Shown piece after piece: positions 1 to 64,000 of a stretch of 64,000 nt of DNA (the stretch's first letter is position 1; each line of letters opens with the position of its first letter). Source of the stretch: Talaromyces rugulosus (lineage: Eukaryota > Ascomycota > Eurotiomycetes > Eurotiales > Trichocomaceae); assembly GCF_013368755.1 (NCBI RefSeq), contig NC_049565.1, forward strand, positions 2,852,001-2,916,000, given 5' to 3'. The notes below the pieces were generated by a model. That model made no database searches. It worked only from the letters and a program-made list of their open reading frames with translations, and was not told the DNA's origin. The position numbers and the translations under genes were made by a program.

Positions 1-245
1 CTGTGGCAGTGGTGGTCCATCCAATTACTGCTGGAGGGTCCGACTCATACGAGAACTTATCCACGAGATAACCCGTGTAGCTGATATACACCAGATTAGC
101 CATGACATCCTCTTGACTTTTTTTGCCCAGGCTACTTCACTTACAATTCATCCCCGATAACAATGCCCTGTACATAGCCATGAGCAGCAACAGTCGAGGC
201 CAGCCCTAAGACGCCAAAGAGCGAGGTAATCCCAGCAACCGGCAT
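1..245 (-). CDS. AA9 lytic polysaccharide monooxygenase, 5' part (runs off the window)
   Basis: Secreted copper enzyme that oxidatively cleaves cellulose or related glucans. The ATG at 245-243 opens a 21-residue signal peptide (MPVAGITSLFGVLGLASTVAA). Cleavage would expose His22 as the new N-terminus, as the histidine brace of the family requires (HGYVQGIV...). A 64-nt intron lies at 81-144 (GTAAGT donor, TATATCAG acceptor). Splicing yields ...GDEFYTGYLVDKFSYES, then DPPAVIGWTTTAT, which fits the AA9 N-terminal pattern. The catalytic second His, the Tyr and any CBM1 lie outside the window. On the minus strand a TATAAAA box (425-431) is directly preceded by GTGGGG (432-437), a match to the CreA carbon-repression site SYGGRG. 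Family call is confident; substrate specificity cannot be told from this fragment. Confidence 0.88.
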
Positions 246-2699
246 CTTGTTAAATTGTTTAAGAATAATAAATGAACAAGTTGATAAAATCAAGACACAG
301 TCAATATGCAAAGGAAGGAAAAGGCTTTGGTCGACAAAGCAAGAAGATGTAAGGAAAGAAGCAGAGGTATTTGATTGATGCTGTGGGCTCCTTTCGACAC
401 TGGCAAGTCGGGGAATCGTCCATATTTTATACCCCACGAGCGAGCACTACAATTTGAGGCCTGTCCAAGACTGCAGCCATCGGTCCTGTCATTTCGCCGA
501 GGAATAAATCAAGGGACAAACAAATTGGTCAAGATGCATAGCATAAATCGGTGCTCTATTGCCAGCCAGTGTTTCGACTAAGCTACCTTGAATCGGCAGC
601 GGAAAGACGGCCATATGGTGACTAGCACCGACTTGAATATTGATGAGTGGTTGAAAATGTCCAGGCTGAAGAAACCGATCTAACATACAGCTATCATGTC
701 GTTTCAGGCCGGTGGCTCTCGGCGGCAACGGTTTGCGGGCGTGATTGGGCGACAGCGGCCGGGTTTGTTGTGTTGATAATACTAAATCCGAGTCGTGAAA
801 CAGGCCCCGCTGGGCTAGATGATAATTGTTCTTAATAATAGCATAGCACACCTTGCTTCAATTTACCTCCGTCAATGCCAAGACTCGAATCGTCTCACTA
901 GCACAGTGTAAATTGGTATAGTTTAGTGCATGATGCAACAGAAAGCTGCTGCTTAGCTTATCCGACACTACGCGTGAATGCGGTTTATCGGATGGAACCA
1001 TCTGTGAACCAGTTTAAATAGTACATGATCAGCTGCCTTTGCATTACATTGTGACTTGTGGCTAGCATGATGGTGCCTTTTTTTTTGCCAACGGGATGTA
1101 CGCCATCCGAGTATGTATGCAGCTTACACTGTTCATTATTAATTCTTTTGACACACACACACACACACACACACTTAATCCACCTGTTTGACTTAAATTA
1201 AGCCAGGTTGGAATTAGCATGTCGATGTATATCGCCTCGATTTATTGGCATCATTTGGCCCGAGACTCCGAGGTGTGGTTCTGGGCTGTGGGCTGTTGTT
1301 TCATCAGTCAATATCACAACGGTATAATGTGTTTTTGCGCATCTCAGATACTCCGCGCGTCACGGTGATCAGGTGCCAGGTGACGACTTCGACAGTAAAC
1401 AGGGAGCAAATGAATCAGTGAGGAAGTGGGTGTCCCTAGAGCCTAGATCAACTCGGAACATTCAATAGCCCGGCATTTTGTACAGCCGGTGCCGATTTCC
1501 ATTCCCTGAGTATCTTATAAACTGGAGAAGCCCCAGCCATCGACATCAAGTAAACCATTGCGTATTCAAAGGTGGATAGTGGGATCCTTTCGGCTCCAGT
1601 CTTGTATGGAGAGAAGCAGGATACATGTATTATATTTCATGTCCCCGGTACAGCGATTTCCCATGGCGATGGCCGTATTTTGTTAATCACCATCCATATC
1701 ACAAAAGAGCGCACGCAACTTGTCTCGAAAACTGGTCTCGTGAGATGTTTGTTGCTGGTCGAGTATATACTCTGTACATCCTGACTATGGGCAGCTACCA
1801 CGAGCCGGCAGGGATCCCGATCCTTCCGGAATACAAACATCGTCCCGGATTTTCGCCCTAAGTAGCTACGTATTTTGTTGAGAGGCTGACCAGAATCCGT
1901 TCGATGTGGCTGTCTCGGGCGTCGGCGTTGGACACGAAGGACACGATGAACACCTGTATTGCAAAAGACAAATAGCACCAGACCGCATTTTGAGCCGGCA
2001 GACGCCAATCCGTGCGACAGTAATAATGATGGCAGTAGCAAAAGCAATAACAAAAAGAGTAGTAATCGTAATTGGTCTGGGCCAGACGCAGTGTCTTGAA
2101 TCTCCAGAATGTTTGTGGGCCTGACGGGGCGGTGTGAGTGGCGGCCTCAGGCAGAAATCCCCTGGCGGCGCGCTAGGCCCGCCCGGGGCAAGTCACGAAT
2201 TTAGTCCTCCTGGAGTCGCTCAACCAAAGTCGTCCTTAGGCAACTGCAGTTGTCGTTGCGAGCTGTTGATCGTGTGCCTTTCTCTCCTCTCGTGGCATCT
2301 GGCAGCACTCGCTATACAAATACACTCGACTCATCGTGACCGTCGCTGAACGTGCCCGGCTCAAATACAGCGCCCCTGTCCGTTCTCATCCTCACCGACA
2401 CGCCTCCCACCGAGACTTCCGCTCGACTTCAATGCCATCACCAAACTGACTTGCTGTCTCTCCGATCATCAATTTAGTGCCAGTTCCTACGTCCGGACGG
2501 AAATCTATACAACCTAAAGGGCGACATGATCTATTAAAGCCCTGACTGAAGCAGATCGATCCCTTTTTGTTTGTTGGTGCCTGGATTGAGGGTCCCCGCG
2601 TGATTACCCACGACAGAACAATCGCATTTCATTATTCGCCATCCCGCAAACAATCAATTATAGTGTGCGACAGGCCCTCGGAGTTAGCAGGTTGCCAGG
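246..2699. other. Intergenic, no gene seen (2.4 kb)
   Basis: Divergent spacer between the LPMO (minus) and the Mga2-like gene (plus). It holds the LPMO promoter at 420-440, a CA dinucleotide run at 1151-1174, and the probable promoter and leader of the Mga2-like gene from about 2200. Short reading frames here lack recognisable domains. Confidence 0.6.
1151..1174. repeat. (CA)n microsatellite
   Basis: Uninterrupted AC dinucleotide run of about 24 nt in the spacer upstream of the Mga2-like gene. Confidence 0.95.
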
Positions 2700-5600
2700 A
2701 TGAGGCCGCAGGAGACCGCGTCGTCTCCTGCATTTCCTCACTTGGATCCCATTGTGCTGGATGTCGATATGAACAGTCTGTACCACGATGGCGACATGGA
2801 ATTCTTGAACAACGGCGATTACCAACATGCCTCCAATGGCTCCGGTAGAGATTTGGATGGATTCTTTCCTCCCGCGGCGGAGTCCCGGAACGGGAACAGC
2901 GTCGAATCGTCCGCATCTCCAGCTGGGTTTAACGGCAAAAAACTGCCAACACAGGGCCCCGGGTCTTTGAAGAGACCTCATACACTTGCTCTAGACTCGT
3001 CGTCGGATTCCCCGGGAGACAATTCAAGCCCCGGTTCATCGTCAGACTCGCCCAGAGATCACGGCCGGAATTCGTCTGTTGGCTCGGCAATTCACAGCGA
3101 AAGCGCCATTAATTTCGATGCAGACGGATGGCTGAACCCTCAAGCCTTTTCTGATAGACAAGACAACCTGTTTGGCTTGGATACCTCCATGGATGGCTTT
3201 AACCCGCATTTCGCCGATATCGAGTCCAGTAATCGAGTAATGGACTCGGCATTTGATTTTGAAAGCGCCGCGAGCAGTCCTACTCCATTTTCTACAGAGG
3301 GAATATTCTTCTCGGGAACCTCTAAAAAGAAGGCGCGCGCTTCAGCCGCTGCTACAAATCACCATAATCAGTACAAAGCTCCGAGCATGGTAAGTTCACC
3401 TTATGTATTGATAAAGTCCACTACAAAGCTGATGTTTCCTTGCGTTCAACAGAGCCAAAATTCCTCCGGTTCCCCTTTCTATTCTGTTAGCTCAAGAGAG
3501 GCATCGCCAATGACGTCGAAACTCCCCCCTCATGCGCGGTCGGGCTCCTCGCAATGGAGCGGCCGTTCGCCGTCCTCCAATTTAGACGATAACTTTGGGA
3601 ATGTTTCTGTGAACACCGCATCCCCCTTCAATGGGACATTGTCTCCGCCAAATCTAAACTTTGTCCCCAATGGAATGCAATTTGGAGCAACAGATTATTC
3701 TATACCCAATTCCGCTTCGCGAGGTCGAACACGTCCTATCTTGCACGTCCACCCGACATCGCTCAAGTCTCGAGTTGAAACCCAAATTCCGATTCGACTT
3801 ACCCTGTTTCCGCTCCCTACCGGTGTACAAAAACTGCGCCTACCTACACACACTATTTCCAAACCCAAATTTCTTGCAAAACCCGAAATCGGCCCAACGC
3901 CGGAGATTCTCGAGCTATATACCAGTCTTGTATGCACAAGTGCAATGCAGGACAAGGCAAAGTTGGAAAGGGCTTTCGCAAGGGCTCGTGGCGAAGCAGT
4001 CAAAAGGGCCTCTAACGCTTCATCGGCCATGGAAGGAGACGATGAGGACAAACCGTTAGATGGTGGCGACGTGAAAATATGCCAGGGATGCATCCAGCGA
4101 GAACGGAAGCGGGCCTCAAGAAAGAAACAGAGAAAACCCGACGAGGATGAACTTTTTCAAAAGGATGAAGATAAGAGAGTGATTGTTTTCAACACCCACG
4201 AAATCAAAGATTGGGTTGAACCACCCAAAGACTCGTCCATGTCCTTCACTCCGCCTGGCGCCATGCAGGTTGAGTTGCCAATGCGCATAGCGTGCTATTG
4301 TCGGCATCAGAATGAAAAGCTTGGCTTTCAGTAAGTCTAAATCCCTTAATATCTAGCTACTACCTGAAAACGATGACTAACTATTATTTTAGGGTTATTC
4401 TCACAATCAAAGACCATTTAGACAATGTGGTCGCCCAAGCAATCACCAATTCTATTATGATCACAGACGATCATAAGACGCACTCGGCATCTTCGGCCGC
4501 TGTTACAGCCACAGCACCTAGCTCTGCACTTCCAGACGGTACTCAACTCCCCGGTGCTGGTGTTTTCGTTCCGGGATCCAGTCAAGACGCAGCAAAAGCT
4601 TCAGCTGTTGCTCAACAAAACTTCCGGGCGGCTTCCACTACAGATCTGCAGAACCTACAGCAATTCGCATCTCAATACCAAATAACGCCAGGTGCCTTTG
4701 CCATTCCTCAACCTACTGGGTCATCGTCGTCCTCCGCCACACCTCGCAACTTATCCAGGCAGGCATCACCAATTGACCAGCCAGGACCTTCAAACAAGCG
4801 TCGAAAGCACAGCAGCTCTGGGAAGCTACCTACGGGCCTAACCATGACAAAACTAGAGGGCTCTCAGTCAACATCTTCCCCGAATTCATCTGCCGTCAAC
4901 GGACAGTTTGCGTCTAGTTCTCGAGGATTTGTCTCGCCGAGTGAGCGTCCTTTTGCTACACCAATTGGCGTCTCTGGGCCCTTTGGAAATGGACCACCTA
5001 CTCCAAACGGCACGGACACCAATCCCTACCTTAGCAATTTGCAGCAAACTCAGAGTATAGACGAACTGGCTCAAGCTATATCAGCCCCTGGTTCTGCTCA
5101 CCCGAGTCGCCCGAATTCGCCTGGTTTGAACTCACGTCACACCTTTGGTGAGCCAGCTCACGGCTTGTCTATGGGTCCCAGTCCAGTCAACCAAGCCTGG
5201 CCACATATAACAAATGCTGGAAATCGTCTACCGACAATCATCCACAAGTTAGTTCCAGCTGAAGGCTCGACAACCGGTGGTACCGAGGTCACTCTTCTGG
5301 GCAGTGGATTCTATCCAGGAATGGAAGTTGTCTTTGGAGACACTCTTGCCACAACAACGACCTTTTGGGGTGACAAGTGCTTGAACTGTCTCACGCCGCC
5401 GGCACTCCAACCTGGTCTCGTCCCTGTTGTCTTTAAACACGAGCATCCAACTTTTGGCCAGGTTCCTCAGACTCAGCCAATCCTTCCAAAACAACAGCAC
5501 TTTTTCCGCTATGTAGATGATCGAGAGCTTCAAATGTACAGACTGGCTCTCCAAATTCTGGGCCAGAAATTACGAAGCCCCACCGATGCATTCCAAACTG

Positions 5601-7132
5601 CTCAACGCATTATGGGCGGTGACCAGGCTGCGTTGTGGAACTTGCAAAATGACATGCAAGGAGGCAGTAACGGGCAACGACAGGTCCCGAACTACAATGC
5701 CCAAAACCAAACGAGTGACTTGGACTCTAAAATGCTTACTTACCTGGAGTTTATCGATCTGGATGATAGCCCTCGTGCTCCAAGGTACAACTCACGGTCT
5801 GCCACAGGCCTAACGCTGCTACACTTTGCGTCCTCCTTGGGTTTGACAAGATTTGTTGCTGGACTTCTTGCCAGAGGCGCAACCCCCGATATCCAAGATA
5901 AAAACGGTCACACAGCGATGCATTTTGCAGCCTTGAGTGGACATGCTCACATCGTCCATCGCCTCCGACTTGCTGGTGCTAATGCCGGAACCAGAAGTGT
6001 CAGGGGCTTTACTCCTGCTGATATTGCCATTACTCTTCCTGCTCACCAAGCTGCTCTGATTCCTGCCAGTAATTACCGGTCTCGCAGTGCCGGCTCGTCA
6101 CCTTCTCTCCGCCGTCGCCATAGTAGTTCCGTTTCTTTGAGCTCGCACTGGGAGACTTCTTCTGCATCTGGCTCATTCAACTATGCTCAAGAGGAATCAG
6201 AAGACGACCAGGAGACAGACTCTGATGAAGAAGATGTCGAGGGCTACTTTTCCTCCTCTCGCAGGTCGAGTATGCACCATGATGCAACATCTTCGCTTTA
6301 TTACACCCGATCCAGAGAAGGAAGTGTGCATGTTGACGGTGTGAGTGCTTCAGTAGAACACGACGTCAAGGCAGAAAGCGCCACTACACAGGCAGCTTTG
6401 GTGGCATGGCGCAATCAGCTAGCCACTCAAATTAATCAGTTCCAACAGAGCGTTGGAAGGGCTTTCCCCAACCTTCCTGCTCTTCCTCCGATGCCTGCTT
6501 TGCCCGACTACCAAGCATATCCTATGATGCGTCGGATTACCAATTTGGTTCCTAACAGACCAGGCTCTTCGTGGTCGTCGAGGGATGGATGGTGGGACTT
6601 GCTAAGAGGAGGCAATTCCACTCCTCCAGCGACCACTACTCAAGGACCGCCTGCTTATGAAGAACTCTATCCACACCAAGAAGCAGATGAAGACCGAGAC
6701 CAAGAGCTCAAGAAACACTCGGCGATTCGCGCAGTAGCTGAAGCAGCTCTCGATGATCACTTCGAGGCAAAACAGTCCTCTTCATCTTCGACCTCGACCA
6801 TGTCCAAGGACGAGATCACCGATATTAGGATAGGCCGCAAGACTATCATCTCCCGCGAACAGCAAGAAAAACTACGACAACAACAAGCCCTCAAGATGAA
6901 AGGGCTTAGGAAAGATAAGAATCTGTACTTTTTCTGGGTAAGCAAATTAACACTCCAAATTGTTCTCTCGTACTACGCTAACTTTGTAATTTTCTTGCAG
7001 ATTCCAATGTTGCTTCTCTTCTTAGGCCTGTGGTTACGAAATTTCGTGCCGGGCTTGTGGCGAGGAGTCTCGGATGGATATGAGTTTATGAAGAATCGTT
7101 ACATGCACCGTGCAGTTGGTGCAGCAACATGA
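2700..7132 (+). CDS. Mga2/Spt23-type membrane-anchored transcription regulator (IPT/TIG, ankyrin, C-terminal TM)
   Basis: Homologue of the yeast ER-bound regulators Mga2/Spt23, which sense membrane lipid packing, are released by ubiquitin/proteasome processing, and activate fatty acid desaturase transcription. Four exons: 2700-3389, 3453-4330, 4393-6937 and 7001-7132, giving 1414 residues. Introns 1 and 3 are each 63 nt and have no stop, so an unspliced reading adds false residues. Domains in order: Ser/Asn-rich N-terminus; a conserved N-terminal region with a CxxC-containing basic stretch (KICQGCIQRERKRASRKK); an IPT/TIG domain at about 800-885 (GTEVTLLGSGFYPGMEVVFG); ankyrin repeats at about 990-1075 (GLTLLHFASSLG; NGHTAMHFAALSG); an acidic stretch; a single membrane segment near the C-terminus (FFWIPMLLLFLGLWL) spliced together from the last two exons. 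Family call is firm; target genes are inferred from yeast. Confidence 0.92.
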
Positions 7133-7634
7133 TAGTCCTATCTTTTGTCTTTTCTTGAATTTTTTTCTTCTCCCCCCCCCCTCCTTTTATTTTCAATGTA
7201 ATACTTTGTATAGATTTGTTCTTGGTTTGGGGAGCTTTACAGGTCTTGGTCACAAGGGTATACGGTATAACGGTCTAAGGTTATTATTGTTTTTCTTTTT
7301 GTTTTGTCTAGCGCAGATGCACGATGATTCCCGAGAATTTCTGAGAGTTTTGTCCATGTATATACTAGCACTTTCATGTCTATAATCAGAGTCTTAGCAA
7401 ATATTTCTATTCCATCAATCAGTGTATGTAGTAAGTGTTAGAGCATGGATGTGGCCCGTGCGCGGCATTGGAGTAATTGCCGCGCGGGCAACGCTGGCCT
7501 CACACATTACTTATAGCTGCCCCAAGACAGGACATTGCGCCCAGACAGCTTCCCAGCACTGCTCTTCTGTCTTTTTGGCCTCTGATTAGGAGAAGCGGCA
7601 TGGTGTCTTTTATTTTCCGGGCCTCGTTGGGATC
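7133..7634. other. Intergenic, no gene seen
   Basis: 3' UTR of the Mga2-like gene (T-rich from 7140) followed by the promoter of the Trs130 gene. No further coding signal seen. Confidence 0.6.
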
Positions 7635-10600
7635 ATGATGGACCCGTCAATTGCAACCGGTTTAAACAAGGTCACTGGTAAACACACCCTCCTCCCTGAC
7701 CTTCCCCCCCTCCCAAAAAAAAGCCCTTGGCTCTAATAGAAGGTTTTTGCGGTTTTAGTTGAATGCACGGATCCGTCCGGTCTGTTTCCAGGCGTTCAAT
7801 CGATTCTTTCAAAGAGACTTCCGTTAAAGAACCTACACTGGAAATCGCCAACACGGCCAGCGCGCTCCATCGAGTCCCTAAATGTCGACCTAGCCGTATC
7901 CCAAGCCGCCGAAGAGAAACGAGTATCCAATGACACAGCAGCAGCAGCAGGAGCAGGAGCAGGAGCAGCAGCGACGACAACAACAACAACAACATCGAGT
8001 CCCGCAGCGCCTCTTCGACGCCATCAGATCCCCGGATTGCGCCAAACTCCGTATTTAAGAATATACCTGCTGCGCTGTGACGATAACGAAACGTACAAGA
8101 CATCAGCCAGAAAACTGCTGCGCGAATGGATCAAAGCACACTCGGCGTCGCAGCAGACGAGCGGCGCAGGACAAGGGAATCACGATGCGTGCGAGTGGCT
8201 GATCTTGCATGTCTTGCAAGACGGCGATGCTCCTGAAAAAGCGGCTTCCAAATGGCCTGGTCGCGGCTCGACTTCGATTCTGGAAAAGGTCAAGGCTGAT
8301 TTCAATGGGTCGTCCAAGGGCGCTGTGGACCGGGTAGCTCAGATTCGACTACCCCCCAAGGAAGGGCAACAAACACAAACACAGGCACAACAGAGTCAAG
8401 ATCAGTCGGATTTGATAGATCAGCTCAATGATTTGGTGGACAAGATTAAACACGCCATTCTGACTTCGTTTGATCTGCGGGTCGCTCAGTACGAGGAAGA
8501 TATCAAGGAAAAGGACTCTCAGAGAAGCTTGCCTGGGTGGAATTTCTGTACCTTTTTCATTCTCAAGGAAGGCCTGGCAAGAGGGTTTGAAAACGTTGGG
8601 TTGTTAGAGGATGCACTCGTTGGATATGACGAACTCGCAGCCGGGTTGGAAAGTGCCGTGACAAGTTACCTATCCGGCACTGGTGATCAGCACGGCGGCG
8701 GTTTTCTCGACTTTAGCACTGATAGAAAAGAAAAGGCAGTTGCAGCGATTGATGCCATTGAAAAACAGAAATTGGCAGACACGACAGAAAATGATGAGAG
8801 TGACAAAGGAAGCAACATCGCCAAAAAACCTACACTTGACCTAGATGAGGAGCATTTCCCCCTAGACTCAGCCAAAAAGCCATACAGGGAAATGATTTTG
8901 GCAAACAACATATCCATCTTCGATTTCCGCACCTATGTCTTTTCTCGACAATTGAATATACTACTCAAAGCCGCCAGAGCGCCGTGCTTACAGAACAAGC
9001 GGAATTCAAACCAAGGTAGAGCGTCGAGCAGCAACAAAGGAGAAGACCTCATTCTTCTAGCCGAAATCTGCGAGCGAGCAATGGAATTCATCAGCACGGC
9101 TGCTCGGACTCTTCGATATGACATTGAATGCGCCCTTTCAGACGTTACTGAGGCGGCGGCCGATGTGGTGAAGAAAACAGCTGTGATAAATAACCTAGTC
9201 TCGTCATGGACATATGCAGCAGTTTGCCAGGTCTTGTTCCAAACAACGTCGCCATCGCTGGTATTGCCTGAGTCACCACTACAACAAGCGAAAGGCTCCA
9301 AGGAACCATCTGCAGTGGCCGATACCAGGACCAATGTTCCCAAGCGGTCAAGTTCTCTGATTACGTCTCACGGAGAATCGGACGGCACTCACAAACCACC
9401 GATTGCCAAGGCTGGAAGTTCCGACCTGTCGTCCGGAAGAGGCGAGCTCTGTCAATTAGCCAGGGGGGTTCTGGAAGAGATTGGTGAACGTCGTGGCTGG
9501 GTCCAAAAGTGGAGCGACTTTGATGTACTGTTCGACAAGCCTACTTCTGTTCTAGAAGAGGGCATGGAGGAGGTTTCTCTCGATGATGAAACCCCGTCAA
9601 GTCAAGAACCCCAAAGCGAACCGCAAGATCTGCCCCCAGCTTTGAGAATGGCGGGTGTTGATTTGCCCGTACTGAGCGACGTGCTTCGAGCGAAAGAACA
9701 GTTCTACCTTTTGATCGAGGAATGTACGGACCAGATGTTCCGCCATTACGATGCTGCCAGCCGGACGAGGTCTGCAGAAACCGCATTAGCAGAGATCGCT
9801 GTGCTAAAGTTTCGTCAAGAAGATTTCGAAACAGCGGCAGTCTTTTTCCGCAAAATTGCGCCCTTTTATGAAAACTGCCAATGGCCAACGTTGGAGGGTA
9901 CAATCCTGGAGCTATATACTCGGTGTTTGAAAAGGCTGGGGCAAACCGATGACTTTGTGCGTATATTGTTGAGGCTGTTGTCTCAATACGCGTCTTATAT
10001 ACAGTCTGGTCTGTCCACCCGGCAGAAATCCTCACTTGCTTCGTCGGACCTGGTCGTCCAGAGTAATGCGCATGGGTATCTTGAAGAACTCTTCGATGCC
10101 TCGGCGAAACTAACAAAGGAGCTGAACATGCCCCTTTCAAGCTTTTTTGGTGACATTGACGTGGATCCTGAGATCAAGCACTATAGCGACCGGGACGGCT
10201 TTCAGATGCAACTTAAATTACGATTCTTGCTGGGCGATGTTATCAATATCGAGTCGGTTAAAGTGAGGCTTGTCAATGCAAGCGGCTTGCTTTCTCACGA
10301 AGTCTGGCTGGAACGTACAGAAGAAGTGGTGATCAAGTCATCGGCCTCGAAATTGCTGGTTGGCTCAGCGGTTAGTACTATTTTCTATTTTCCATTCTCG
10401 TAACTTTTATTTTTGATTACTTTACTAATTCAAGCAGTCTACTTTGCAAGGAAAGTACATTGTTGACCGCATCGAAATGCGAGCCAAGAATCTTGCGTTT
10501 ACGTATGGGGGAGGCAGTCATTCCTCCGCTCTTCCGCCAGGCTTCAGAGAACCTGAAGAGTCTGAAGAAGCAACAAAACCATATATATGGTGTTACCCCG

Positions 10601-12337
10601 CTGCGAGCGGGCTCGACGCCAGGCTCGCAACGCCACATTACATCAACCTAGAGGAATTAAGGACAGTCGAGGTTGAGATAGACAGCGGGCGTAATGAGAT
10701 TTCTAGTGGAGTGGTGCGCGTACGACCTGCTACAGCAGGCCTTCGGTTGCGGATTGCAGAGGCTTCTGTAGTGGATGGAGACATCAGCATGACACCGAAT
10801 CCAGAATCCGGCAGTTTGGAGTTTACAAATTTTTCCTCCGAGTCGTCGATTCGGTTGCGCATACCTTATAGTGTCGACGAAGAGCATACGATGCTATCTA
10901 CGAGGTTGGAGGTTGTGTACGAAACAGATGGCGGGCGATTCACCTACGTTTCTACAAGCTCGATCATTTCGACGCTGCCTATCAGTGTCAACGTGCAAGA
11001 TGTCTTCAAGGACGATGTCTTGTTCTCACGGTTTACTGTGAGTCCAGCAATGTTGATCCCGCTGCGGGTTCTTGGGTGCAATATTCCAGAGTCTACGTCA
11101 TACCAAGTCGACGGCGGCGTACAAGGTCCGGTGGCCTTTGACGTGTTTCCTAAACAGCCGGCTTCTGTACTCTACAAAATCCGGTTACGAGGGAGCGGGG
11201 CGCGTCTGTCGGATGATCCCAAGCGGTCATTGCGGCTTACAGTGCAATTTACTTGTCTGGACGAAGAGTGTCTGCTGCTGATCAAGCAGAAGTTTGTGGC
11301 GGCGATCACCGACAGCAAATTCACGGCATTGGTGCGTCTGTTGACGCCTCATATCGTCGAGGCTTTTCGAACACAATTGTCGACGTCAGATATGGAGACT
11401 ATTGGTCTGGTAAGAGAGGTGGAAGCTCTGTCGTATAATCAGGTGCACTGGGAAGCGGTCTTGAGCGGTCTACGGGAGCCATTCAGAAAGGAAGTCCGAG
11501 ACTGGCTTGTGGAGTGGCATCAGGTAAGGGACTACTAACACATCGATATGGAGCGAACATTCAATTTGAGCAATGGCTGATGAAAAGCAGTCAAACACAA
11601 TATTCACCTTGGGAGACCCTGACCCAGCCTTGCTGGCTCGACAAATCGTCATTCCCGTAGAGGTACCCGAGATTCAGGTCGTCCACACGGCTGAACTGCG
11701 ACTGTGTACAGAGAATCTTGCCGGGCACGGGGAGAGACAACAGCTGCATGCTGCTGCATACGCCGCTGTTGGACACATGATTCCGGCAGAGCTTGTTCTA
11801 CGACACACGCGACGATGGTGCAGTAAGAGGACAGAAATCGAAGAGGCCAACGGCAGCAGCGGCGGCCAGCAATTGGAATTCGCATATGAAATGCACGTCA
11901 ATCCAGATCTATGGCTGATCGGTGGACGGCGACGAGGCCACTTTACAGCGCAGGAGGGAGAAGACACCAAGTTTGCGTTGATGCTGCTTCCGCAGAAAGC
12001 GGGTAATTTGCTGCTACCGTCGATTGAGATCAAGGCATATCTGTCAGACGGGGCGACGACGACGACGACGACGACGACGACATCAGCATCATTGACCGTT
12101 GGTAATACTAATAATGCTGCTAATAACAACAGCAACAATGGACAGACCAACAGTCCTGCGTCGCCTTCGCCTTCGCCCTGGTCCGCACAGCCACAGCGAC
12201 GCCCAGTACCTAGCGAAGTCGACTACAAGAACCACGGCGAAACGCTGCTGGTGTTGCCAGACCTGAAAAAGACGACAGTGAGTCTAGAGTCTGGCAGCCC
12301 GGGACTGATTGAGTCGGAGGCGCGACTGGCTGTTTGA
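7635..12337 (+). CDS. trs130: TRAPPII complex subunit Trs130/TRAPPC10
   Basis: Subunit of the TRAPPII tether and guanine nucleotide exchange complex acting on the Rab11/Ypt31 GTPase at the late Golgi. Exons 7635-7677, 7759-10370, 10438-11523 and 11591-12337 splice in frame to 1495 residues. The start is in a 43-nt first exon (ATG ATG at 7635). Joining across the 81-nt intron 7678-7758 gives KVTVECTDPSGLFPGVQSIL, followed by a stretch beginning SKRLPLKNLHWKSPTRP, typical of the family's N-terminus. The long open frame starting at Met 8037 would miss about 105 residues. A low-complexity Ala/Gly/Thr tract (about 7925-8000) interrupts the N-terminal region, and a poly-Thr tract lies at about 12050-12080. 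The middle is the helical TRAPPC10 repeat region and the end the beta-rich Trs130 C-terminal domain. The gene sits tandem between the Mga2-like and desaturase genes. Confidence 0.9.
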
Positions 12338-12468
12338 TTATTTTTTGTCTCTTCTTGTTGTAATAATGATATGATTATATGATTATGTAAATACATGTCG
12401 ACGATCGATATGATATAGTGGAATGAACAACACATCTATATATATTATTATTATGATCAATCTCATAC

Positions 12469-12651
12469 ATGAAGTTCTTCATGTACATTGTTGTGGTGGT
12501 GGTGCACGGACTATGTATTATTGCCACGCACGCCAAGGCCAAAGGGGGAGGGGCGAAAGAAAACGGAATGTCCCCGTTCCTCAACAAAACAGGCTTCCCC
12601 AACGGAACCTACTATGTATTTACTATGCAGGTGAACGAAGAAGGTATGTAG
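12469..12651 (+). other. Possible small secreted peptide ORF (60 codons), doubtful
   Basis: A 60-codon frame begins MKFFMYIVVVVVHGLCIIA, which has the shape of a signal peptide with an AxA-type cleavage region (THAKA), followed by a short polar segment ending in VNEEGM. The last codons overlap a GTATGT that could be a splice donor, so it might be a first exon. No family is recognised. The frame lies 130 nt downstream of Trs130 and could equally be chance. Confidence 0.2.
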
Positions 12652-14709
12652 TATTTGATTGTTTAACGTAAATATTAATATAAGATGTTAAGGTAGTATT
12701 GTTAACAAATAAATATTAAATACAATGTTTATCAATGTGTTCTAATGTTTATATTTCATTGATACAAAATTCCATGTGAGAATCGTCGTGAGGGGAAGAT
12801 TTTATTTAATAAATACGCTCGTATTGACCGTACATAATACTACTATACAGTAGTATACACTTGTTCGGTTACTACTTGCACATTGATCTCCATAGTCCAT
12901 ACTTGGTACAGAGTGACTTTGCATCTCTATGGATATCATCAGGCTTACCGCCTTTTTCCTCTGTATAGTCTACTGCTAACCCCTAGTTATGGAACAATAC
13001 TACTGTAGCAAATCCCCTTGCGTATACGGTACACAGAGAGAGAGAAAAGGATCACGCAGTCGAGTTATCACATGCCAGCACTGGAGGACAAGTTTCAGTA
13101 CTCTGTAGTATTTGTTTCTGTACGGATGAATAAGAATTAATTGGGTGGGCATGTGCTAGTTAAGCTTCGGGTCTAGTCGGGGCCGAGCAGACTTTCTACT
13201 CTGTAACAAATAGTTAGCAGTCGGAGCCGAATCATGTGCAATTAACTTTTTTTTTTCGTGTCTCCTGATAATTCTCGGCGTCGCCAAGTAGGATGATCAG
13301 AATGTAAGTACTCAAGTAAACTGACTCGATTTAATAAATTCCAGTAATGTTTTGTTACAGACATTGCCACTTCCCTTGCGGGCCAATCACGGCGCGCACA
13401 AAGGCGAATTTGCATGTGATGGGGAGAATCTCTCTGGAAATTGCCGATGGACGAGTCGGCGTATTATTTAATCATAATAGTAATAATCAGTTACATGTAA
13501 CAATATATAATATATTAATTTTTCTCTTAAGAAGTTAGAACTGCTTCCTAACGCGGAGAACCCTTTGTGGCAAATGTCAGCATGCTGATTGGCTACCAGC
13601 GAGTGTTCCTGGTATTATACCGTACTGGTAATAATAACCAACAAACTTGGAAAATGGAACCATGAAAACGGTCGAGTTTCAGCAGAACTTTCAGTTAAAA
13701 AAAACTCTTGTCAGGGTCAGAGAATATCGAATCCTGCTACCCAGTTGATATGCAGTAAAAAAATTTGGAGTAGTCAGCCAGCCATCTCGCCTGCATCTCG
13801 CCTACATGCATGGATTGGCGCTCTTCTGGTTGGCTCGCCGCAACCTGCGTCTGAATTTTCAGCTTTGGTCTGCATGGTTCGTAGCTCTAAGTACTACTTC
13901 GCACATATCAAATAATAGGCTCACGCGCCTTCTTTTGAGGGGGGCGGCCCGAGATCTGTTATCCTGCATGAGGCTTGAGCATCTGATGACATGGACGAAC
14001 CACGGGCTGCCCGAACGCATGCAGTACTTGCTCTAGTTTCTTGTCGGTGAGATTTGCTGGGGGGTGATCTGGGAGACTGGTATGCCATCCTGCAGGAGAA
14101 GAACACTCTGTACTCTGTACAGTGCAGTCGCCACAAAGTGAAGATCTACAGACTATATCAGAGTAGACGACGATACTAGTAAAGAGTTAATGGTGAAAAA
14201 AAGGTTATGGCTAGTTGGCCGCCGCCCTGATTGTCCGGGCTCCAGCCAGTCGGATGCCGGACGTGGCTATTAGTGGGTCCTGTCCACATGGCTCGGCCGC
14301 CCACGCACGGGCCGACAAATCACCGCCCGGTACCGTACCGTCTGTAACTTTGGTCCGCCCTGTCGAAAATTACCGCAATTACCACGCACATGCTTCGAAT
14401 CAACTTTGTTGAGCGCAACCGCGGAACTGGGGAAGAAAAAAAAACCATTTTTTCTTTTGGGAAGGAGAAAAATTACAGTAATCACCCCCGTACCGAATTA
14501 CCATTATTCCTTACCACAAATACGTCCCCATTGTAATTTCTTCTCCGGCTTTCTTCACTTTTATCACTCCGCTCGCCCTCCGTCCGAGATCTCACCCCTT
14601 CTTTCACCGCGCCCCTGAGAAGAGTTCTTGTTCACAGCTTCAGGAAAGCTATACAGGCCGATCTAACTTGTTCGACTTTGTTCGTCACTGGTGATCGACC
14701 GTACTTCTG

Positions 14710-14780
14710 GTGAGCAACTCTGAGTTGGTTGTTGTCTCGGGCAATCGCTAATAACAATGCGCAGTTTATCCTCTTCCCAG
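14710..14780 (+). other. Probable 5' UTR intron of the desaturase gene
   Basis: GTGAGC donor at 14710, GCTAATAAC branch-like sequence at 14747-14755 and CTTCCCAG acceptor ending at 14780, 29 nt before the ATG. The 71-nt size fits the other introns of the window. Confidence 0.55.
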
Positions 14781-14809
14781 CGTGCATTGCGTGAAAATAA
14801 CAGACGAAA

Positions 14810-16284
14810 ATGTCTTCTACCGCCGTCCCAAAGAAGCCTGTTGCGCTGAAGCGCAACCTGCCCACCGAGTCGTCGGTGGCCAGCTCGGCCTCGGTCTCTC
14901 CCATGGAAAGCCCGCGCCAGTCGCCCTCGACCACCTCTTTGTCGTCGCTCGCCTCGGACCAGGAGGCGACCAAGGGCTCCAAGATGACCGACACTCTCGG
15001 AAACGAATTCGCCCTCCCCGATTATACCATCAAGCAGATTCGCGACGCCATCCCCGCCCACTGCTATGAGCGCTCCGGTGCCACTGGCTTGTACTATGTC
15101 TTTCGCGATTTGGTCCTCCTCGGCACCACCTTTTATCTGTTCCACAATTACGTGACTCCGGAGACGGTGCCTGACGTGTATGCTCGTACGGGACTGTGGA
15201 CTCTGTATACCGTTTTGCAGGGTCTTTTCGGTACTGGATTGTGGGTGTTGGCTCACGAGTGCGGTCACCAGTCGTTCTCGCCGTCCAAGGTGCTCAACGA
15301 TACCGTGGGATGGGTCTGCCACTCGCTCCTACTTGTGCCTTACTTTTCGTGGAAGATTTCTCACGGAAAGCACCACAAGGCTACCGGAAACCTCAGCCGT
15401 GACATGGTGTGGATTCCCAAGACACGCGAGCAATTCGCTTCCGGCCTCGGCAAGACTATCCATGAAATCAACGAGTTGGTGGAGGAGACCCCCATCGCCA
15501 CTATTTTGCACCTTGTTGGTCAGCAATTGTTTGGATGGCCATTGTACATCTTGACCAACGTCACCGGACACAACAACCACGAGCGTCAACACGAGGGCCG
15601 TGGCAAGGGCAAGCAGAATGGCTTTTTTGGAGGCGTGAACCACTTCGTCATGAGCAGCCCCCTGTACGAGGCCAAGGACGCCAAGCTCATCCTCCTGAGT
15701 GATCTGGGACTGGCCATTGTCGGTGCTGCTCTGTACTATTTGGGTACCAACTTTGGCTGGATGAACTTGCTTGTGTGGTACGGCATTCCCTACCTTTGGG
15801 TCAACCACTGGCTTGGTAAGTTTTTTTTTTCCTTTCTTCACTTTTTTGAAACCGTGCTAATAGATCTGCAGTTGCCATCACCTTCTTACAGCACACCGAC
15901 CCCTCTCTGCCTCACTATCAAAACGAGGTCTGGAACTTCACCCGCGGTGCCGCCGCCACCATCGACCGTGAGTTTGGCTTCGTTGGTCGCCAGCTGCTCC
16001 ACGGAATCATCGAAACCCACGTACTCCACCACTATGTCAGCACCATCCCCTTCTACCACGCCGACGAGGCCACCGAGGCCATCAAGAAGGTCATGGGCAA
16101 GCACTACCGCAGCAACACCGAGGGCGGCTCTCTGGGCTTTTTGTCGGCCATGTGGACCAACGCGCGCATGTGCCAGTGGATCGAACCCAACGAAAACGCC
16201 CAGGGTGAGAGCAAGGGCGTCATGTTCTACCGCAACCGCAACGGCCTCGGCGCTCCTCCAGCCAAGCTTGTCCAGGCGTCATAA
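14810..16284 (+). CDS. odeA: Delta-12 fatty acid (oleate) desaturase
   Basis: ER membrane desaturase converting oleate (18:1) to linoleate (18:2) with cytochrome b5 as electron donor. Exons 14810-15815 and 15872-16284, intron of 56 nt, 472 residues. The three histidine boxes are present: HECGH (at about 149), HGKHH (at about 185) and, in exon 2, HVLHH followed by YVSTIPFYHADEA, typical of fungal Delta-12 enzymes. Several hydrophobic segments flank boxes 1 and 2. The N-terminal 50 residues are Ser/Pro-rich and probably cytosolic. A likely 5' UTR intron precedes the start. An omega-3 or bifunctional desaturase is the alternative, but the overall motif set favours Delta-12. It lies about 7.7 kb from the Mga2-like regulator. 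Confidence 0.92.
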
Positions 16285-17289
16285 TCGGGCGAACCTTTTT
16301 TGAGGCAGGCAGCGTTTCACGACCTATTGAAGAGTATACTGTTAAAGTTGTGTTTGGTATTTTTATTGTGTCGTGTTTTTTTTTTTTTTCTGATTTTTAC
16401 TTACACACATGTCTTTCTTTTGCCGGGTCCGCACTTGTAGATATGCGCTACCCTCGAGGCGTACGGGCGTGCTATGATTTGTCTCTTAGACCGGTGCCAT
16501 AGAACGCTGCGATGAGACGAGAGAAGATAATAGACATTAATAGATTCGTCATGAGATTAGTCCTTTTGACAGACAGTTTGACGGTTCACAGTGTTGATAA
16601 AATTGATTAAAAATTTTTCTCCTGTCAAGTTGACATCATCATGAATAATATTTATAAAATAAAAAGAATATGTTAGGAATATATACGTAAAACTAAACAA
16701 ACCTTGATTAAAATGTGGGGGAAAAAGGTCTTATACGACGCTGTTGTAGGCTTGTTACGTGTGTAGCATCCGCTCGTTCCGGATGTCTTGGAAATCGGCT
16801 TGTCTCGATTGGTGGAGTCTTTTATATTGTATGGTTATTTATATTGACTTTGTTTTTTTTTCCTAGGTTATTAGGGGGAAACGTTCATTTTATTAATTAA
16901 AAGTTTAGCGGTGCATAAACGCCAGGGGGGACATAGAACGTAGTTTAGAATCCCAATCGTCCTTAAGTACATCAATTATATCGTATGTACAGGTCTTGCT
17001 ACGTAATCCCCCTGACTATATCGCCAACCTCCCTCTTCCTCTTTTTAGGAAGGGGTTGATAATATACGTATAGAGCTTGCAGTGAGGCTAGATTGTAGTA
17101 ATATTATTAGCTTCTCACAATATAAAGGGCATTTATGCTTCTTGTCTTTTTTTTTTTTTTTTTGAAACATAACTGGTGAAGCGATTATTATTATAAAAAT
17201 ATCAAGAATTAGCACAACTTTAAGAATCAACAAAAGGACATGACAAGCAAAAAAAAAACCCCCCCATAATTGAGTTTTCAAAGTATAGC
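16285..17289. other. Intergenic, AT-rich, no gene seen
   Basis: 3' UTR of the desaturase followed by AT-rich sequence with T- and A-runs (17150-17165, 17248-17258). The spacer is convergent with the broken F-box-like gene on the other strand. Confidence 0.6.
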
Positions 17290-18634
17290 TCAGTCCTTAT
17301 GAATCATCTCATAAAAGATATCCCTGGTCCCTTCCAAAATATCCAAAATTCGCTGTCGATTCCTCAATTGCTCTGATGTCTGCACAAGCTGTTCCGCCTG
17401 TAGACACAGAGCCTCCCAATCAACAACAACCTCTGGCATCCCTTCTAGATTGGTTATAAAATCCTGAATCTCATAAATCAACTTTCGAGGCGCCCGCTGA
17501 ATCCAGTATGAATCCGACACACGCTATTCGAATCGGCCTGAAAAGGCTGCGTGTAACATGGTAATGTCGTGGCGATCGAGGTGGTCCAAAATCAGATACT
17601 GGATTTCCAGCGCGAGGCCAATGACAACAGAAAAAGGGCCTGGGTACTTATTCTTGTTTATGGCTTTTTTCTCAGAAACAGGTGATGATAACGATGCACC
17701 CTTTAATAGACGCTCCACCTCCGAAATCCGTACTGGATCTCTCGAGAGATATCGTGTCTCGTTACCTTGCATCTTGCACCAAGTCTCGTCACTTCGCATC
17801 ATGTACCAGGTCTCGGGATCATAATCATACTCAAGCCCGGCTTTCAACCCACTGGAAACGTCATACTCTGGACAAATTTTAGGCTCGTCCCACTCGTCCA
17901 TATACCAAGGTGGTTCGAGTATCTGTTTTTGAAACTGTTGACGTAGAGCTTCCAAAAGAGTTTCCAGGTTTGCCTCTGCTTCTTTGCGACAAATGAATTG
18001 CTCAATCAAGCTCCAGCAGCGTGCATGCAGGGTATTTCCGTGTTTTTGTCGTTTGCGCGGCGAGGCCATTTCTTTTGCAGAATGGTAGTACGAGGTTTGC
18101 TGCAGGTATTCGGCCAAGTAGACATAGTCAAGGCCCTCTTGTATATCCTCATACCACTTCCATGCAAAAGGGGCAGCGTTTCGGTCTTGTGGGACGACGA
18201 ATGAGGCTATTGATCTACTATCATCGAGAGAACCTATCCCTGAAAGCCAGTATTGACATTTTCCTTGGCCATCACCATTGTCATAATCCTTGACAACTAG
18301 ACAAATATAATTGGTGATATCTGTGCCTCCCAAAAAAAAAGAAGTCTCTAGACTTACTCAGCCGATACATAGATTCCCATGCCCATGGACGTTCGTCAAA
18401 GGCTGTATTCTCTACCTCCTTGGCTTCACAGCGAATCAACTTTTTTCGCTATTTCGGATTATACTACTATGGATACAATCTTTTCAGGAGTGTTGAATGA
18501 ATACTACCTTCGCCCACCCCATCACCGCCAATCAGTGCTCCGCAGGCGCTGCAGTATATCATCATCGAGTAATGACGAGGGCCACTCGCAAGTTCCTCTG
18601 GGTAGACGTAGACATCTGGTAGAGATACAGACAT
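17290..18634 (-). pseudogene. F-box-like protein gene with an in-frame amber stop
   Basis: Resembles the large fungal family with an N-terminal CxxC motif and a C-terminal F-box-like segment. Exon 1 (18518-18634) reads MSVSLPDVYVYPEE and contains YCSACGALIGG. Exon 2 (18358-18448) contains ENTAFDERPWAWESMYRL. The last exon runs from 18320 down to 17290 and carries the F-box-like LALEIQYLILDHLDRHDI. Intron 1 (18449-18517, 69 nt) is phase-consistent. Intron 2 (18321-18357) would be only 37 nt, below the usual fungal minimum. A TAG at 17524-17526 interrupts the frame right after AAFSGRFE, yet the downstream part (SDSYWIQRAPRKLIYEIQ) continues in the same frame to 17290 with family-like sequence. 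Read as a recent loss or strain-specific nonsense change; a shorter functional protein ending at the TAG is possible. Confidence 0.6.
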
Positions 18635-18827
18635 ATTCAGACAATCTGATAAAATAACAGTGTCTCGGTCGCGTCAAGGAAACAGGGCGGTTTGTAGCAA
18701 TTGATGTTCGGGCGGGCTCCCAAGTCTCATGATATTAGTTTGTCACTCTAGTCTATATTGGCATGATGTCACCATCGTATTAACATTTGAATATTCAGTT
18801 CTATGCATATCTACAACAATCATCATT

Positions 18828-20494
18828 TCATACATTTCCCACCTCATCTCTAGCTACACTTTTTATCCCACCCTCCCAAATCTCAAATTCAACCTCGTCG
18901 CTGTTATTCCTGTCATCAACAGGATCCTTGACTATGCCAGATGCCCACGGCGCAAAGACGAGTTTCATGCGTCGTTTCACTTTTCGTTTCGTGTTTGAGG
19001 TGGCTGTTGCAGGGGCAGTAGTAGATGTAGAAGTAGGTGTAGATGTAGAAGGAGCCGGTTGTGAGAGAGATGGTTCGCGGGGAGTTGCTTCCTTTTTGTC
19101 GGTTTCTCCTTTTTGAGGCTCTTTGCTGGGTGAATTGTGTGAATTATTTAGTGGCGAGGGTATATTCCTCGCTGTCGAGATACCAGAATGCACTGGCTGC
19201 ACTGGCTGAGAAGACGCAAATGCTGCTGCTGCCGCTGCTACACGATCCTGGTCCGTCTCGTCGTCCTTTTTCAAGACTATCCGACAGGCTATCTGTGTTG
19301 ACCAGACAAGGCCGAGAGCCGGCGTTTTCTGCACTTCAGAAACAAAGTAATCAGACACGCCGGAGTTATTGTCATCTCCCCATCCCGTAAAGAACTTTTC
19401 CTGGTACGCCAGAGTCAGAGTCTCGTTGCGCACGGGGTGTCCAATCAAGTACCCCCCGTCAAAGGCATCGTCTTCGACTAGCTGAGAAGACTGCGTTGCC
19501 GGGGAGGACGATGGCATGTCCTCGACGAGTCGGTTTTTTGGTAGTGATCTATTCGGGGTTGATAGTAATCGCCCTTGCTGCTGCTGTTGTTGCTGACCAT
19601 CAAGCGAATCAAACCTATCCGAGACTTGATTGGCAACAACAATAGCAACATCCTCACTCGCAGCGAGGTTCCGCAGCATATGGCCCAACTTGGCCAACTC
19701 GCCGGACCGTGCCGACAGAGCCTGCATACTATTCGAAGCATGCTCGGCGCGGTAATTCGCAGTAATTGAATCAATCACCACAAGACCAACATTAAACCGC
19801 GATATCGCCACGGGCAGCTGGTAGTTGAGAATATGGTCCTGGGTTTCCAAGTCCACGGCGGTGATGGACAACACATTGCCCAGCGAGGGCTTCTTTTCAA
19901 GGTTTGACAAGTATGGATGTTTCTGGAGGAGCTGCGAGAGCCGCCGTGTCGATAGTGGTGCCTCGGTGGATATGTAGATGGCTGTTTTGCCAATTCCGTG
20001 CGGCGGCGCGAGTTGCGCTGCGAGGAGGAGGTTGAGCAGGAACTGCGTTTTACCGCTTCCACTGGAATAGTCAGTCAGTTTAGATACTAGAGATACGTAT
20101 CAATTGAGGGGCTAATATACCTCTCGCCAGTGATTTCGGTCAGATAACCAGTCGGTATCCCACCGCCAAGCAGCTCGTCGAGCGTCGCGTCCAGCGTGCT
20201 GATGGTGTTCCATCGCGACAGATCCAGCTGATTTCTGTTTGTCCTCTCTGCCTCTGTCTCTGTCTCTGTCTCTGTTTCTTTATGTGTCCTCCACCCCAAA
20301 GAAGCATGCAGCGCGACGACAACGTCCGCACTTAACCGGCGCACATCGGCCGGCGGCACATGCGCGCGCTTTGCGATTTCGAGCGTGTCGAGGGTGATAA
20401 GATCGACGGTCGAGATGTGTTTGCGTTCGAGCGGGGGTAGGATGTGCGTGTATGATTTTGTGGAAAAATCGGGGAGGACTGATAAGAGATCCAT
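18828..20494 (-). CDS. rad57: Rad57-type RecA/Rad51 paralogue (DNA repair)
   Basis: Recombination mediator related to yeast Rad57 and human XRCC3, which with Rad55 helps load Rad51 on single-stranded DNA. Exons 20121-20494 and 18828-20061 (59-nt intron, GTATAT donor, TTCCAG acceptor) give 535 residues. The splice reconstructs the Walker A motif GESGSGKT at about 122-129. Walker B is VGLVVIDSI at about 215. Other family segments: LDELLGGGIPTGYLTEITGE, IYISTEAPLSTRRLSQL and VAIVVANQVSDRF. A polyglutamine tract follows the latter, and a long Ser/Thr/Pro-rich insertion with a basic segment (KRKVKRRMKLVFAPWA) extends the C-terminus beyond the catalytic core. A Thr-Glu repeat encoded by a CTCTGT microsatellite lies near residue 75. 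Confidence 0.88.
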
Positions 20495-23400
20495 ATATTT
20501 CTTCGATCTTGAACATCAACATCAACTTAATCTGAGCACTGGGGAGGAGAGAGAGTGGAGGGTAATACGTCAGTTGGCGGGACGCGCGCCGCGTCGCCAA
20601 TCAGCGCGTCTACACTAGATAGCATCTGGAAGTTTTTGTTGTTTTTTTTCTCTCTTAAAGTGTCAATTAATTATGTATTTAAATGTATTTATGTTTATAT
20701 TATTCTTTACTTTGTGATTTTGTTTTAATTGTTGTTGGTTTGTGTCTCTGCAATTACGTTTTGGTGGTTGTATCACTTGATATATAAAAATTTATATACA
20801 TAGCACTGATATGACTAGCATGCATACACTGATAAGATATGGCCATGATCAATTGATTAATTGATATCACACATCAACTACATGTACTACTTTGACATAT
20901 ACATCAATCGACGAACCGCATAACCAAGCAAACACATGACCACAACCTACACGACGATCTACATGTACATGTAGGTGTTCACCATACTCATCACTTCCAC
21001 TCCTATCGATAGATACATCACGAACCCCTTGCTTCCATCGCCCAGACACAATCCATGTCCGACTGACAGTTCCTGGCGGTCAAGAAGTGCACGAGGAGAG
21101 ATGCCAGACAGTAAAACCAATCCATTGATCCAATATATCATACATCACGTGTACAATAAATCGGAATTGAGTTTCGACCGATTGGAAGCTCCTTCCCAAA
21201 AAAAAAAAAAACGAACCTCGGATTTTGACTGCAAGGGGTGCATGATAAATTGGTTTTTACTATGTATGTACGTAGTCAATGAGCACAACTCTTAGCACAT
21301 TATTATTGCATAGAATAATATCTAAGGGATATATGTGTATAAATCTCGGCTACCGAAGACATAGCTCGACCAAGACAAAAAGCAAAGGGCACATGGCATG
21401 ATCGACTTGATCATTGACAACTGACATTCACCATTATCCCTCGCAGAATGCATACACACTATAAGCTAATTACTGCCAGGAATTTTTCTCCATAAAATAG
21501 ACTTCTTCTCTCAGACCCGAACCAATACGGTGGAAATGTAATCTGGCATTCCGAAGTACTAGCAAAGTTTGAAACATTCCTTCTTTGACATGTTTCTAGA
21601 GATTTTTCTTTTTTTCAGCGCCTGCTGCGGTAAACCACAAAAAAAAGAAAATAAATAATGCGTACGTAATCAATAAATAAAAATATCTAGGGCTGGATAT
21701 TTGCCAGGATATTGGTAAATAGCGTTCATTCCGGAGACCGAGAAAACGGCCGAGCATTCATTATTGCTGGGATAATTTGCATTTAGCTATATCCTGCTAA
21801 GATAATAATAATAATAATAATAACAATAACAATAATCGGCGAATTGCTTGTATCAAGTGAGACGACCAATTGGAAGAGGGGGCGTGTTCCGCGGGGACGA
21901 TATAGTAATAGTACTATTATACCCAGACTATATGATGATTATTGTAACAGTTTGAACGCGGCACAACTCAAAGCCGTAGAACTAGCATGACGACTCTAAA
22001 AAAAAAAGAACTAACTAGCAAAAAAAAGAAAAGAAGATCCGCAAAATCCCTGACTGAATACGTAACCCTGATGTTAGCATAGACTGCATAGTCGAGTTCG
22101 TGATTGGGGCGGCCAGCGACTCGCGAGCCCTAACTTCCAAGTGCGGCGAGACTGACTCGTGAAAAAGCAATCTTTTTGAAACGATAGCCTAGAACGGCGG
22201 GGGGTTAGCTGCTCCGATTTGTTATTGTACCATTATTTCCAACCAGGCTAGGGATGGCCCGCTGTTAAATTAGAATCTCAACGGTCTAACGGTCGCGAGG
22301 ATTAATAGTTGACTGGTTTTAAAAACCAACACTTGGCCACTATATCCGTAGAATGCTGACTCGTAACTATCGAATGTTATAGCCTTAAAAGCTGTCGATA
22401 AGAACCGGCAAGGATGAATCTGCCGGTCGAGCCGGATTCGGACATAAGTACCCCTGTCGTAGGATCATCGGGTTCGCTCTGCCTGCCACTTAGTGTGTCT
22501 AGCTTGAACATTGTGTGTGTGTCTGTCTGTGTGTGCGAGTGTGAGTGTGACAGTGCGACATGATGTGTAGAAAAAAAGAAAGGAGATTGCGCGCTGTCCT
22601 TCATTACTCGGGTCACAACAGTTCGCTCTGAGCATGACTCGTACACTACAGCTCGACACAAGATTTTCTTTCTAGCTTGTCTAATGTCCAAGCTGTCCAA
22701 GTAAAAAACCGAGGTGGCAAGTCCTGAGCCGCAGACGCAGACACAAACCCAGCTCGCACGTACCCATATGTCCAACTACGTATATCCAACCACCCGGTTC
22801 TTGGACTTTTAGAGGCGTCTAGTTATTGAAGCTGTCGGAGAATTTCTGATAGGCCTGTCATTTCTCGAGTTCTGGCGAGAATTTACATAGATCACAAAGC
22901 ACGTACAATGCATGCCGGCGCGAGGCGGGCAGTGCATAGACTGGGTAGTGCAGCCTGCAGTTTGGACTCTGCAGCGCATGTATATCGTTGCATTGTTCGA
23001 GACCAAGTCTTCTTTGCCATCGCCGATCAAGTCGAAAATCCCTCTGCGGGGACAAGGAACAAATACACGGGATCTGCCTTTTTTCTGATCACTCTTGTAA
23101 AGTTTGATATAATATTAAATTGGCAGAGCAAAACACGAAACTGTTGCGGTCGGACCACGAGGTTCCGCCGTTGTGCCGCGGGGAATGCAGAGTTGGTTTT
23201 GCGATGGATCAATTTTCTTGTCTCCCCACTTCTCGAGTAGGCCGCAAACGTGGTCGCATTCCAACGAGGATGATAGGTATTATTGGCGCATATTTAGCAA
23301 ACCCCGACCGTTGTGGCCGCCAGTGTCCACACAATTGATTAAGGTTGGCCGTTTTAAGAGGCTATCCACATAGGGGTCCATAGGGTCCATGACTCTATTG

Positions 23401-25503
23401 GACGAGTTAGTGTGATACCCTTGCTGTGGCGAAAGTAATATTGTCAAGACTCAAGCCGGACTTGGAAGATGACCAAGTTCCTGGCTACGCGTAGTGAGTC
23501 GTGGCAAGATGGGTCGAGAGCTATGCCGTACATATCTTCCAGGGGTGATACATAATCTTCCCTCATGGAGCTTGGCCGTTGTGAACTGACTCAAGGGGTG
23601 GAGCTGGAGCTCTCGACCGTTTCCTCTCGAAACCTCGGTATCTTTCATTTAGCTTTCAGAAAAGCTCGAGCTCCTTTTTTGATTATGCTGAACGTGGGTC
23701 TTGCGCTTTTTGTTTGAATAGCAATAATGACCCTTGGATTCCGATGGAGGCTGGTGACGAGCAACCGGGACCGTTGATCCACCGTTAAAGATGATCACAA
23801 GCTTTCAACCTGCCGCAAGCAAGGATAACCGGATACCAGGTGACATTGACCCTTGATAGGCGGAGATTGGACCAACGTGGTCCTTCGGATTTGACTCGCG
23901 CATGTTTGTATAGGACTTGTCTCTGACCCCTGAGCTTATCCTGGTGCAGAGCGCCATGCTATTCGATTTCAACGAGAATAGAGCGGTGCATAGAGCTGTC
24001 TGCTGATGCACGGGCTATAAAGCGAATCTGAATTGCAGCAAGAAACTTGAAGTCGACGCGCGGAAACGTCGACGTTGTTCAAAAGTAGTCAAGTGATCGC
24101 CGGCTTGTGATTGGCTGCCAAACCGACACATTCATTGGCATGCACAGTAGAGTTTAATTACCAATAAACAATAATCGCATGTTCATTTTGTATACTCCGT
24201 AGACTCTGTAGACATGCAGGGCGGTCTCTAACGCATCAATAGTAATATTAAATATGTACCTAGGTACGTACTCCGGACTGGCGGTCGGCTAATGCAGCGG
24301 GTGCATACACTCCTGACTACCAACGAACTAGTTACTCAGCAGGACAATAATAATATTAATGCTGTTCATTATTGTTATTATGATTATTGTTCATGATTGC
24401 GTACTGCAAGATGTCATCTGTCCAGTAAAAAAATACCAATGTAACCCCTTCCAACTTCTCAACATGATCTACCCGTTTTTTAACATCGAGTGGATCAAAT
24501 ACGAGCAAAAACCTTGGTCGCACGGGGTGCCCGCATCGATTACCCCTTCCGGTCTTGGCCTTTTTTTCAAAAAGCATAATTAGCTCAAACCTACGACTAA
24601 TAAGAATAAGCGACCGAGTTCGTAGATCCGAATCCGAAGAAAAAAGAGAGCTGTTATTCCAAAATAGGCAAAGTGCCTCCCGATCGGATCGTATACGCTA
24701 GGCTGTATTAGGCTGTTACTCAAAAAATGGGGTTTGGGGCCAACTCTCTCTGCTTATTGGTGGTTATCTACGCGGGTTGAACTGCGTATTAATAATTAAG
24801 CACGGATATCTGTACAATAATGCAGAATAATAGTATCTACTATCTAAATGATCGCAACTTCTTTTTGTTAAGCCAGTACCCTGTAAATTAATTAGGCGAC
24901 AACAGTACCCAAATAATAAACTCTGTAAAACTGAATGGATTTCTTGCTGTAACGACGGAGAAGATCGACCGCTTGCACCGATACGGCAAACAGACCTGGT
25001 TTCCGTCGGTGGGGCAAGATCCATTTAAATCCTGAATGAATATCCTGGCGGTGTGATCATAGTTTCATCCATACTGTGTACTCTGTATTCAGTCGACCTA
25101 TTTTAATAATTTTATAATAATGCCGCATCGGCAAACTACAATAATATATACTCCATACCCCGTACGCCACAGTCCTTTAACAAAGAAGGAAAATGCCAAG
25201 GGCATTGTCACAGTGCATGCAGGTGCATGCATATCGTTACGGGTACCTGTGGGGGTTCCAATAGTACTGGTTCGTCGCGATCTTTTTTTTGTTCTGGAAC
25301 ATTGCCATCCTGATCCTCGCAACTCAAAACTCATAAATGGGAATTACTCGGTTCATCAAGATACTACGTACTCCGTACTCCGTACGTACAAAGATTTGGG
25401 GCAAGAGGATCATCGTAAGCGATGATGGATAAATTAAGTTTACAGGGTTTCTGTTGGGAACTTGCCGTGTTGGAACATGTCCTTGCCAAATTGAGCGACT
25501 GTT

Positions 25504-25528
25504 ACACACACACACACACACACACACA
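25504..25528. repeat. (CA)n microsatellite
   Basis: About 25 nt of uninterrupted AC dinucleotides in the veA upstream region. Confidence 0.95.
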
Positions 25529-27349
25529 AATTCGGTACTTGTCTACAGCTATGTAGTGCAATATAAAAACCGTTTAATATAACAACCGAGGTGCAGAGCA
25601 AAATTATCATGTTATCCAGGAAAGAACATTAATCAACTGTATAGTCTACACGGAGACGGAGTAGATTTTACCCTGGTGAGATCGCCGATGTCATGGACGT
25701 GGAGGCCTGATCTGTTTCATGGAGACAGCAAAGGTTACAGCACCAATGGCAAGCTCCCGCTGTCTTGTCCAGTCTTGTCCAGTCTTGCCCAAAAACTAAT
25801 CCGATAACGTGATCAATGCGGGGCGGGGCCGAACCTCTAGCCAATAAAACACGCAAAACACGCGGGTGCGATCTGAGGCTGGGGCGCTAGTGAGCGCTAA
25901 ATCTAAGTTCGCGGAGACCGGGCCCAAAGAACGGATCCTCCTAAACCAAAATAGGCAGTGACTAGCACTTAAGTCGCGGCGCCACGGGAGACCAAAGAAC
26001 GCGCCGTCGGTAACAAGCTGACAGATCCCAATTTTTGGGTATTTTTTTGACTTTGGGAGACGGACCCAGGCTGACCTGTCATAAACCCTGGGCCGATGGG
26101 CTCCCTGCTAGCTAGAAGAATAATTCTCCGGCAGAGCAGGGTTGCACCAGCGCGATGGCGTTGCACTTGTCGTCACTCGCCTCGGTAAGAGTTGAGTACG
26201 GCAGTCTTTGGGTTTGTGCGAGTGTCCACTGTCCACTGTCTCACAGCCTGCTTTCCAGCAATCTGGGTGTGGGAGGAGCCAGGCTGTCAGCAGTCCAGCA
26301 ACTGCCTGGTTAGGCAAGCTGGAGCCTGTACACGTAGGTAGTTCTCCATAGTCGAGTCCATGCTAACCTTGGTTCGTCTGTCCGAGTTAGTACTTAGTAC
26401 TTCGTAGTACGTAGTTGTAGTGAAGAGATCCAGACGCCTGGGTGCTGGGTGCTCCCAGCCCAGAGGAGAATTTTTCCCTGCAACGCTCGACCAGCGGAGT
26501 GTGCGCGGGCCAAGGGCGCTAGCCGTGTTTGGAAGTAGCCTCTGGCGGCGGCACGGGGCCTGATTGGGCCGTGTCGACCCGCCACAATGGCTACCAGTCT
26601 TACTCGTACTAAGTGACTAGGGAGTCACTCGACTGAGTCGTGAGTGTCCGTAGTAACTAGTCGGGAGTTATGTTACTGCATGATATTATTAGTACATTAT
26701 TATCAGCAAATCCAGTTTACAGAACCAATCTAAATAATAATATTAAAAAAAAAAAGAAAAACAAGAATAATAATTAATAATAATAGTGTCCATGGCAAAA
26801 GTAACAGCTGACGCCAAGGCCAGAACAGGAATAGTCTCCAACCGCGAGGGATCGAAGCCAATTCCTCAGGCCCCGGCCCGCGCTAGGCCGGATCCAGCCA
26901 GACCCAGTTCCAAGGACGCAGCAAGTGGGCCGAGCCATGCCGGCAGGAGCCCCACCCACCCATCAACCGTCACGCCGTCACCCACTCACCCGCCCGTTCG
27001 CCTTCCCAATAACCACCCGCGCCTTCCTGCTCTGCTGCTCCTGCCCCGTCCCAAGGTCCAACGTCTGTGCTGCTGTTAGTCCTCGTCGGTCCTTGGCAGC
27101 TCCCTCGATCTTCTTCTTCTCTTCTCCTTTCTGCTGTCCTTGCTGGTCCTCTTGTCCACACCATCTCGAACCATCGTCCCTGCTAGCAGGACGAGACAAA
27201 AAGAAGAAGAAAAAGCGCCGGTGCCACGCCTTTTCTTTGTCCTCCTGTCCTGGCCCCGAGTCCGTCGACTCGTCCGACAACGCCTATTGTATTCTTCACG
27301 CCCTGAAGAATCACCAACTTTCTTCACTTTCTTCACCGACTGACTTCGT

Positions 27350-27375
27350 ATGACGACTTTTTGATGCATCAATAA
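27350..27375 (+). promoter_or_regulatory. Two overlapping minimal uORFs in the veA leader
   Basis: ATG ACG ACT TTT TGA (27350-27364) overlaps ATG CAT CAA TAA (27364-27375) through a TGATG junction. They lie 122 nt upstream of the veA start, with no other ATG between. Such uORFs can reduce or condition translation of the main frame if the transcript starts upstream of them. Confidence 0.5.
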
Positions 27376-27400
27376 ACTACACACTACTCGCGTCCGAACT

Positions 27401-27455
27401 GTACGTCTTACGATTTCATCTGACCACCGTCGTCCGACTAACATCGTCGTCTCAG
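27401..27455 (+). other. Probable 5' UTR intron of veA
   Basis: GTACGT donor at 27401, CGACTAAC branch-site match at about 27435-27442 and CTCAG acceptor ending at 27455. The 55-nt size is typical of the window's introns. It lies between the uORFs and the veA ATG. Confidence 0.55.
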
Positions 27456-27497
27456 TTTCTTCCCTTTTCTACATTCATCTTAACACACAACACAACC

Positions 27498-29128
27498 ATG
27501 GCTGCGTCCAGAGGGCTCATGACGCCCGTCAACGAGACCGAACACTCGGTCAGCCGCATCAGTCGCGAGGGCAAGAAGATCACCTACAACTTGAAGGTCA
27601 TCCAACAACCCGAGCGAGCTCGTGCTTGCGGTGCCGGAGCAAAGTGTAAATTCATCTTGTCCGGACTAGATAATATTGGACGTTGCTAATAATGTTGACA
27701 GCCTCCGCCGACCGTCGTCCCGTCGATCCTCCACCGGTCGTGGAGCTACGCGTTTTCGAAGCCGACCCGGAAAATGACATGAACCAGATCGACATTACTT
27801 TCGCTTACAACGCCAACTTCTTTTTGTTCGCAACTCTCGACAATGCCCGTCCCATCGCCCATGGCCGCGTCGACGGCCAGCCTCCTACCTGCCCCGTCCT
27901 GACCGGTGTCCCTGTCGCCGGCATTGCCTATCTGGATCGCCCTTCCCAGGCTGGCTACTTCATCTTCCCGGATCTGTCTGTTCGCCATGAAGGATTCTAT
28001 CGCCTCAACTTCAACCTGTACGAAGAAGTCAAGGATGGAAAGGATCTGGATAAGGACACGCCCATGCCGTCGCGCGAGAGCCTCGCCCCATCGAGCAAAC
28101 CTACTGCTCCCAAGACCTTCCTGAACTTTAGACTCGAGGTCAAGTCGACCCCTTTCCAGGTTTACAGTGCGAAGAAGTTTCCCGGTCTTGCTACCAGTAC
28201 CGCGCTCAGCCGCGTTGTCGCCGAACAGGGCTGCCGTGTGCGTATTCGACGTGATGTGCGCATGAGACGCCGTGGCGAAAAGAGTGGCAAGGACTATGGG
28301 GAGTTTGAAGACGACCGTTACACCCGGTCTCCACGATACACCACCCCTAGTCCGATTGAACGTCCGCGCTCGACGAGCAACAGCACGGTCGAAACCGCGT
28401 ACCCTTATGCAGCCCAACCACAGCGACGCGATTCCATCCCAGACTTTCACGCTTCCCAGGCTCTCCCACCACCACCACCGCCTCATTCGACCTTCCAGCA
28501 TCCTGTTGGCCCTCCGCCTCCTCCTGCTCCATCTGCAAATGCTCCTGGCTACCTGTCTTTTGGGTCCGCTCCGTCTTACCAGACACCTCAACTGCCCGCT
28601 ACTCCAGGTGGTCCTCCTACGCCTGTGTTTGCTCATTCTACGCCGCCACACTCACGGCATTCATCCAACACGTCCGAACGAGAGACGATTTCCCAGCCAT
28701 ATCCCTCTCGCTCTCATCTGCCTCCGATCTTGAACCCGAAACCAGTGGATCCTCCTGCTTTTGGAGACCACATGGCCGACCGAATAACATATCAGCCGTC
28801 GCAGCCAACGGCTCGTCCTCGCACGCCGTCGCTTATGCTGCCGCCGATCAGCTCGCTGGGTCAGTTTTCGTCTCCTGCTATGCATGAGAGTGCTCAACGG
28901 AAACCGCCATTCTACCCGATCGAGACGTCTTTGTCGAAACGGTCGCACGACGATTCTTTTGGCCGTGGCGAACATCTTGCACACAAGAGCATCCGCTCTG
29001 AAAATGAACATGCTGTCTATGCAGGGAAACGCGATACCTTGGAAGCTGCCCCACGCTGGGAGGGCTCGTCAATGGAATATCGACGTGCGAACGGAACTAT
29101 GACTACCAAGGTACGCCTTGAAGTTTAA
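27498..29128 (+). CDS. veA: Velvet-family developmental and secondary metabolism regulator VeA
   Basis: Light-responsive subunit of the velvet complex (VeA-VelB-LaeA) that enters the nucleus in the dark and couples sexual development with secondary metabolism. Exons 27498-27645 and 27702-29128 with a 56-nt intron (GTAAAT donor, TTGCTAATAA branch, GACAG acceptor), 524 residues. Exon 1 holds the start (MAASRGLMTPVNETEHSVSR) and a bipartite-NLS-like basic region (REGKKITYNL...PERARACGAGAK). The velvet domain spans about residues 25-240, with SSADRRPVDPPPVVELRVFE across the splice junction, FAYNANFFLFATL and GYFIFPDLSVRHEGFYRL. A Pro/Ser-rich disordered tail follows and ends with YRRANGTMTTKVRLEV. 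The frame passes a GTACGC just before the stop, so one more small 3' exon cannot be excluded. Confidence 0.95.
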
Positions 29129-30169
29129 AAAATGGCAACTGCCTACGATATACATTTATTTCTCCACGGAGAATCTATACGAGGTGTTAAGGTCTAGTAT
29201 TGGCGTTCGTTGATTGTTGGCCGGAATGCTATAAATTTTTTTTCCTACCTGGGGTTGTTACCGAACGTCTTCATGTACATTTTATCCCTTGGATTCTGAT
29301 CAGCGTTTGCTGTATACCACTTGCTGCTCGCCGAGCATTTCCTACTACCATACTATACTCTCTCGCTTCTTTCTTTTTTTATGACATTCTTGTCCATGTC
29401 TGCCGTCGCGATTTTCTATCTTACTTTCTTTTTTTCTTCTTGGTTCAAGGAATGGGATTGTCATGCATTCTAGAAGAGTGACGGCAGGTATCCCAGGAGG
29501 ATAATTGTCTAATGGTTTTGTTTCTTTGGATTACACTTCACCTTCTGTGTTTACCTAGCTTTGACTTTGCATTTGGTTTTGTTACATGTTTAAATTATAG
29601 GTAGGGAATTTGCTTTGGTATATAGGAAGACATTTTTATTGTGATTGAATGGTGATATAGTGATGTAGTAGTGATGTAGCGTAGTGAATGTAGGGTATTG
29701 ATCAATGAATTCTTGGTGGTATGAGGGGATGTAGTATGTACATCGTGTCGCTGTACTGGTGATAAGTATAGTAATGTCTGACTACCTGTGTGTGCACTAT
29801 TGATCTGTAGTCTGTCTCTTTCTAGTCACTAGACTGTCCGTTGTCAAGACTAGGTACGGAGTAAGTAGTAGTAGTCCGTGGTTGTTGCGGGGAACCGGCG
29901 AGGCGGCCCCAAAGAATTAGTCTTATCCGCTTCCAGTATGCCGTAAACAAACACCTTCCCTCTTTTCTTCTCTCTCTAATCTTATCTCATGCCATCCCTG
30001 GATGCAAAGCCACGTTTTTTTGTTTTGATTTTTGATTTTTGGTATTTGGTATTTGCAATGCGGAATATTTATTGAGATTCATCTCCGGTGGTACGTACTT
30101 TTACGTTTGCTTTCTTTCTGATTGTCTACGGTTCATGTTGGTGTTGATGCTGTCGCTGTGCTTGTTGCC
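29129..30169. other. Intergenic, no gene seen
   Basis: veA 3' UTR (T-rich) and the promoter of the downstream gene. An ACTCCGTA-type octamer (reverse orientation) occurs near 29855. No coding signal seen. Confidence 0.6.
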
Positions 30170-32457
30170 ATGATGAAAGAAGTGATACTTGCTACTACTA
30201 TTCACCTAGTAAACCCATTGCTAACATTTTTGTTTTTTACTAGAAATCGTACTACATCGACGTCGAAGTCGAGTTTGATTCACTACAAACAGATCCGCTG
30301 CTGCAGCGATCGCTTCTTTACTCAGACCCAAACACGGACACGGAAATTTACCAGGACAACTTTGACGAAGACGACATTTCCAGAATTCGCACGAGTTTAG
30401 ACGAAGAAGAAACAACAGGCATGAGCGTCGACCGACACAACAACAACAAAAACAGCAACAGCAACAACAAACGCAAACTCTCGCTCATCGAGCTGTCCTC
30501 CTCCGACGCAGCGTATTTGTCGTCGTCAGACACGTCTGGCCGGTTCGACGATGCGAATGAGTCTGACGCTGGCATTGCCGATCTAAGCGATCCTCTTTCA
30601 ACAAGCAAAATGGTAGCTGTCACGCCAGTTGCTCTTGCAGACGATGAAGAAAAACTCGAAACGCGCTCCGTCCACTCTGCCAAACGCGGACGCTCGAATA
30701 ACTGGCCCTTGCAAAACGAAATTGCATACGACGAGAACGGAATGCGCATTGAGCGGGCAGCCGCAAAGCATGTCCCACCACCAGTAGGAAAAACAAGTAC
30801 AGAAGTACGCCAGTCACGGTTCATCGAGGGTAGTATGAACGACCGCATCAGCCAGAAACCGCCGAGTATTTTCTTTCAAGACGAGCTGCTGCCACAAACA
30901 GCACAAATCGAAGACGACAGCAACAACAACAACAAAAAACATGTCGAAAAGAGATCGTCGGGTATTTTCCGTTTTGGGAAAGCCATTGCATCCGCGTTTC
31001 ACCCGTTTGGCGCTTGGAATGGTAGCAACAACAGCAGCAACAACAATGCTAGCAGTAACACAAATGCAGGAAAATCGCAAAAAGATGTAATGAAGCAGCG
31101 CCAAGTACGCGCCGAAAAGGCCTACGCCGAGCTCAAAAAGTCTGGCTTCAAGGGTACTTCTTCTTCTTCTTCTGCTGCTGCTGCTGCAGGAAACCACAAA
31201 GTCGATGCCAACATTGCCGACCAAACATGGAAAGCAATCCAAGACAAAATGGACTACAAATTGGTACCTAGCGGCGGCGAAAAAAGCAGTCGCATCTCAC
31301 AAGACGACACGCTTATCGCAGAACCACTCAAAAGCGTGTCCAAACTAAAATCCTTTTCTGAGCTGCGCAAACGTACATCAACACTGAGTATTCCGGCGGC
31401 GATGCGTGTTGTTCGCGACGTTTCGTCACCGGTTAATCTACAGGTGTCGGAGGAGCATGATGGCACAGAGCAACATCGGATTGAGCGTCGCCAATCGCGC
31501 AAAGAGTTGAATCGGCAGGCAAAACTGTTGAAGAGGGTGAGCAATCTCGAAGACAAACTGCTGCGGGCACGACGCGAGTTGCGCGAGTTTTCTGTCCTGG
31601 AACAACAGCAGCAGCAGCAGCAGCAACAACAACAAGTTGTAGTGCCGACTATCTGTGTGGACGATTGTGTGGACGACTGCGTGGATATTGTCAAACACAG
31701 GCAGACGCTTCCGACAGTTCCTTCAGAGAGAGTGCTTGAGGAGCAGGGCATGCTACTTTGCGAGGCAGAGTCGGTGGCCCCAGCACAGCAAAAAGCCAAA
31801 TGGCCTCCTGTCGACAGTCTCTCGCGCAAACGCAAACCCAACATTGGCAATACTGAACTCGTGCCTGCCGCAGAACTTACTGACCAAGACGTGGAAATGG
31901 AAATGGAAGACTTTGATGCCGACTGCGGAAAACCCAGTAGCAATAATATCACCACCACCACCACCACAACAACAACAATTACAACACCCAAAAAGTCCAA
32001 GACCAAAACCAAGTCTGAAAGCAAGGACAAAACCCCAAACAAACTCAAATCAAACCGTGACAAGCGCGCTTCCAGTCTGACGACCAAGGCTAGTCAGAGA
32101 TTGAAAGCGAAGCAGTCCTCGCGGAATCTACGTCAGACCAGCACTACACCGAATCACGACGCTGGTGATGGTGAAGGGTACAGGCCGCTGCAGCAGTTGC
32201 AGCAGCAACAAGACGGAAATAATAATGCATCTCGCTCTCCTGCCTCTGTTTCTGCTACTGCTACTGCTGCTACAACAACCGGAGAATGGATGTACGAAGG
32301 CGCTGAAAACATCCCTCCAGTCCCTCCAGTCCCCAAGGAGCTCTTGCAATCTGCTAATGCCAACAGCAAAGAAGCAAATAAGGGCGGTATCAAAACAGGC
32401 AAAGACTCAAAACGGATTCCGTCGCGCGAGTTTGCATGGCCAGAGGATATTTTCTGA
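30170..32457 (+). CDS. Low-complexity protein of the fungal 'nuclear RNA-binding protein' type
   Basis: Disordered, Asn/Ser/Gln-rich protein with a conserved core seen in Eurotiales proteins annotated as nuclear RNA-binding; the biochemical role is not established. The open frame extends upstream of Met 30421 to a TTTTTTACTAG acceptor ending at 30243 and encodes SYYIDVEVEFDSLQTDPLLQ and YQDNFDEDDISRIRTSLDEE, clearly protein-like. The simplest start is ATG ATG AAA GAA at 30170 with a 62-nt intron 30182-30243 (weak GTGATA donor, TTGCTAAC branch), giving 741 residues. Conserved segments: SSGIFRFGKAIASAFHPFG, VRAEKAYAELKKSGFKG, and a coiled coil RKELNRQAKLLKRVSNLEDK. A polyglutamine tract follows the coiled coil. 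The C-terminus ends RIPSREFAWPEDIF. No RRM or other RNA-binding fold is visible. Confidence 0.6.
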
Positions 32458-32692
32458 TCGACTGGAAGAATTATGAAATGGTCTTTTTTTTTTTCTCTCT
32501 TAAGTTTTAGCTTTGATATGATGAACAGCATGTGATGACAGACACAGCACGTGGAGTTAGTTATAGCCATGTTTTTTTTTTTTTTCTTGACTTGTTATGG
32601 TTACATACAGTCTAATGAGTACTACGAACAATGCATTAGATCAATTGATGTTTGCTGATTCTTAATATTTATTATGCCATAAAAGTATACTA

Positions 32693-34367
32693 TTACACAA
32701 GCCTCCCCTTCTCCACCCCTCCTCCAACATCCACAACACCGCCAACAACAACATCATCATCATCCACCATCACCGGCGGGCCCGTGAACTTCTTTCGCGC
32801 ATACGCAAAATACCACAACACACTAATGGCTGCAAACCCTGCAAAAACCACACTCGCATAATTCATTCCACCTGCCGTAACAGGCAGTGCCACAGGCATA
32901 CAAAACAGGGCTACAGAAAAGGCCACCCAGCAGACAGTCGTAACATTAATCGCATACCCAAACCTTCCCAACGAAAAGGGAGAGTTCTTCACAGCGCGAC
33001 GGCCGCGAATCACAGAAATCAAAATGGGCACGCCGTACGAAGTCGACAAACAGATGGTCGCCACGCCCGTAAACGAGTTGAATGCAGCGCTAGATCCGAA
33101 ATAAATCAGACCTAAGAGACAATCCACTAGCGTGGACAGAATCACAGCGTTGACGGGCACGTCCAGGGTCTTGTTGACTTTGGACCAAATGCGAAACCCG
33201 GGGATCGCGCCGTCGCGCGCAAAGGCATAGGTACACCGGCTTGCAGCTGTCAGCGAGCCGATTGCGGCAAACATCATAATCCCCAAGATCAAAAACAGCA
33301 GGCCGAAGCCGCCGGCGGCGGAGCCAGTGACGGTTTTGAAGGCGAGGCCGATGGGTTGGCCGTTGGCGACGGCGAGTAACACGTCCACAGGCGGTAAAGT
33401 GAAGAGCACGGGGATCAGGTAGACGAGCCCTGTAATACCGGCGGCGACGACGGAGAGGACAATGGCGCGTGGCACTTCGAGATGAGGATTTTGCACTTCT
33501 TCGCACATGGCGGCGACCATGCCGTAGCCGGTCAGCGTATATGCTGCTTGCAGCAGGCCGACGAAAAAGGCCCAGCCAGAGGGCCTGTCCAGAAAAAAAA
33601 AATTCAGCAATCAGCTCGCCCAAATAATAATACAGAAGGATAACTCACCACCCACTGGCCGACGCATCATAATGCGCAAAAACAAACTCGCCCGAGCGCC
33701 GGTGGTCCGCCATGGTCAACAGCGTCACCAAGATAATAACCACACTGGCCGCCGTCCAGGCAATACACAACTTATTAATCCAATCCAGCCACTTTGACGC
33801 AAAGATATTCACCAGCGCACACACGCCAATCACTGCCCAAAACATGAGAATGGTCTGCCACTCATTCGCCACAAAATCCTCATTCCACAGCGAAATCGCA
33901 CTCAGAATCAGTTGCGCGCCGGAAAAGTTGATGCTCAGTGTGACCGTCCAGTTGCCCACGAGCGTCAGCCAGCCGTCGATAAACGACATGAGCGGCGCCC
34001 ACTCGCGCGTCGAGAGCATGGCGCTCCAGTAGTACACGCCGCCGGCAGTTGGATACACGGCGCAGATCTCGGCGAGCGAGGCGGCGATGGCGATGGAAAT
34101 CAGCGTGACAAACACCCAGCCCCAGATCACGGTCACGGACTGGCCGTCTTGTAGCGTGATGTATAGGGTGGTGCTGAGGCCAAAGGGGGCGGCCATGATG
34201 GCAAACGACCTGCTCTATTGGTAAGTACGACGTAAAAACAAGAGCAGAAAAAAAAAGGAGACGTACAGGCCCAGCACGCTCAGCATGCCCAGGTGCCGTG
34301 GCAGCTCGCTCTTGTAGCCCATGCGCTCGAGAGCAGCGTCGGCCGAGGACGTCATCTCGATCGTCAT
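32693..34367 (-). CDS. APC-superfamily permease (amino acid/GABA/choline type)
   Basis: Plasma-membrane transporter of the fungal Hnm1/Uga4-like amino acid/choline permease group. Exons 34267-34367, 33649-34209 and 32693-33584, introns of 57 and 64 nt, 517 residues. The N-terminus MTIEMTSSADAALERMGYKS leads into about 12 hydrophobic segments. Family-typical pieces are AAPFGLSTTLYITLQDGQSV, AEICAVYPTAGGVYYWSAM, GWPSGWAFFVGLLQAAYTLT (across a splice) and GYGMVAAMCEEVQNPHLEVP. The tail is short, acidic then Gly/Val-rich. Substrate cannot be told from the sequence; GABA, choline, polyamines or amino acids are all possible. Confidence 0.85.
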
Positions 34368-35344
34368 TCTGAACGGATCAGAGCATTAACAGGAGAAAGA
34401 ATACAACCAGAAAAAAAGGTCAGGAAGGAGAAGCAGGGAAGAAAAGGGACACTATCATGGTAGTCACTGAGACAGTCCTAACGCAAGTCCGGAGAAGCAA
34501 CATCCTTATCTCGTGGTCGCGAGCCAGAACCCCGCATTGAGACTAGTTCCAGAACCTCACCCAAACCTAGCCAAACCAGAGTTGACAATTAACTTCACTG
34601 TTGGCTCTGACTACGCCGGACCGAGTAAGTGCAAGGAAGCAAAGGCCGAGAAGGACGTGAACCACACGGCGCAGCGCGTCAATCAGAACTGCGGCCGACG
34701 CCAAGCCGGTGGGGCTGATAAGAATGCAACCTTCTAAAGTTCTAGTAATATGAACAATATTATTAATGTATTATTATCTAGATACAACAGTTGAACGAAA
34801 TTCAATGTTTGACATTGTTTGTTTGTTTTGTTTGGTTCTAATATACGTGGTCAAGTAGCACAGTAATGGTAAAACATGGCGGGCGAAAGTAGGCCGCGCC
34901 GACCGTCGGGCTTGGATGGTGTGGTGATATCTGTCAGGCAGAATATCTGGTAGTGTGGTCGAAGGTAAAATGGTCAGGGCGCGATGAGGAACTTTTCCCA
35001 ACACCACCCAGCCGCGGTCTCGTATCTATCTAACAATGCCGTCAATGGACAGCCAGCGACAAACTTGTTCAATTGGCAGGGCTCAAAGCAACAGGGTCAT
35101 CAGGATCATCAATCACGTCGGAAATATAGACAGGTGAATGGATGGAGGTGAAGATGAAGATGGGAGATGAAGATGGAAGAGGAAGATGAAGGGAAGGGAA
35201 GAGGAAGAGGAAGAGGAAGACAGAGTCAAAAGGAATCGATGGCGAAAGGGGATGTAAGAAAAAGAAAAAAAAAGAAGAAACGAAACGAAACGAAACGCCC
35301 AGATCATGCAGTCATCATTTGGATACAGTCACAAAAAAGCAAGG
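34368..35344. other. Intergenic, no gene seen
   Basis: Promoter of the APC permease (minus) and the 3' flank of the histone demethylase (minus). Purine-rich, GAA/GGA-rich tract at 35150-35300. No gene seen. Confidence 0.6.
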
Positions 35345-38300
35345 CTATGGACTAAGCCCCCCGCAGAAATCATCAGTGGTGTCCATGCCGAAGCCAGCCA
35401 TATCGACAGAATGGAGGGACCCAGGGCCCCCGCGGCCAAGAGAGAGTTCGGACGAGGCGTAGTCATGTTTGAGTCGTTCGTGCGGTCCAAAGAACGGCCG
35501 GTGTTCTTCAATCGGCGTCGTGCCGTCGCCCGCCGGTGCCCACGGCCCATGCTGCCAGAACCGCGTGTTGGCTTGCTGGTCACCAAAAAGATCATGATGG
35601 TCCGAGAGGTGTCGTGGAACAATGGAAGAGTCGTGGTCGCCGTGGTTGGTAAAGTCGTGATGCAGAGGTGAAGGGAAGCCGACCAGGTGCGGTCGGCTGA
35701 AACTCGACGCCGGCGAGTCGGCGTGCAGCGGGAAATCAAATCGGTCCAGTCGGTCCAGCTCCGTCATGGGCATGTCGTCTACGGTGGTTATATCGATGGT
35801 GGGGTTGGGGTTATTGTTATTGTTATTATTCTGCTGGGCGAGGGCCGCCGATAGCCGGAAATTCGAACTGGAGCTCTGCTGTCGGCTATGGCTAGGCGCC
35901 CGGTCGACAATGCGTTCCTGCACCCAGCTGCCACAGGCCTTGACGACTTTTTCTTGGTCGGCGGCTGACAGCGAGGCGAAAAAGTCGTTGGCCAGCGACG
36001 GCTTGGACGCGGGTTCCTCCTCGGTGAGATTGTATTCCTTCTTGGTCCACTCGGCCAGGCCAAAGGGGGACTCGTACGGCGAGCGGTACACGGTGGGCGT
36101 CTCAGCCTGCTGCTGCTCGAGGTACGGGTAGCGGCCGGCGACGCGGCCGGCAGTGTAGTTGGGACGGTCAAACGGCTCGTGCTTGACGTACTCGGGCTCG
36201 CGCTTCGGGATGACATCGAGGCGGTCGCGGTGGCTGACAACGGAGAACCGCAGCATCTGCAGCAGACGTGTAACCTCCTCGGAGCGCATGTTGAGCGGCT
36301 GCGGGGCGAGCAGCGTGCCGTCCAGCGCCTTGGGCGGCTGCACGCGCTGCTGGGCCATGGCCAGCTCGAGTTTTTCCAAGCCATTGGGTGGTGGCACGGA
36401 GCCCATGGGCCCGAGCAGCGTCTCGACGACCAGCTCGGGGCTGACGATCTTGTAGCCGGCAAAGACATTGGCGTGGTCGGTGATCTGGGCCAGGCGGCGG
36501 CGGGCGATCAACTCGCGGACGCTGGCAAAGGTGTTGGATGACGGGGGGTCGGACTGGGGCTTGGTGATGATGGACGACGCGCTGTTGTTGTGGTGGTGAT
36601 GGGGATGGTTGTGGTTGTGGTTGTTGTGGTTGTGGCTGAGGGCGGCATAGGGGTTCGGGCGCACGACATTGGGCGGCAAGAAGGGATGAGACTGGTGAAG
36701 CTGGAGCGACTGGGCGGCGTAGTTATTGGAGGCATTGGAGACACTGGCGAGACTGGAGGGCGGCAGGTGTCGGTAGGCAGGAGTCATTGCAGAGTCTGTC
36801 GGGCGTCGCTGCAAAGGCGAAGAAGAAGGGGGACGCAGCGAGTTGTTTGGAGGGGCAGCGAGGTGGTGGGGGGACCAGCCGGGCTTGTTGTTGGTGCCTG
36901 GGCGGCCTGAGGATCCAGGCAGCAGCCGGCCCGCGGGTGCCTCAGGCCACAAGGCCCGCGCCCGCTCCAGGAAATTCGCGCGCGGGTTGTGGGCCGCAAC
37001 GCTAGGGCTGTGCGTGAACTGAGCCCTACACTCGGTCGACCGCGCGCCCAGGTAGTGCCACAGCTCGCGCCCCAGGTCGACGCGCACGTTGCGAATGGCT
37101 TCGAGAGGCAGCGCTGCGCTCGCATACTCGGCCCATTGCCAGGGCCCGTTGCCATCGCCAAACGGCGTGCCCGGCTGCGGCAGCATCCGCGTCATCTCGC
37201 TCTGCGACGCCGCCGTGCGTGCCAGGTGCGCTGGCAATGGCTTCATCCCCGCCGGCAGCGCGCCGAAGTTGGTCTTGCGCACCACCAGGATCCAGCGGTA
37301 CGGCAGCTCGATGAGGTCGCCGCGCGGCAGCACCTTCAGCTTCAGCGCGCGCTCGTCCGTCCGGTTCTCCAGCACGATCGCCCCGTTGATCTCCTTGTCG
37401 ACCTGGAACTGCAGCAGGTCGCCCATCGACAGCCGCCGCGCCATCTGCACCACCTTGCGGTTGTCGTCGTCCAGCAGCTCGCCCGGCCCGCCGTGCCGTC
37501 GCTGTCGGTGGAACTTGCACTTGAGGTCGACGCTGGGCACCGAGTACTGCTGCCCGTCGTCTGCTATGACGGCCACCGAGCCGAACTCGACCTGCACGCC
37601 GGCCAGCAGCGCGCACGTTGGGTGGTATGCCCGCGTGCATTTGCCAAAGTTGCACTGGAAGCACGCCCCGCGCACCTCGCGGCAGAACAGACACTTCAGC
37701 CCCAGGCGCGCCTTGGGGATGCGATCAATGTCGCAGACCACTTCGCGCCCAGACTCGTCGCGCAGGATCGTCGTCTCTTCGATATACGTGGCACAGCGCC
37801 GGTGCGCGTGTGCCTTGCCGTCCTCCGTGGGCAGCAGGTCCTCGTAGTCCATGTCGTTCGGACACAGTACACACGGCATCCTGCGTATCATCGCGTCTCC
37901 CCGGACTCGGACTCGCTTGGACTGCGATTCCTCGCCATCCAGCTTGCGCTTCTGCTTCCGGCCCCGGCTGGATTTCTCGGGTACGCTGCGCGGAGGTGTC
38001 AGCAGGTCCGACGCGCCGTCCACCTCATCCAATTCACTGTCCATCATTTCATCGTAATAGTAGACTTCCGGCGTGGGCTCGCCTCGCAGCTTGCGCTCTA
38101 TCTCGGCCACGTTGATCCAGACGCTGTCGGCTTCACAGTGGCATTTCTTGGCAACCCGGCCGTAGTCCAGCCACTGCTCGGTTGCAAAGTTGACCGACTC
38201 GGCGCAGTTGTACCCCAAGTTGTATCCGGAATGATATCCGTACGGGTAGGTGATCATGAATTCTCCTTCGTAGTGCACCACTTTGTTCACCGTGATGTTG

Positions 38301-39752
38301 AATCGTGACTTCAAAATGCTGGGAGAGATCAGGTAGGTCTTGTGCCGGAGGAATTGGTCGCAGTTCTTGGCATCACTCGGCCAGATACTCTTCATGGCCG
38401 CTTCAAAGCGCGGCGCGTCTTCCTGAGAGATGCTGTACCACTGCTTTGGAGCACCAAAGTGGATATAATTAATGCTGTATAGGTCGACGTCTTCCAAATG
38501 CCACGCAAACGTAGCTTTCCACATCCCCAAGTATAAATATGCTGTGTTGACTCCCGGGACCTTCTGTCCCAGGACATCAAGCAAATTCGGAAGCTTGGCC
38601 ACGTTCCACGTATTGATGGATTCGTCAAATAGTGACCCGGGCATGTCGGCACCATACATCGGGTTGTTGAACATGAGTGACTTCCAATACGCCGTCTCCA
38701 TTTCCTCGCACCGCTCCGGCGTGTATTGATCGTGGTCGTGGATGCGGTAGTCAAAGTCTTTGAAAGCTTCTTCGTCAACCTGGTCCAGCATTTCGCCGCG
38801 GTTGTGTTTTCTCCGCGATGAAACCGACTTGGGCTGTCTTCCTTTTGGCTTGGCCGCCGGAAGCGCTTCTCCATCACTGAGGTCCTCGGTCTTTGCTTCG
38901 ACCGGGTTAGATTCTGGAGACACTGGTGTGGGAGGCCCTTCTAGTCTGGATTTCTCAGAATGATCATCGGCCGGCGATTCTTCCTTGACCTTGGGTTCCT
39001 TGGACTTTTTAGGAGGACGCCCGGGTCCGCGCCTCTGCGAACCGGCGCGAGCGACTGCAGGCTTTGATGTCGCTGGGCGGACAGTCTTTTCCAAATTGCG
39101 CCGGCGTTCTCCTCGCCGCGCGGGGGGCTGATGACTGCCATCTTCGCATAGAGCTTTCCACTGCGGCAGATTGTATGACCTTTGCTTTTCAATGTTCGCT
39201 TGTGTGTAGGTACCGTGGGCACCGTGGAATTCCTGCATGATGGGGTTCTTGACGCGGATCGATTTGACGGCGTCGTCAAGTGACGAGAGTGAATCTCTCC
39301 TATACGTAGTTAGACTATTTGAACCATGGGGGTAGCGAAACCAGGGGAACGGTGCATACCATTCTTGCGGCGGCACAATCTTGACAATCCCGGACTTCAT
39401 TCCGTACTTGTCAATCTTGCGGACAAACGTCTGAAAGTCGCGAAACTGGTCCATTGTCTGCAACCGTCAATTCTGCCTCTTCCTTTTTCTGAAAGAAAAG
39501 ACTCACTGGCTTAAAAACAGGGACTTGTCCGCCATCGTAGTAATGATCGGGCTCGATGTCCTCTTCCTCCACCGCCTCCACCGAAGGCGCAGCCTTATTA
39601 TGATTATCCAGCTCGAGATCTGACAGCTCAGAAGGTAGGCCGTCTAGAGTATGCTTCTTCCCGTCAGCGCTGTTTGGCGGCGTGATGGAATTGGTGCTGG
39701 TTTCGGCCGGGCCAGGGCGCAACTGATCCAAGGCCGGCGCTTGGTCTGCCAT
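35345..39752 (-). CDS. kdmA: JmjN-JmjC-PHD histone lysine demethylase (KdmA / JMJD2 type)
   Basis: Fe(II)/2-oxoglutarate-dependent demethylase of the JMJD2/Rph1/Gis1 class; A. nidulans KdmA acts on H3K36me3. Exons 39507-39752, 39360-39457 and 35345-39299, introns of 49 and 60 nt, 1432 residues. The 60-nt intron is in frame and has no stop. Exon 1 opens MADQAPALDQLRPGP; an upstream in-frame ATG at 39797 is less likely. JmjN: VPVFKPTMDQFRDFQTFVRK, completed at PPQEWRDSLSSLDDA. A basic AT-hook-like piece RRGPGRPPKKSKEPK follows. The JmjC domain contains the iron ligands in FAWHLEDVDLYSINYIHFG (His, Glu) and GYHSGYNLGYNCAESVNFAT (second His). An extended PHD finger starts CVLCPNDMDYEDLLPTEDGK and ends CTRAYHPTCALL. 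The C-terminal half is disordered with a His/Asn-rich tract. Confidence 0.92.
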
Positions 39753-41699
39753 TATTATTATGATTCCTCCTTTTTCTTCTTGTTCTGCCAGTATCAAAAC
39801 GTAGCTGCCGCCGGACCTGTAAGACCGCTTGCTCGACGGCTATTAACGGTGATTCCCCAGCGGTCGGGGGGTTGTACGATAAAACGAGCCTGGGTTAATT
39901 AAGGGCTTGGCGGATAAGACAGTTCCGAGAGCGCGCGATAAGCAAGGATTTTGGCGTTTCCGGTCGGTTCGGTGTTGTATCTTTCGGGAAATCAAGGGCA
40001 AGAGAGTTCAGCGACAATGGCAATTCGGGATGAGCGCTTTAGACTGGTGAGAGCCTAGAGGAGAAAAGAAAGAGAGAGAGAGAGGAGGGGGTTGCTAGTG
40101 GTCAGAAGCGTAATTCACCAAGATTTGCAGCGAGCAAGCGCTTGCAAGTTGCAGGCTAGCTGGGAGCCGCCAATCATGCAAGGTCGTAATTTGCGGCTAG
40201 CGGGCCCCAGCGGATTGCACGATCTGGCCGGACTTGCTAGAATAACAATAATGATAATGTTGCGGTCGGATAGTCAATGGTGAGAGAGCGTATAAGAGAG
40301 AGTAAGTGTTCTCGTGGGTGAATAGGGATGTGTGGCATGATCCAGAGAGACAAGACAGAAAGGAGCCAGGCTCGTGAGGTTGTCGGATCTGGATTGCTGC
40401 CTTGTCTCTCAGGCAGCCACGGCAGCGAGTATGAGGGCAACGGCGCCCAGGCGGCTTCCAGCACGCTATTCCTGATTGGGCCAGGAATGCGCCAACAGCC
40501 TAATTCGGCTGCTTACCTCAGCATCTCCCACAGTTCTAGTTTAGCGCTCTTTTTCTGCCACATTCCAACGGGCTGAGTCAGATAGGGCAGGCGGTGAAAA
40601 CTAGAGATCCTCAGACAACCACATCTGATCAATTGTCATATGCAGTGAATGATTCTATGTCTACAGGCCTCGACAGGACAGTCGCTATCAGAGAGATGAA
40701 AGGATTTACTCAAATTACTTTCCGAGAAACAGAACTTGCCAAAATATTAGGTTGCATAGCTCTTGATGATGTCTGGAAGACAAGATATTCGTATAAAGAT
40801 AGAAGCGTTGGGAGAAATTTCGGTATTGTCGATTTGGTCGGCGGGAATCTCCACGTCTTTGTTGCCTGGCTGGTGGAAATTGGCCACTGTTGGGGGTAAT
40901 TGCAGTCAGTATCCGAATGAACCTCAAAATGGTGATGGCAAGGATATATACACTCGTAACAACGGTCTGGCTAGAAAAATAGATTCGCCAGTGTAATTGA
41001 TAATCTTGATGATAGCATCGTGTGTATACATATTTGAAAAGAAAAAAGAAAAATTATGTTGAAGGCATATTGATTGGATTGTCCTTGGTTCCAAGGCGTA
41101 AGAACATGGCCATGTATATGTGTATGTATGTGACAAGTCGTCCGCTTATAAAGTAACATCCAGGGTTACTCCACTCTCAGCTGCATTCTTCGCCGATTGT
41201 CTCGTTCCTTGACCGAAGTCACGTCACTGCGGAAACAGCATCATCTATCAGCCAGCGTGAGATGATCAAATAAACAAGATATAAGGGGTGTTGGTGGCTT
41301 GCTGAGGATTGGCAAAAATCAAGGTTAGCATCATGGTTCGGGCCGCTGCCTTAGCGGTTGTCCGGGGGGTCGCTAATGACAGCGCATACTTACATGGGCT
41401 AAATTCCAAGCTCAATACTAAAGTTTGGCGTTGTCAAACCATGAAGTTTAACGTACTTCAAGGTCTTCTGGACGATTAGATGAGCTTGGAAACGTACAAT
41501 CCGAGGAGGTCGTCATAGCAATACAAGGTGCATATGACTAGAAGCTCCAAGCCTTTTTACTCTATCGACAGGACAACAAAGGAGAGATTCTCCCTTTCTT
41601 TTTATAAAAAAAAGTCCTAAAAAATGAAACCACATTTCTCGACCACCACGTCCTGTGGAAATGATGAAGGACTATTTTCTACCCATCTCATCAACAACA
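39753..41699. other. Intergenic, no convincing gene
   Basis: kdmA promoter followed by about 1.9 kb without recognisable coding sequence. Short frames such as 40594-40899 lack family resemblance. Confidence 0.5.
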
Positions 41700-41990
41700 T
41701 CAAGCCTTCTTGACATGAAAGCTAAAGTCATCATCACAGCAGGGAGTTGCATCCTCAAGCTCCAGCGTCACAATTCCCATATCAAGAATAGGATGGATAT
41801 CTACTTTTCTATCAACAATGTCGTTCGCCTTCTCCTCGAACCCCCACAGCTGGCTCATCTGCTCATAACCAGAGGTGATGGATTTTCTTCCCTTCAGTCA
41901 GATATAATTGTCGCTATTGGTCATTTTACCAAAGATAATCTTGGCGGTTCCCATGACTTGGCCAAAATCATAGGCTTCGAAGCTGAACAG
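41700..41990 (-). pseudogene. Protein-like remnant or unassigned 3' exons beside the Zn2Cys6 gene
   Basis: One minus-strand frame reads FEAYDFGQVMGTAKIIFGK, continues to NSDNYI, hits a TGA, then continues in the same frame as MSQLWGFEEKANDIVDRKVD and IHPILDMGIVTLELEDA, ending at a stop at 41700-41702. The composition is protein-like but I do not recognise the family. It may be a decayed gene, or alternative 3' exons of the adjacent regulator, whose main frame ends at 42001. AG dinucleotides that could serve as acceptors precede both parts (TGTTCAG and GAGCAG). Confidence 0.3.
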
Positions 41991-42000
41991 TCACGATCAA

Positions 42001-43947
42001 CTACAACTCAGCAGGCGCCGAGTCGTTCAACAAAGCCATATCTACATGTGCGTGCTCCATCAAGTACGCTGCTCCTGTAGCCCCATACGGCCAACCACCG
42101 GATAGCTGTAGCCAAATCGACTGCATATCGATAAATCTGGCCGAGGTATCACTAGTAACAAACTTAACAGAGGCCGGCAGATTGGGTAAAGAGATGAGTG
42201 CCGGATATCCATCACCTGGTTGAGGACAAAAATCAGGTGCAGACTCGTCATCCGAATGCATTGAGATCGTGGCAGCTGGGCTGAGGATGGTTTCATTGAT
42301 GTCTCCGACGTAGGCCGCCTTATAGAGATCTTGCATGGCGTTGAGCGACAACTTCCATCGTTCAGCTGCCTTCCAGTGCGGCGTCCAGGACGATACCAAC
42401 GTATGGATAGTTTGAAAATAACTCTGGGACTTTTGTCGGAGAGAGTCGTCGGAGTAGACATTGTCTTGGGTGTATTGGAGCCACAGAAATACATTTGCTA
42501 CTATCAGAACGGAGGGGGCGACCCAGACAGCCTGCAAGCTCAGTTCGTTGCCGGTGCTGCCACCTTCAACAAGATAAGTGAGCACTTCGCCGAACTTGAT
42601 GGCATTGGATACACATGTATCTATCAGCAACGGTTCCCTGTGCAGGTATGACCAGCCAGCCGCATCCACTAGGTCATCGGGCTTGGTGAACAAGGTGAAA
42701 TGAGGTAGATAACACTGATGAGCGGCACAAGAGCCACTGAGAAGTAAGAGGTGCATAGCGACGAAAGAACTTCCCTTGCCAAGCTGACGTTGGGTATGAT
42801 AGTTCTCAGAGTTCCAGCGAAGGCTCGGGTGAAGCGAGTCAACCCAGGTACATAGTGCTTCGTGCCTGATGGAGAACATGCTGTGTGGGTCGGTAGGCGG
42901 GAATCTATCTAGCCGTCGACGAGAATACGTAGCGAAGTCGGCAAGATCACTCCACAGACAAACCGTTTTTATCAGATACGAACCCAGTCCCAGCTCTGAT
43001 GGGCGCTGTCGCGTGGCAATGTCACTCAACGTGACTCCTTTCGTCTCTTCCTGATAGGCTAGAGACATGTCCGTTCCTGGCAGCGGTATGCCGATGTTCT
43101 CTATATCGATGGTGCGATGCTTGGCAAGGAAGTATGCCAACACCCTATCAAACATGAGGCATGCCCAAAATGTCCGCCTACGGACTTCTTGAACCTTTAG
43201 GCTATGTTTCTGGTGAAAGTCTTTGTTGAGTCGCATTGCCTCGGCCATACGGATTGCCATGCCAGCAAATAGCCAGTGACGAGATCCAGAACCGTGCAAG
43301 AGCTCAGCCATGGCCAGGACAAGATTGCCTTGAATATGGGAAACTGGCATGTGGTCAACCAAGCGGGCGAGACACTGCGAGAAGGCCGTACTTACCAGTT
43401 GGGTCATCTGACGACTCCTTAGCTAAAGCTCGGGCTCTATGCAAGTACGCCTTGGATACCTGGCGGCCAGAGTCTAGTCCAAAGCAAGATTGCGCATCCT
43501 GTGGCTTTAGATATCGACCGCAGAGCGCAACAACGGCCGAAGACAGGAATGCATCTTTTTGACATTTTTGTTCAAAATCTGGCCAGTGGTCGAATGAGCA
43601 AAAGTCATTCGCGAAATGGCGCTCGAAGAAAATGTCAAGGCAAGTATGGATTCCCTTTTTGGCCTGCTCTAATGAACTGACAGCTGCTGACGATACTGGA
43701 GCTTCAGATGCGACATCAGGATTGTAACCGGGATCCGGCCGGGACCAAACACATGAGGCGTTTCTGGTTGCACAGCGCCGGCATCGTGGCCGGACCCCAT
43801 CGCACTTTATCTTACGGCGCCGGCTTCGTGAGATAGAGATTAGTCCAAGCTCGCATCGAGGAAAGCATTAGGGGGTTGGAGAATCCATGGTGTAGAGACT
43901 CACCATGTTTCACACGCTTGCGGGGTTCTGATAAATGTCCGACGCAT
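42001..43947 (-). CDS. Zn2Cys6 fungal-specific transcription factor next to the amino-sugar cluster
   Basis: Predicted nuclear regulator. Exons 43904-43947, 43396-43823 and 42001-43343 (introns of 80 and 52 nt) splice in frame to 604 residues. Splicing of intron 1 builds the zinc cluster: CETCRRRKIKC then DGVRPRCRRCATRNASC, i.e. C-x2-C-x6-C-x6-C-x2-C-x6-C, beginning only 11 residues after the start (MRRTFIRTPQA). The second splice joins KESSDDPT to VSHIQGNLVLAMAEL and continues the middle homology region (fungal_trans): SGSRHWLFAGMAIRMAEAMR, then RRRTFWACLMFDRVLAYFL. It is divergent from the NagB gene across about 1.1 kb, so it is the natural candidate for the cluster's own regulator; that role is inference. 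A few 3' codons may be missing (see the remnant at 41700-41990). Confidence 0.85.
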
Positions 43948-44249
43948 CGTTTTCGCGCATGGCCGAATGGAAAAGTAGCGTTCCCTCCGATTGGATAATT
44001 AGGTCCGACTTTGCATAGGCCATGCACTTCAACTGGCCCACCAAGTGACTAATTAATGCAGGTGTAGTAGTAGTCTCGTATGTAGATACAAAACTAGCCG
44101 CAGGCTTCATGCTTCGCCGGGGTATTGTTCTTCCGAGCGCCGTATATTGTTTATTTTATCATACAATTACACCGCTCGGTTTTTTGTCAAAAAAGCGTGT
44201 TACATAGTAATTTGTATGTATTCTACGTTGTAGATGTTTATAATCAAAA

Positions 44250-44504
44250 ATGCTTCCACGCAAAGAGCTAGACCTTACTATGCGAGCGCGCATATTTGCC
44301 CTCCACATGGATGCAAAGTATGGCTGTAAGCGTATACATCAGGCGCATATATCGACTACGAGCACTAGCTCAACGTGGAGCTGCACCTACTACCACTACC
44401 AATTAGATTCCACGTGGAATGGATATTGCACTCCGTACAGGGCCCAGGTTCGCGTGGTTAAGAAACGGGCGCTCGCGCAGCGCAAGCGAGGAGGATTATT
44501 TTAA
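44250..44504 (+). mobile_element. Degraded Tc1/mariner-type transposase N-terminus
   Basis: The first 30 codons read MLPRKELDLTMRARIFALHM and continue YGCKRIHQAH, resembling the helix-turn-helix start of fungal Tc1/mariner transposases (pattern PRKEL...RARI.AL.....YKRIH). After this the frame becomes low-complexity and loses resemblance; no DDE catalytic domain or terminal repeats were found. Interpreted as a relic inserted between the regulator and NagB. Confidence 0.4.
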
Positions 44505-44654
44505 TTTACGCCGGAAAACCCGTATAAGTCATTGTAATACTCCGTACTCCACCATTCATTATAATAAAGTTTACTGCTAGTATATCGTCCTTCAGACTAA
44601 GCATGTGGACTACCGCGGCTTTTCCGCTGATTGTGGCCGTTCAGATATACTATG

Positions 44655-44668
44655 GGCGGATAACCCGC
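44655..44668. promoter_or_regulatory. 14-mer shared with the MurQ/MFS promoter
   Basis: GGGCGGATAACCCG lies 361 nt upstream of the NagB start. The same 14 bases occur at 49094-49107 in the MFS-MurQ divergent promoter. It has partial dyad symmetry (GGG...CCC around CGGATAA). Regulatory role is inferred from position only. Confidence 0.35.
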
Positions 44669-44835
44669 ACAGAATCACGGGGGAGACTAAGCCCTAGCTC
44701 GAGGAATGTCCTGTCACCACGGCACATGATAGCTATCGAGTATGTTTGTGTTTGAACAACGGGCAACTGCAAGCCTTTATCGGATGCGTACTTCCAACGG
44801 ATGACGCTCCCCGGCCTGTTAATCCGAGTGATGTG

Positions 44836-44855
44836 CCGGAAAGCTGCTCTTTCGG
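44836..44855. promoter_or_regulatory. Candidate Zn2Cys6 site (CCG-N14-CGG, inverted)
   Basis: CCGGAAAGCTGCTCTTTCGG contains the inverted repeat CCG(n)AAAG / CTTTCGG, about 175 nt upstream of the NagB start. CCG/CGG triplet pairs are typical of binuclear zinc cluster sites. Confidence 0.3.
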
Positions 44856-45028
44856 AGCCAACGCTGTAACGTGTAAAGCTAGGGGCTTCTCTATTGGATT
44901 CGGATGTTCGGTTCATCTTAAGGGTGGCGGGAGAAAAATCGGACAAAAAAAGGTAAATTTTATATCTATATATCTATATATATATATCACTCTTTGTTGT
45001 CTCTGTTACCGATCTACCTTCGCCCGCC

Positions 45029-46125
45029 ATGAGACTCATTGTGCGTGACGATGCTATTTCGGCAGCACATTACGTCGCCAAATATATTCTTAAGCGCCTC
45101 AAGGAGTTCGAGCCCAGTCAGTCGCGGCAATTTGTGTTGGGTCTCCCAACGGGCAGTACTCCGATTGAGGTCTACAAAATCCTGACCAACAGCTACCAAA
45201 ATGGCGAGGTAAGGCCGCTAGATATGACAATGATTCTTAATTAGTAATGTATACAGGTCTCTTTCGAAAACGTGATAACTTTCAATATGGTGCGTGCTGA
45301 AGCTTTCCGTGTGCCATGATGTTCATACTAAATTCAATGGAGGACGAATATGTCGGTATCCCACGAGACCATCCGGAAAGCTATCACTCCTTCATGTGGC
45401 GTCACTTTTTCTCTCACATCAATATTCGACCGGAAAACGTTCATATACTCAATGGCAATGCCTCGAACCTTGAAGACGAGTGCCTCCAGTATGAAGCCGC
45501 GATACAGGCAGCGGGAGGCATTGATCTGTTCTTGACCGGAGTCGGCGAAGACGGCCATATTGCATTTAATGAGCCTGGATCCAGTTTAGTCAGCAGAACG
45601 CGCGTAAAGACTTTAGCATACGACACCATACGTGCCAACTCGCGCTTTTTCAGCAACGATATAAACCAGGTGCCTCGGATGGCGCTAACTGTTGGCGTAC
45701 AGACGGTCCTAGATGCACGAGAGGTGGTCACAATTGCGTTGGGTGCGCGCAAGGCTGTTGCATTGCAAAGGTGCATTGAAGGCGGCGTGAGCCATATGTG
45801 GACTCTTTCTAGTCTCCAATTACACAGGCACTCGATGATTGTTGCCGATGAAGATGCTACGCTTGAGCTGCAGGTCAAGACCGTCAAGGTAAGATGCTAA
45901 TTAACATAGATGGTATGGTCGTCGTTGACATGGGAACAGTATTTCAAATCTATTGAGCAAGTCGCCCTCGAGGAAGGCTTCGAACAAGCAATTTCTAAAC
46001 GACTCCGGAAAGCGCTCGGGGAGAAACATGCGTGTCATGCTCTCGCCAAATCAGCAGCCCCGGAGCCTGCATTGGACAACATGGGGTCGCGAATCCGCAA
46101 TAATAATATCACGTTTGTGGGATGA
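45029..46125 (+). CDS. nagB: Glucosamine-6-phosphate deaminase (NagB type)
   Basis: Cytosolic enzyme converting glucosamine-6-phosphate to fructose-6-phosphate and ammonia, the last step of amino-sugar catabolism. Exons 45029-45208, 45257-45289, 45343-45888 and 45940-46125 (introns of 48, 53 and 51 nt) give 314 residues, slightly longer than the 266-residue E. coli enzyme, with the extra at the C-terminus. Hallmarks: [14 protein letters not shown] (phosphate loop), [11 protein letters not shown] joined to [19 protein letters not shown], the catalytic segment [20 protein letters not shown] (Asp, His and Glu of the acid/base system), and [13 protein letters not shown]. It lies divergent to the Zn2Cys6 gene and convergent to the MFS gene, 3.2 kb from MurQ. 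It supplies the terminal reaction for GlcNAc-6-P released by MurQ after deacetylation. Confidence 0.93.
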
Positions 46126-46515
46126 CGGCCTTATTGTTGGTGGCTATCACATGTTCATATATAGATTTGTAATATATACAAGGAGAATATAGAAAAAACT
46201 AGTATCGTTGTCCCCAATTCTGCTCAATCAAACCTACGGATAACATTTGAAATAATGAGAGTTTTCAGTTAATAAATTTAGCAACTTGTATTCTATCTAA
46301 TTATACCACTTTCATCCGTGGTGAGATATTCAAATATATCATATACTCCACTCCGTATATAAATAATTTACTGCGATTTTAGTACTTTGAAGTAAATAAT
46401 GTTAAAATTAGTTTCCTAGGATATATTGAATGTGTACATATGACAGCTAGCTGCTTGAGTTCTCTGAAAATACCCAACCTTCGTACAGCGCCTTGTTACG
46501 TGGGCGGAGATGATC
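46126..46515. other. Convergent spacer, no gene seen
   Basis: AT-rich 3' flanks of the NagB and MFS genes with an ACTCCGTAT octamer near 46352; nothing else seen. Confidence 0.6.
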
Positions 46516-48574
46516 TTATTTAGTATCTCCATACGTTTCCGCCGATGGATCTTTCTCATCGGCTTCCAAGGCGCTAGATTTGGCATCCGATTCGCTTTGA
46601 ATAACATGCAAATCATATGTCCTTTTATCCTGCCACCACACCACTAATATCCAAAGAGCGAGGAGAACAGCGACTACAATCATAGCAATCGTGCCCTTTT
46701 TAAATCCCTGTGGTCCTAGTTAGTCCGCGAGTAATGGATTGAGGACGGAAAAGAAAAGACACTCACGGTAGCCGCGTCCGTTGCAGGGTAGAGAGCGATC
46801 CCCCAGAAGGCGTAGAGCACGGAGGAAGCACCTTTTAAAACCACATGAGTATATTAAACGAAGCTGAATACACGTTGACATACCATTCATGGAATAAAGA
46901 GTTATTGCCCGGGCAGCGTCATCGCCATCTCTGGCCAGTACCTTGTTGGCCCAAGTAAATACGACAGGCTGGATCAAGTATGCAGTTCCCGCCAAGTCTG
47001 TCAAAGTCAGCACAGTTTTCCAATGGGGGGAGGGGGGGTTGCTTACAGAAGGCAGCCATGATCGCGCCAGTACTCGCTGAGTTCCAGCACAGTAAGATCA
47101 CGCAAGATATGATTTGGATAGCACAGGCTAATATGCCATATGGGGCATGAACCTTGGTGGCATCAATGGCAACAGAAGTCAACAGAGTCAGGGCAATGCC
47201 TGATAACATGTCAGTCAGTCTTGGACCACAAAAAATAGCATGATGGAGAGAAGACAAACCGATCGCGGTGATGCCAAGAGGGTAAGTATTATTCTGGTCC
47301 ACAGTGAACAACTTGGATGCTTTCATCCAAAGAACCATACAGGTTTGAGAGGAGAAGGCCTCCAGGGCTCCCCCTAGCATCCAGAAAATATTGAAGATCC
47401 AGCTGCGAGTTCAGGTGAATACAGGTTCTGAAGAAAAATTGTGGGAGGCAGTGGGCCTTACAAGTTGGGGGTGAACAGAACTCTTTTAATGAGGCTCAGC
47501 CCGATATTGTGACCCTCGGGGTTCTTAGGTGGTAGACGGCTCAGCGCAAGCTGACGCTCATGAGGCTTCAGGTAAAAGGCCTCGGTAGACTCGGGCAGGT
47601 CGGGAAAGAAAACGAAACCAAAAATAGCTACTGGAATAGTGATGATTCCGTCAATGATGAACGACTATTGGGGTAGAAAGTTAGCCCATGGCACCATGTG
47701 AGCACATTTAGCACGAACCCATCTCCAACCAGCCAGGCCCGAGACTCCATCCATAGTATTCCAAATCGCCGTCATCATGAGGCCTGCAGCGAACGTCAGT
47801 TTGGTTTTCGGTACACTAAAAAAACGGCGGCTAACCCGCAAACATGGTCCCTGCCATCCCAGAAGCTTGGAAAAGTCCAATTCGCTTTCCCACTTCTGGG
47901 CCCTTGTACCAACTGCCGATGATGTACTGCGTGCCGCTGTAAGTCGACGCCTCAACGACCCCCTGGAAGAAGCGGACCGCTGCCAGCGATGAGAACCCGT
48001 TGCAGGCAGCGCAAACCATAGTCAAACACGACCAGACCACCGTCATCAAGGGGAACCAGATGCGTGGGGCGACCTTCTGGATGACAAGACCGTGCGGGAC
48101 TTGTCCAACAATGTCTGTTTTTTTCTCAGCAAATTGCTTTCCCTTTTGAGGACGTGGAGAAACTTACAGCCCACAGAGAGGATGGTGACTAGAAGGTTGT
48201 ACTGGGTGCCAGAGATGTTGATGTCTTCCTTCATGCCAGAAACGTAGGCATTTGCAAGAACAGCACGATCTACAGAATCGTCAGTGCATCTAGGCTCGAA
48301 ACCCATAGGCCACTTGAGAGTATGGACGTACCTAGATAGTTGAAGAAAAAGGCCAGGCAGCAATAGGTCTACCCGTGAGGTCAATACTTGTATGGTCGTT
48401 GGAAGGAATAGTATTGCTTACGAGAATGAAGAAGTCAATTTTCCGCAGAAGCTACAGGACGGTCAGTTACAATCCAGCTCCAGACTTCCCCAGACTACTA
48501 ACCTTTTGCTCCTCCACTGTTTCAGGTGCCTCTCCCCATACGGCAATGCGGAGGTTGTGTAGTTTAGCGCCCAT
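46516..48574 (-). CDS. MFS transporter, allantoate permease/ACS (Dal5-like) type
   Basis: Twelve-helix plasma-membrane symporter of the fungal anion:cation symporter group. The ATG at 48574 opens MGAKLHNLRIAVWGEAPETV. About eleven short introns follow (for example donors after EEQK, FFI and LSVG). Spliced pieces include LLRKIDFFILTYCCLAFFFN, YLDRAVLANAYVSGMKEDIN, GTQYNLLVTILSVGYIVGQV, PHGLVIQKVAPRIWFP, RFFQGVVEASTYSGTQYIIG and LYPATDAATGFKKGTIAMIV. The stop is at 46516-46518 after ETYGDTK. It shares a 717-bp divergent promoter with MurQ and is convergent with NagB, so its cargo is probably the sugar handled by the cluster (MurNAc, anhydro-MurNAc or a muropeptide). That assignment is inference; the family is known for allantoate, nicotinate, pantothenate and GlcNAc-like cargo. 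Exact exon ends of the middle part were not all resolved. Confidence 0.82.
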
Positions 48575-49291
48575 GATGGTAACTCTAGTACACTGGAGGT
48601 CTCAACAATGAGGGTTAATGGGTGGTGGACTCAGTCTTGGAGTGGGTGACAGCAGGATAGGCTGCTCAAATAGTAAGTATTGCTACCTATTTATCCTTTA
48701 TCTGTGGCATATGTAGTGCCATCAGTCTGATAAGATTCCTGGAGCGGGGATTCCGCGAGGCGAGAAGATATGGGGTCATATCTCTAGCGGTCTCGGCCGT
48801 GAAACCGATAGATTTCTCTCTACAGCATATCCCCGTTGCTAATACCTGGTTATTAGGCTTTTAGTGGTTAGATTAGTATTGTTTAAGCTAATACACGCGC
48901 TAAGTGGATATTTACGGAGAAGCATAGGATATTCAACCAATACATATAAAAGCCAAGACGCTAATGAGTCAATATCTTTCCGACAACCAAGGTTTATTTT
49001 AATTTATAATTGGTTTGTTGGTATTGGATGGGATTAGTGTAAATTATATTTTAGTGGTCTACAACGCCGACCATTCCGTCCCCTCGCGGGTCAGGGCGGA
49101 TAACCCGATAGACGTTATGGTTAGGCAGCGCGGTCCAAGTTCTGACAAGGACTAGGCTTAGCTTAGAGATTAACTAGCCCTATTCAATGTAGTTAAGCAC
49201 GTGTGTGTGTTATGAGTCTAACCGGTCCATCTATAATCATCCGCAACACCTCTTTCAGAACTGTTGCAAGTGGTGAAGACTCAACTTCACC
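48575..49291. other. Divergent MFS-MurQ promoter region
   Basis: 717 bp shared promoter, AT-rich in the middle. Contains CGG-N6-CCG (CGGTCTCGGCCG at about 48788) and the 14-mer shared with the NagB promoter. No gene seen. Confidence 0.6.
49094..49107. promoter_or_regulatory. 14-mer shared with the NagB promoter
   Basis: GGGCGGATAACCCG, identical to 44655-44668, lies about 185 nt upstream of the MurQ start and about 520 nt upstream of the MFS start. It is preceded by CGGGTCA, so CGGGT...ACCCG forms a longer dyad. Confidence 0.35.
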
Positions 49292-50618
49292 ATGCATTTG
49301 CTATCTGTAACTGAGGACGATGCTCCGGATCGACTTTACGATAGCCAACACAAAAAACAGCAGAATCACAGCACCGTTTCACCGCTAGACATTCGTCCCG
49401 ATATTGACTTGGATCTTGCCAGCCTCCAGACAGAACAGAGCAATTCCAAGACAACCAATATCGACACGGTATCATCTTTGGAGCTCTGTCGTAAGTGCTC
49501 AATCGTGAATACGTTTAATACTCTCTCTCTCTAAGAATTTTCACAGAAATAATTAACAATGAGGATGCAACTGTCGCCAGTGCTGTGCAGGCTTGCTTAC
49601 CGCAAGTGGCCTCTGCAATAGATACCATTGTCCCGCGTCTTTTAGCTGGCGGGCGAGTGGTGTACTCTGGAGCAGGGACGAGTGGAAGGTTGGCTGCTTA
49701 TTCTATCCCCGACACGCAAGTTCAAAGGCTAAGTTCCCGTGTAGGCTCGGTGTCCTTGATGCTTCTGAAATGTGAGGCCACACTGTTCGTTCTGCAAGAT
49801 TTTTGCCATTGACTAGTATTATTCATAGTCCTCCCACATTCTCAGCACCTCCTGGGCAGTTCATTGGCATGATTGCTGGCGGAGATTATGCTATTCGCAA
49901 TGCTGTAGAGGGTGCTGAAGATTCAGAAGCTATGGGCGCTACAGATCTCATGCAATTGTCTCCACCACTCAGGGAGACGGATGTTCTCATAGGAATTGCC
50001 TCGTCTGGAAGGACTCCTTACGTTCTAGGGGCTCTAAAGCACGCCCGCTCTGTCGGGGCTGCTACGGTCGGTCTGGCGTGCGTACAACCTAGCGCACTCA
50101 GGGGACTCTGTGACATCCTTATTGAATGCGTGACCGGCCCAGAGGTCGTAACTGGAAGCACAAGGCTAAAAGCAGGAACTGCAACCAAGATGGTGAGAAA
50201 TACGTACATTCTGACCCGGTGGAACAGCTGGCTAAACAGCGCGAGTATCAGATTTTGAACATGATATCGACTGGATCGCAGATCCGCATGGGGAAAACTT
50301 TTGGGAACCTGGTCAGTCTTTCCCAGCTGTGTTAGGCATGAGGCCGCATGTTAACAACAATAGATGGTCGACTTGAAAATGACAAACGAGAAGCTACGGG
50401 ATAGAGCTCGTCGCGTGGTGCGGATGGTGGTGCCCTCGACCGCAACGCTAGATGTTGGGCGAGAAGAAGTGCTCGACGAGGTCTTGGCTAAATGCGATGG
50501 CCTGGTCAAACTTAGCATTTTGGTAGCGACACTGGGGTGCTCTTGCGACGAAGGCCGATCCATTCTTGAAGCCTCGTCGGGGTCTTTGAAGCGGGCACTA
50601 CAAGTCCGTTCCGAATAA
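49292..50618 (+). CDS. murQ: N-acetylmuramic acid 6-phosphate etherase (MurQ-like, single SIS domain)
   Basis: Predicted to cleave the D-lactyl ether of MurNAc-6-phosphate, giving GlcNAc-6-phosphate and D-lactate. Six exons: 49292-49490, 49547-49688, 49745-49771, 49829-50192, 50252-50311 and 50364-50618; the sum divides by three and gives 348 residues. Spliced family motifs: GGRVVYSGAGTSGRLGVLDA, ASEIPPTFSAPP, GMIAGGDYAIRNAVEGAEDS (DASE and VEGAED carry the conserved acidic residues), GIASSGRTPYVLGALKHA, TGPEVVTGSTRLKAGTATKM, ILNMISTGSQIRMGKTFGNL and MVDLKMTNEKLRDRARRVV. The length and single SIS domain match bacterial MurQ rather than animal glucokinase regulator (two SIS domains, about 600 residues). 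A 50-residue N-terminal extension is extra. The gene is tandem with AnmK, 415 bp away. Confidence 0.93.
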
Positions 50619-51033
50619 TCATTCAAGATGGCATGTTATTCAATGTAATAGAGACTCTACTTTGTAATTGTTAGATCTTGTTTTATGATGGTATATCTCA
50701 CCAAAATCCACCTGCTAAAGAGAAGCATTGTCACATATTCTTGCTCCGTAGCAGAAGCGGAAAAGCCGCCTGTAGGGCAGATTAGATAGATTTCGCCACA
50801 AAAATACAAGAATATGACCACAGAACTATAATCCCCACCAACTTCCCTTTTTGGTAGGTAATTTTCAGGTCGATAATATGTGGGGCTAGTTATGTCTCTC
50901 CAATTAACTATCGCTCCGAAACGATGATAAGTACCGAATTCAACTCGGATGGATTAATATTTCCAGGTACAAAGCCCACCGTTATGGCATCTGAACACCT
51001 GAGGTCTTATCCAACATCAGAATTAATCCAGTT
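50619..51033. other. MurQ-AnmK spacer and AnmK promoter
   Basis: 415 bp, AT-rich. Contains GCGGAAAAGCCGC (50757-50769), a CGG-N5-CCG pair that could bind a Zn2Cys6 factor. No gene seen. Confidence 0.5.
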
Positions 51034-52470
51034 ATGGTCACCCTCAATGTCATCGGCCTGAATTGTGGGACAAGCATCGACGGTGAGCAACGCCACCCCT
51101 ACAATCTACTACTCCCTCACTAACGCTATGCTTAGGCATCGATGTTGCCCTCTGCCGAATCTCATCGGTGCCGGCGTCCGGTGATGTGAAGATAGAGCTG
51201 CTTTCGTATACCGAGATTGCGGTTGATCCCAGTCTCCGTGCGACAGTACTCCGTCTCTGTCGTCCTAACCAGGAGGACGCTGCCACCTCCATGGCCGAAG
51301 TCTGTGATCTCAACTTTGCACTTGGCCGGGAGTTTGCTCGGGCTGTTGAGAATTCTGGTATTGACCTCGAAAATGTCGATGTTATTGCTAGCCATGGCCA
51401 AACCTTGTGGCACCAACCTTTAGGCGAGCAGCGATCTACGCTACAGATGGCAGAGCCTGCTGTGATTGCCCAGAAGACTGGCAAGTACGTCAAGTTCGGA
51501 AAATAATCTCCATGGCTCGCCTCAGAATACTGACTGATGGATTAGAACGGTCGTCAGTGGCTTTCGAGTTGCTGAGTTGGCCGCTGGTCGTCAAGGAGCC
51601 CCCTTAGCTGGGTTCTTCGAACACGCACTGCTTTCCCACCCACAAGTGACACGAATTAGCCAGAACATTGGAGGGATAGGTATGCGAGATAGGTCAACCC
51701 ATCCGTGGATACCTTTATTAACACGCATGCGCACAGGCAATGCAACTATTCTTCCCGCAACCAGCAACATCCAGTCGACGTACCTGGCTTTTGACACGGG
51801 CCCAGGGAATGTCTTCATCGACGCTGCAATGCGCATCCTCACGAATGGGGAACAACATTACGATCACAATGGTGCTCTTGGTGCAAAAGGCGAGGCTGAC
51901 ATTGATGGCGCCGTTGTTGATGACTACCTGACCAACGAGCCGTACTTTCAACAAAAGCCACCAAAGACTACAGGACGGGAGCTATTCTCCGACGATGTCG
52001 CTCGTTCGATAGTAACAAAAATGAAAAGCGCAGGAAAGTCCCCAGAGGCAATTATTGCCACTATCACTCGCATCACGGCCGAGTCGATCGTCCGTGCCTA
52101 CGAGCAGTTCGTTGTTCCTCTCCTTGAGGGCGATGGAATCATTGACGAGATCTATATATGTGGAGGCGGGGCTTACAACCCCAATATCAAGAAGCATATT
52201 CAATCTCGCCTACCAAAGAGTCGGGTCTCGAATCTCGATGCTGCACCCAGCGAGTTAGACCCGAGCGCAAAAGAGGCTATCCTGTTTGCGCTCCTAGGGT
52301 TCCTTGCTATCTGTGGGCGTACAGTCCCGGTAGCAGCAGACGCTGAGAGTACACACTCAGCCATCATGGGAGTAGTGACGCCGGGACAGAACTATCATGA
52401 CGTTTTACAAAGAGTGGTCGGGAATCCTGACTTCCTAAGCAAACTCGTCCTCGGAAGGGTCATAATGTGA
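51034..52470 (+). CDS. anmK: Anhydro-N-acetylmuramic acid kinase (AnmK-like)
   Basis: Predicted ATP-dependent kinase that opens the 1,6-anhydro ring of anhydro-MurNAc and phosphorylates it to MurNAc-6-phosphate, the substrate of MurQ. Exons 51034-51082, 51136-51484, 51546-51679 and 51737-52470 (introns of 53, 61 and 57 nt) sum to 421 residues; bacterial AnmK has about 370. Motifs: GLNCGTSIDGIDVALCRI (bacterial MSGTSxDGxDV, here with NC in place of MS), VIASHGQTLWHQPLG, GRQGAPLAGFFEHALLSHP, ISQNIGGIGNATILPA, AFDTGPGNVFIDAAMRILT (the Asp is the catalytic base), PYFQQKPPKTTGRELF and IDEIYICGGGAYNPNIKKHI. The extra length is mostly in small loops and the C-terminus. Such genes are often labelled UPF0075 in fungi. 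Confidence 0.93.
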
Positions 52471-54892
52471 CCGTCTTAGTGGTAGCTTTAGACACCTTGA
52501 ATTATTATACAGAACCCAGTCTCCTCGGTCTTGTAGCATTATGTCTTGAGTAATCAAGACTAAATTTACTCGTAGAAGCCAATAATTAGAGAAATCGACA
52601 GTATCCATCTCCCGCCCTCTGCTATGTGGGTCGAAGTTGGATACACAATCCAGATACAAAACGTAGCATAGCTGGTCCACTCGCTACAACGCCCATGAAC
52701 CCCTAGTCAGGGGAAAGTTCAGATGGGTTGGGGTACTTGTGGAGCTTACCACGCGAGACCGCGAAGCCGGAGAACTGTGTCGGGTATCCCGATGATAGCA
52801 CGTCTTGGAATATTAGGTCCTATATGTAGCGACACGGAAAACCCGTCGGCCATCTTATCATACACGGAATCGAGGAGACTGTGCGGACTCATTCTACAGC
52901 TTTATTATCTTCATATCGGGAAAAAGATCCCGTTTACATGCCGGTCGCTTTCGTAACTTTGAATGGAGGCAAATTTTAGGCCCTGTCTAGCAAGTCGTCC
53001 ACCCGAATGTCTGCGTGGGAACCGATCTCTATCCTTAGTTAATATCTTCCAACCAGAATCAATATCTAGCTTGACGGGATAGCACACACTGACAATACCA
53101 GCCTAAGAGACCCATCTCTGTCCGCCTTGCCCCGTCATTTAGATTCCTGGAAGCAACCTCCCCGACCTCATTCTACACTATACCCCGGTATCCACTATGG
53201 GGTAATGCAGAAATATCAGACGAGTTGACAGTTGCACGGCCAAGAACGAGACAGTAGCGGAAATCCGCAACGTTGGTAGTCAATATGCTTTAAGACACGA
53301 ATAAACCTTGGCTTTCTTTCTTCAGTACTCTAACCCGCCGTTTATACTTTAATTTCATGCTATCCGGCAGCGTTAAAGTTCTCAAAATGATTTAGAAGAG
53401 GGTGGTAAGATATAACCCGAACATCGTATTTAGGGTTTTGACACTGGTATGACTTGGTGCGGAGGATAAACGAAACTAATGCCACCCAGTTGTTTCCAGT
53501 AAGAGCGCCAAGTAACACTATAAGGCAAATAAGAAACAAGTTCTTTTTAATAATCATTATTCTAGTTATCATTTTTCAGTTAATAAAATTCCTTTTGTTT
53601 TTTCACGTCATCAAACAAAAGTGAAAGTCGCAAAACCGAAGACAAACAAAGATAAGTAAAATCATTCCTTATTATTTACTTATTATAACCGGAAAGCACT
53701 ATCAGTATGTCAATATGTAGTGTAAGTACCAATCTATGTGATAACAGGTTGATTATAAAATATATCGGAGATCTTACGCTATGTAGTAGTTCATAGTCAA
53801 TACCATCAAAGTATCTAGATATGGTCAATTTGAATACGATATTAGGTACACTTAGCACAAAAGCCTGTCACCGTATATTCTTTGGTTTATATCCTATATC
53901 GATGACGCTTTGGTTCTTGCTTCCATTCTTCATATGTCTCGTTGTAATCCTCATAGCATGTCACGTCATCTGTAAGACTACTAGTCTCAACCTAATACTC
54001 GATGTGGCCTCTATAGCTAAACCACCGATTATTAACTAAGGCGGTAAATAAATAAATATGGGTGCGATGCTCATACCTATCTATCTTATTCTTTTCACCT
54101 CTAAGCCTCATCGGCTTAGCCTTGCCAGCTCAATACAACCCGGCCCCTAAAATGCTCGTCCGACTGACCAATGATAACCACCCAACCAAACCCATGCAAT
54201 AATAAAATTACTCTGCTGAAAACTAATTACCTATAGTTTCAACTGTTACTCACTAGATATGAGCGCTTTATGATAAGCTGCACACTTTGATCGGAAGACC
54301 TCTATCCTCTATGTTTTTAATACACAGAAATAACACAGCTTGCGTATTAAGCTTATGTAAATAACAGGATGATTTCCTCACACAGCGAGTTCAAGATGCT
54401 CGCTAATTTGTTTTGGACTCGGTTTAGCTCACGTAGTGTATTCATTTCAGATGTTTCAGAGGCAACAGTGTTATCTCAGCTACTAGTCTGTTTCGGCCTC
54501 TGAAAGTCCCGCAAGTTTGCATATCACCCCCTTTTTAAGGCCATATATGCGGGCGACATATTATCACGTCAGACTCAGCCTCGGCCCCGTTTCTATAATC
54601 GCACTAAGAAGTCAATCTCCCCAGCCGTATAAGCTTAGAGCCGCATCCGACATGGATCATTTATTTTGTATCATTTTTCTATACGACTCCCGGCCCTTCC
54701 CTCAAAAAAATCCAGTTTTTTAATCACGCTTAATAGCCTCTTGAGGTGATGACCATCCGCCAGGCCAAGATAACATGACACATGAGAGCCACCACATGCA
54801 AGCACTCGGGGAGGACCGGGTTTTACTTATAGGCAAGCGAAGACAATAAGAATGGAAATAAATCAAATACTCAGGTGAAGGGCTCCATTGGT
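52471..54892. other. AT-rich spacer, no intact gene (2.4 kb)
   Basis: AT-rich sequence with many TA and TAT steps, compatible with old repeat-induced mutation. No domain seen on either strand. Confidence 0.5.
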
Positions 54893-56664
54893 ATGGTTTC
54901 GGTATGGCTTGAGGTCACAGCCTGTGTCTTCGGGTTGATTTCTATCGTCGCAATGGTTGTGACTTTGTATCCGCACCAGAATAAACCGATTCCGCAGTGG
55001 CCCTTTCAAATCTCTATCAACACGCTGCTCTCTATATACGGTTTTGTGTTGAAGCTGGCGATTCCGGTTGTTGTTGCGTCATGCCTGGGCCAATTGCAAT
55101 GGAGCTGGTTTGTACGTGAACGACCACTTCTAGACCTGGTACGATACAACTCGGCAGCAAATGGAGCGCTCGGGTCTTTGCAATGGTTGTGGTCCAACCA
55201 TATACGTGAGCCTTTGACAGCTTTTGGAGCGATCATCACTATTTTTTCTATTGTCATCGATCCCTTTATACAGCAGCTGGTCCTCTATGAAGACTGCTCT
55301 ACTATTACGAATTCAACCGCATCCATACCACGTACAAATCACTTTGAATCTTCCGGTGCGCACTCGGGACCATTGGAAGAGACCATCGAGCCTGGTGTCC
55401 AGAATGCTATCAATTTAGGACTATTTGGGTCACAGGAAACCATCACCCCAAACTGTCCCACTGGAAACTGTACATTTCCTCCGCAATATGCATCCCTTGG
55501 GTACTGCAGCGCATGTCAAGATATCAGCGATCAAATTAACGTTACTTTTGCTTTCATAAATCACTCCTACACACAAAATACCGACCCAAATCTTTTCATT
55601 TCGACCTCACCATCAGGGCTTTCCACCATATGGGATAATTATGGAAATGACGATTCGCGTCAGATCCTCTTTGCTGGCGCCGCCGTACAAAACGGAACCC
55701 AATGGAGTATGGAATTTTTGCAGGGTGCAACGCACTTTTCGCAAAATAAAATAAACCCAAATACTGGCGACGCTATCTATCAGTGCGAAGCTCCAGGCGC
55801 AAACAACACTTTGTGGCAATGCCGTCTTGCGAATGCTGTCAGCTGCAGTTTCGAGCCCTGTGTCCGCGCATTGACTCGTCGAGTCTCTATCTACACCAGG
55901 ACGAAAGTGGCTCTGCCCCCAGATACGGCCTTGTGGACACACAGTGTATTTCCGACCATCAAAAAGCAAATTTGACCCAATTGGGCTACGAAGTCACCGG
56001 TCGATGGCTTGGCTACAACATCACTTTTGATTCGGTAGCGCTGGATGAGATTATCCCGAGCAACGATACCGATGTGCCATTCCCAGAGTCCCTCTATACA
56101 CGGCAATGCGTGTATGCCATAAACTACGAGTTTCCGGGTAGTTTATGGGGCGACTATCTATGGAAACTTTTCACTGGCAATTTGACCGGTGAGCTTCTAG
56201 ATGCCACTATGATTGGTGAAGTGAACGGCCCCCAATCATTGAAAACGTTGTACAACAACAGTTTCACGGATTTCCAGTCAATCGATAGTGCCGTCCAAAA
56301 CATGGCCGAATCACTGACGAATTATATGCGCCTTACAGGACATGTCAATTAAAGCGCACCTATAACCGGCGATGTGCTTCACTCTGCAACGTGTTTGCAT
56401 GTTCGCTGGCCATGGATCACTCTTCCGCTGTCTCTTGCGGTATCCACTTGTGTCTTGTTTGCGCTCACTATTATAAAAGTGCATAAGGGTAACATACCGA
56501 GGTGGAAGACGTTACTGTTTCCGATTCTATTCAATGGGCCTGCATTGGACCTTGACAATAAGTTGGATACGGAGGAGGATATGGAGAAAGAAGCAGCAAA
56601 CACAGTTATTGTTCTGAACGGTGATTCAAGCACTGGGTTTCAGTTAGTTCAAGCTTCAAGATAG
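54893..56664 (+). pseudogene. DUF3176-type fungal membrane protein, broken
   Basis: The N-terminal half is intact and family-like: MVSVWLEVTACVFGLISIVA, PIPQWPFQISINTLLSIYGF, GALGSLQWLWSNHIREPLTA and CPTGNCTFPPQYASLGYCSA, with a membrane pair at each end and an extracellular, glycosylated middle, as in DUF3176 proteins of unknown role. Near 55860-55910 the reading frame shifts by one nucleotide, because the matching continuation (YGLVDTQCISDHQKANLTQL) lies in another frame. A TAA at 56350-56352 interrupts after LTGHVN, yet the same frame continues as SAPITGDVLHSATCLHVRWP with the last membrane segment and ends at 56664. Two independent lesions argue for a pseudogene. An upstream exon ending at about 54874 is possible. 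Confidence 0.8.
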
Positions 56665-56862
56665 AAATAGAATGCATTTATCTTTCTATAGTGATATTCT
56701 ATAGTTATATCGCCTTATCGCATCTTTTTTTTTCCTCTAACCATCTTATCGGTCTATTTATACCAGGGACGGCAGGACAGAACTGTATTATTACACAAAG
56801 TCTTAACGCTCAATCAGTCCCTTGTCCCATATGATACAGTCCTTGGACGACGTTGGAAACGT

Positions 56863-57093
56863 CTATTGGACTAGAAAACAGAAGCCATCATGCAAGATGT
56901 CATCGACACGGGATTCACGTCCTCGCAAACAGTAATCGCTATTCTACATCATTTACGACACATTGATCGATCCGACCGAGTTGTTCTGCTGAAGAGCGGG
57001 CAGATTGTGGAATGTGATAGTCCCCGAGTCTTGCTTGCGCGGGACTCGGAGTTCCAGAAACTGTTCATGACGTTGGAAAGCAGTGAAAGTTGA
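56863..57093 (+). pseudogene. Truncated ABC transporter, C-terminal nucleotide-binding-domain remnant
   Basis: Encodes TEAIMQDVIDTGFTSSQTVI, then AILHHLRHIDRSDRVVLLKS and GQIVECDSPRVLLARDSEFQ. This is the segment after Walker B of an ABCC-type half (H-loop region, 'IVE.DSP..LL') ending with a natural C-terminus. A TAG stands just upstream (RLLD-stop-KTEAIMQ), and no Walker A, signature or membrane domain precedes it. Only the tail of an ABC transporter remains. Confidence 0.65.
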
Positions 57094-57493
57094 GTTCTCG
57101 TTAGACGGGGGAGATTCGATAATATCCAACTATTGCCGGTGGGACGCTTTGGACGATTTGGGTCGCTTCCACAGCATTGAGATCGCCAGTCAATTTGAAT
57201 GTTCTTTTTTTTAAAGATTGTCGCATTTTTGTGTGGGGAAATTCTTGGTGAATTCTGTCAGTAGCTTCTACCTATAAATATATGTATAACTTCTGGTCCT
57301 TCACTTCAATTGTTATATTTTGTCTAAGCACATGAAAAAATGTCAACCACAGTTGTGATTGAAGTGTGGTTGGTTATACAATGATATTGAAGGTTACAGA
57401 AACCCTCTTCTGTGTTTTAGAGAAATCCATGGTCCGGGAGACGCTTGGATCGCTTTTTTAAGCGTTTTCGCTATATTCATGGGAATGAATGGC
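57094..57493. other. Spacer, no gene seen
   Basis: AT-rich sequence between the ABC remnant and the tRNA gene; nothing recognisable. Confidence 0.5.
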
Positions 57494-57500
57494 AAAAAAA
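57494..57500 (-). terminator. Pol III terminator of tRNA-Met
   Basis: On the minus strand TTTTTTT begins one base after the tRNA 3' end. Confidence 0.75.
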
Positions 57501-57501
57501 T

Positions 57502-57666
57502 TGTCCCTAGTGAGGATCGAACTCACGACTTCCAGATTTGTTCAGGTGTTTTCGCAACTGATCATATGCGTGATATGAGACTGGCGCCTGAAGATTTTAT
57601 TAGTACAGGCGGATTATTAACCAAGGCGAACGGGTCGCTTACTCTAACCAACTGAGCCATAGAGAC
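57502..57666 (-). tRNA. Elongator tRNA-Met(CAT) with an anticodon intron and a second, D-stem insertion
   Basis: Read 5' to 3' on the minus strand: acceptor stem GTCTCTA pairs with TAGGGAC at the 3' end (7 bp), discriminator A. A-box TGGCTCAGTTGG is intact. T-arm GTGAG-TTCGATC-CTCAC contains the B-box. Anticodon arm CCAGT-CTCATAA-TCTGG (anticodon CAT) is interrupted after A37 by a 36-nt intron (57538-57573) whose ATG can pair with the anticodon, the normal position for nuclear tRNA introns. A further 55 nt (57588-57642) interrupt the 3' strand of the D-stem. Removing both gives a perfect 74-nt tRNA with D-stem GCTC/GAGC. A T7 terminator follows directly. Whether it yields tRNA depends on removal of the D-stem insertion. 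Confidence 0.88.
57588..57642 (-). other. Spliceosomal-intron-like insertion inside the tRNA-Met D-stem
   Basis: 55 nt on the minus strand starting GTAAGC, with TGTACTAAT starting 19 nt before the 3' end, and ending CTTCAG. It is flanked by TTAGA and GCGCC, whose junction restores the canonical TTAGAGCGCC of tRNA-Met. Donor, branch and acceptor match those of the mRNA introns in this window and the size is typical. Confidence 0.75.
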
Positions 57667-59102
57667 TTGTTGTTGTTGGTGTGACGATGAAAACCGGTCT
57701 ATGTCGTCCATATCCGGGTATCGCTATCCGGGCATCGATCCGGGCAGCTGTCGTCTGATGAACCTTGGCCACATTTGCCGAACGAGCTGCCAACCCTTGG
57801 CTGTTTGCAGGATGATTTGGTATATTAAAGTTGGCAGGATTGTAGTGTGTATCCACATTGGAAACCGAAAACCTCGCTGGGGATATTTCGTTGCTGCATC
57901 CCCTTATTTGTGAGGATGAAAATAATTGCTTTTTTACTAGATATAACGTCCTTGGGGCTTTTAAAATGGTCTTATTTTCTCTTCGCCAATAGCGATGTTT
58001 CCCGAGTCATGATCCTAGCACCTGAGTGAAACGTCAATATGCAGTTTGTACGATCAACCATGATGCCAATGTTTTTGTTGCCCCCTATTAGCGGTTATAA
58101 ATAGCACCCAGGAATGCTGACCAGCCTACTCCGTATAAAAATCATTAAAGAATGATAGTAGTATATTATTTTTGAGAAAAATAAGATGCAATAGATTAAA
58201 TATATACATGTAACAGTAAATAAATATTTGTATGTTTACATATAATAAACACAGTTGGTATTTTATATATATATATATATATAATGAAGGACGTTGTTGT
58301 GACTACCATTGTCGCACCTGATTCGATGTTATCAGCATAATATAATACGAATCCTTTCAATTTCCGCCATCTATTTTCAGCACGTTACTAAATTCCTAGC
58401 GATTGAGCTATTTGATTCTGACTTGATTCGGCAAACCCCGTGGGCTGTTCTTATACAATGTTAATTCCAAAGCTGTTAAAGCTCCATTATACATTTCTCA
58501 GTGATAGCTATCTACTATTTCTCCTAGTTCCTCCAAGCCTTCTATATAAATTATTAGCAAACAAGTTGCCACTCTAAATACCCACGAGCCTCTTACCCTA
58601 CTATTTTTTAGCGATTTAGCTTTTCGTTATTTCCCAATTCCGAACCATCGGTATGAAAAAGTATATCCTGGAGAAAAATCTAGAAAAGCTGATTTGCCCT
58701 ATTTTGCGGGGGCCGCATAGGTACGGCTACGCCTGGAGACCGGCCCGGGAGCCGGTCTACTTGGACTCTGTGTAATAATTACCAGGAATAAATGATAATT
58801 GACTCGTAGTTATCTACCACTATCAGTTTAATAAACTAACCACTCCACCCGGGCTTGGCTTAAGGATAGCCTATTATTGGCCGAAACCACTCCTATCTGG
58901 GGAGACAGCGCCTTCCCCACTCCGGCGTTGATGATCGTTACCACGTTTCACCCGCCTTCTTAGCCCGTTCGCGAACCTTTTATCGCTTTGACAGCCAGAG
59001 CGTTACTTTACCGAGTACTACATAAATGGACCGTCGCCCTTGGCTGTTTGCTGGTCCTTGACTTTTTCATCAATTTGCATGGCATCCCCTCGTTAGAACA
59101 AA
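57667..59102. other. AT-rich spacer with tandem TA and an inverted repeat, no gene
   Basis: Contains (TA)n at 58264-58283 and a GC-rich hairpin at 58737-58758 (AGACCGGC and GCCGGTCT around CCGGGA) in otherwise AT-rich sequence. The promoter of the amino acid permease is at the right end. No gene seen. Confidence 0.5.
58737..58758. repeat. Short perfect inverted repeat
   Basis: 8-bp arms AGACCGGC / GCCGGTCT separated by 6 nt; could be a remnant of a transposable element or a chance hairpin. Confidence 0.5.
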
Positions 59103-60755
59103 ATGGCAACGCACGGGATTGAATCGGTCTCCCCCCCCCCGGCGCACGACGACTATGAGGCCGGCGGCGAAAAACACAATGCGATGCGCGCCCTGGTCGA
59201 GACCGACCTGCTGGACGAGCGATATGCCCAGACCCAGCGAGGTCTGCGCAGTCGCCATGTGCAGATGATGGCTCTCGGAGGCACCATTGGCACCGGTCTG
59301 TTTGTGGGTGCTGGCCAGTCGCTCGCCATTGGCGGCCCAGCCTCGCTGCTGATCGGCTACATCTTTATTTCCTGTCTGGTGTATTGTCTGGTCACCGGCA
59401 TTGCGGAAATCGGCGCCTACCTGCCCGTGCATGGCGGTACCATGAGCTACCACGGTTTTCGCTACGTGTCGCGCAGTCTGGGCTTTGCGATGGGATATCT
59501 GTACTGGTACTCGATTGGCATTTTGGTGCCGTACGAGATCACTGCCGCGTCGCTGGTTATTGATTATTGGAACCCGGGAGTCAACGTCGCTGTGTGGATT
59601 ACTATCATGCTGGTCATCATCGTGCTGCTCAACTACCTGCCCGTCAAGGTTTACGGCGAATCCGAGTTTTGGTTTGCCGGTCTGAAGATTTTGACCTTGG
59701 TCGGCTTGCTGTTTCTGAGCTTTATTCTCTTCTGGGGAGGCGGCCCCAACCGCCATCGCCTGGGCTTCCACTACTGGCACAATCCGCGCGCCATGAACAC
59801 GTACATTGTCGAGGGGAATGCCGGCCGGTTTGTCGGTTTACTGCAGTGCATTGTGTCGAGTGCCATTGCTTTTATTTTTGCGCCGGAGCTGATTGTTATT
59901 TCCGGCGGTGAAATGGAGTCCCCCCGTCGCAACGTACCGCGCGCTGCTCGTCGCTACATCTACCGACTGGTGTTTTTCTATATCTTTGCCGTGCTGGCCA
60001 TTAGTGTCATTTGCCCCTCGGACGACTCGCGCTTGACCAACGGTGGTGCCGGCGCAGGCTCGTCGCCGTTTGTGGTCGGTATTCAAAACGCCGGCATCCC
60101 CGTGCTGGACAGCATTGTCAATGCCGCCGTGTTGACCTCGGCCTGGTCGGCGGGCAACTCGTTCTTGTACATGTCCTCGCGATCCTTGTATGGTTTAGCC
60201 ATGTCCGGCAACGCCCCCAGCGTTTTCAAAACCTGCAACCGATGGGGTGTGCCCTGGGTGTCCGTGTCCTGCTCCGCGCTTTTCTCGTTGCTGGCCTACC
60301 TCTCCGTCGGCACCTCGAGTTCTGTCGTCTTTAACTGGTTTGTCAATTTTACCAATACCTCGGGCTTCATCTCCTGGTTTTGCTGCTGCATTGTATATTT
60401 CCGCTTCCGCAAGGCCGCCGACACCCAGGGCGTCGAGCGGCCGTACAAATCCTGGCTGCAGCCGTACGGATCGTACATTGGCATGGCCGGCGCGTTGTTT
60501 TTGACGCTGATTAATGGGTTTTCGGTGTTTTTCCCGTCCAAGTGGTCGGTCAATAACTTTTTTACGGCTTATATCGGTATCCCCGCGTTTTTGTTGTTGT
60601 ACTTTGGACATCGCATTGTGTATTGGAATGATCCCTGGGCGTGGAAGCCTGAGGATGTCGATATGCATACGGGGCTGGACGAGATTATTGCGGCGGAGAG
60701 GCCAGCGCCGGTGTATGATACATGGTACAAGAAGCTGCTGGTTTTGATTGAGTGA
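59103..60755 (+). CDS. YAT-family amino acid permease
   Basis: Plasma-membrane proton-coupled amino acid transporter of the fungal YAT family. Single exon, 550 residues, about 12 membrane segments. Family signature near the start: RHVQMMALGGTIGTGLFVGA, then GQSLAIGGPASLLIGYIF. Further motifs are PVHGGTMSYHGFRYVSRSLG, FAPELIVISGGEMESPRRNV, SAGNSFLYMSSRSLYGLAMS and NTSGFISWFCCCIVYFRFRK; the tail ends YDTWYKKLLVLIE. Compared with its AT-rich surroundings the gene is GC-rich. The specific amino acid cannot be told; general or dicarboxylic amino acid permeases are closest in feel. Convergent with the alcohol dehydrogenase, 94 bp apart across a TA repeat. Confidence 0.9.
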   Translation: MATHGIESVSPPPAHDDYEAGGEKHNAMRALVETDLLDERYAQTQRGLRSRHVQMMALGGTIGTGLFVGAGQSLAIGGPASLLIGYIFISCLVYCLVTGIAEIGAYLPVHGGTMSYHGFRYVSRSLGFAMGYLYWYSIGILVPYEITAASLVIDYWNPGVNVAVWITIMLVIIVLLNYLPVKVYGESEFWFAGLKILTLVGLLFLSFILFWGGGPNRHRLGFHYWHNPRAMNTYIVEGNAGRFVGLLQCIVSSAIAFIFAPELIVISGGEMESPRRNVPRAARRYIYRLVFFYIFAVLAISVICPSDDSRLTNGGAGAGSSPFVVGIQNAGIPVLDSIVNAAVLTSAWSAGNSFLYMSSRSLYGLAMSGNAPSVFKTCNRWGVPWVSVSCSALFSLLAYLSVGTSSSVVFNWFVNFTNTSGFISWFCCCIVYFRFRKAADTQGVERPYKSWLQPYGSYIGMAGALFLTLINGFSVFFPSKWSVNNFFTAYIGIPAFLLLYFGHRIVYWNDPWAWKPEDVDMHTGLDEIIAAERPAPVYDTWYKKLLVLIE

Positions 60756-60827
60756 TCGATCTGTTGTATGTACAGTATATATCCAAACAAATATTGTATA
60801 TGAGGAATTAAATAGGCATACCTAGTG

Positions 60828-60849
60828 TATATATATATATATATATATA
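60828..60849. repeat. (TA)n microsatellite
   Basis: About 22 nt of TA dinucleotides between the permease and alcohol dehydrogenase 3' ends. Confidence 0.9.
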
Positions 60850-62024
60850 CTAAGAAACCCGCACAACCAACCTCCCCACCACATCTCCATCCTCCAACCT
60901 CTGAAACGCCGTAGCTACTTCTTCTTCCTTAAACGCAACAACCTCAACTCTAGGCACCACGATTTTCTCGTCTGCCATCGCCAACAACTCATCCATCTGC
61001 GTCTCCGTGCCAGCACTCGCTCCCACAATGCTTAACCCACGACTGCTAATCTCAATCGGCGCGACCGGAAACAAGAAATCATTCCTGGGCAGTCCCACAA
61101 CAACAAGCACGCCGCCGTTGCGTACAAGCCGTGGCGCAAGACTGAATGCGTCCTCGGCGCCAGAGACAATAATGGCGGCGTGCGCGGCTTCTTCTTCGCT
61201 GTCGTCTATTAGTTGTTTTATGCGAGTGGGTATGTCGGAAGTAGTGGTGATGTCGATGTAATGTTCAGCGCCGAGCGAGAGGCACAGTTTCTCCTTTTCG
61301 GCGCCTGCGTCAATGGCGACTACGCGATATCCCCGGTGTCGCGCAATCTGTACGCCGAGATGGCCCAGTCCTCCGCCTGCGCCGAGCACTACCACCACCG
61401 GTTTATCACCAGTAGTATTACTACTACTAGTAGTAGCAGCAGTAGCAGCAGCAGCAAGATGAGCATCCAGCTTCGAAACAGCACCAACAAGCGTATGCCC
61501 CGCACACATCAACGGCGCCGCCAGTTTCGAGTCCAAACCATCCGGCACAAGACTGACAAACGCCGGTCTCGCAAGCGCGTATTCTTGCAATGTGCCATGC
61601 ACGCTACGCCCAGTGTTGAGTTGGTTTGGGCAGTGGTTTGTCTGGCCACGAAGACATAGTGAGCAGGAACCGCAGGCCTGCCAGACCCATTTTATGCCCA
61701 CGCGGCGATGCAACCATTTAGTAGGAGTGTTGTGGCCGAGTTGGACGATGGTGCCGACGGCTTCGTGGCCGGGGATTGGGGTGTATTTGCTGAAGGCGTG
61801 TAGGTTGCGGAGGTCTGAGCCGCTGGATACACTTTTACATTAGTATATATATATATATATATATATGGATTGGAAAGAGGAGGAGACCAGATTCCGGAAT
61901 ACTCAATCTTTACGAGGATCTCGCCGTCGCCGGGCTGTGGGGTGGGAATCGTGCGGATTTGGACGGTGCCGTGCGGCCCGGGGTTGTCTATCCAGACGGC
62001 TTTTTGGGTTGGGGGGATGGTCAT
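60850..62024 (-). CDS. Zinc-dependent medium-chain alcohol dehydrogenase
   Basis: NAD(P)-dependent MDR dehydrogenase. Exons 61888-62024 and 60850-61822, 65-nt intron with a weak GTCTCC donor and a TA repeat inside, 369 residues. The splice restores the catalytic zinc segment IEYSGICGSDLRNLHAFSKY, followed by PIPGHEAVGTIVQLGHN. Structural zinc cysteines are in CGSCSLCLRGQTNHC. The cofactor-binding loop is VVVLGAGGGLGHLGVQIARH, followed by acidic VVAIDAGAE, which suggests NAD. A poly-Ala/Thr/Ser insertion precedes the Rossmann part. The substrate is unknown; family members reduce or oxidise short alcohols and aldehydes. Confidence 0.87.
61844..61866. repeat. (TA)n microsatellite within an intron
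   Basis: TA dinucleotide run inside the alcohol dehydrogenase intron; length changes would alter intron size without changing the protein. Confidence 0.9.
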
Positions 62025-62225
62025 TGTATGGTTTATGCATAGAGTGTGTGGTAGTATTCATACGTGTGGTTAAATGTGTTGAATGTATATGCTATATATT
62101 CAATGTTGTGGTTAGGGTTGACCTCGGTAATCAAGAGCGGGAGGCTTTCGGCATATACATACGGATGTCTATGCATGTACTAGTATGTATTTAGTAGATG
62201 CACACTTAATGATAGTATATACAAT

Positions 62226-63119
62226 TCAGACTCTCCGACGTAGTCCAGCACGCCGCGTCTTTGCCCTTGTAGGGATATCCTCGTCGCCATCTTCCAACAA
62301 AGCCTTGCGCTTTTCGACAGCTGCCTTTTCAACAGCAGCTTTCTTCACCGCGACTTTCTTTATAGTAGCACCTTTCTTTAAAACAGTCGACTTTGTATCC
62401 CCCGGCATTTTCTCCTCTGCCAACAACTGCACCAACCCGGCAATCCGCTTCGCTCGCGTCCGCTCAGCGCCCGTATACAGTTTCATTAGCACTGTATATC
62501 TTGCAGTCTTGCTCTGCCTCTCAAAAAACCCTTGGGCAGCTGGCACCGCAGCCAACGCCGCCGCAAAATCATCAGGAACCGTCATCGTCGCGGGTCCCGC
62601 GTACGCGCGCGCCCATCGGCCATCTGCCTTGGCTGCTTCAACTGCCGAAATCCCCGCTGGACGCATGCGGAAAGCATGTTGTTGTTGTTGTTGTGGTTTC
62701 CCCTCGTCTTCCTGCTGTTGCTGCAACAAGCGCGTTACAGTGTCCACATTCTTCTGCGACCAGATACTTTTGGGACGACGCGGGGTGTAGCGGGTCAGAT
62801 ACCAGTCTGCGTCAAAGGAGTTGGCCTGTCCATCAATCCAGCCGAAACAAAGCGCGACTTGGACTGCGTCGGCGGCGGAGACGGAGGGGATGCCGGACGC
62901 CTTTTTGGCAATTTTTAGATGAAATCCGGGGATTTGGGTGTGTGAGTGTTCGAGAAAGGACTCGAGGGCCGAGGCGTTGGGGAATGAGTGGATTGGGAGG
63001 TCTGTTGGTGGTGGCATGCTGACAGTCGTAATGGTACTACTTTCGGCTCGTGCCGGAAAAAGGTGTGGCTTCAGAGCCAGCCGGAGACTTTGCACACAGA
63101 GCGCATGGCGCAGGCGCAT
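62226..63119 (-). CDS. YdeI/OmpD-associated-like protein, possible mitochondrial or nucleolar targeting
   Basis: Single exon, 297 residues. Core matches the YdeI/OmpD-associated family (implicated in bacteria in peptide stress tolerance; role in fungi unknown): LKIAKKASGIPSVSAADAVQ, ALCFGWIDGQANSFDADWYL, TRYTPRRPKSIWSQKNVDTV and RMRPAGISAVEAAKADGRW. The start at 63119 gives an Arg-rich, amphipathic N-terminus (MRLRHALCVQSLRLALKPHL) that could be a mitochondrial presequence; Met36 (MPPPTDLP) is an alternative start nearer the conserved core. The C-terminus is a Lys/Ala-rich tail (KKVAVKKAAVEKAAVEKRKA). A polyglutamine insertion lies in the middle. Confidence 0.8.
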   Translation of the reverse strand: MRLRHALCVQSLRLALKPHLFPARAESSTITTVSMPPPTDLPIHSFPNASALESFLEHSHTQIPGFHLKIAKKASGIPSVSAADAVQVALCFGWIDGQANSFDADWYLTRYTPRRPKSIWSQKNVDTVTRLLQQQQEDEGKPQQQQQHAFRMRPAGISAVEAAKADGRWARAYAGPATMTVPDDFAAALAAVPAAQGFFERQSKTARYTVLMKLYTGAERTRAKRIAGLVQLLAEEKMPGDTKSTVLKKGATIKKVAVKKAAVEKAAVEKRKALLEDGDEDIPTRAKTRRAGLRRRV

Positions 63120-63771
63120 AACCTGCGAACTACTGGATGTGTGAATATGTTGTAAGCCGGGTTCTGTTGAGGTTCAAGTCTGGAGAGTCTGGAGAAAGCT
63201 CTGCCCCACCCAGACACCCTGATTGGCCAGCGCCAATATGACGGTTGCGGGCGGTCGGTGAGGCTATTCCGCTAGAGCACGCGCTATCTCGCTATCAAAA
63301 ACAGGAATTGTCGCGCTGGAAGCCTGGAACAGCTCCAGTCTGGAATCTAGAGCTGCGCGGAGTAGTTGAGGAGGGGCTGGAAAGGGGCGTGTGGAGGAGA
63401 GTATCCCATAATCTAGAGAAGCACAGAGTAAATGCCAAAATGGAGTAAACAAGCCGCATGTGCTAGCAAGTATGCCATGATGTCACTGTCACAGTCGCAC
63501 TGCTTGTTCCTTGTTTGTGCTCTTTGGGATGAAATGGAGTGGTTGACTTTACGGTGGGACTAGTTAGCAGTTAGTCGCTACCCCAGACCTCCTTCCTTCA
63601 TTATTAGCTACAACGCTCCTTCCCTGTCAACCTTCCTTCCCCGCCCCCTCCTCGCCGCCCCCCTCGTCTTCTTCTCTTCCCTTCTATCTCGACCAATTCA
63701 CTCTTGTTTTTTTTGTTCTGTTCTACTCTCATCGATCTCTACCTTCTACTCTATAATTAAATACAAAACCC
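63120..63771. other. Divergent promoter region, no gene seen
   Basis: Spacer between the YdeI-like gene (minus) and the branching enzyme (plus). A C/T-rich stretch at 63590-63720 is typical of strong fungal promoters and leaders. Confidence 0.6.
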
Positions 63772-64000
63772 ATGGCCGTTTCGACCGTCCCGCCCGATGG
63801 TACTGGTACGTACCTTCCCCGCTCCGCTGCTGTTTGCCGCTGCTAACCAGCTATGCTCAGGTGTCCTCCAGCTCGACCCGTGGCTCGAACCCTACACAGA
63901 CGCTTTGAAGACGCGATACTCGTATGCCCAGCAGTGGATCAAAAAGATTGACGAGCTCGAAGGAGGCCTGGAGAAGTTCAGCAGGGTGTGCTTTTCCCCA
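63772..64000 (+). CDS. gbeA: 1,4-alpha-glucan (glycogen) branching enzyme, 5' end only
   Basis: Glycogen branching enzyme (GH13) introduces alpha-1,6 branches in glycogen. Only the first exons are here: 63772-63805, a 55-nt intron 63806-63860 (GTACGT, GCTAACC branch, GCTCAG), and an exon from 63861 to about 63985, followed by a GTGTGC that is probably the next donor. The N-terminus reads MAVSTVPPDGTGVLQLDPWL, then EPYTDALKTRYSYAQQWIKK and ELEGGLEKFSR, closely matching the start of fungal branching enzymes. CBM48 and catalytic domains lie beyond the window. Confidence 0.85.

Follow-up and report, generated by a model that had tools for sequence, protein, structure and literature searches.

Five intact, intron-bearing genes occupy positions 42001 to 52470 of the window, the whole 64,000-nucleotide stretch of Talaromyces rugulosus DNA that we analyzed. 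They encode a Zn2Cys6 regulator, NagB, an anion-type MFS transporter, MurQ, and AnmK, and each gave an uninterrupted protein after short GT..AG introns (48 to 80 nt) were removed. The models below are predicted, with splice sites chosen by hand, and are listed with the matches that support each assignment.

42001..43947, minus strand: Zn2Cys6 transcription factor gene; exons 42001-43328, 43396-43823, and 43904-43947; 599 aa; Zn_clus, Fungal_trans
45029..46125, plus strand: NagB (glucosamine-6-phosphate deaminase) gene; 4 exons, 314 aa; TIGR00502; PDB 1ne7
46516..48574, minus strand: MFS transporter gene; 12 exons, 484 aa; MFS_1
49292..50618, plus strand: MurQ gene; 348 aa, 5 introns; TIGR00274; PDB 1nri/4lzj/4s12; conserved residues
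51034..52470, plus strand: AnmK-family kinase gene; exons 51034-51082, 51136-51484, 51546-51679, and 51737-52470; 421 aa; PF03702; clade, residues

The Pfam families scoring over cut-off were, in the same order, Zn_clus with Fungal_trans, Glucosamine_iso, MFS_1, GKRP_SIS_N with SIS, and AnmK. Together with the spliced models, these families confirm the earlier note's claim that AnmK, MurQ, NagB, MFS, and Zn2Cys6 genes sit within 10.5 kb. The two divergent promoters that it described (regulator/NagB and MFS/MurQ) are also present at the locus, and a third, separate promoter belongs to AnmK.

The assembly that contains the window comprises 35.76 Mb in six contigs, and the cluster lies in a contig of 5.3 Mb. 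This setting, together with the five introns of MurQ and the three of AnmK, which argue against a bacterial contaminant, rules out bacterial contamination. The GC content of the cluster genes (0.49 to 0.52, versus 0.49 for the window) is no sign of recent foreign origin.

Repeats in the cluster promoters

Inverted repeats of the form CGG-N5-CCG were present in all three cluster promoters, at the following positions (unstranded).

44512..44522: CGGAAAACCCG; regulator/NagB divergent promoter
44616..44626: CGGCTTTTCCG (other strand CGGAAAAGCCG); regulator/NagB divergent promoter
44657..44667: CGGATAACCCG; within a 13-mer that has two genomic copies
48745..48755: CGGGGATTCCG; MFS/MurQ divergent promoter
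49097..49107: CGGATAACCCG; within the other copy of that 13-mer
50758..50768: CGGAAAAGCCG; AnmK promoter

The motif was spotted by eye first and the shuffle test was run afterwards: against six sites in 2213 bp, shuffled promoters held a mean of 0.32 sites, with six or more in 0 of 2000 shuffles and one in every promoter in 0 of 2000. The repeat at 44616..44626 sits within a 14-mer common to the AnmK promoter, and both copies of the 13-mer in the 35.8-Mb genome fall inside the cluster, with 0 copies of the reversed control. Further CGG-N5-CCG sites at 52781 and 52835 hinted at a sixth gene 3' of AnmK, and none was seen; the longest contained stop-to-stop frame between 52.5 and 54.8 kb is 85 aa.

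The co-regulation suggested earlier gains support from these Zn2Cys6-type inverted repeats, predicted sites that all three promoters have in common. The Zn2Cys6 protein would bind the sites in every promoter, its own included, and may turn on the whole set together.

Linkage in other fungi and the identity of the kinase

Linkage was searched with three proteins (MurQ, AnmK, and NagB) and judged by eye, with locus tags and contigs of equal length as the guide. Among the matches listed, MurQ and a cluster-type AnmK shared a contig in at least eight other fungal species, including Penicillium riverlandense, Cephalotrichum, and the basidiomycete Naematelia, and NagB was on the MurQ contig in at least five. 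By locus tag, all three were linked in at least two species, with NagB two tags from MurQ.

F. nematophilum: NagB 013619, MurQ 013621, AnmK 013622
F. lateritium: AnmK 006654, MurQ 006655, NagB 006657
F. oligoseptatum: AnmK 004235, MurQ 004236

Mariannaea had its AnmK on a different contig from MurQ, and for Sporothrix and Niveomyces the lists of the best 120 matches held MurQ but no cluster-type AnmK. Synteny thus recurs for the MurQ-AnmK pair, with NagB joined to it in some fungi.

The kinase passed the PF03702 cut-off easily (245.3 bits versus 24). It matched 14 NCBIfam AnmK models, which are curated for bacteria and archaea, and was over the cut-off of none, the best score being 363 versus 387 bits. 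Its closest solved relatives are levoglucosan kinases (E of about 1e-102, versus about 1e-44 for bacterial AnmK), and it shares 44% identity with the Lipomyces starkeyi enzyme (PDB 4YH5). This best solved match at first favored a levoglucosan kinase, a reading that became less likely given the clade and the residues. In our tree, the nine levoglucosan kinase rows form one clade at 100/100, and the cluster AnmK falls outside it, in a sister clade. At the columns that discriminate the two families, the cluster clade sides with bacterial AnmK at 14 and with levoglucosan kinase at 4, while 28 are undecided. The cluster protein keeps the bacterial AnmK residues H109, P111, T118, and Q120 (HxP...TLQ), and the LxS and ALT residues of the levoglucosan kinase type are absent from it in the alignment. 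Across the best 120 AnmK matches, HxP occurred with TLQ in 33 and LxS with ALT in 60, with 0 crossed combinations. The catalytic aspartate of DTGPGN is present as D197. The D of the DFR motif is missing, with G instead; levoglucosan kinase has D there, and the bacterial rows have D in 9 of 11 and N in 2 of 11. The HxP and TLQ residues match bacterial AnmK rather than levoglucosan kinase, which upholds the AnmK assignment made earlier, and levoglucosan kinase itself looks, from the sequences compared, to be derived from an AnmK lineage.

Could the enzyme nevertheless be a kinase of levoglucosan or another anhydrosugar, its place beside MurQ and NagB being incidental? Its nearest solved relatives are of that kind, and yeast has already been made to express fungal AnmK/LGK genes so as to use levoglucosan; in excerpts of that study (PMC9476349), one of six such genes, from Rhodotorula toruloides, was clearly active (10.65 U/mg versus a control of 1.25), and the remaining five gave 1.67 to 2.98. 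However, this genome has a distinct levoglucosan kinase orthologue on contig C4 (77% identity to 4YH5, with a sugar-porter gene adjoining it, by eye), the cluster clade lacks the levoglucosan kinase residues and keeps the bacterial ones, and the linkage to MurQ holds in at least eight other species among the matches listed. We therefore consider this alternative unlikely.

MurQ and the proposed route

MurQ passed the cut-off of the NCBIfam equivalog for MurNAc-6-P etherase (TIGR00274, 347.8 bits versus 302), and Pfam SIS_2 fell slightly under its cut-off. The catalytic glutamates of E. coli MurQ are E83 and E114; in an alignment of 16 MurQs the cluster protein keeps them as E122 and E153, invariant throughout. 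Strong MurQ matches in the genome were confined to the exons of the cluster gene. Fungi lack peptidoglycan, and we know of no ordinary substrate for MurQ in them. The sampled fungal MurQs form one clade in our tree, which makes a single gain from bacteria plausible as far as these sequences go; that clade groups with mostly Planctomycetota and Chloroflexota rows, with a fork support of 49/73.

NagB likewise passed an NCBIfam equivalog cut-off (TIGR00502, 384.4 bits versus 236.9) and matched PDB 1ne7 at an E of 9.5e-107. The only solved relatives found for the MFS transporter were D-galactonate symporter chains. In the route that we propose, the transporter would import a free MurNAc-type sugar. 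The AnmK-family kinase, to judge from its clade and residues, would open and phosphorylate 1,6-anhydro-MurNAc to MurNAc-6-P. MurQ, given its equivalog match and conserved residues, would then cleave the D-lactyl ether to yield GlcNAc-6-P and D-lactate. The cluster contains no NagA. NagA-like genes occur at two loci outside it, neither over the family cut-off exon by exon, and a NagA encoded there would deacetylate GlcNAc-6-P. By its family, the cluster NagB would convert GlcN-6-P to fructose-6-P and ammonium.

Elsewhere the genome encodes a GH25 lysozyme, an NlpC/P60 peptidase whose frame begins with an apparent signal peptide, and genes of the FAD-oxidase_C family, among whose members are D-lactate dehydrogenases. 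Six-frame searches without introns, which could miss a many-exon gene, found no match to Amidase_2, so nothing is evident to strip the peptide from muropeptides, and none to PF01869 (MurK-type kinases), which leaves plain MurNAc without an evident kinase. Plain MurNAc is the sugar expected at reducing ends after lysozyme digestion.

Interpretation and comparison with known systems

The five genes probably form a catabolic regulon that is induced by its substrate and acts on muramic-acid sugars derived from bacteria. The best reading of the sequences is one of salvage, with (anhydro-)MurNAc from bacterial walls as the substrate, and the most likely use would be nutritional, with bacterial walls or the fragments shed from them as a source of carbon and nitrogen. 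Recurrent linkage, shared promoter repeats, and bacterial-type AnmK residues all support the salvage role that the earlier note had put forward. Alternatively, the set might serve in sensing bacteria or clearing bacterial sugar signals rather than in feeding. It has a dedicated regulator, and bacterial peptidoglycan reportedly triggers Candida albicans hyphal growth. Yet the set includes NagB, whose products are fructose-6-P and ammonium, and a transporter with three enzymes would make up a catabolic route, so we judge this quite improbable. That MurQ regulates a sugar kinase in the manner of animal GKRP, and is not an etherase, is very improbable: Pfam GKRP_SIS_N does match it and some fungal members among the matches listed carry the source name "glucokinase regulator", but the protein has the length of a MurQ, is over the TIGR00274 cut-off, keeps the glutamates, and matches MurQ structures at about 3e-76 versus 1e-20 or weaker for GKRP.

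Beyond the regulon itself, a broader account seems possible to us, although our confidence falls slightly short of even. MurQ would have been gained once from bacteria, and regulator-controlled machinery kept for eating wall sugars in two forms, one linking MurQ to AnmK for anhydro-MurNAc and the other fusing MurQ with a MurK-like kinase for MurNAc. The known levoglucosan kinase of fungi would have branched off from the wall-salvage AnmK, with loss of the residues for MurNAc side groups. If the salvage reading is true, a eukaryote has a bacterial wall-salvage route as an inducible gene cluster, and fungal feeding on bacteria becomes a genetic trait that can be tested in soil, plant, and insect habitats. 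Soil-carbon studies that take muramic acid as a marker for dead bacterial matter would be affected too, levoglucosan kinase would gain an origin, and an inducer-specific Zn2Cys6 regulator would offer a ready sensor of bacterial wall sugar.

The cluster shares its kinase, etherase, and deaminase families, as well as the MurQ glutamates, with bacterial salvage of MurNAc and anhydro-MurNAc (AnmK, MurQ-MurP, NagA, and NagB in E. coli), and anmK was also present at 10 of 80 bacterial murQ loci, within at most 6 kb on each side. Unlike the E. coli genes, those of the cluster are eukaryotic, with introns; an MFS transporter stands in place of MurP and a Zn2Cys6 protein in place of MurR, and the fungal cluster cannot be recycling its own wall.

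Candida and Trichoderma have a GlcNAc catabolic cluster, in which clustered amino-sugar catabolism ends in NagB. T. rugulosus has similar genes on contig C1 (5.64 to 5.65 Mb), namely Ngt1-like (by eye), NagA-like, and NagB-like ones, whereas MurQ and the cluster AnmK lie on contig C5 with a transporter of another kind. The L. starkeyi levoglucosan kinase belongs to the sister clade of the cluster AnmK and has L119, S121, A131, and T133 at the positions that H, P, T, and Q occupy in the cluster clade and in most bacterial AnmKs; the orthologue in this genome is on a different contig from MurQ.

A BadF-type kinase domain accompanies MurQ in Beauveria (P0040) and Aspergillus nidulans (P0041). Unlike in the cluster, P0040 fuses MurQ in one protein with a MurK/NAGK-like domain, perhaps a route for MurNAc itself. 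P0041 holds the start of the same motif, and P0041 and a second Beauveria MurQ (P0044) fall within the same fungal MurQ clade. Finally, excerpts of a study of Camponotini ants describe a murQ acquired by transfer from bacteria that is kept, as in our cluster, in a eukaryote and is expressed there, although the discussion concerns antibacterial defence and not a role in a catabolic cluster (PMC13320244).

Five genes in 10.5 kb and their promoters

The earlier note had placed AnmK, MurQ, NagB, MFS and Zn2Cys6 genes within a 10.5-kb part of the window, and this arrangement held up. In an assembly of 35.76 Mb and six contigs, whose genes and introns mark it as fungal, exons picked by hand at 42001-52470 could be joined without a stop, via GT..AG introns of 48-80 nt, into five gene models, and a profile search confirmed the family of each.

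Genes of the cluster at 42001-52470, with strand and evidence
42001-43947, minus strand: Zn2Cys6 regulator (spliced gene model and profile)
45029-46125, plus strand: NagB (spliced gene model and profile, NCBIfam equivalog)
46516-48574, minus strand: MFS transporter (spliced gene model and profile)
49292-50618, plus strand: MurQ (spliced gene model and profile, NCBIfam equivalog)
51034-52470, plus strand: AnmK-family kinase (spliced gene model and profile)

NagB and MurQ exceeded their NCBIfam equivalog cut-offs, and the window AnmK matched 14 NCBIfam models, none of them over its cut-off. Residues E122 and E153 of MurQ, which correspond to the two catalytic glutamates of E. coli MurQ, were invariant across 16 aligned proteins. 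Every relative of solved structure that turned up for the MFS protein was a D-galactonate symporter chain, and the protein's best NCBIfam match was the D-galactonate symporter subfamily (126 bits versus a cut-off of 395), so an anionic sugar would be a fair guess for its cargo. We consider the cluster itself to be well supported, and from it we infer a substrate and use, namely the salvage of (anhydro-)MurNAc from bacterial cell walls.

The two divergent promoters that had been proposed, regulator/NagB and MFS/MurQ, were borne out, and AnmK has a separate promoter. The inverted repeat CGG-N5-CCG has a form typical of Zn2Cys6 dimers. The regulator/NagB promoter holds three copies of it, the MFS/MurQ promoter two and the AnmK promoter one, altogether 6 in 2213 bp, versus 17 in the 61.8 kb of the remaining window; the other 20 spacings (0 to 20) combined gave 11 in the same three promoters. 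Dinucleotide shuffles of the promoters, a test that is not fully independent because the motif was spotted by eye beforehand, held a mean of 0.32 repeats and a maximum of 4; 0/2000 shuffles had at least six, and 0/2000 had at least one in every promoter.

Longer words are also common to these promoters. The 13-mer GGCGGATAACCCG has two copies genome-wide, one each in the regulator/NagB and MFS/MurQ promoters (reversed control, 0). These two promoters have a 14-mer in common (4/1000 simulated pairs had any 14-mer in common), and a second 14-mer, containing CGGAAAAGCCG, is common to the regulator/NagB and AnmK promoters. Allowing up to two mismatches, GCGGATAACCCG matched 10 times in the window versus a mean of 3.8 in shuffles, 0/100 of which reached 10. 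The looser word GCGGAWAASCCG had 19 genomic matches, four of them in the window, and is not rare in itself, since its reversed control also had 19. Co-regulation of the cluster genes is strongly suggested. Two further CGG-N5-CCG repeats lie downstream of AnmK at 52781 and 52835, without an evident gene, and are perhaps the promoter of a lost one.

AnmK or levoglucosan kinase

When six fungal AnmK-family genes were expressed in yeast as levoglucosan kinases (LGKs), clear activity was reported for one (PMC9476349). The window AnmK is much closer to the Lipomyces starkeyi LGK structures (E about 1e-102) than to bacterial AnmK (about 1e-44), and we therefore tested whether it belongs with the LGKs. 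The genome has two other members of the family. One, on contig C4 and by eye next to a sugar-porter gene, shares 77% identity with the Lipomyces enzyme; for the window AnmK, identity is 44% with that enzyme and 46% with the C4 protein. A tree built from 44 proteins placed nine LGK rows, C4 among them, in a single clade (100/100). The sister of this clade (96/83) held 23 fungal rows, the cluster type, to which the window AnmK belongs, and both types joined in a larger clade (100/100).

We then compared residues among 17 cluster-type, nine LGK and 11 bacterial rows; the C1 protein was left out, as were six of the 23, namely the rows from Saitoella, Yamadazyma, Kuraishia and Talaromyces plus two merged gene calls. 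Cluster type and LGK were each fixed, for different residues, at 46 columns; bacteria agreed with the cluster type at 14 of these and with LGK at 4, the other 28 matching neither. Four of the 14 are clustered: window H109, P111, T118 and Q120, where LGKs have L, S, A (V once) and T, and bacteria have H and Q in 11/11 rows and P and T in 10/11. Counting against likeness to bacterial AnmK, the D of the DFR motif (present in LGK and 9/11 bacterial rows) is replaced by G in the window AnmK. Among the best 120 AnmK matches, HxP with TLQ occurred in 33, LxS with ALT in 60 and a mixed type in 0; the remaining 27 had neither pattern (19) or a single pattern or variant (8). The simplest reading of these alignments is that the cluster type would have retained the ancestral AnmK pocket and that LGK altered it.

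The C4 gene and its adjoining sugar-porter MFS gene (C4:5106500-5116400) make a likely levoglucosan kinase locus. The third AnmK-type protein (C1:3784000-3793900; 410 aa from ATG, sugar porter nearby) is divergent, with 27-32% identity to the four others compared.

The rest of the proposed pathway in the genome

Strong MurQ matches genome-wide were confined to the exons of the cluster MurQ; a fourth, on C5, was a weak one of 23 bits to the SIS part. One NagA-like gene is at C1:5.647 Mb, a region that also has genes resembling Ngt1 and NagB, and another is at C1:4.045 Mb; scored exon by exon, both stay below the family cut-off. A GH25 lysozyme gene, an NlpC/P60 gene whose reading frame starts with a likely signal peptide, and genes of FAD-oxidase_C, a family that includes D-lactate dehydrogenases, are also present. 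Searches ignoring introns gave no Amidase_2 and no PF01869 kinase matches in the genome; the enzyme set therefore fits anhydro-MurNAc released from bacteria better than MurNAc left by lysozyme.

Judged from sequence, MurNAc from lysozyme may be handled in other fungi by MurQ joined to a kinase domain. In Beauveria protein P0040, MurQ is joined to a domain matching the MurNAc/GlcNAc kinase 8zo3 (E 1e-11), and a similar kinase motif begins after MurQ in P0041 (A. nidulans) and P0045 (metagenomic). The P0040 domain is BadF/MurK-like.

Several other loci and proteins were noted. By eye, the second NagA-like gene (C1:4040000-4049900), outside the GlcNAc locus, is near a sugar-porter MFS gene; the NlpC/P60 peptidase gene (C5, match 5218455-5218775) adjoins a sialidase-like frame; and a short frame at window 56875-57093 resembles the last part of an ABC transporter ATPase, an apparent relic. 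A third NagB-like gene (C3:2153000-2162900), its frame apparently shortened, has an amino-acid permease, a Zn2Cys6-type gene and a hexokinase as neighbours by eye, and is possibly another amino-sugar cluster. P0114 is a metagenomic single frame, AnmK-MurQ, with AnmK first and its start cut off. The top NagB match, P0241 (451 aa, from a record of the clam Tegillarca granosa), suggests two NagB copies because of its score at 54% identity.

Recurrence, origin and known systems

Of the synteny that the earlier note had proposed to look for, linkage of MurQ with AnmK or NagB was found in other fungi. It was read by eye from locus tags and equal-sized contigs in lists of the best 120 matches each, near-identical proteins collapsed, so that absence is weak evidence. 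Among the matches listed, MurQ and cluster-type AnmK share a contig in at least eight species: Fusarium nematophilum, F. lateritium and F. oligoseptatum, with consecutive tags, and Dactylonectria macrodidyma, Clonostachys rosea, Penicillium riverlandense, Cephalotrichum gorgonifer and Naematelia encephala, on the same contig only. F. decemcellulare and Paramyrothecium have both domains within a single predicted protein, which we take for merged gene calls. NagB and MurQ share a contig in at least five of those listed (F. nematophilum, F. lateritium, F. ambrosium, F. keratoplasticum and Mariannaea); in the first two, a single gene separates their tags, which are two steps apart, and the window has its MFS gene there. 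Counting against linkage, AnmK of Mariannaea is on a different contig from MurQ. Sporothrix and Niveomyces have MurQ, with no cluster-type AnmK among the best 120 matches listed. Recurrence of the cluster is nonetheless well supported.

The 28 sampled fungal MurQs, from Ascomycota and Basidiomycota judged by names, formed one clade (100/100) versus 87 bacterial or metagenomic rows, a picture that added lineages could alter, as rows were picked by similarity. Those of Purpureocillium, Beauveria and A. nidulans make up a separate branch within that clade, which also counts against linkage. A fair inference from the tree is that fungal MurQ would stem from one ancient gain from bacteria, with many losses and perhaps fungus-to-fungus transfer, the last because P. 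riverlandense falls among Sordariomycetes in both the AnmK and MurQ trees.

Among the matches listed from the open-access literature, no title concerned a fungal MurNAc pathway or such a cluster; since subscription journals are mostly outside that search, this is not proof of novelty. Related papers offer annotations and neighbouring ideas. Putative AnmK genes are annotated in A. nidulans, are higher in mycelium in Ophiostoma and stand in the gene table of an Epichloe paper, and Monascus murQ is assigned to chitin synthesis. Neighbouring topics in print include levoglucosan use (PMC9476349), a review of muropeptides and murQ transfer to ants (PMC13320244); in Naegleria, AnmK and a glucokinase-regulator homologue are tied to bacterial wall digestion.
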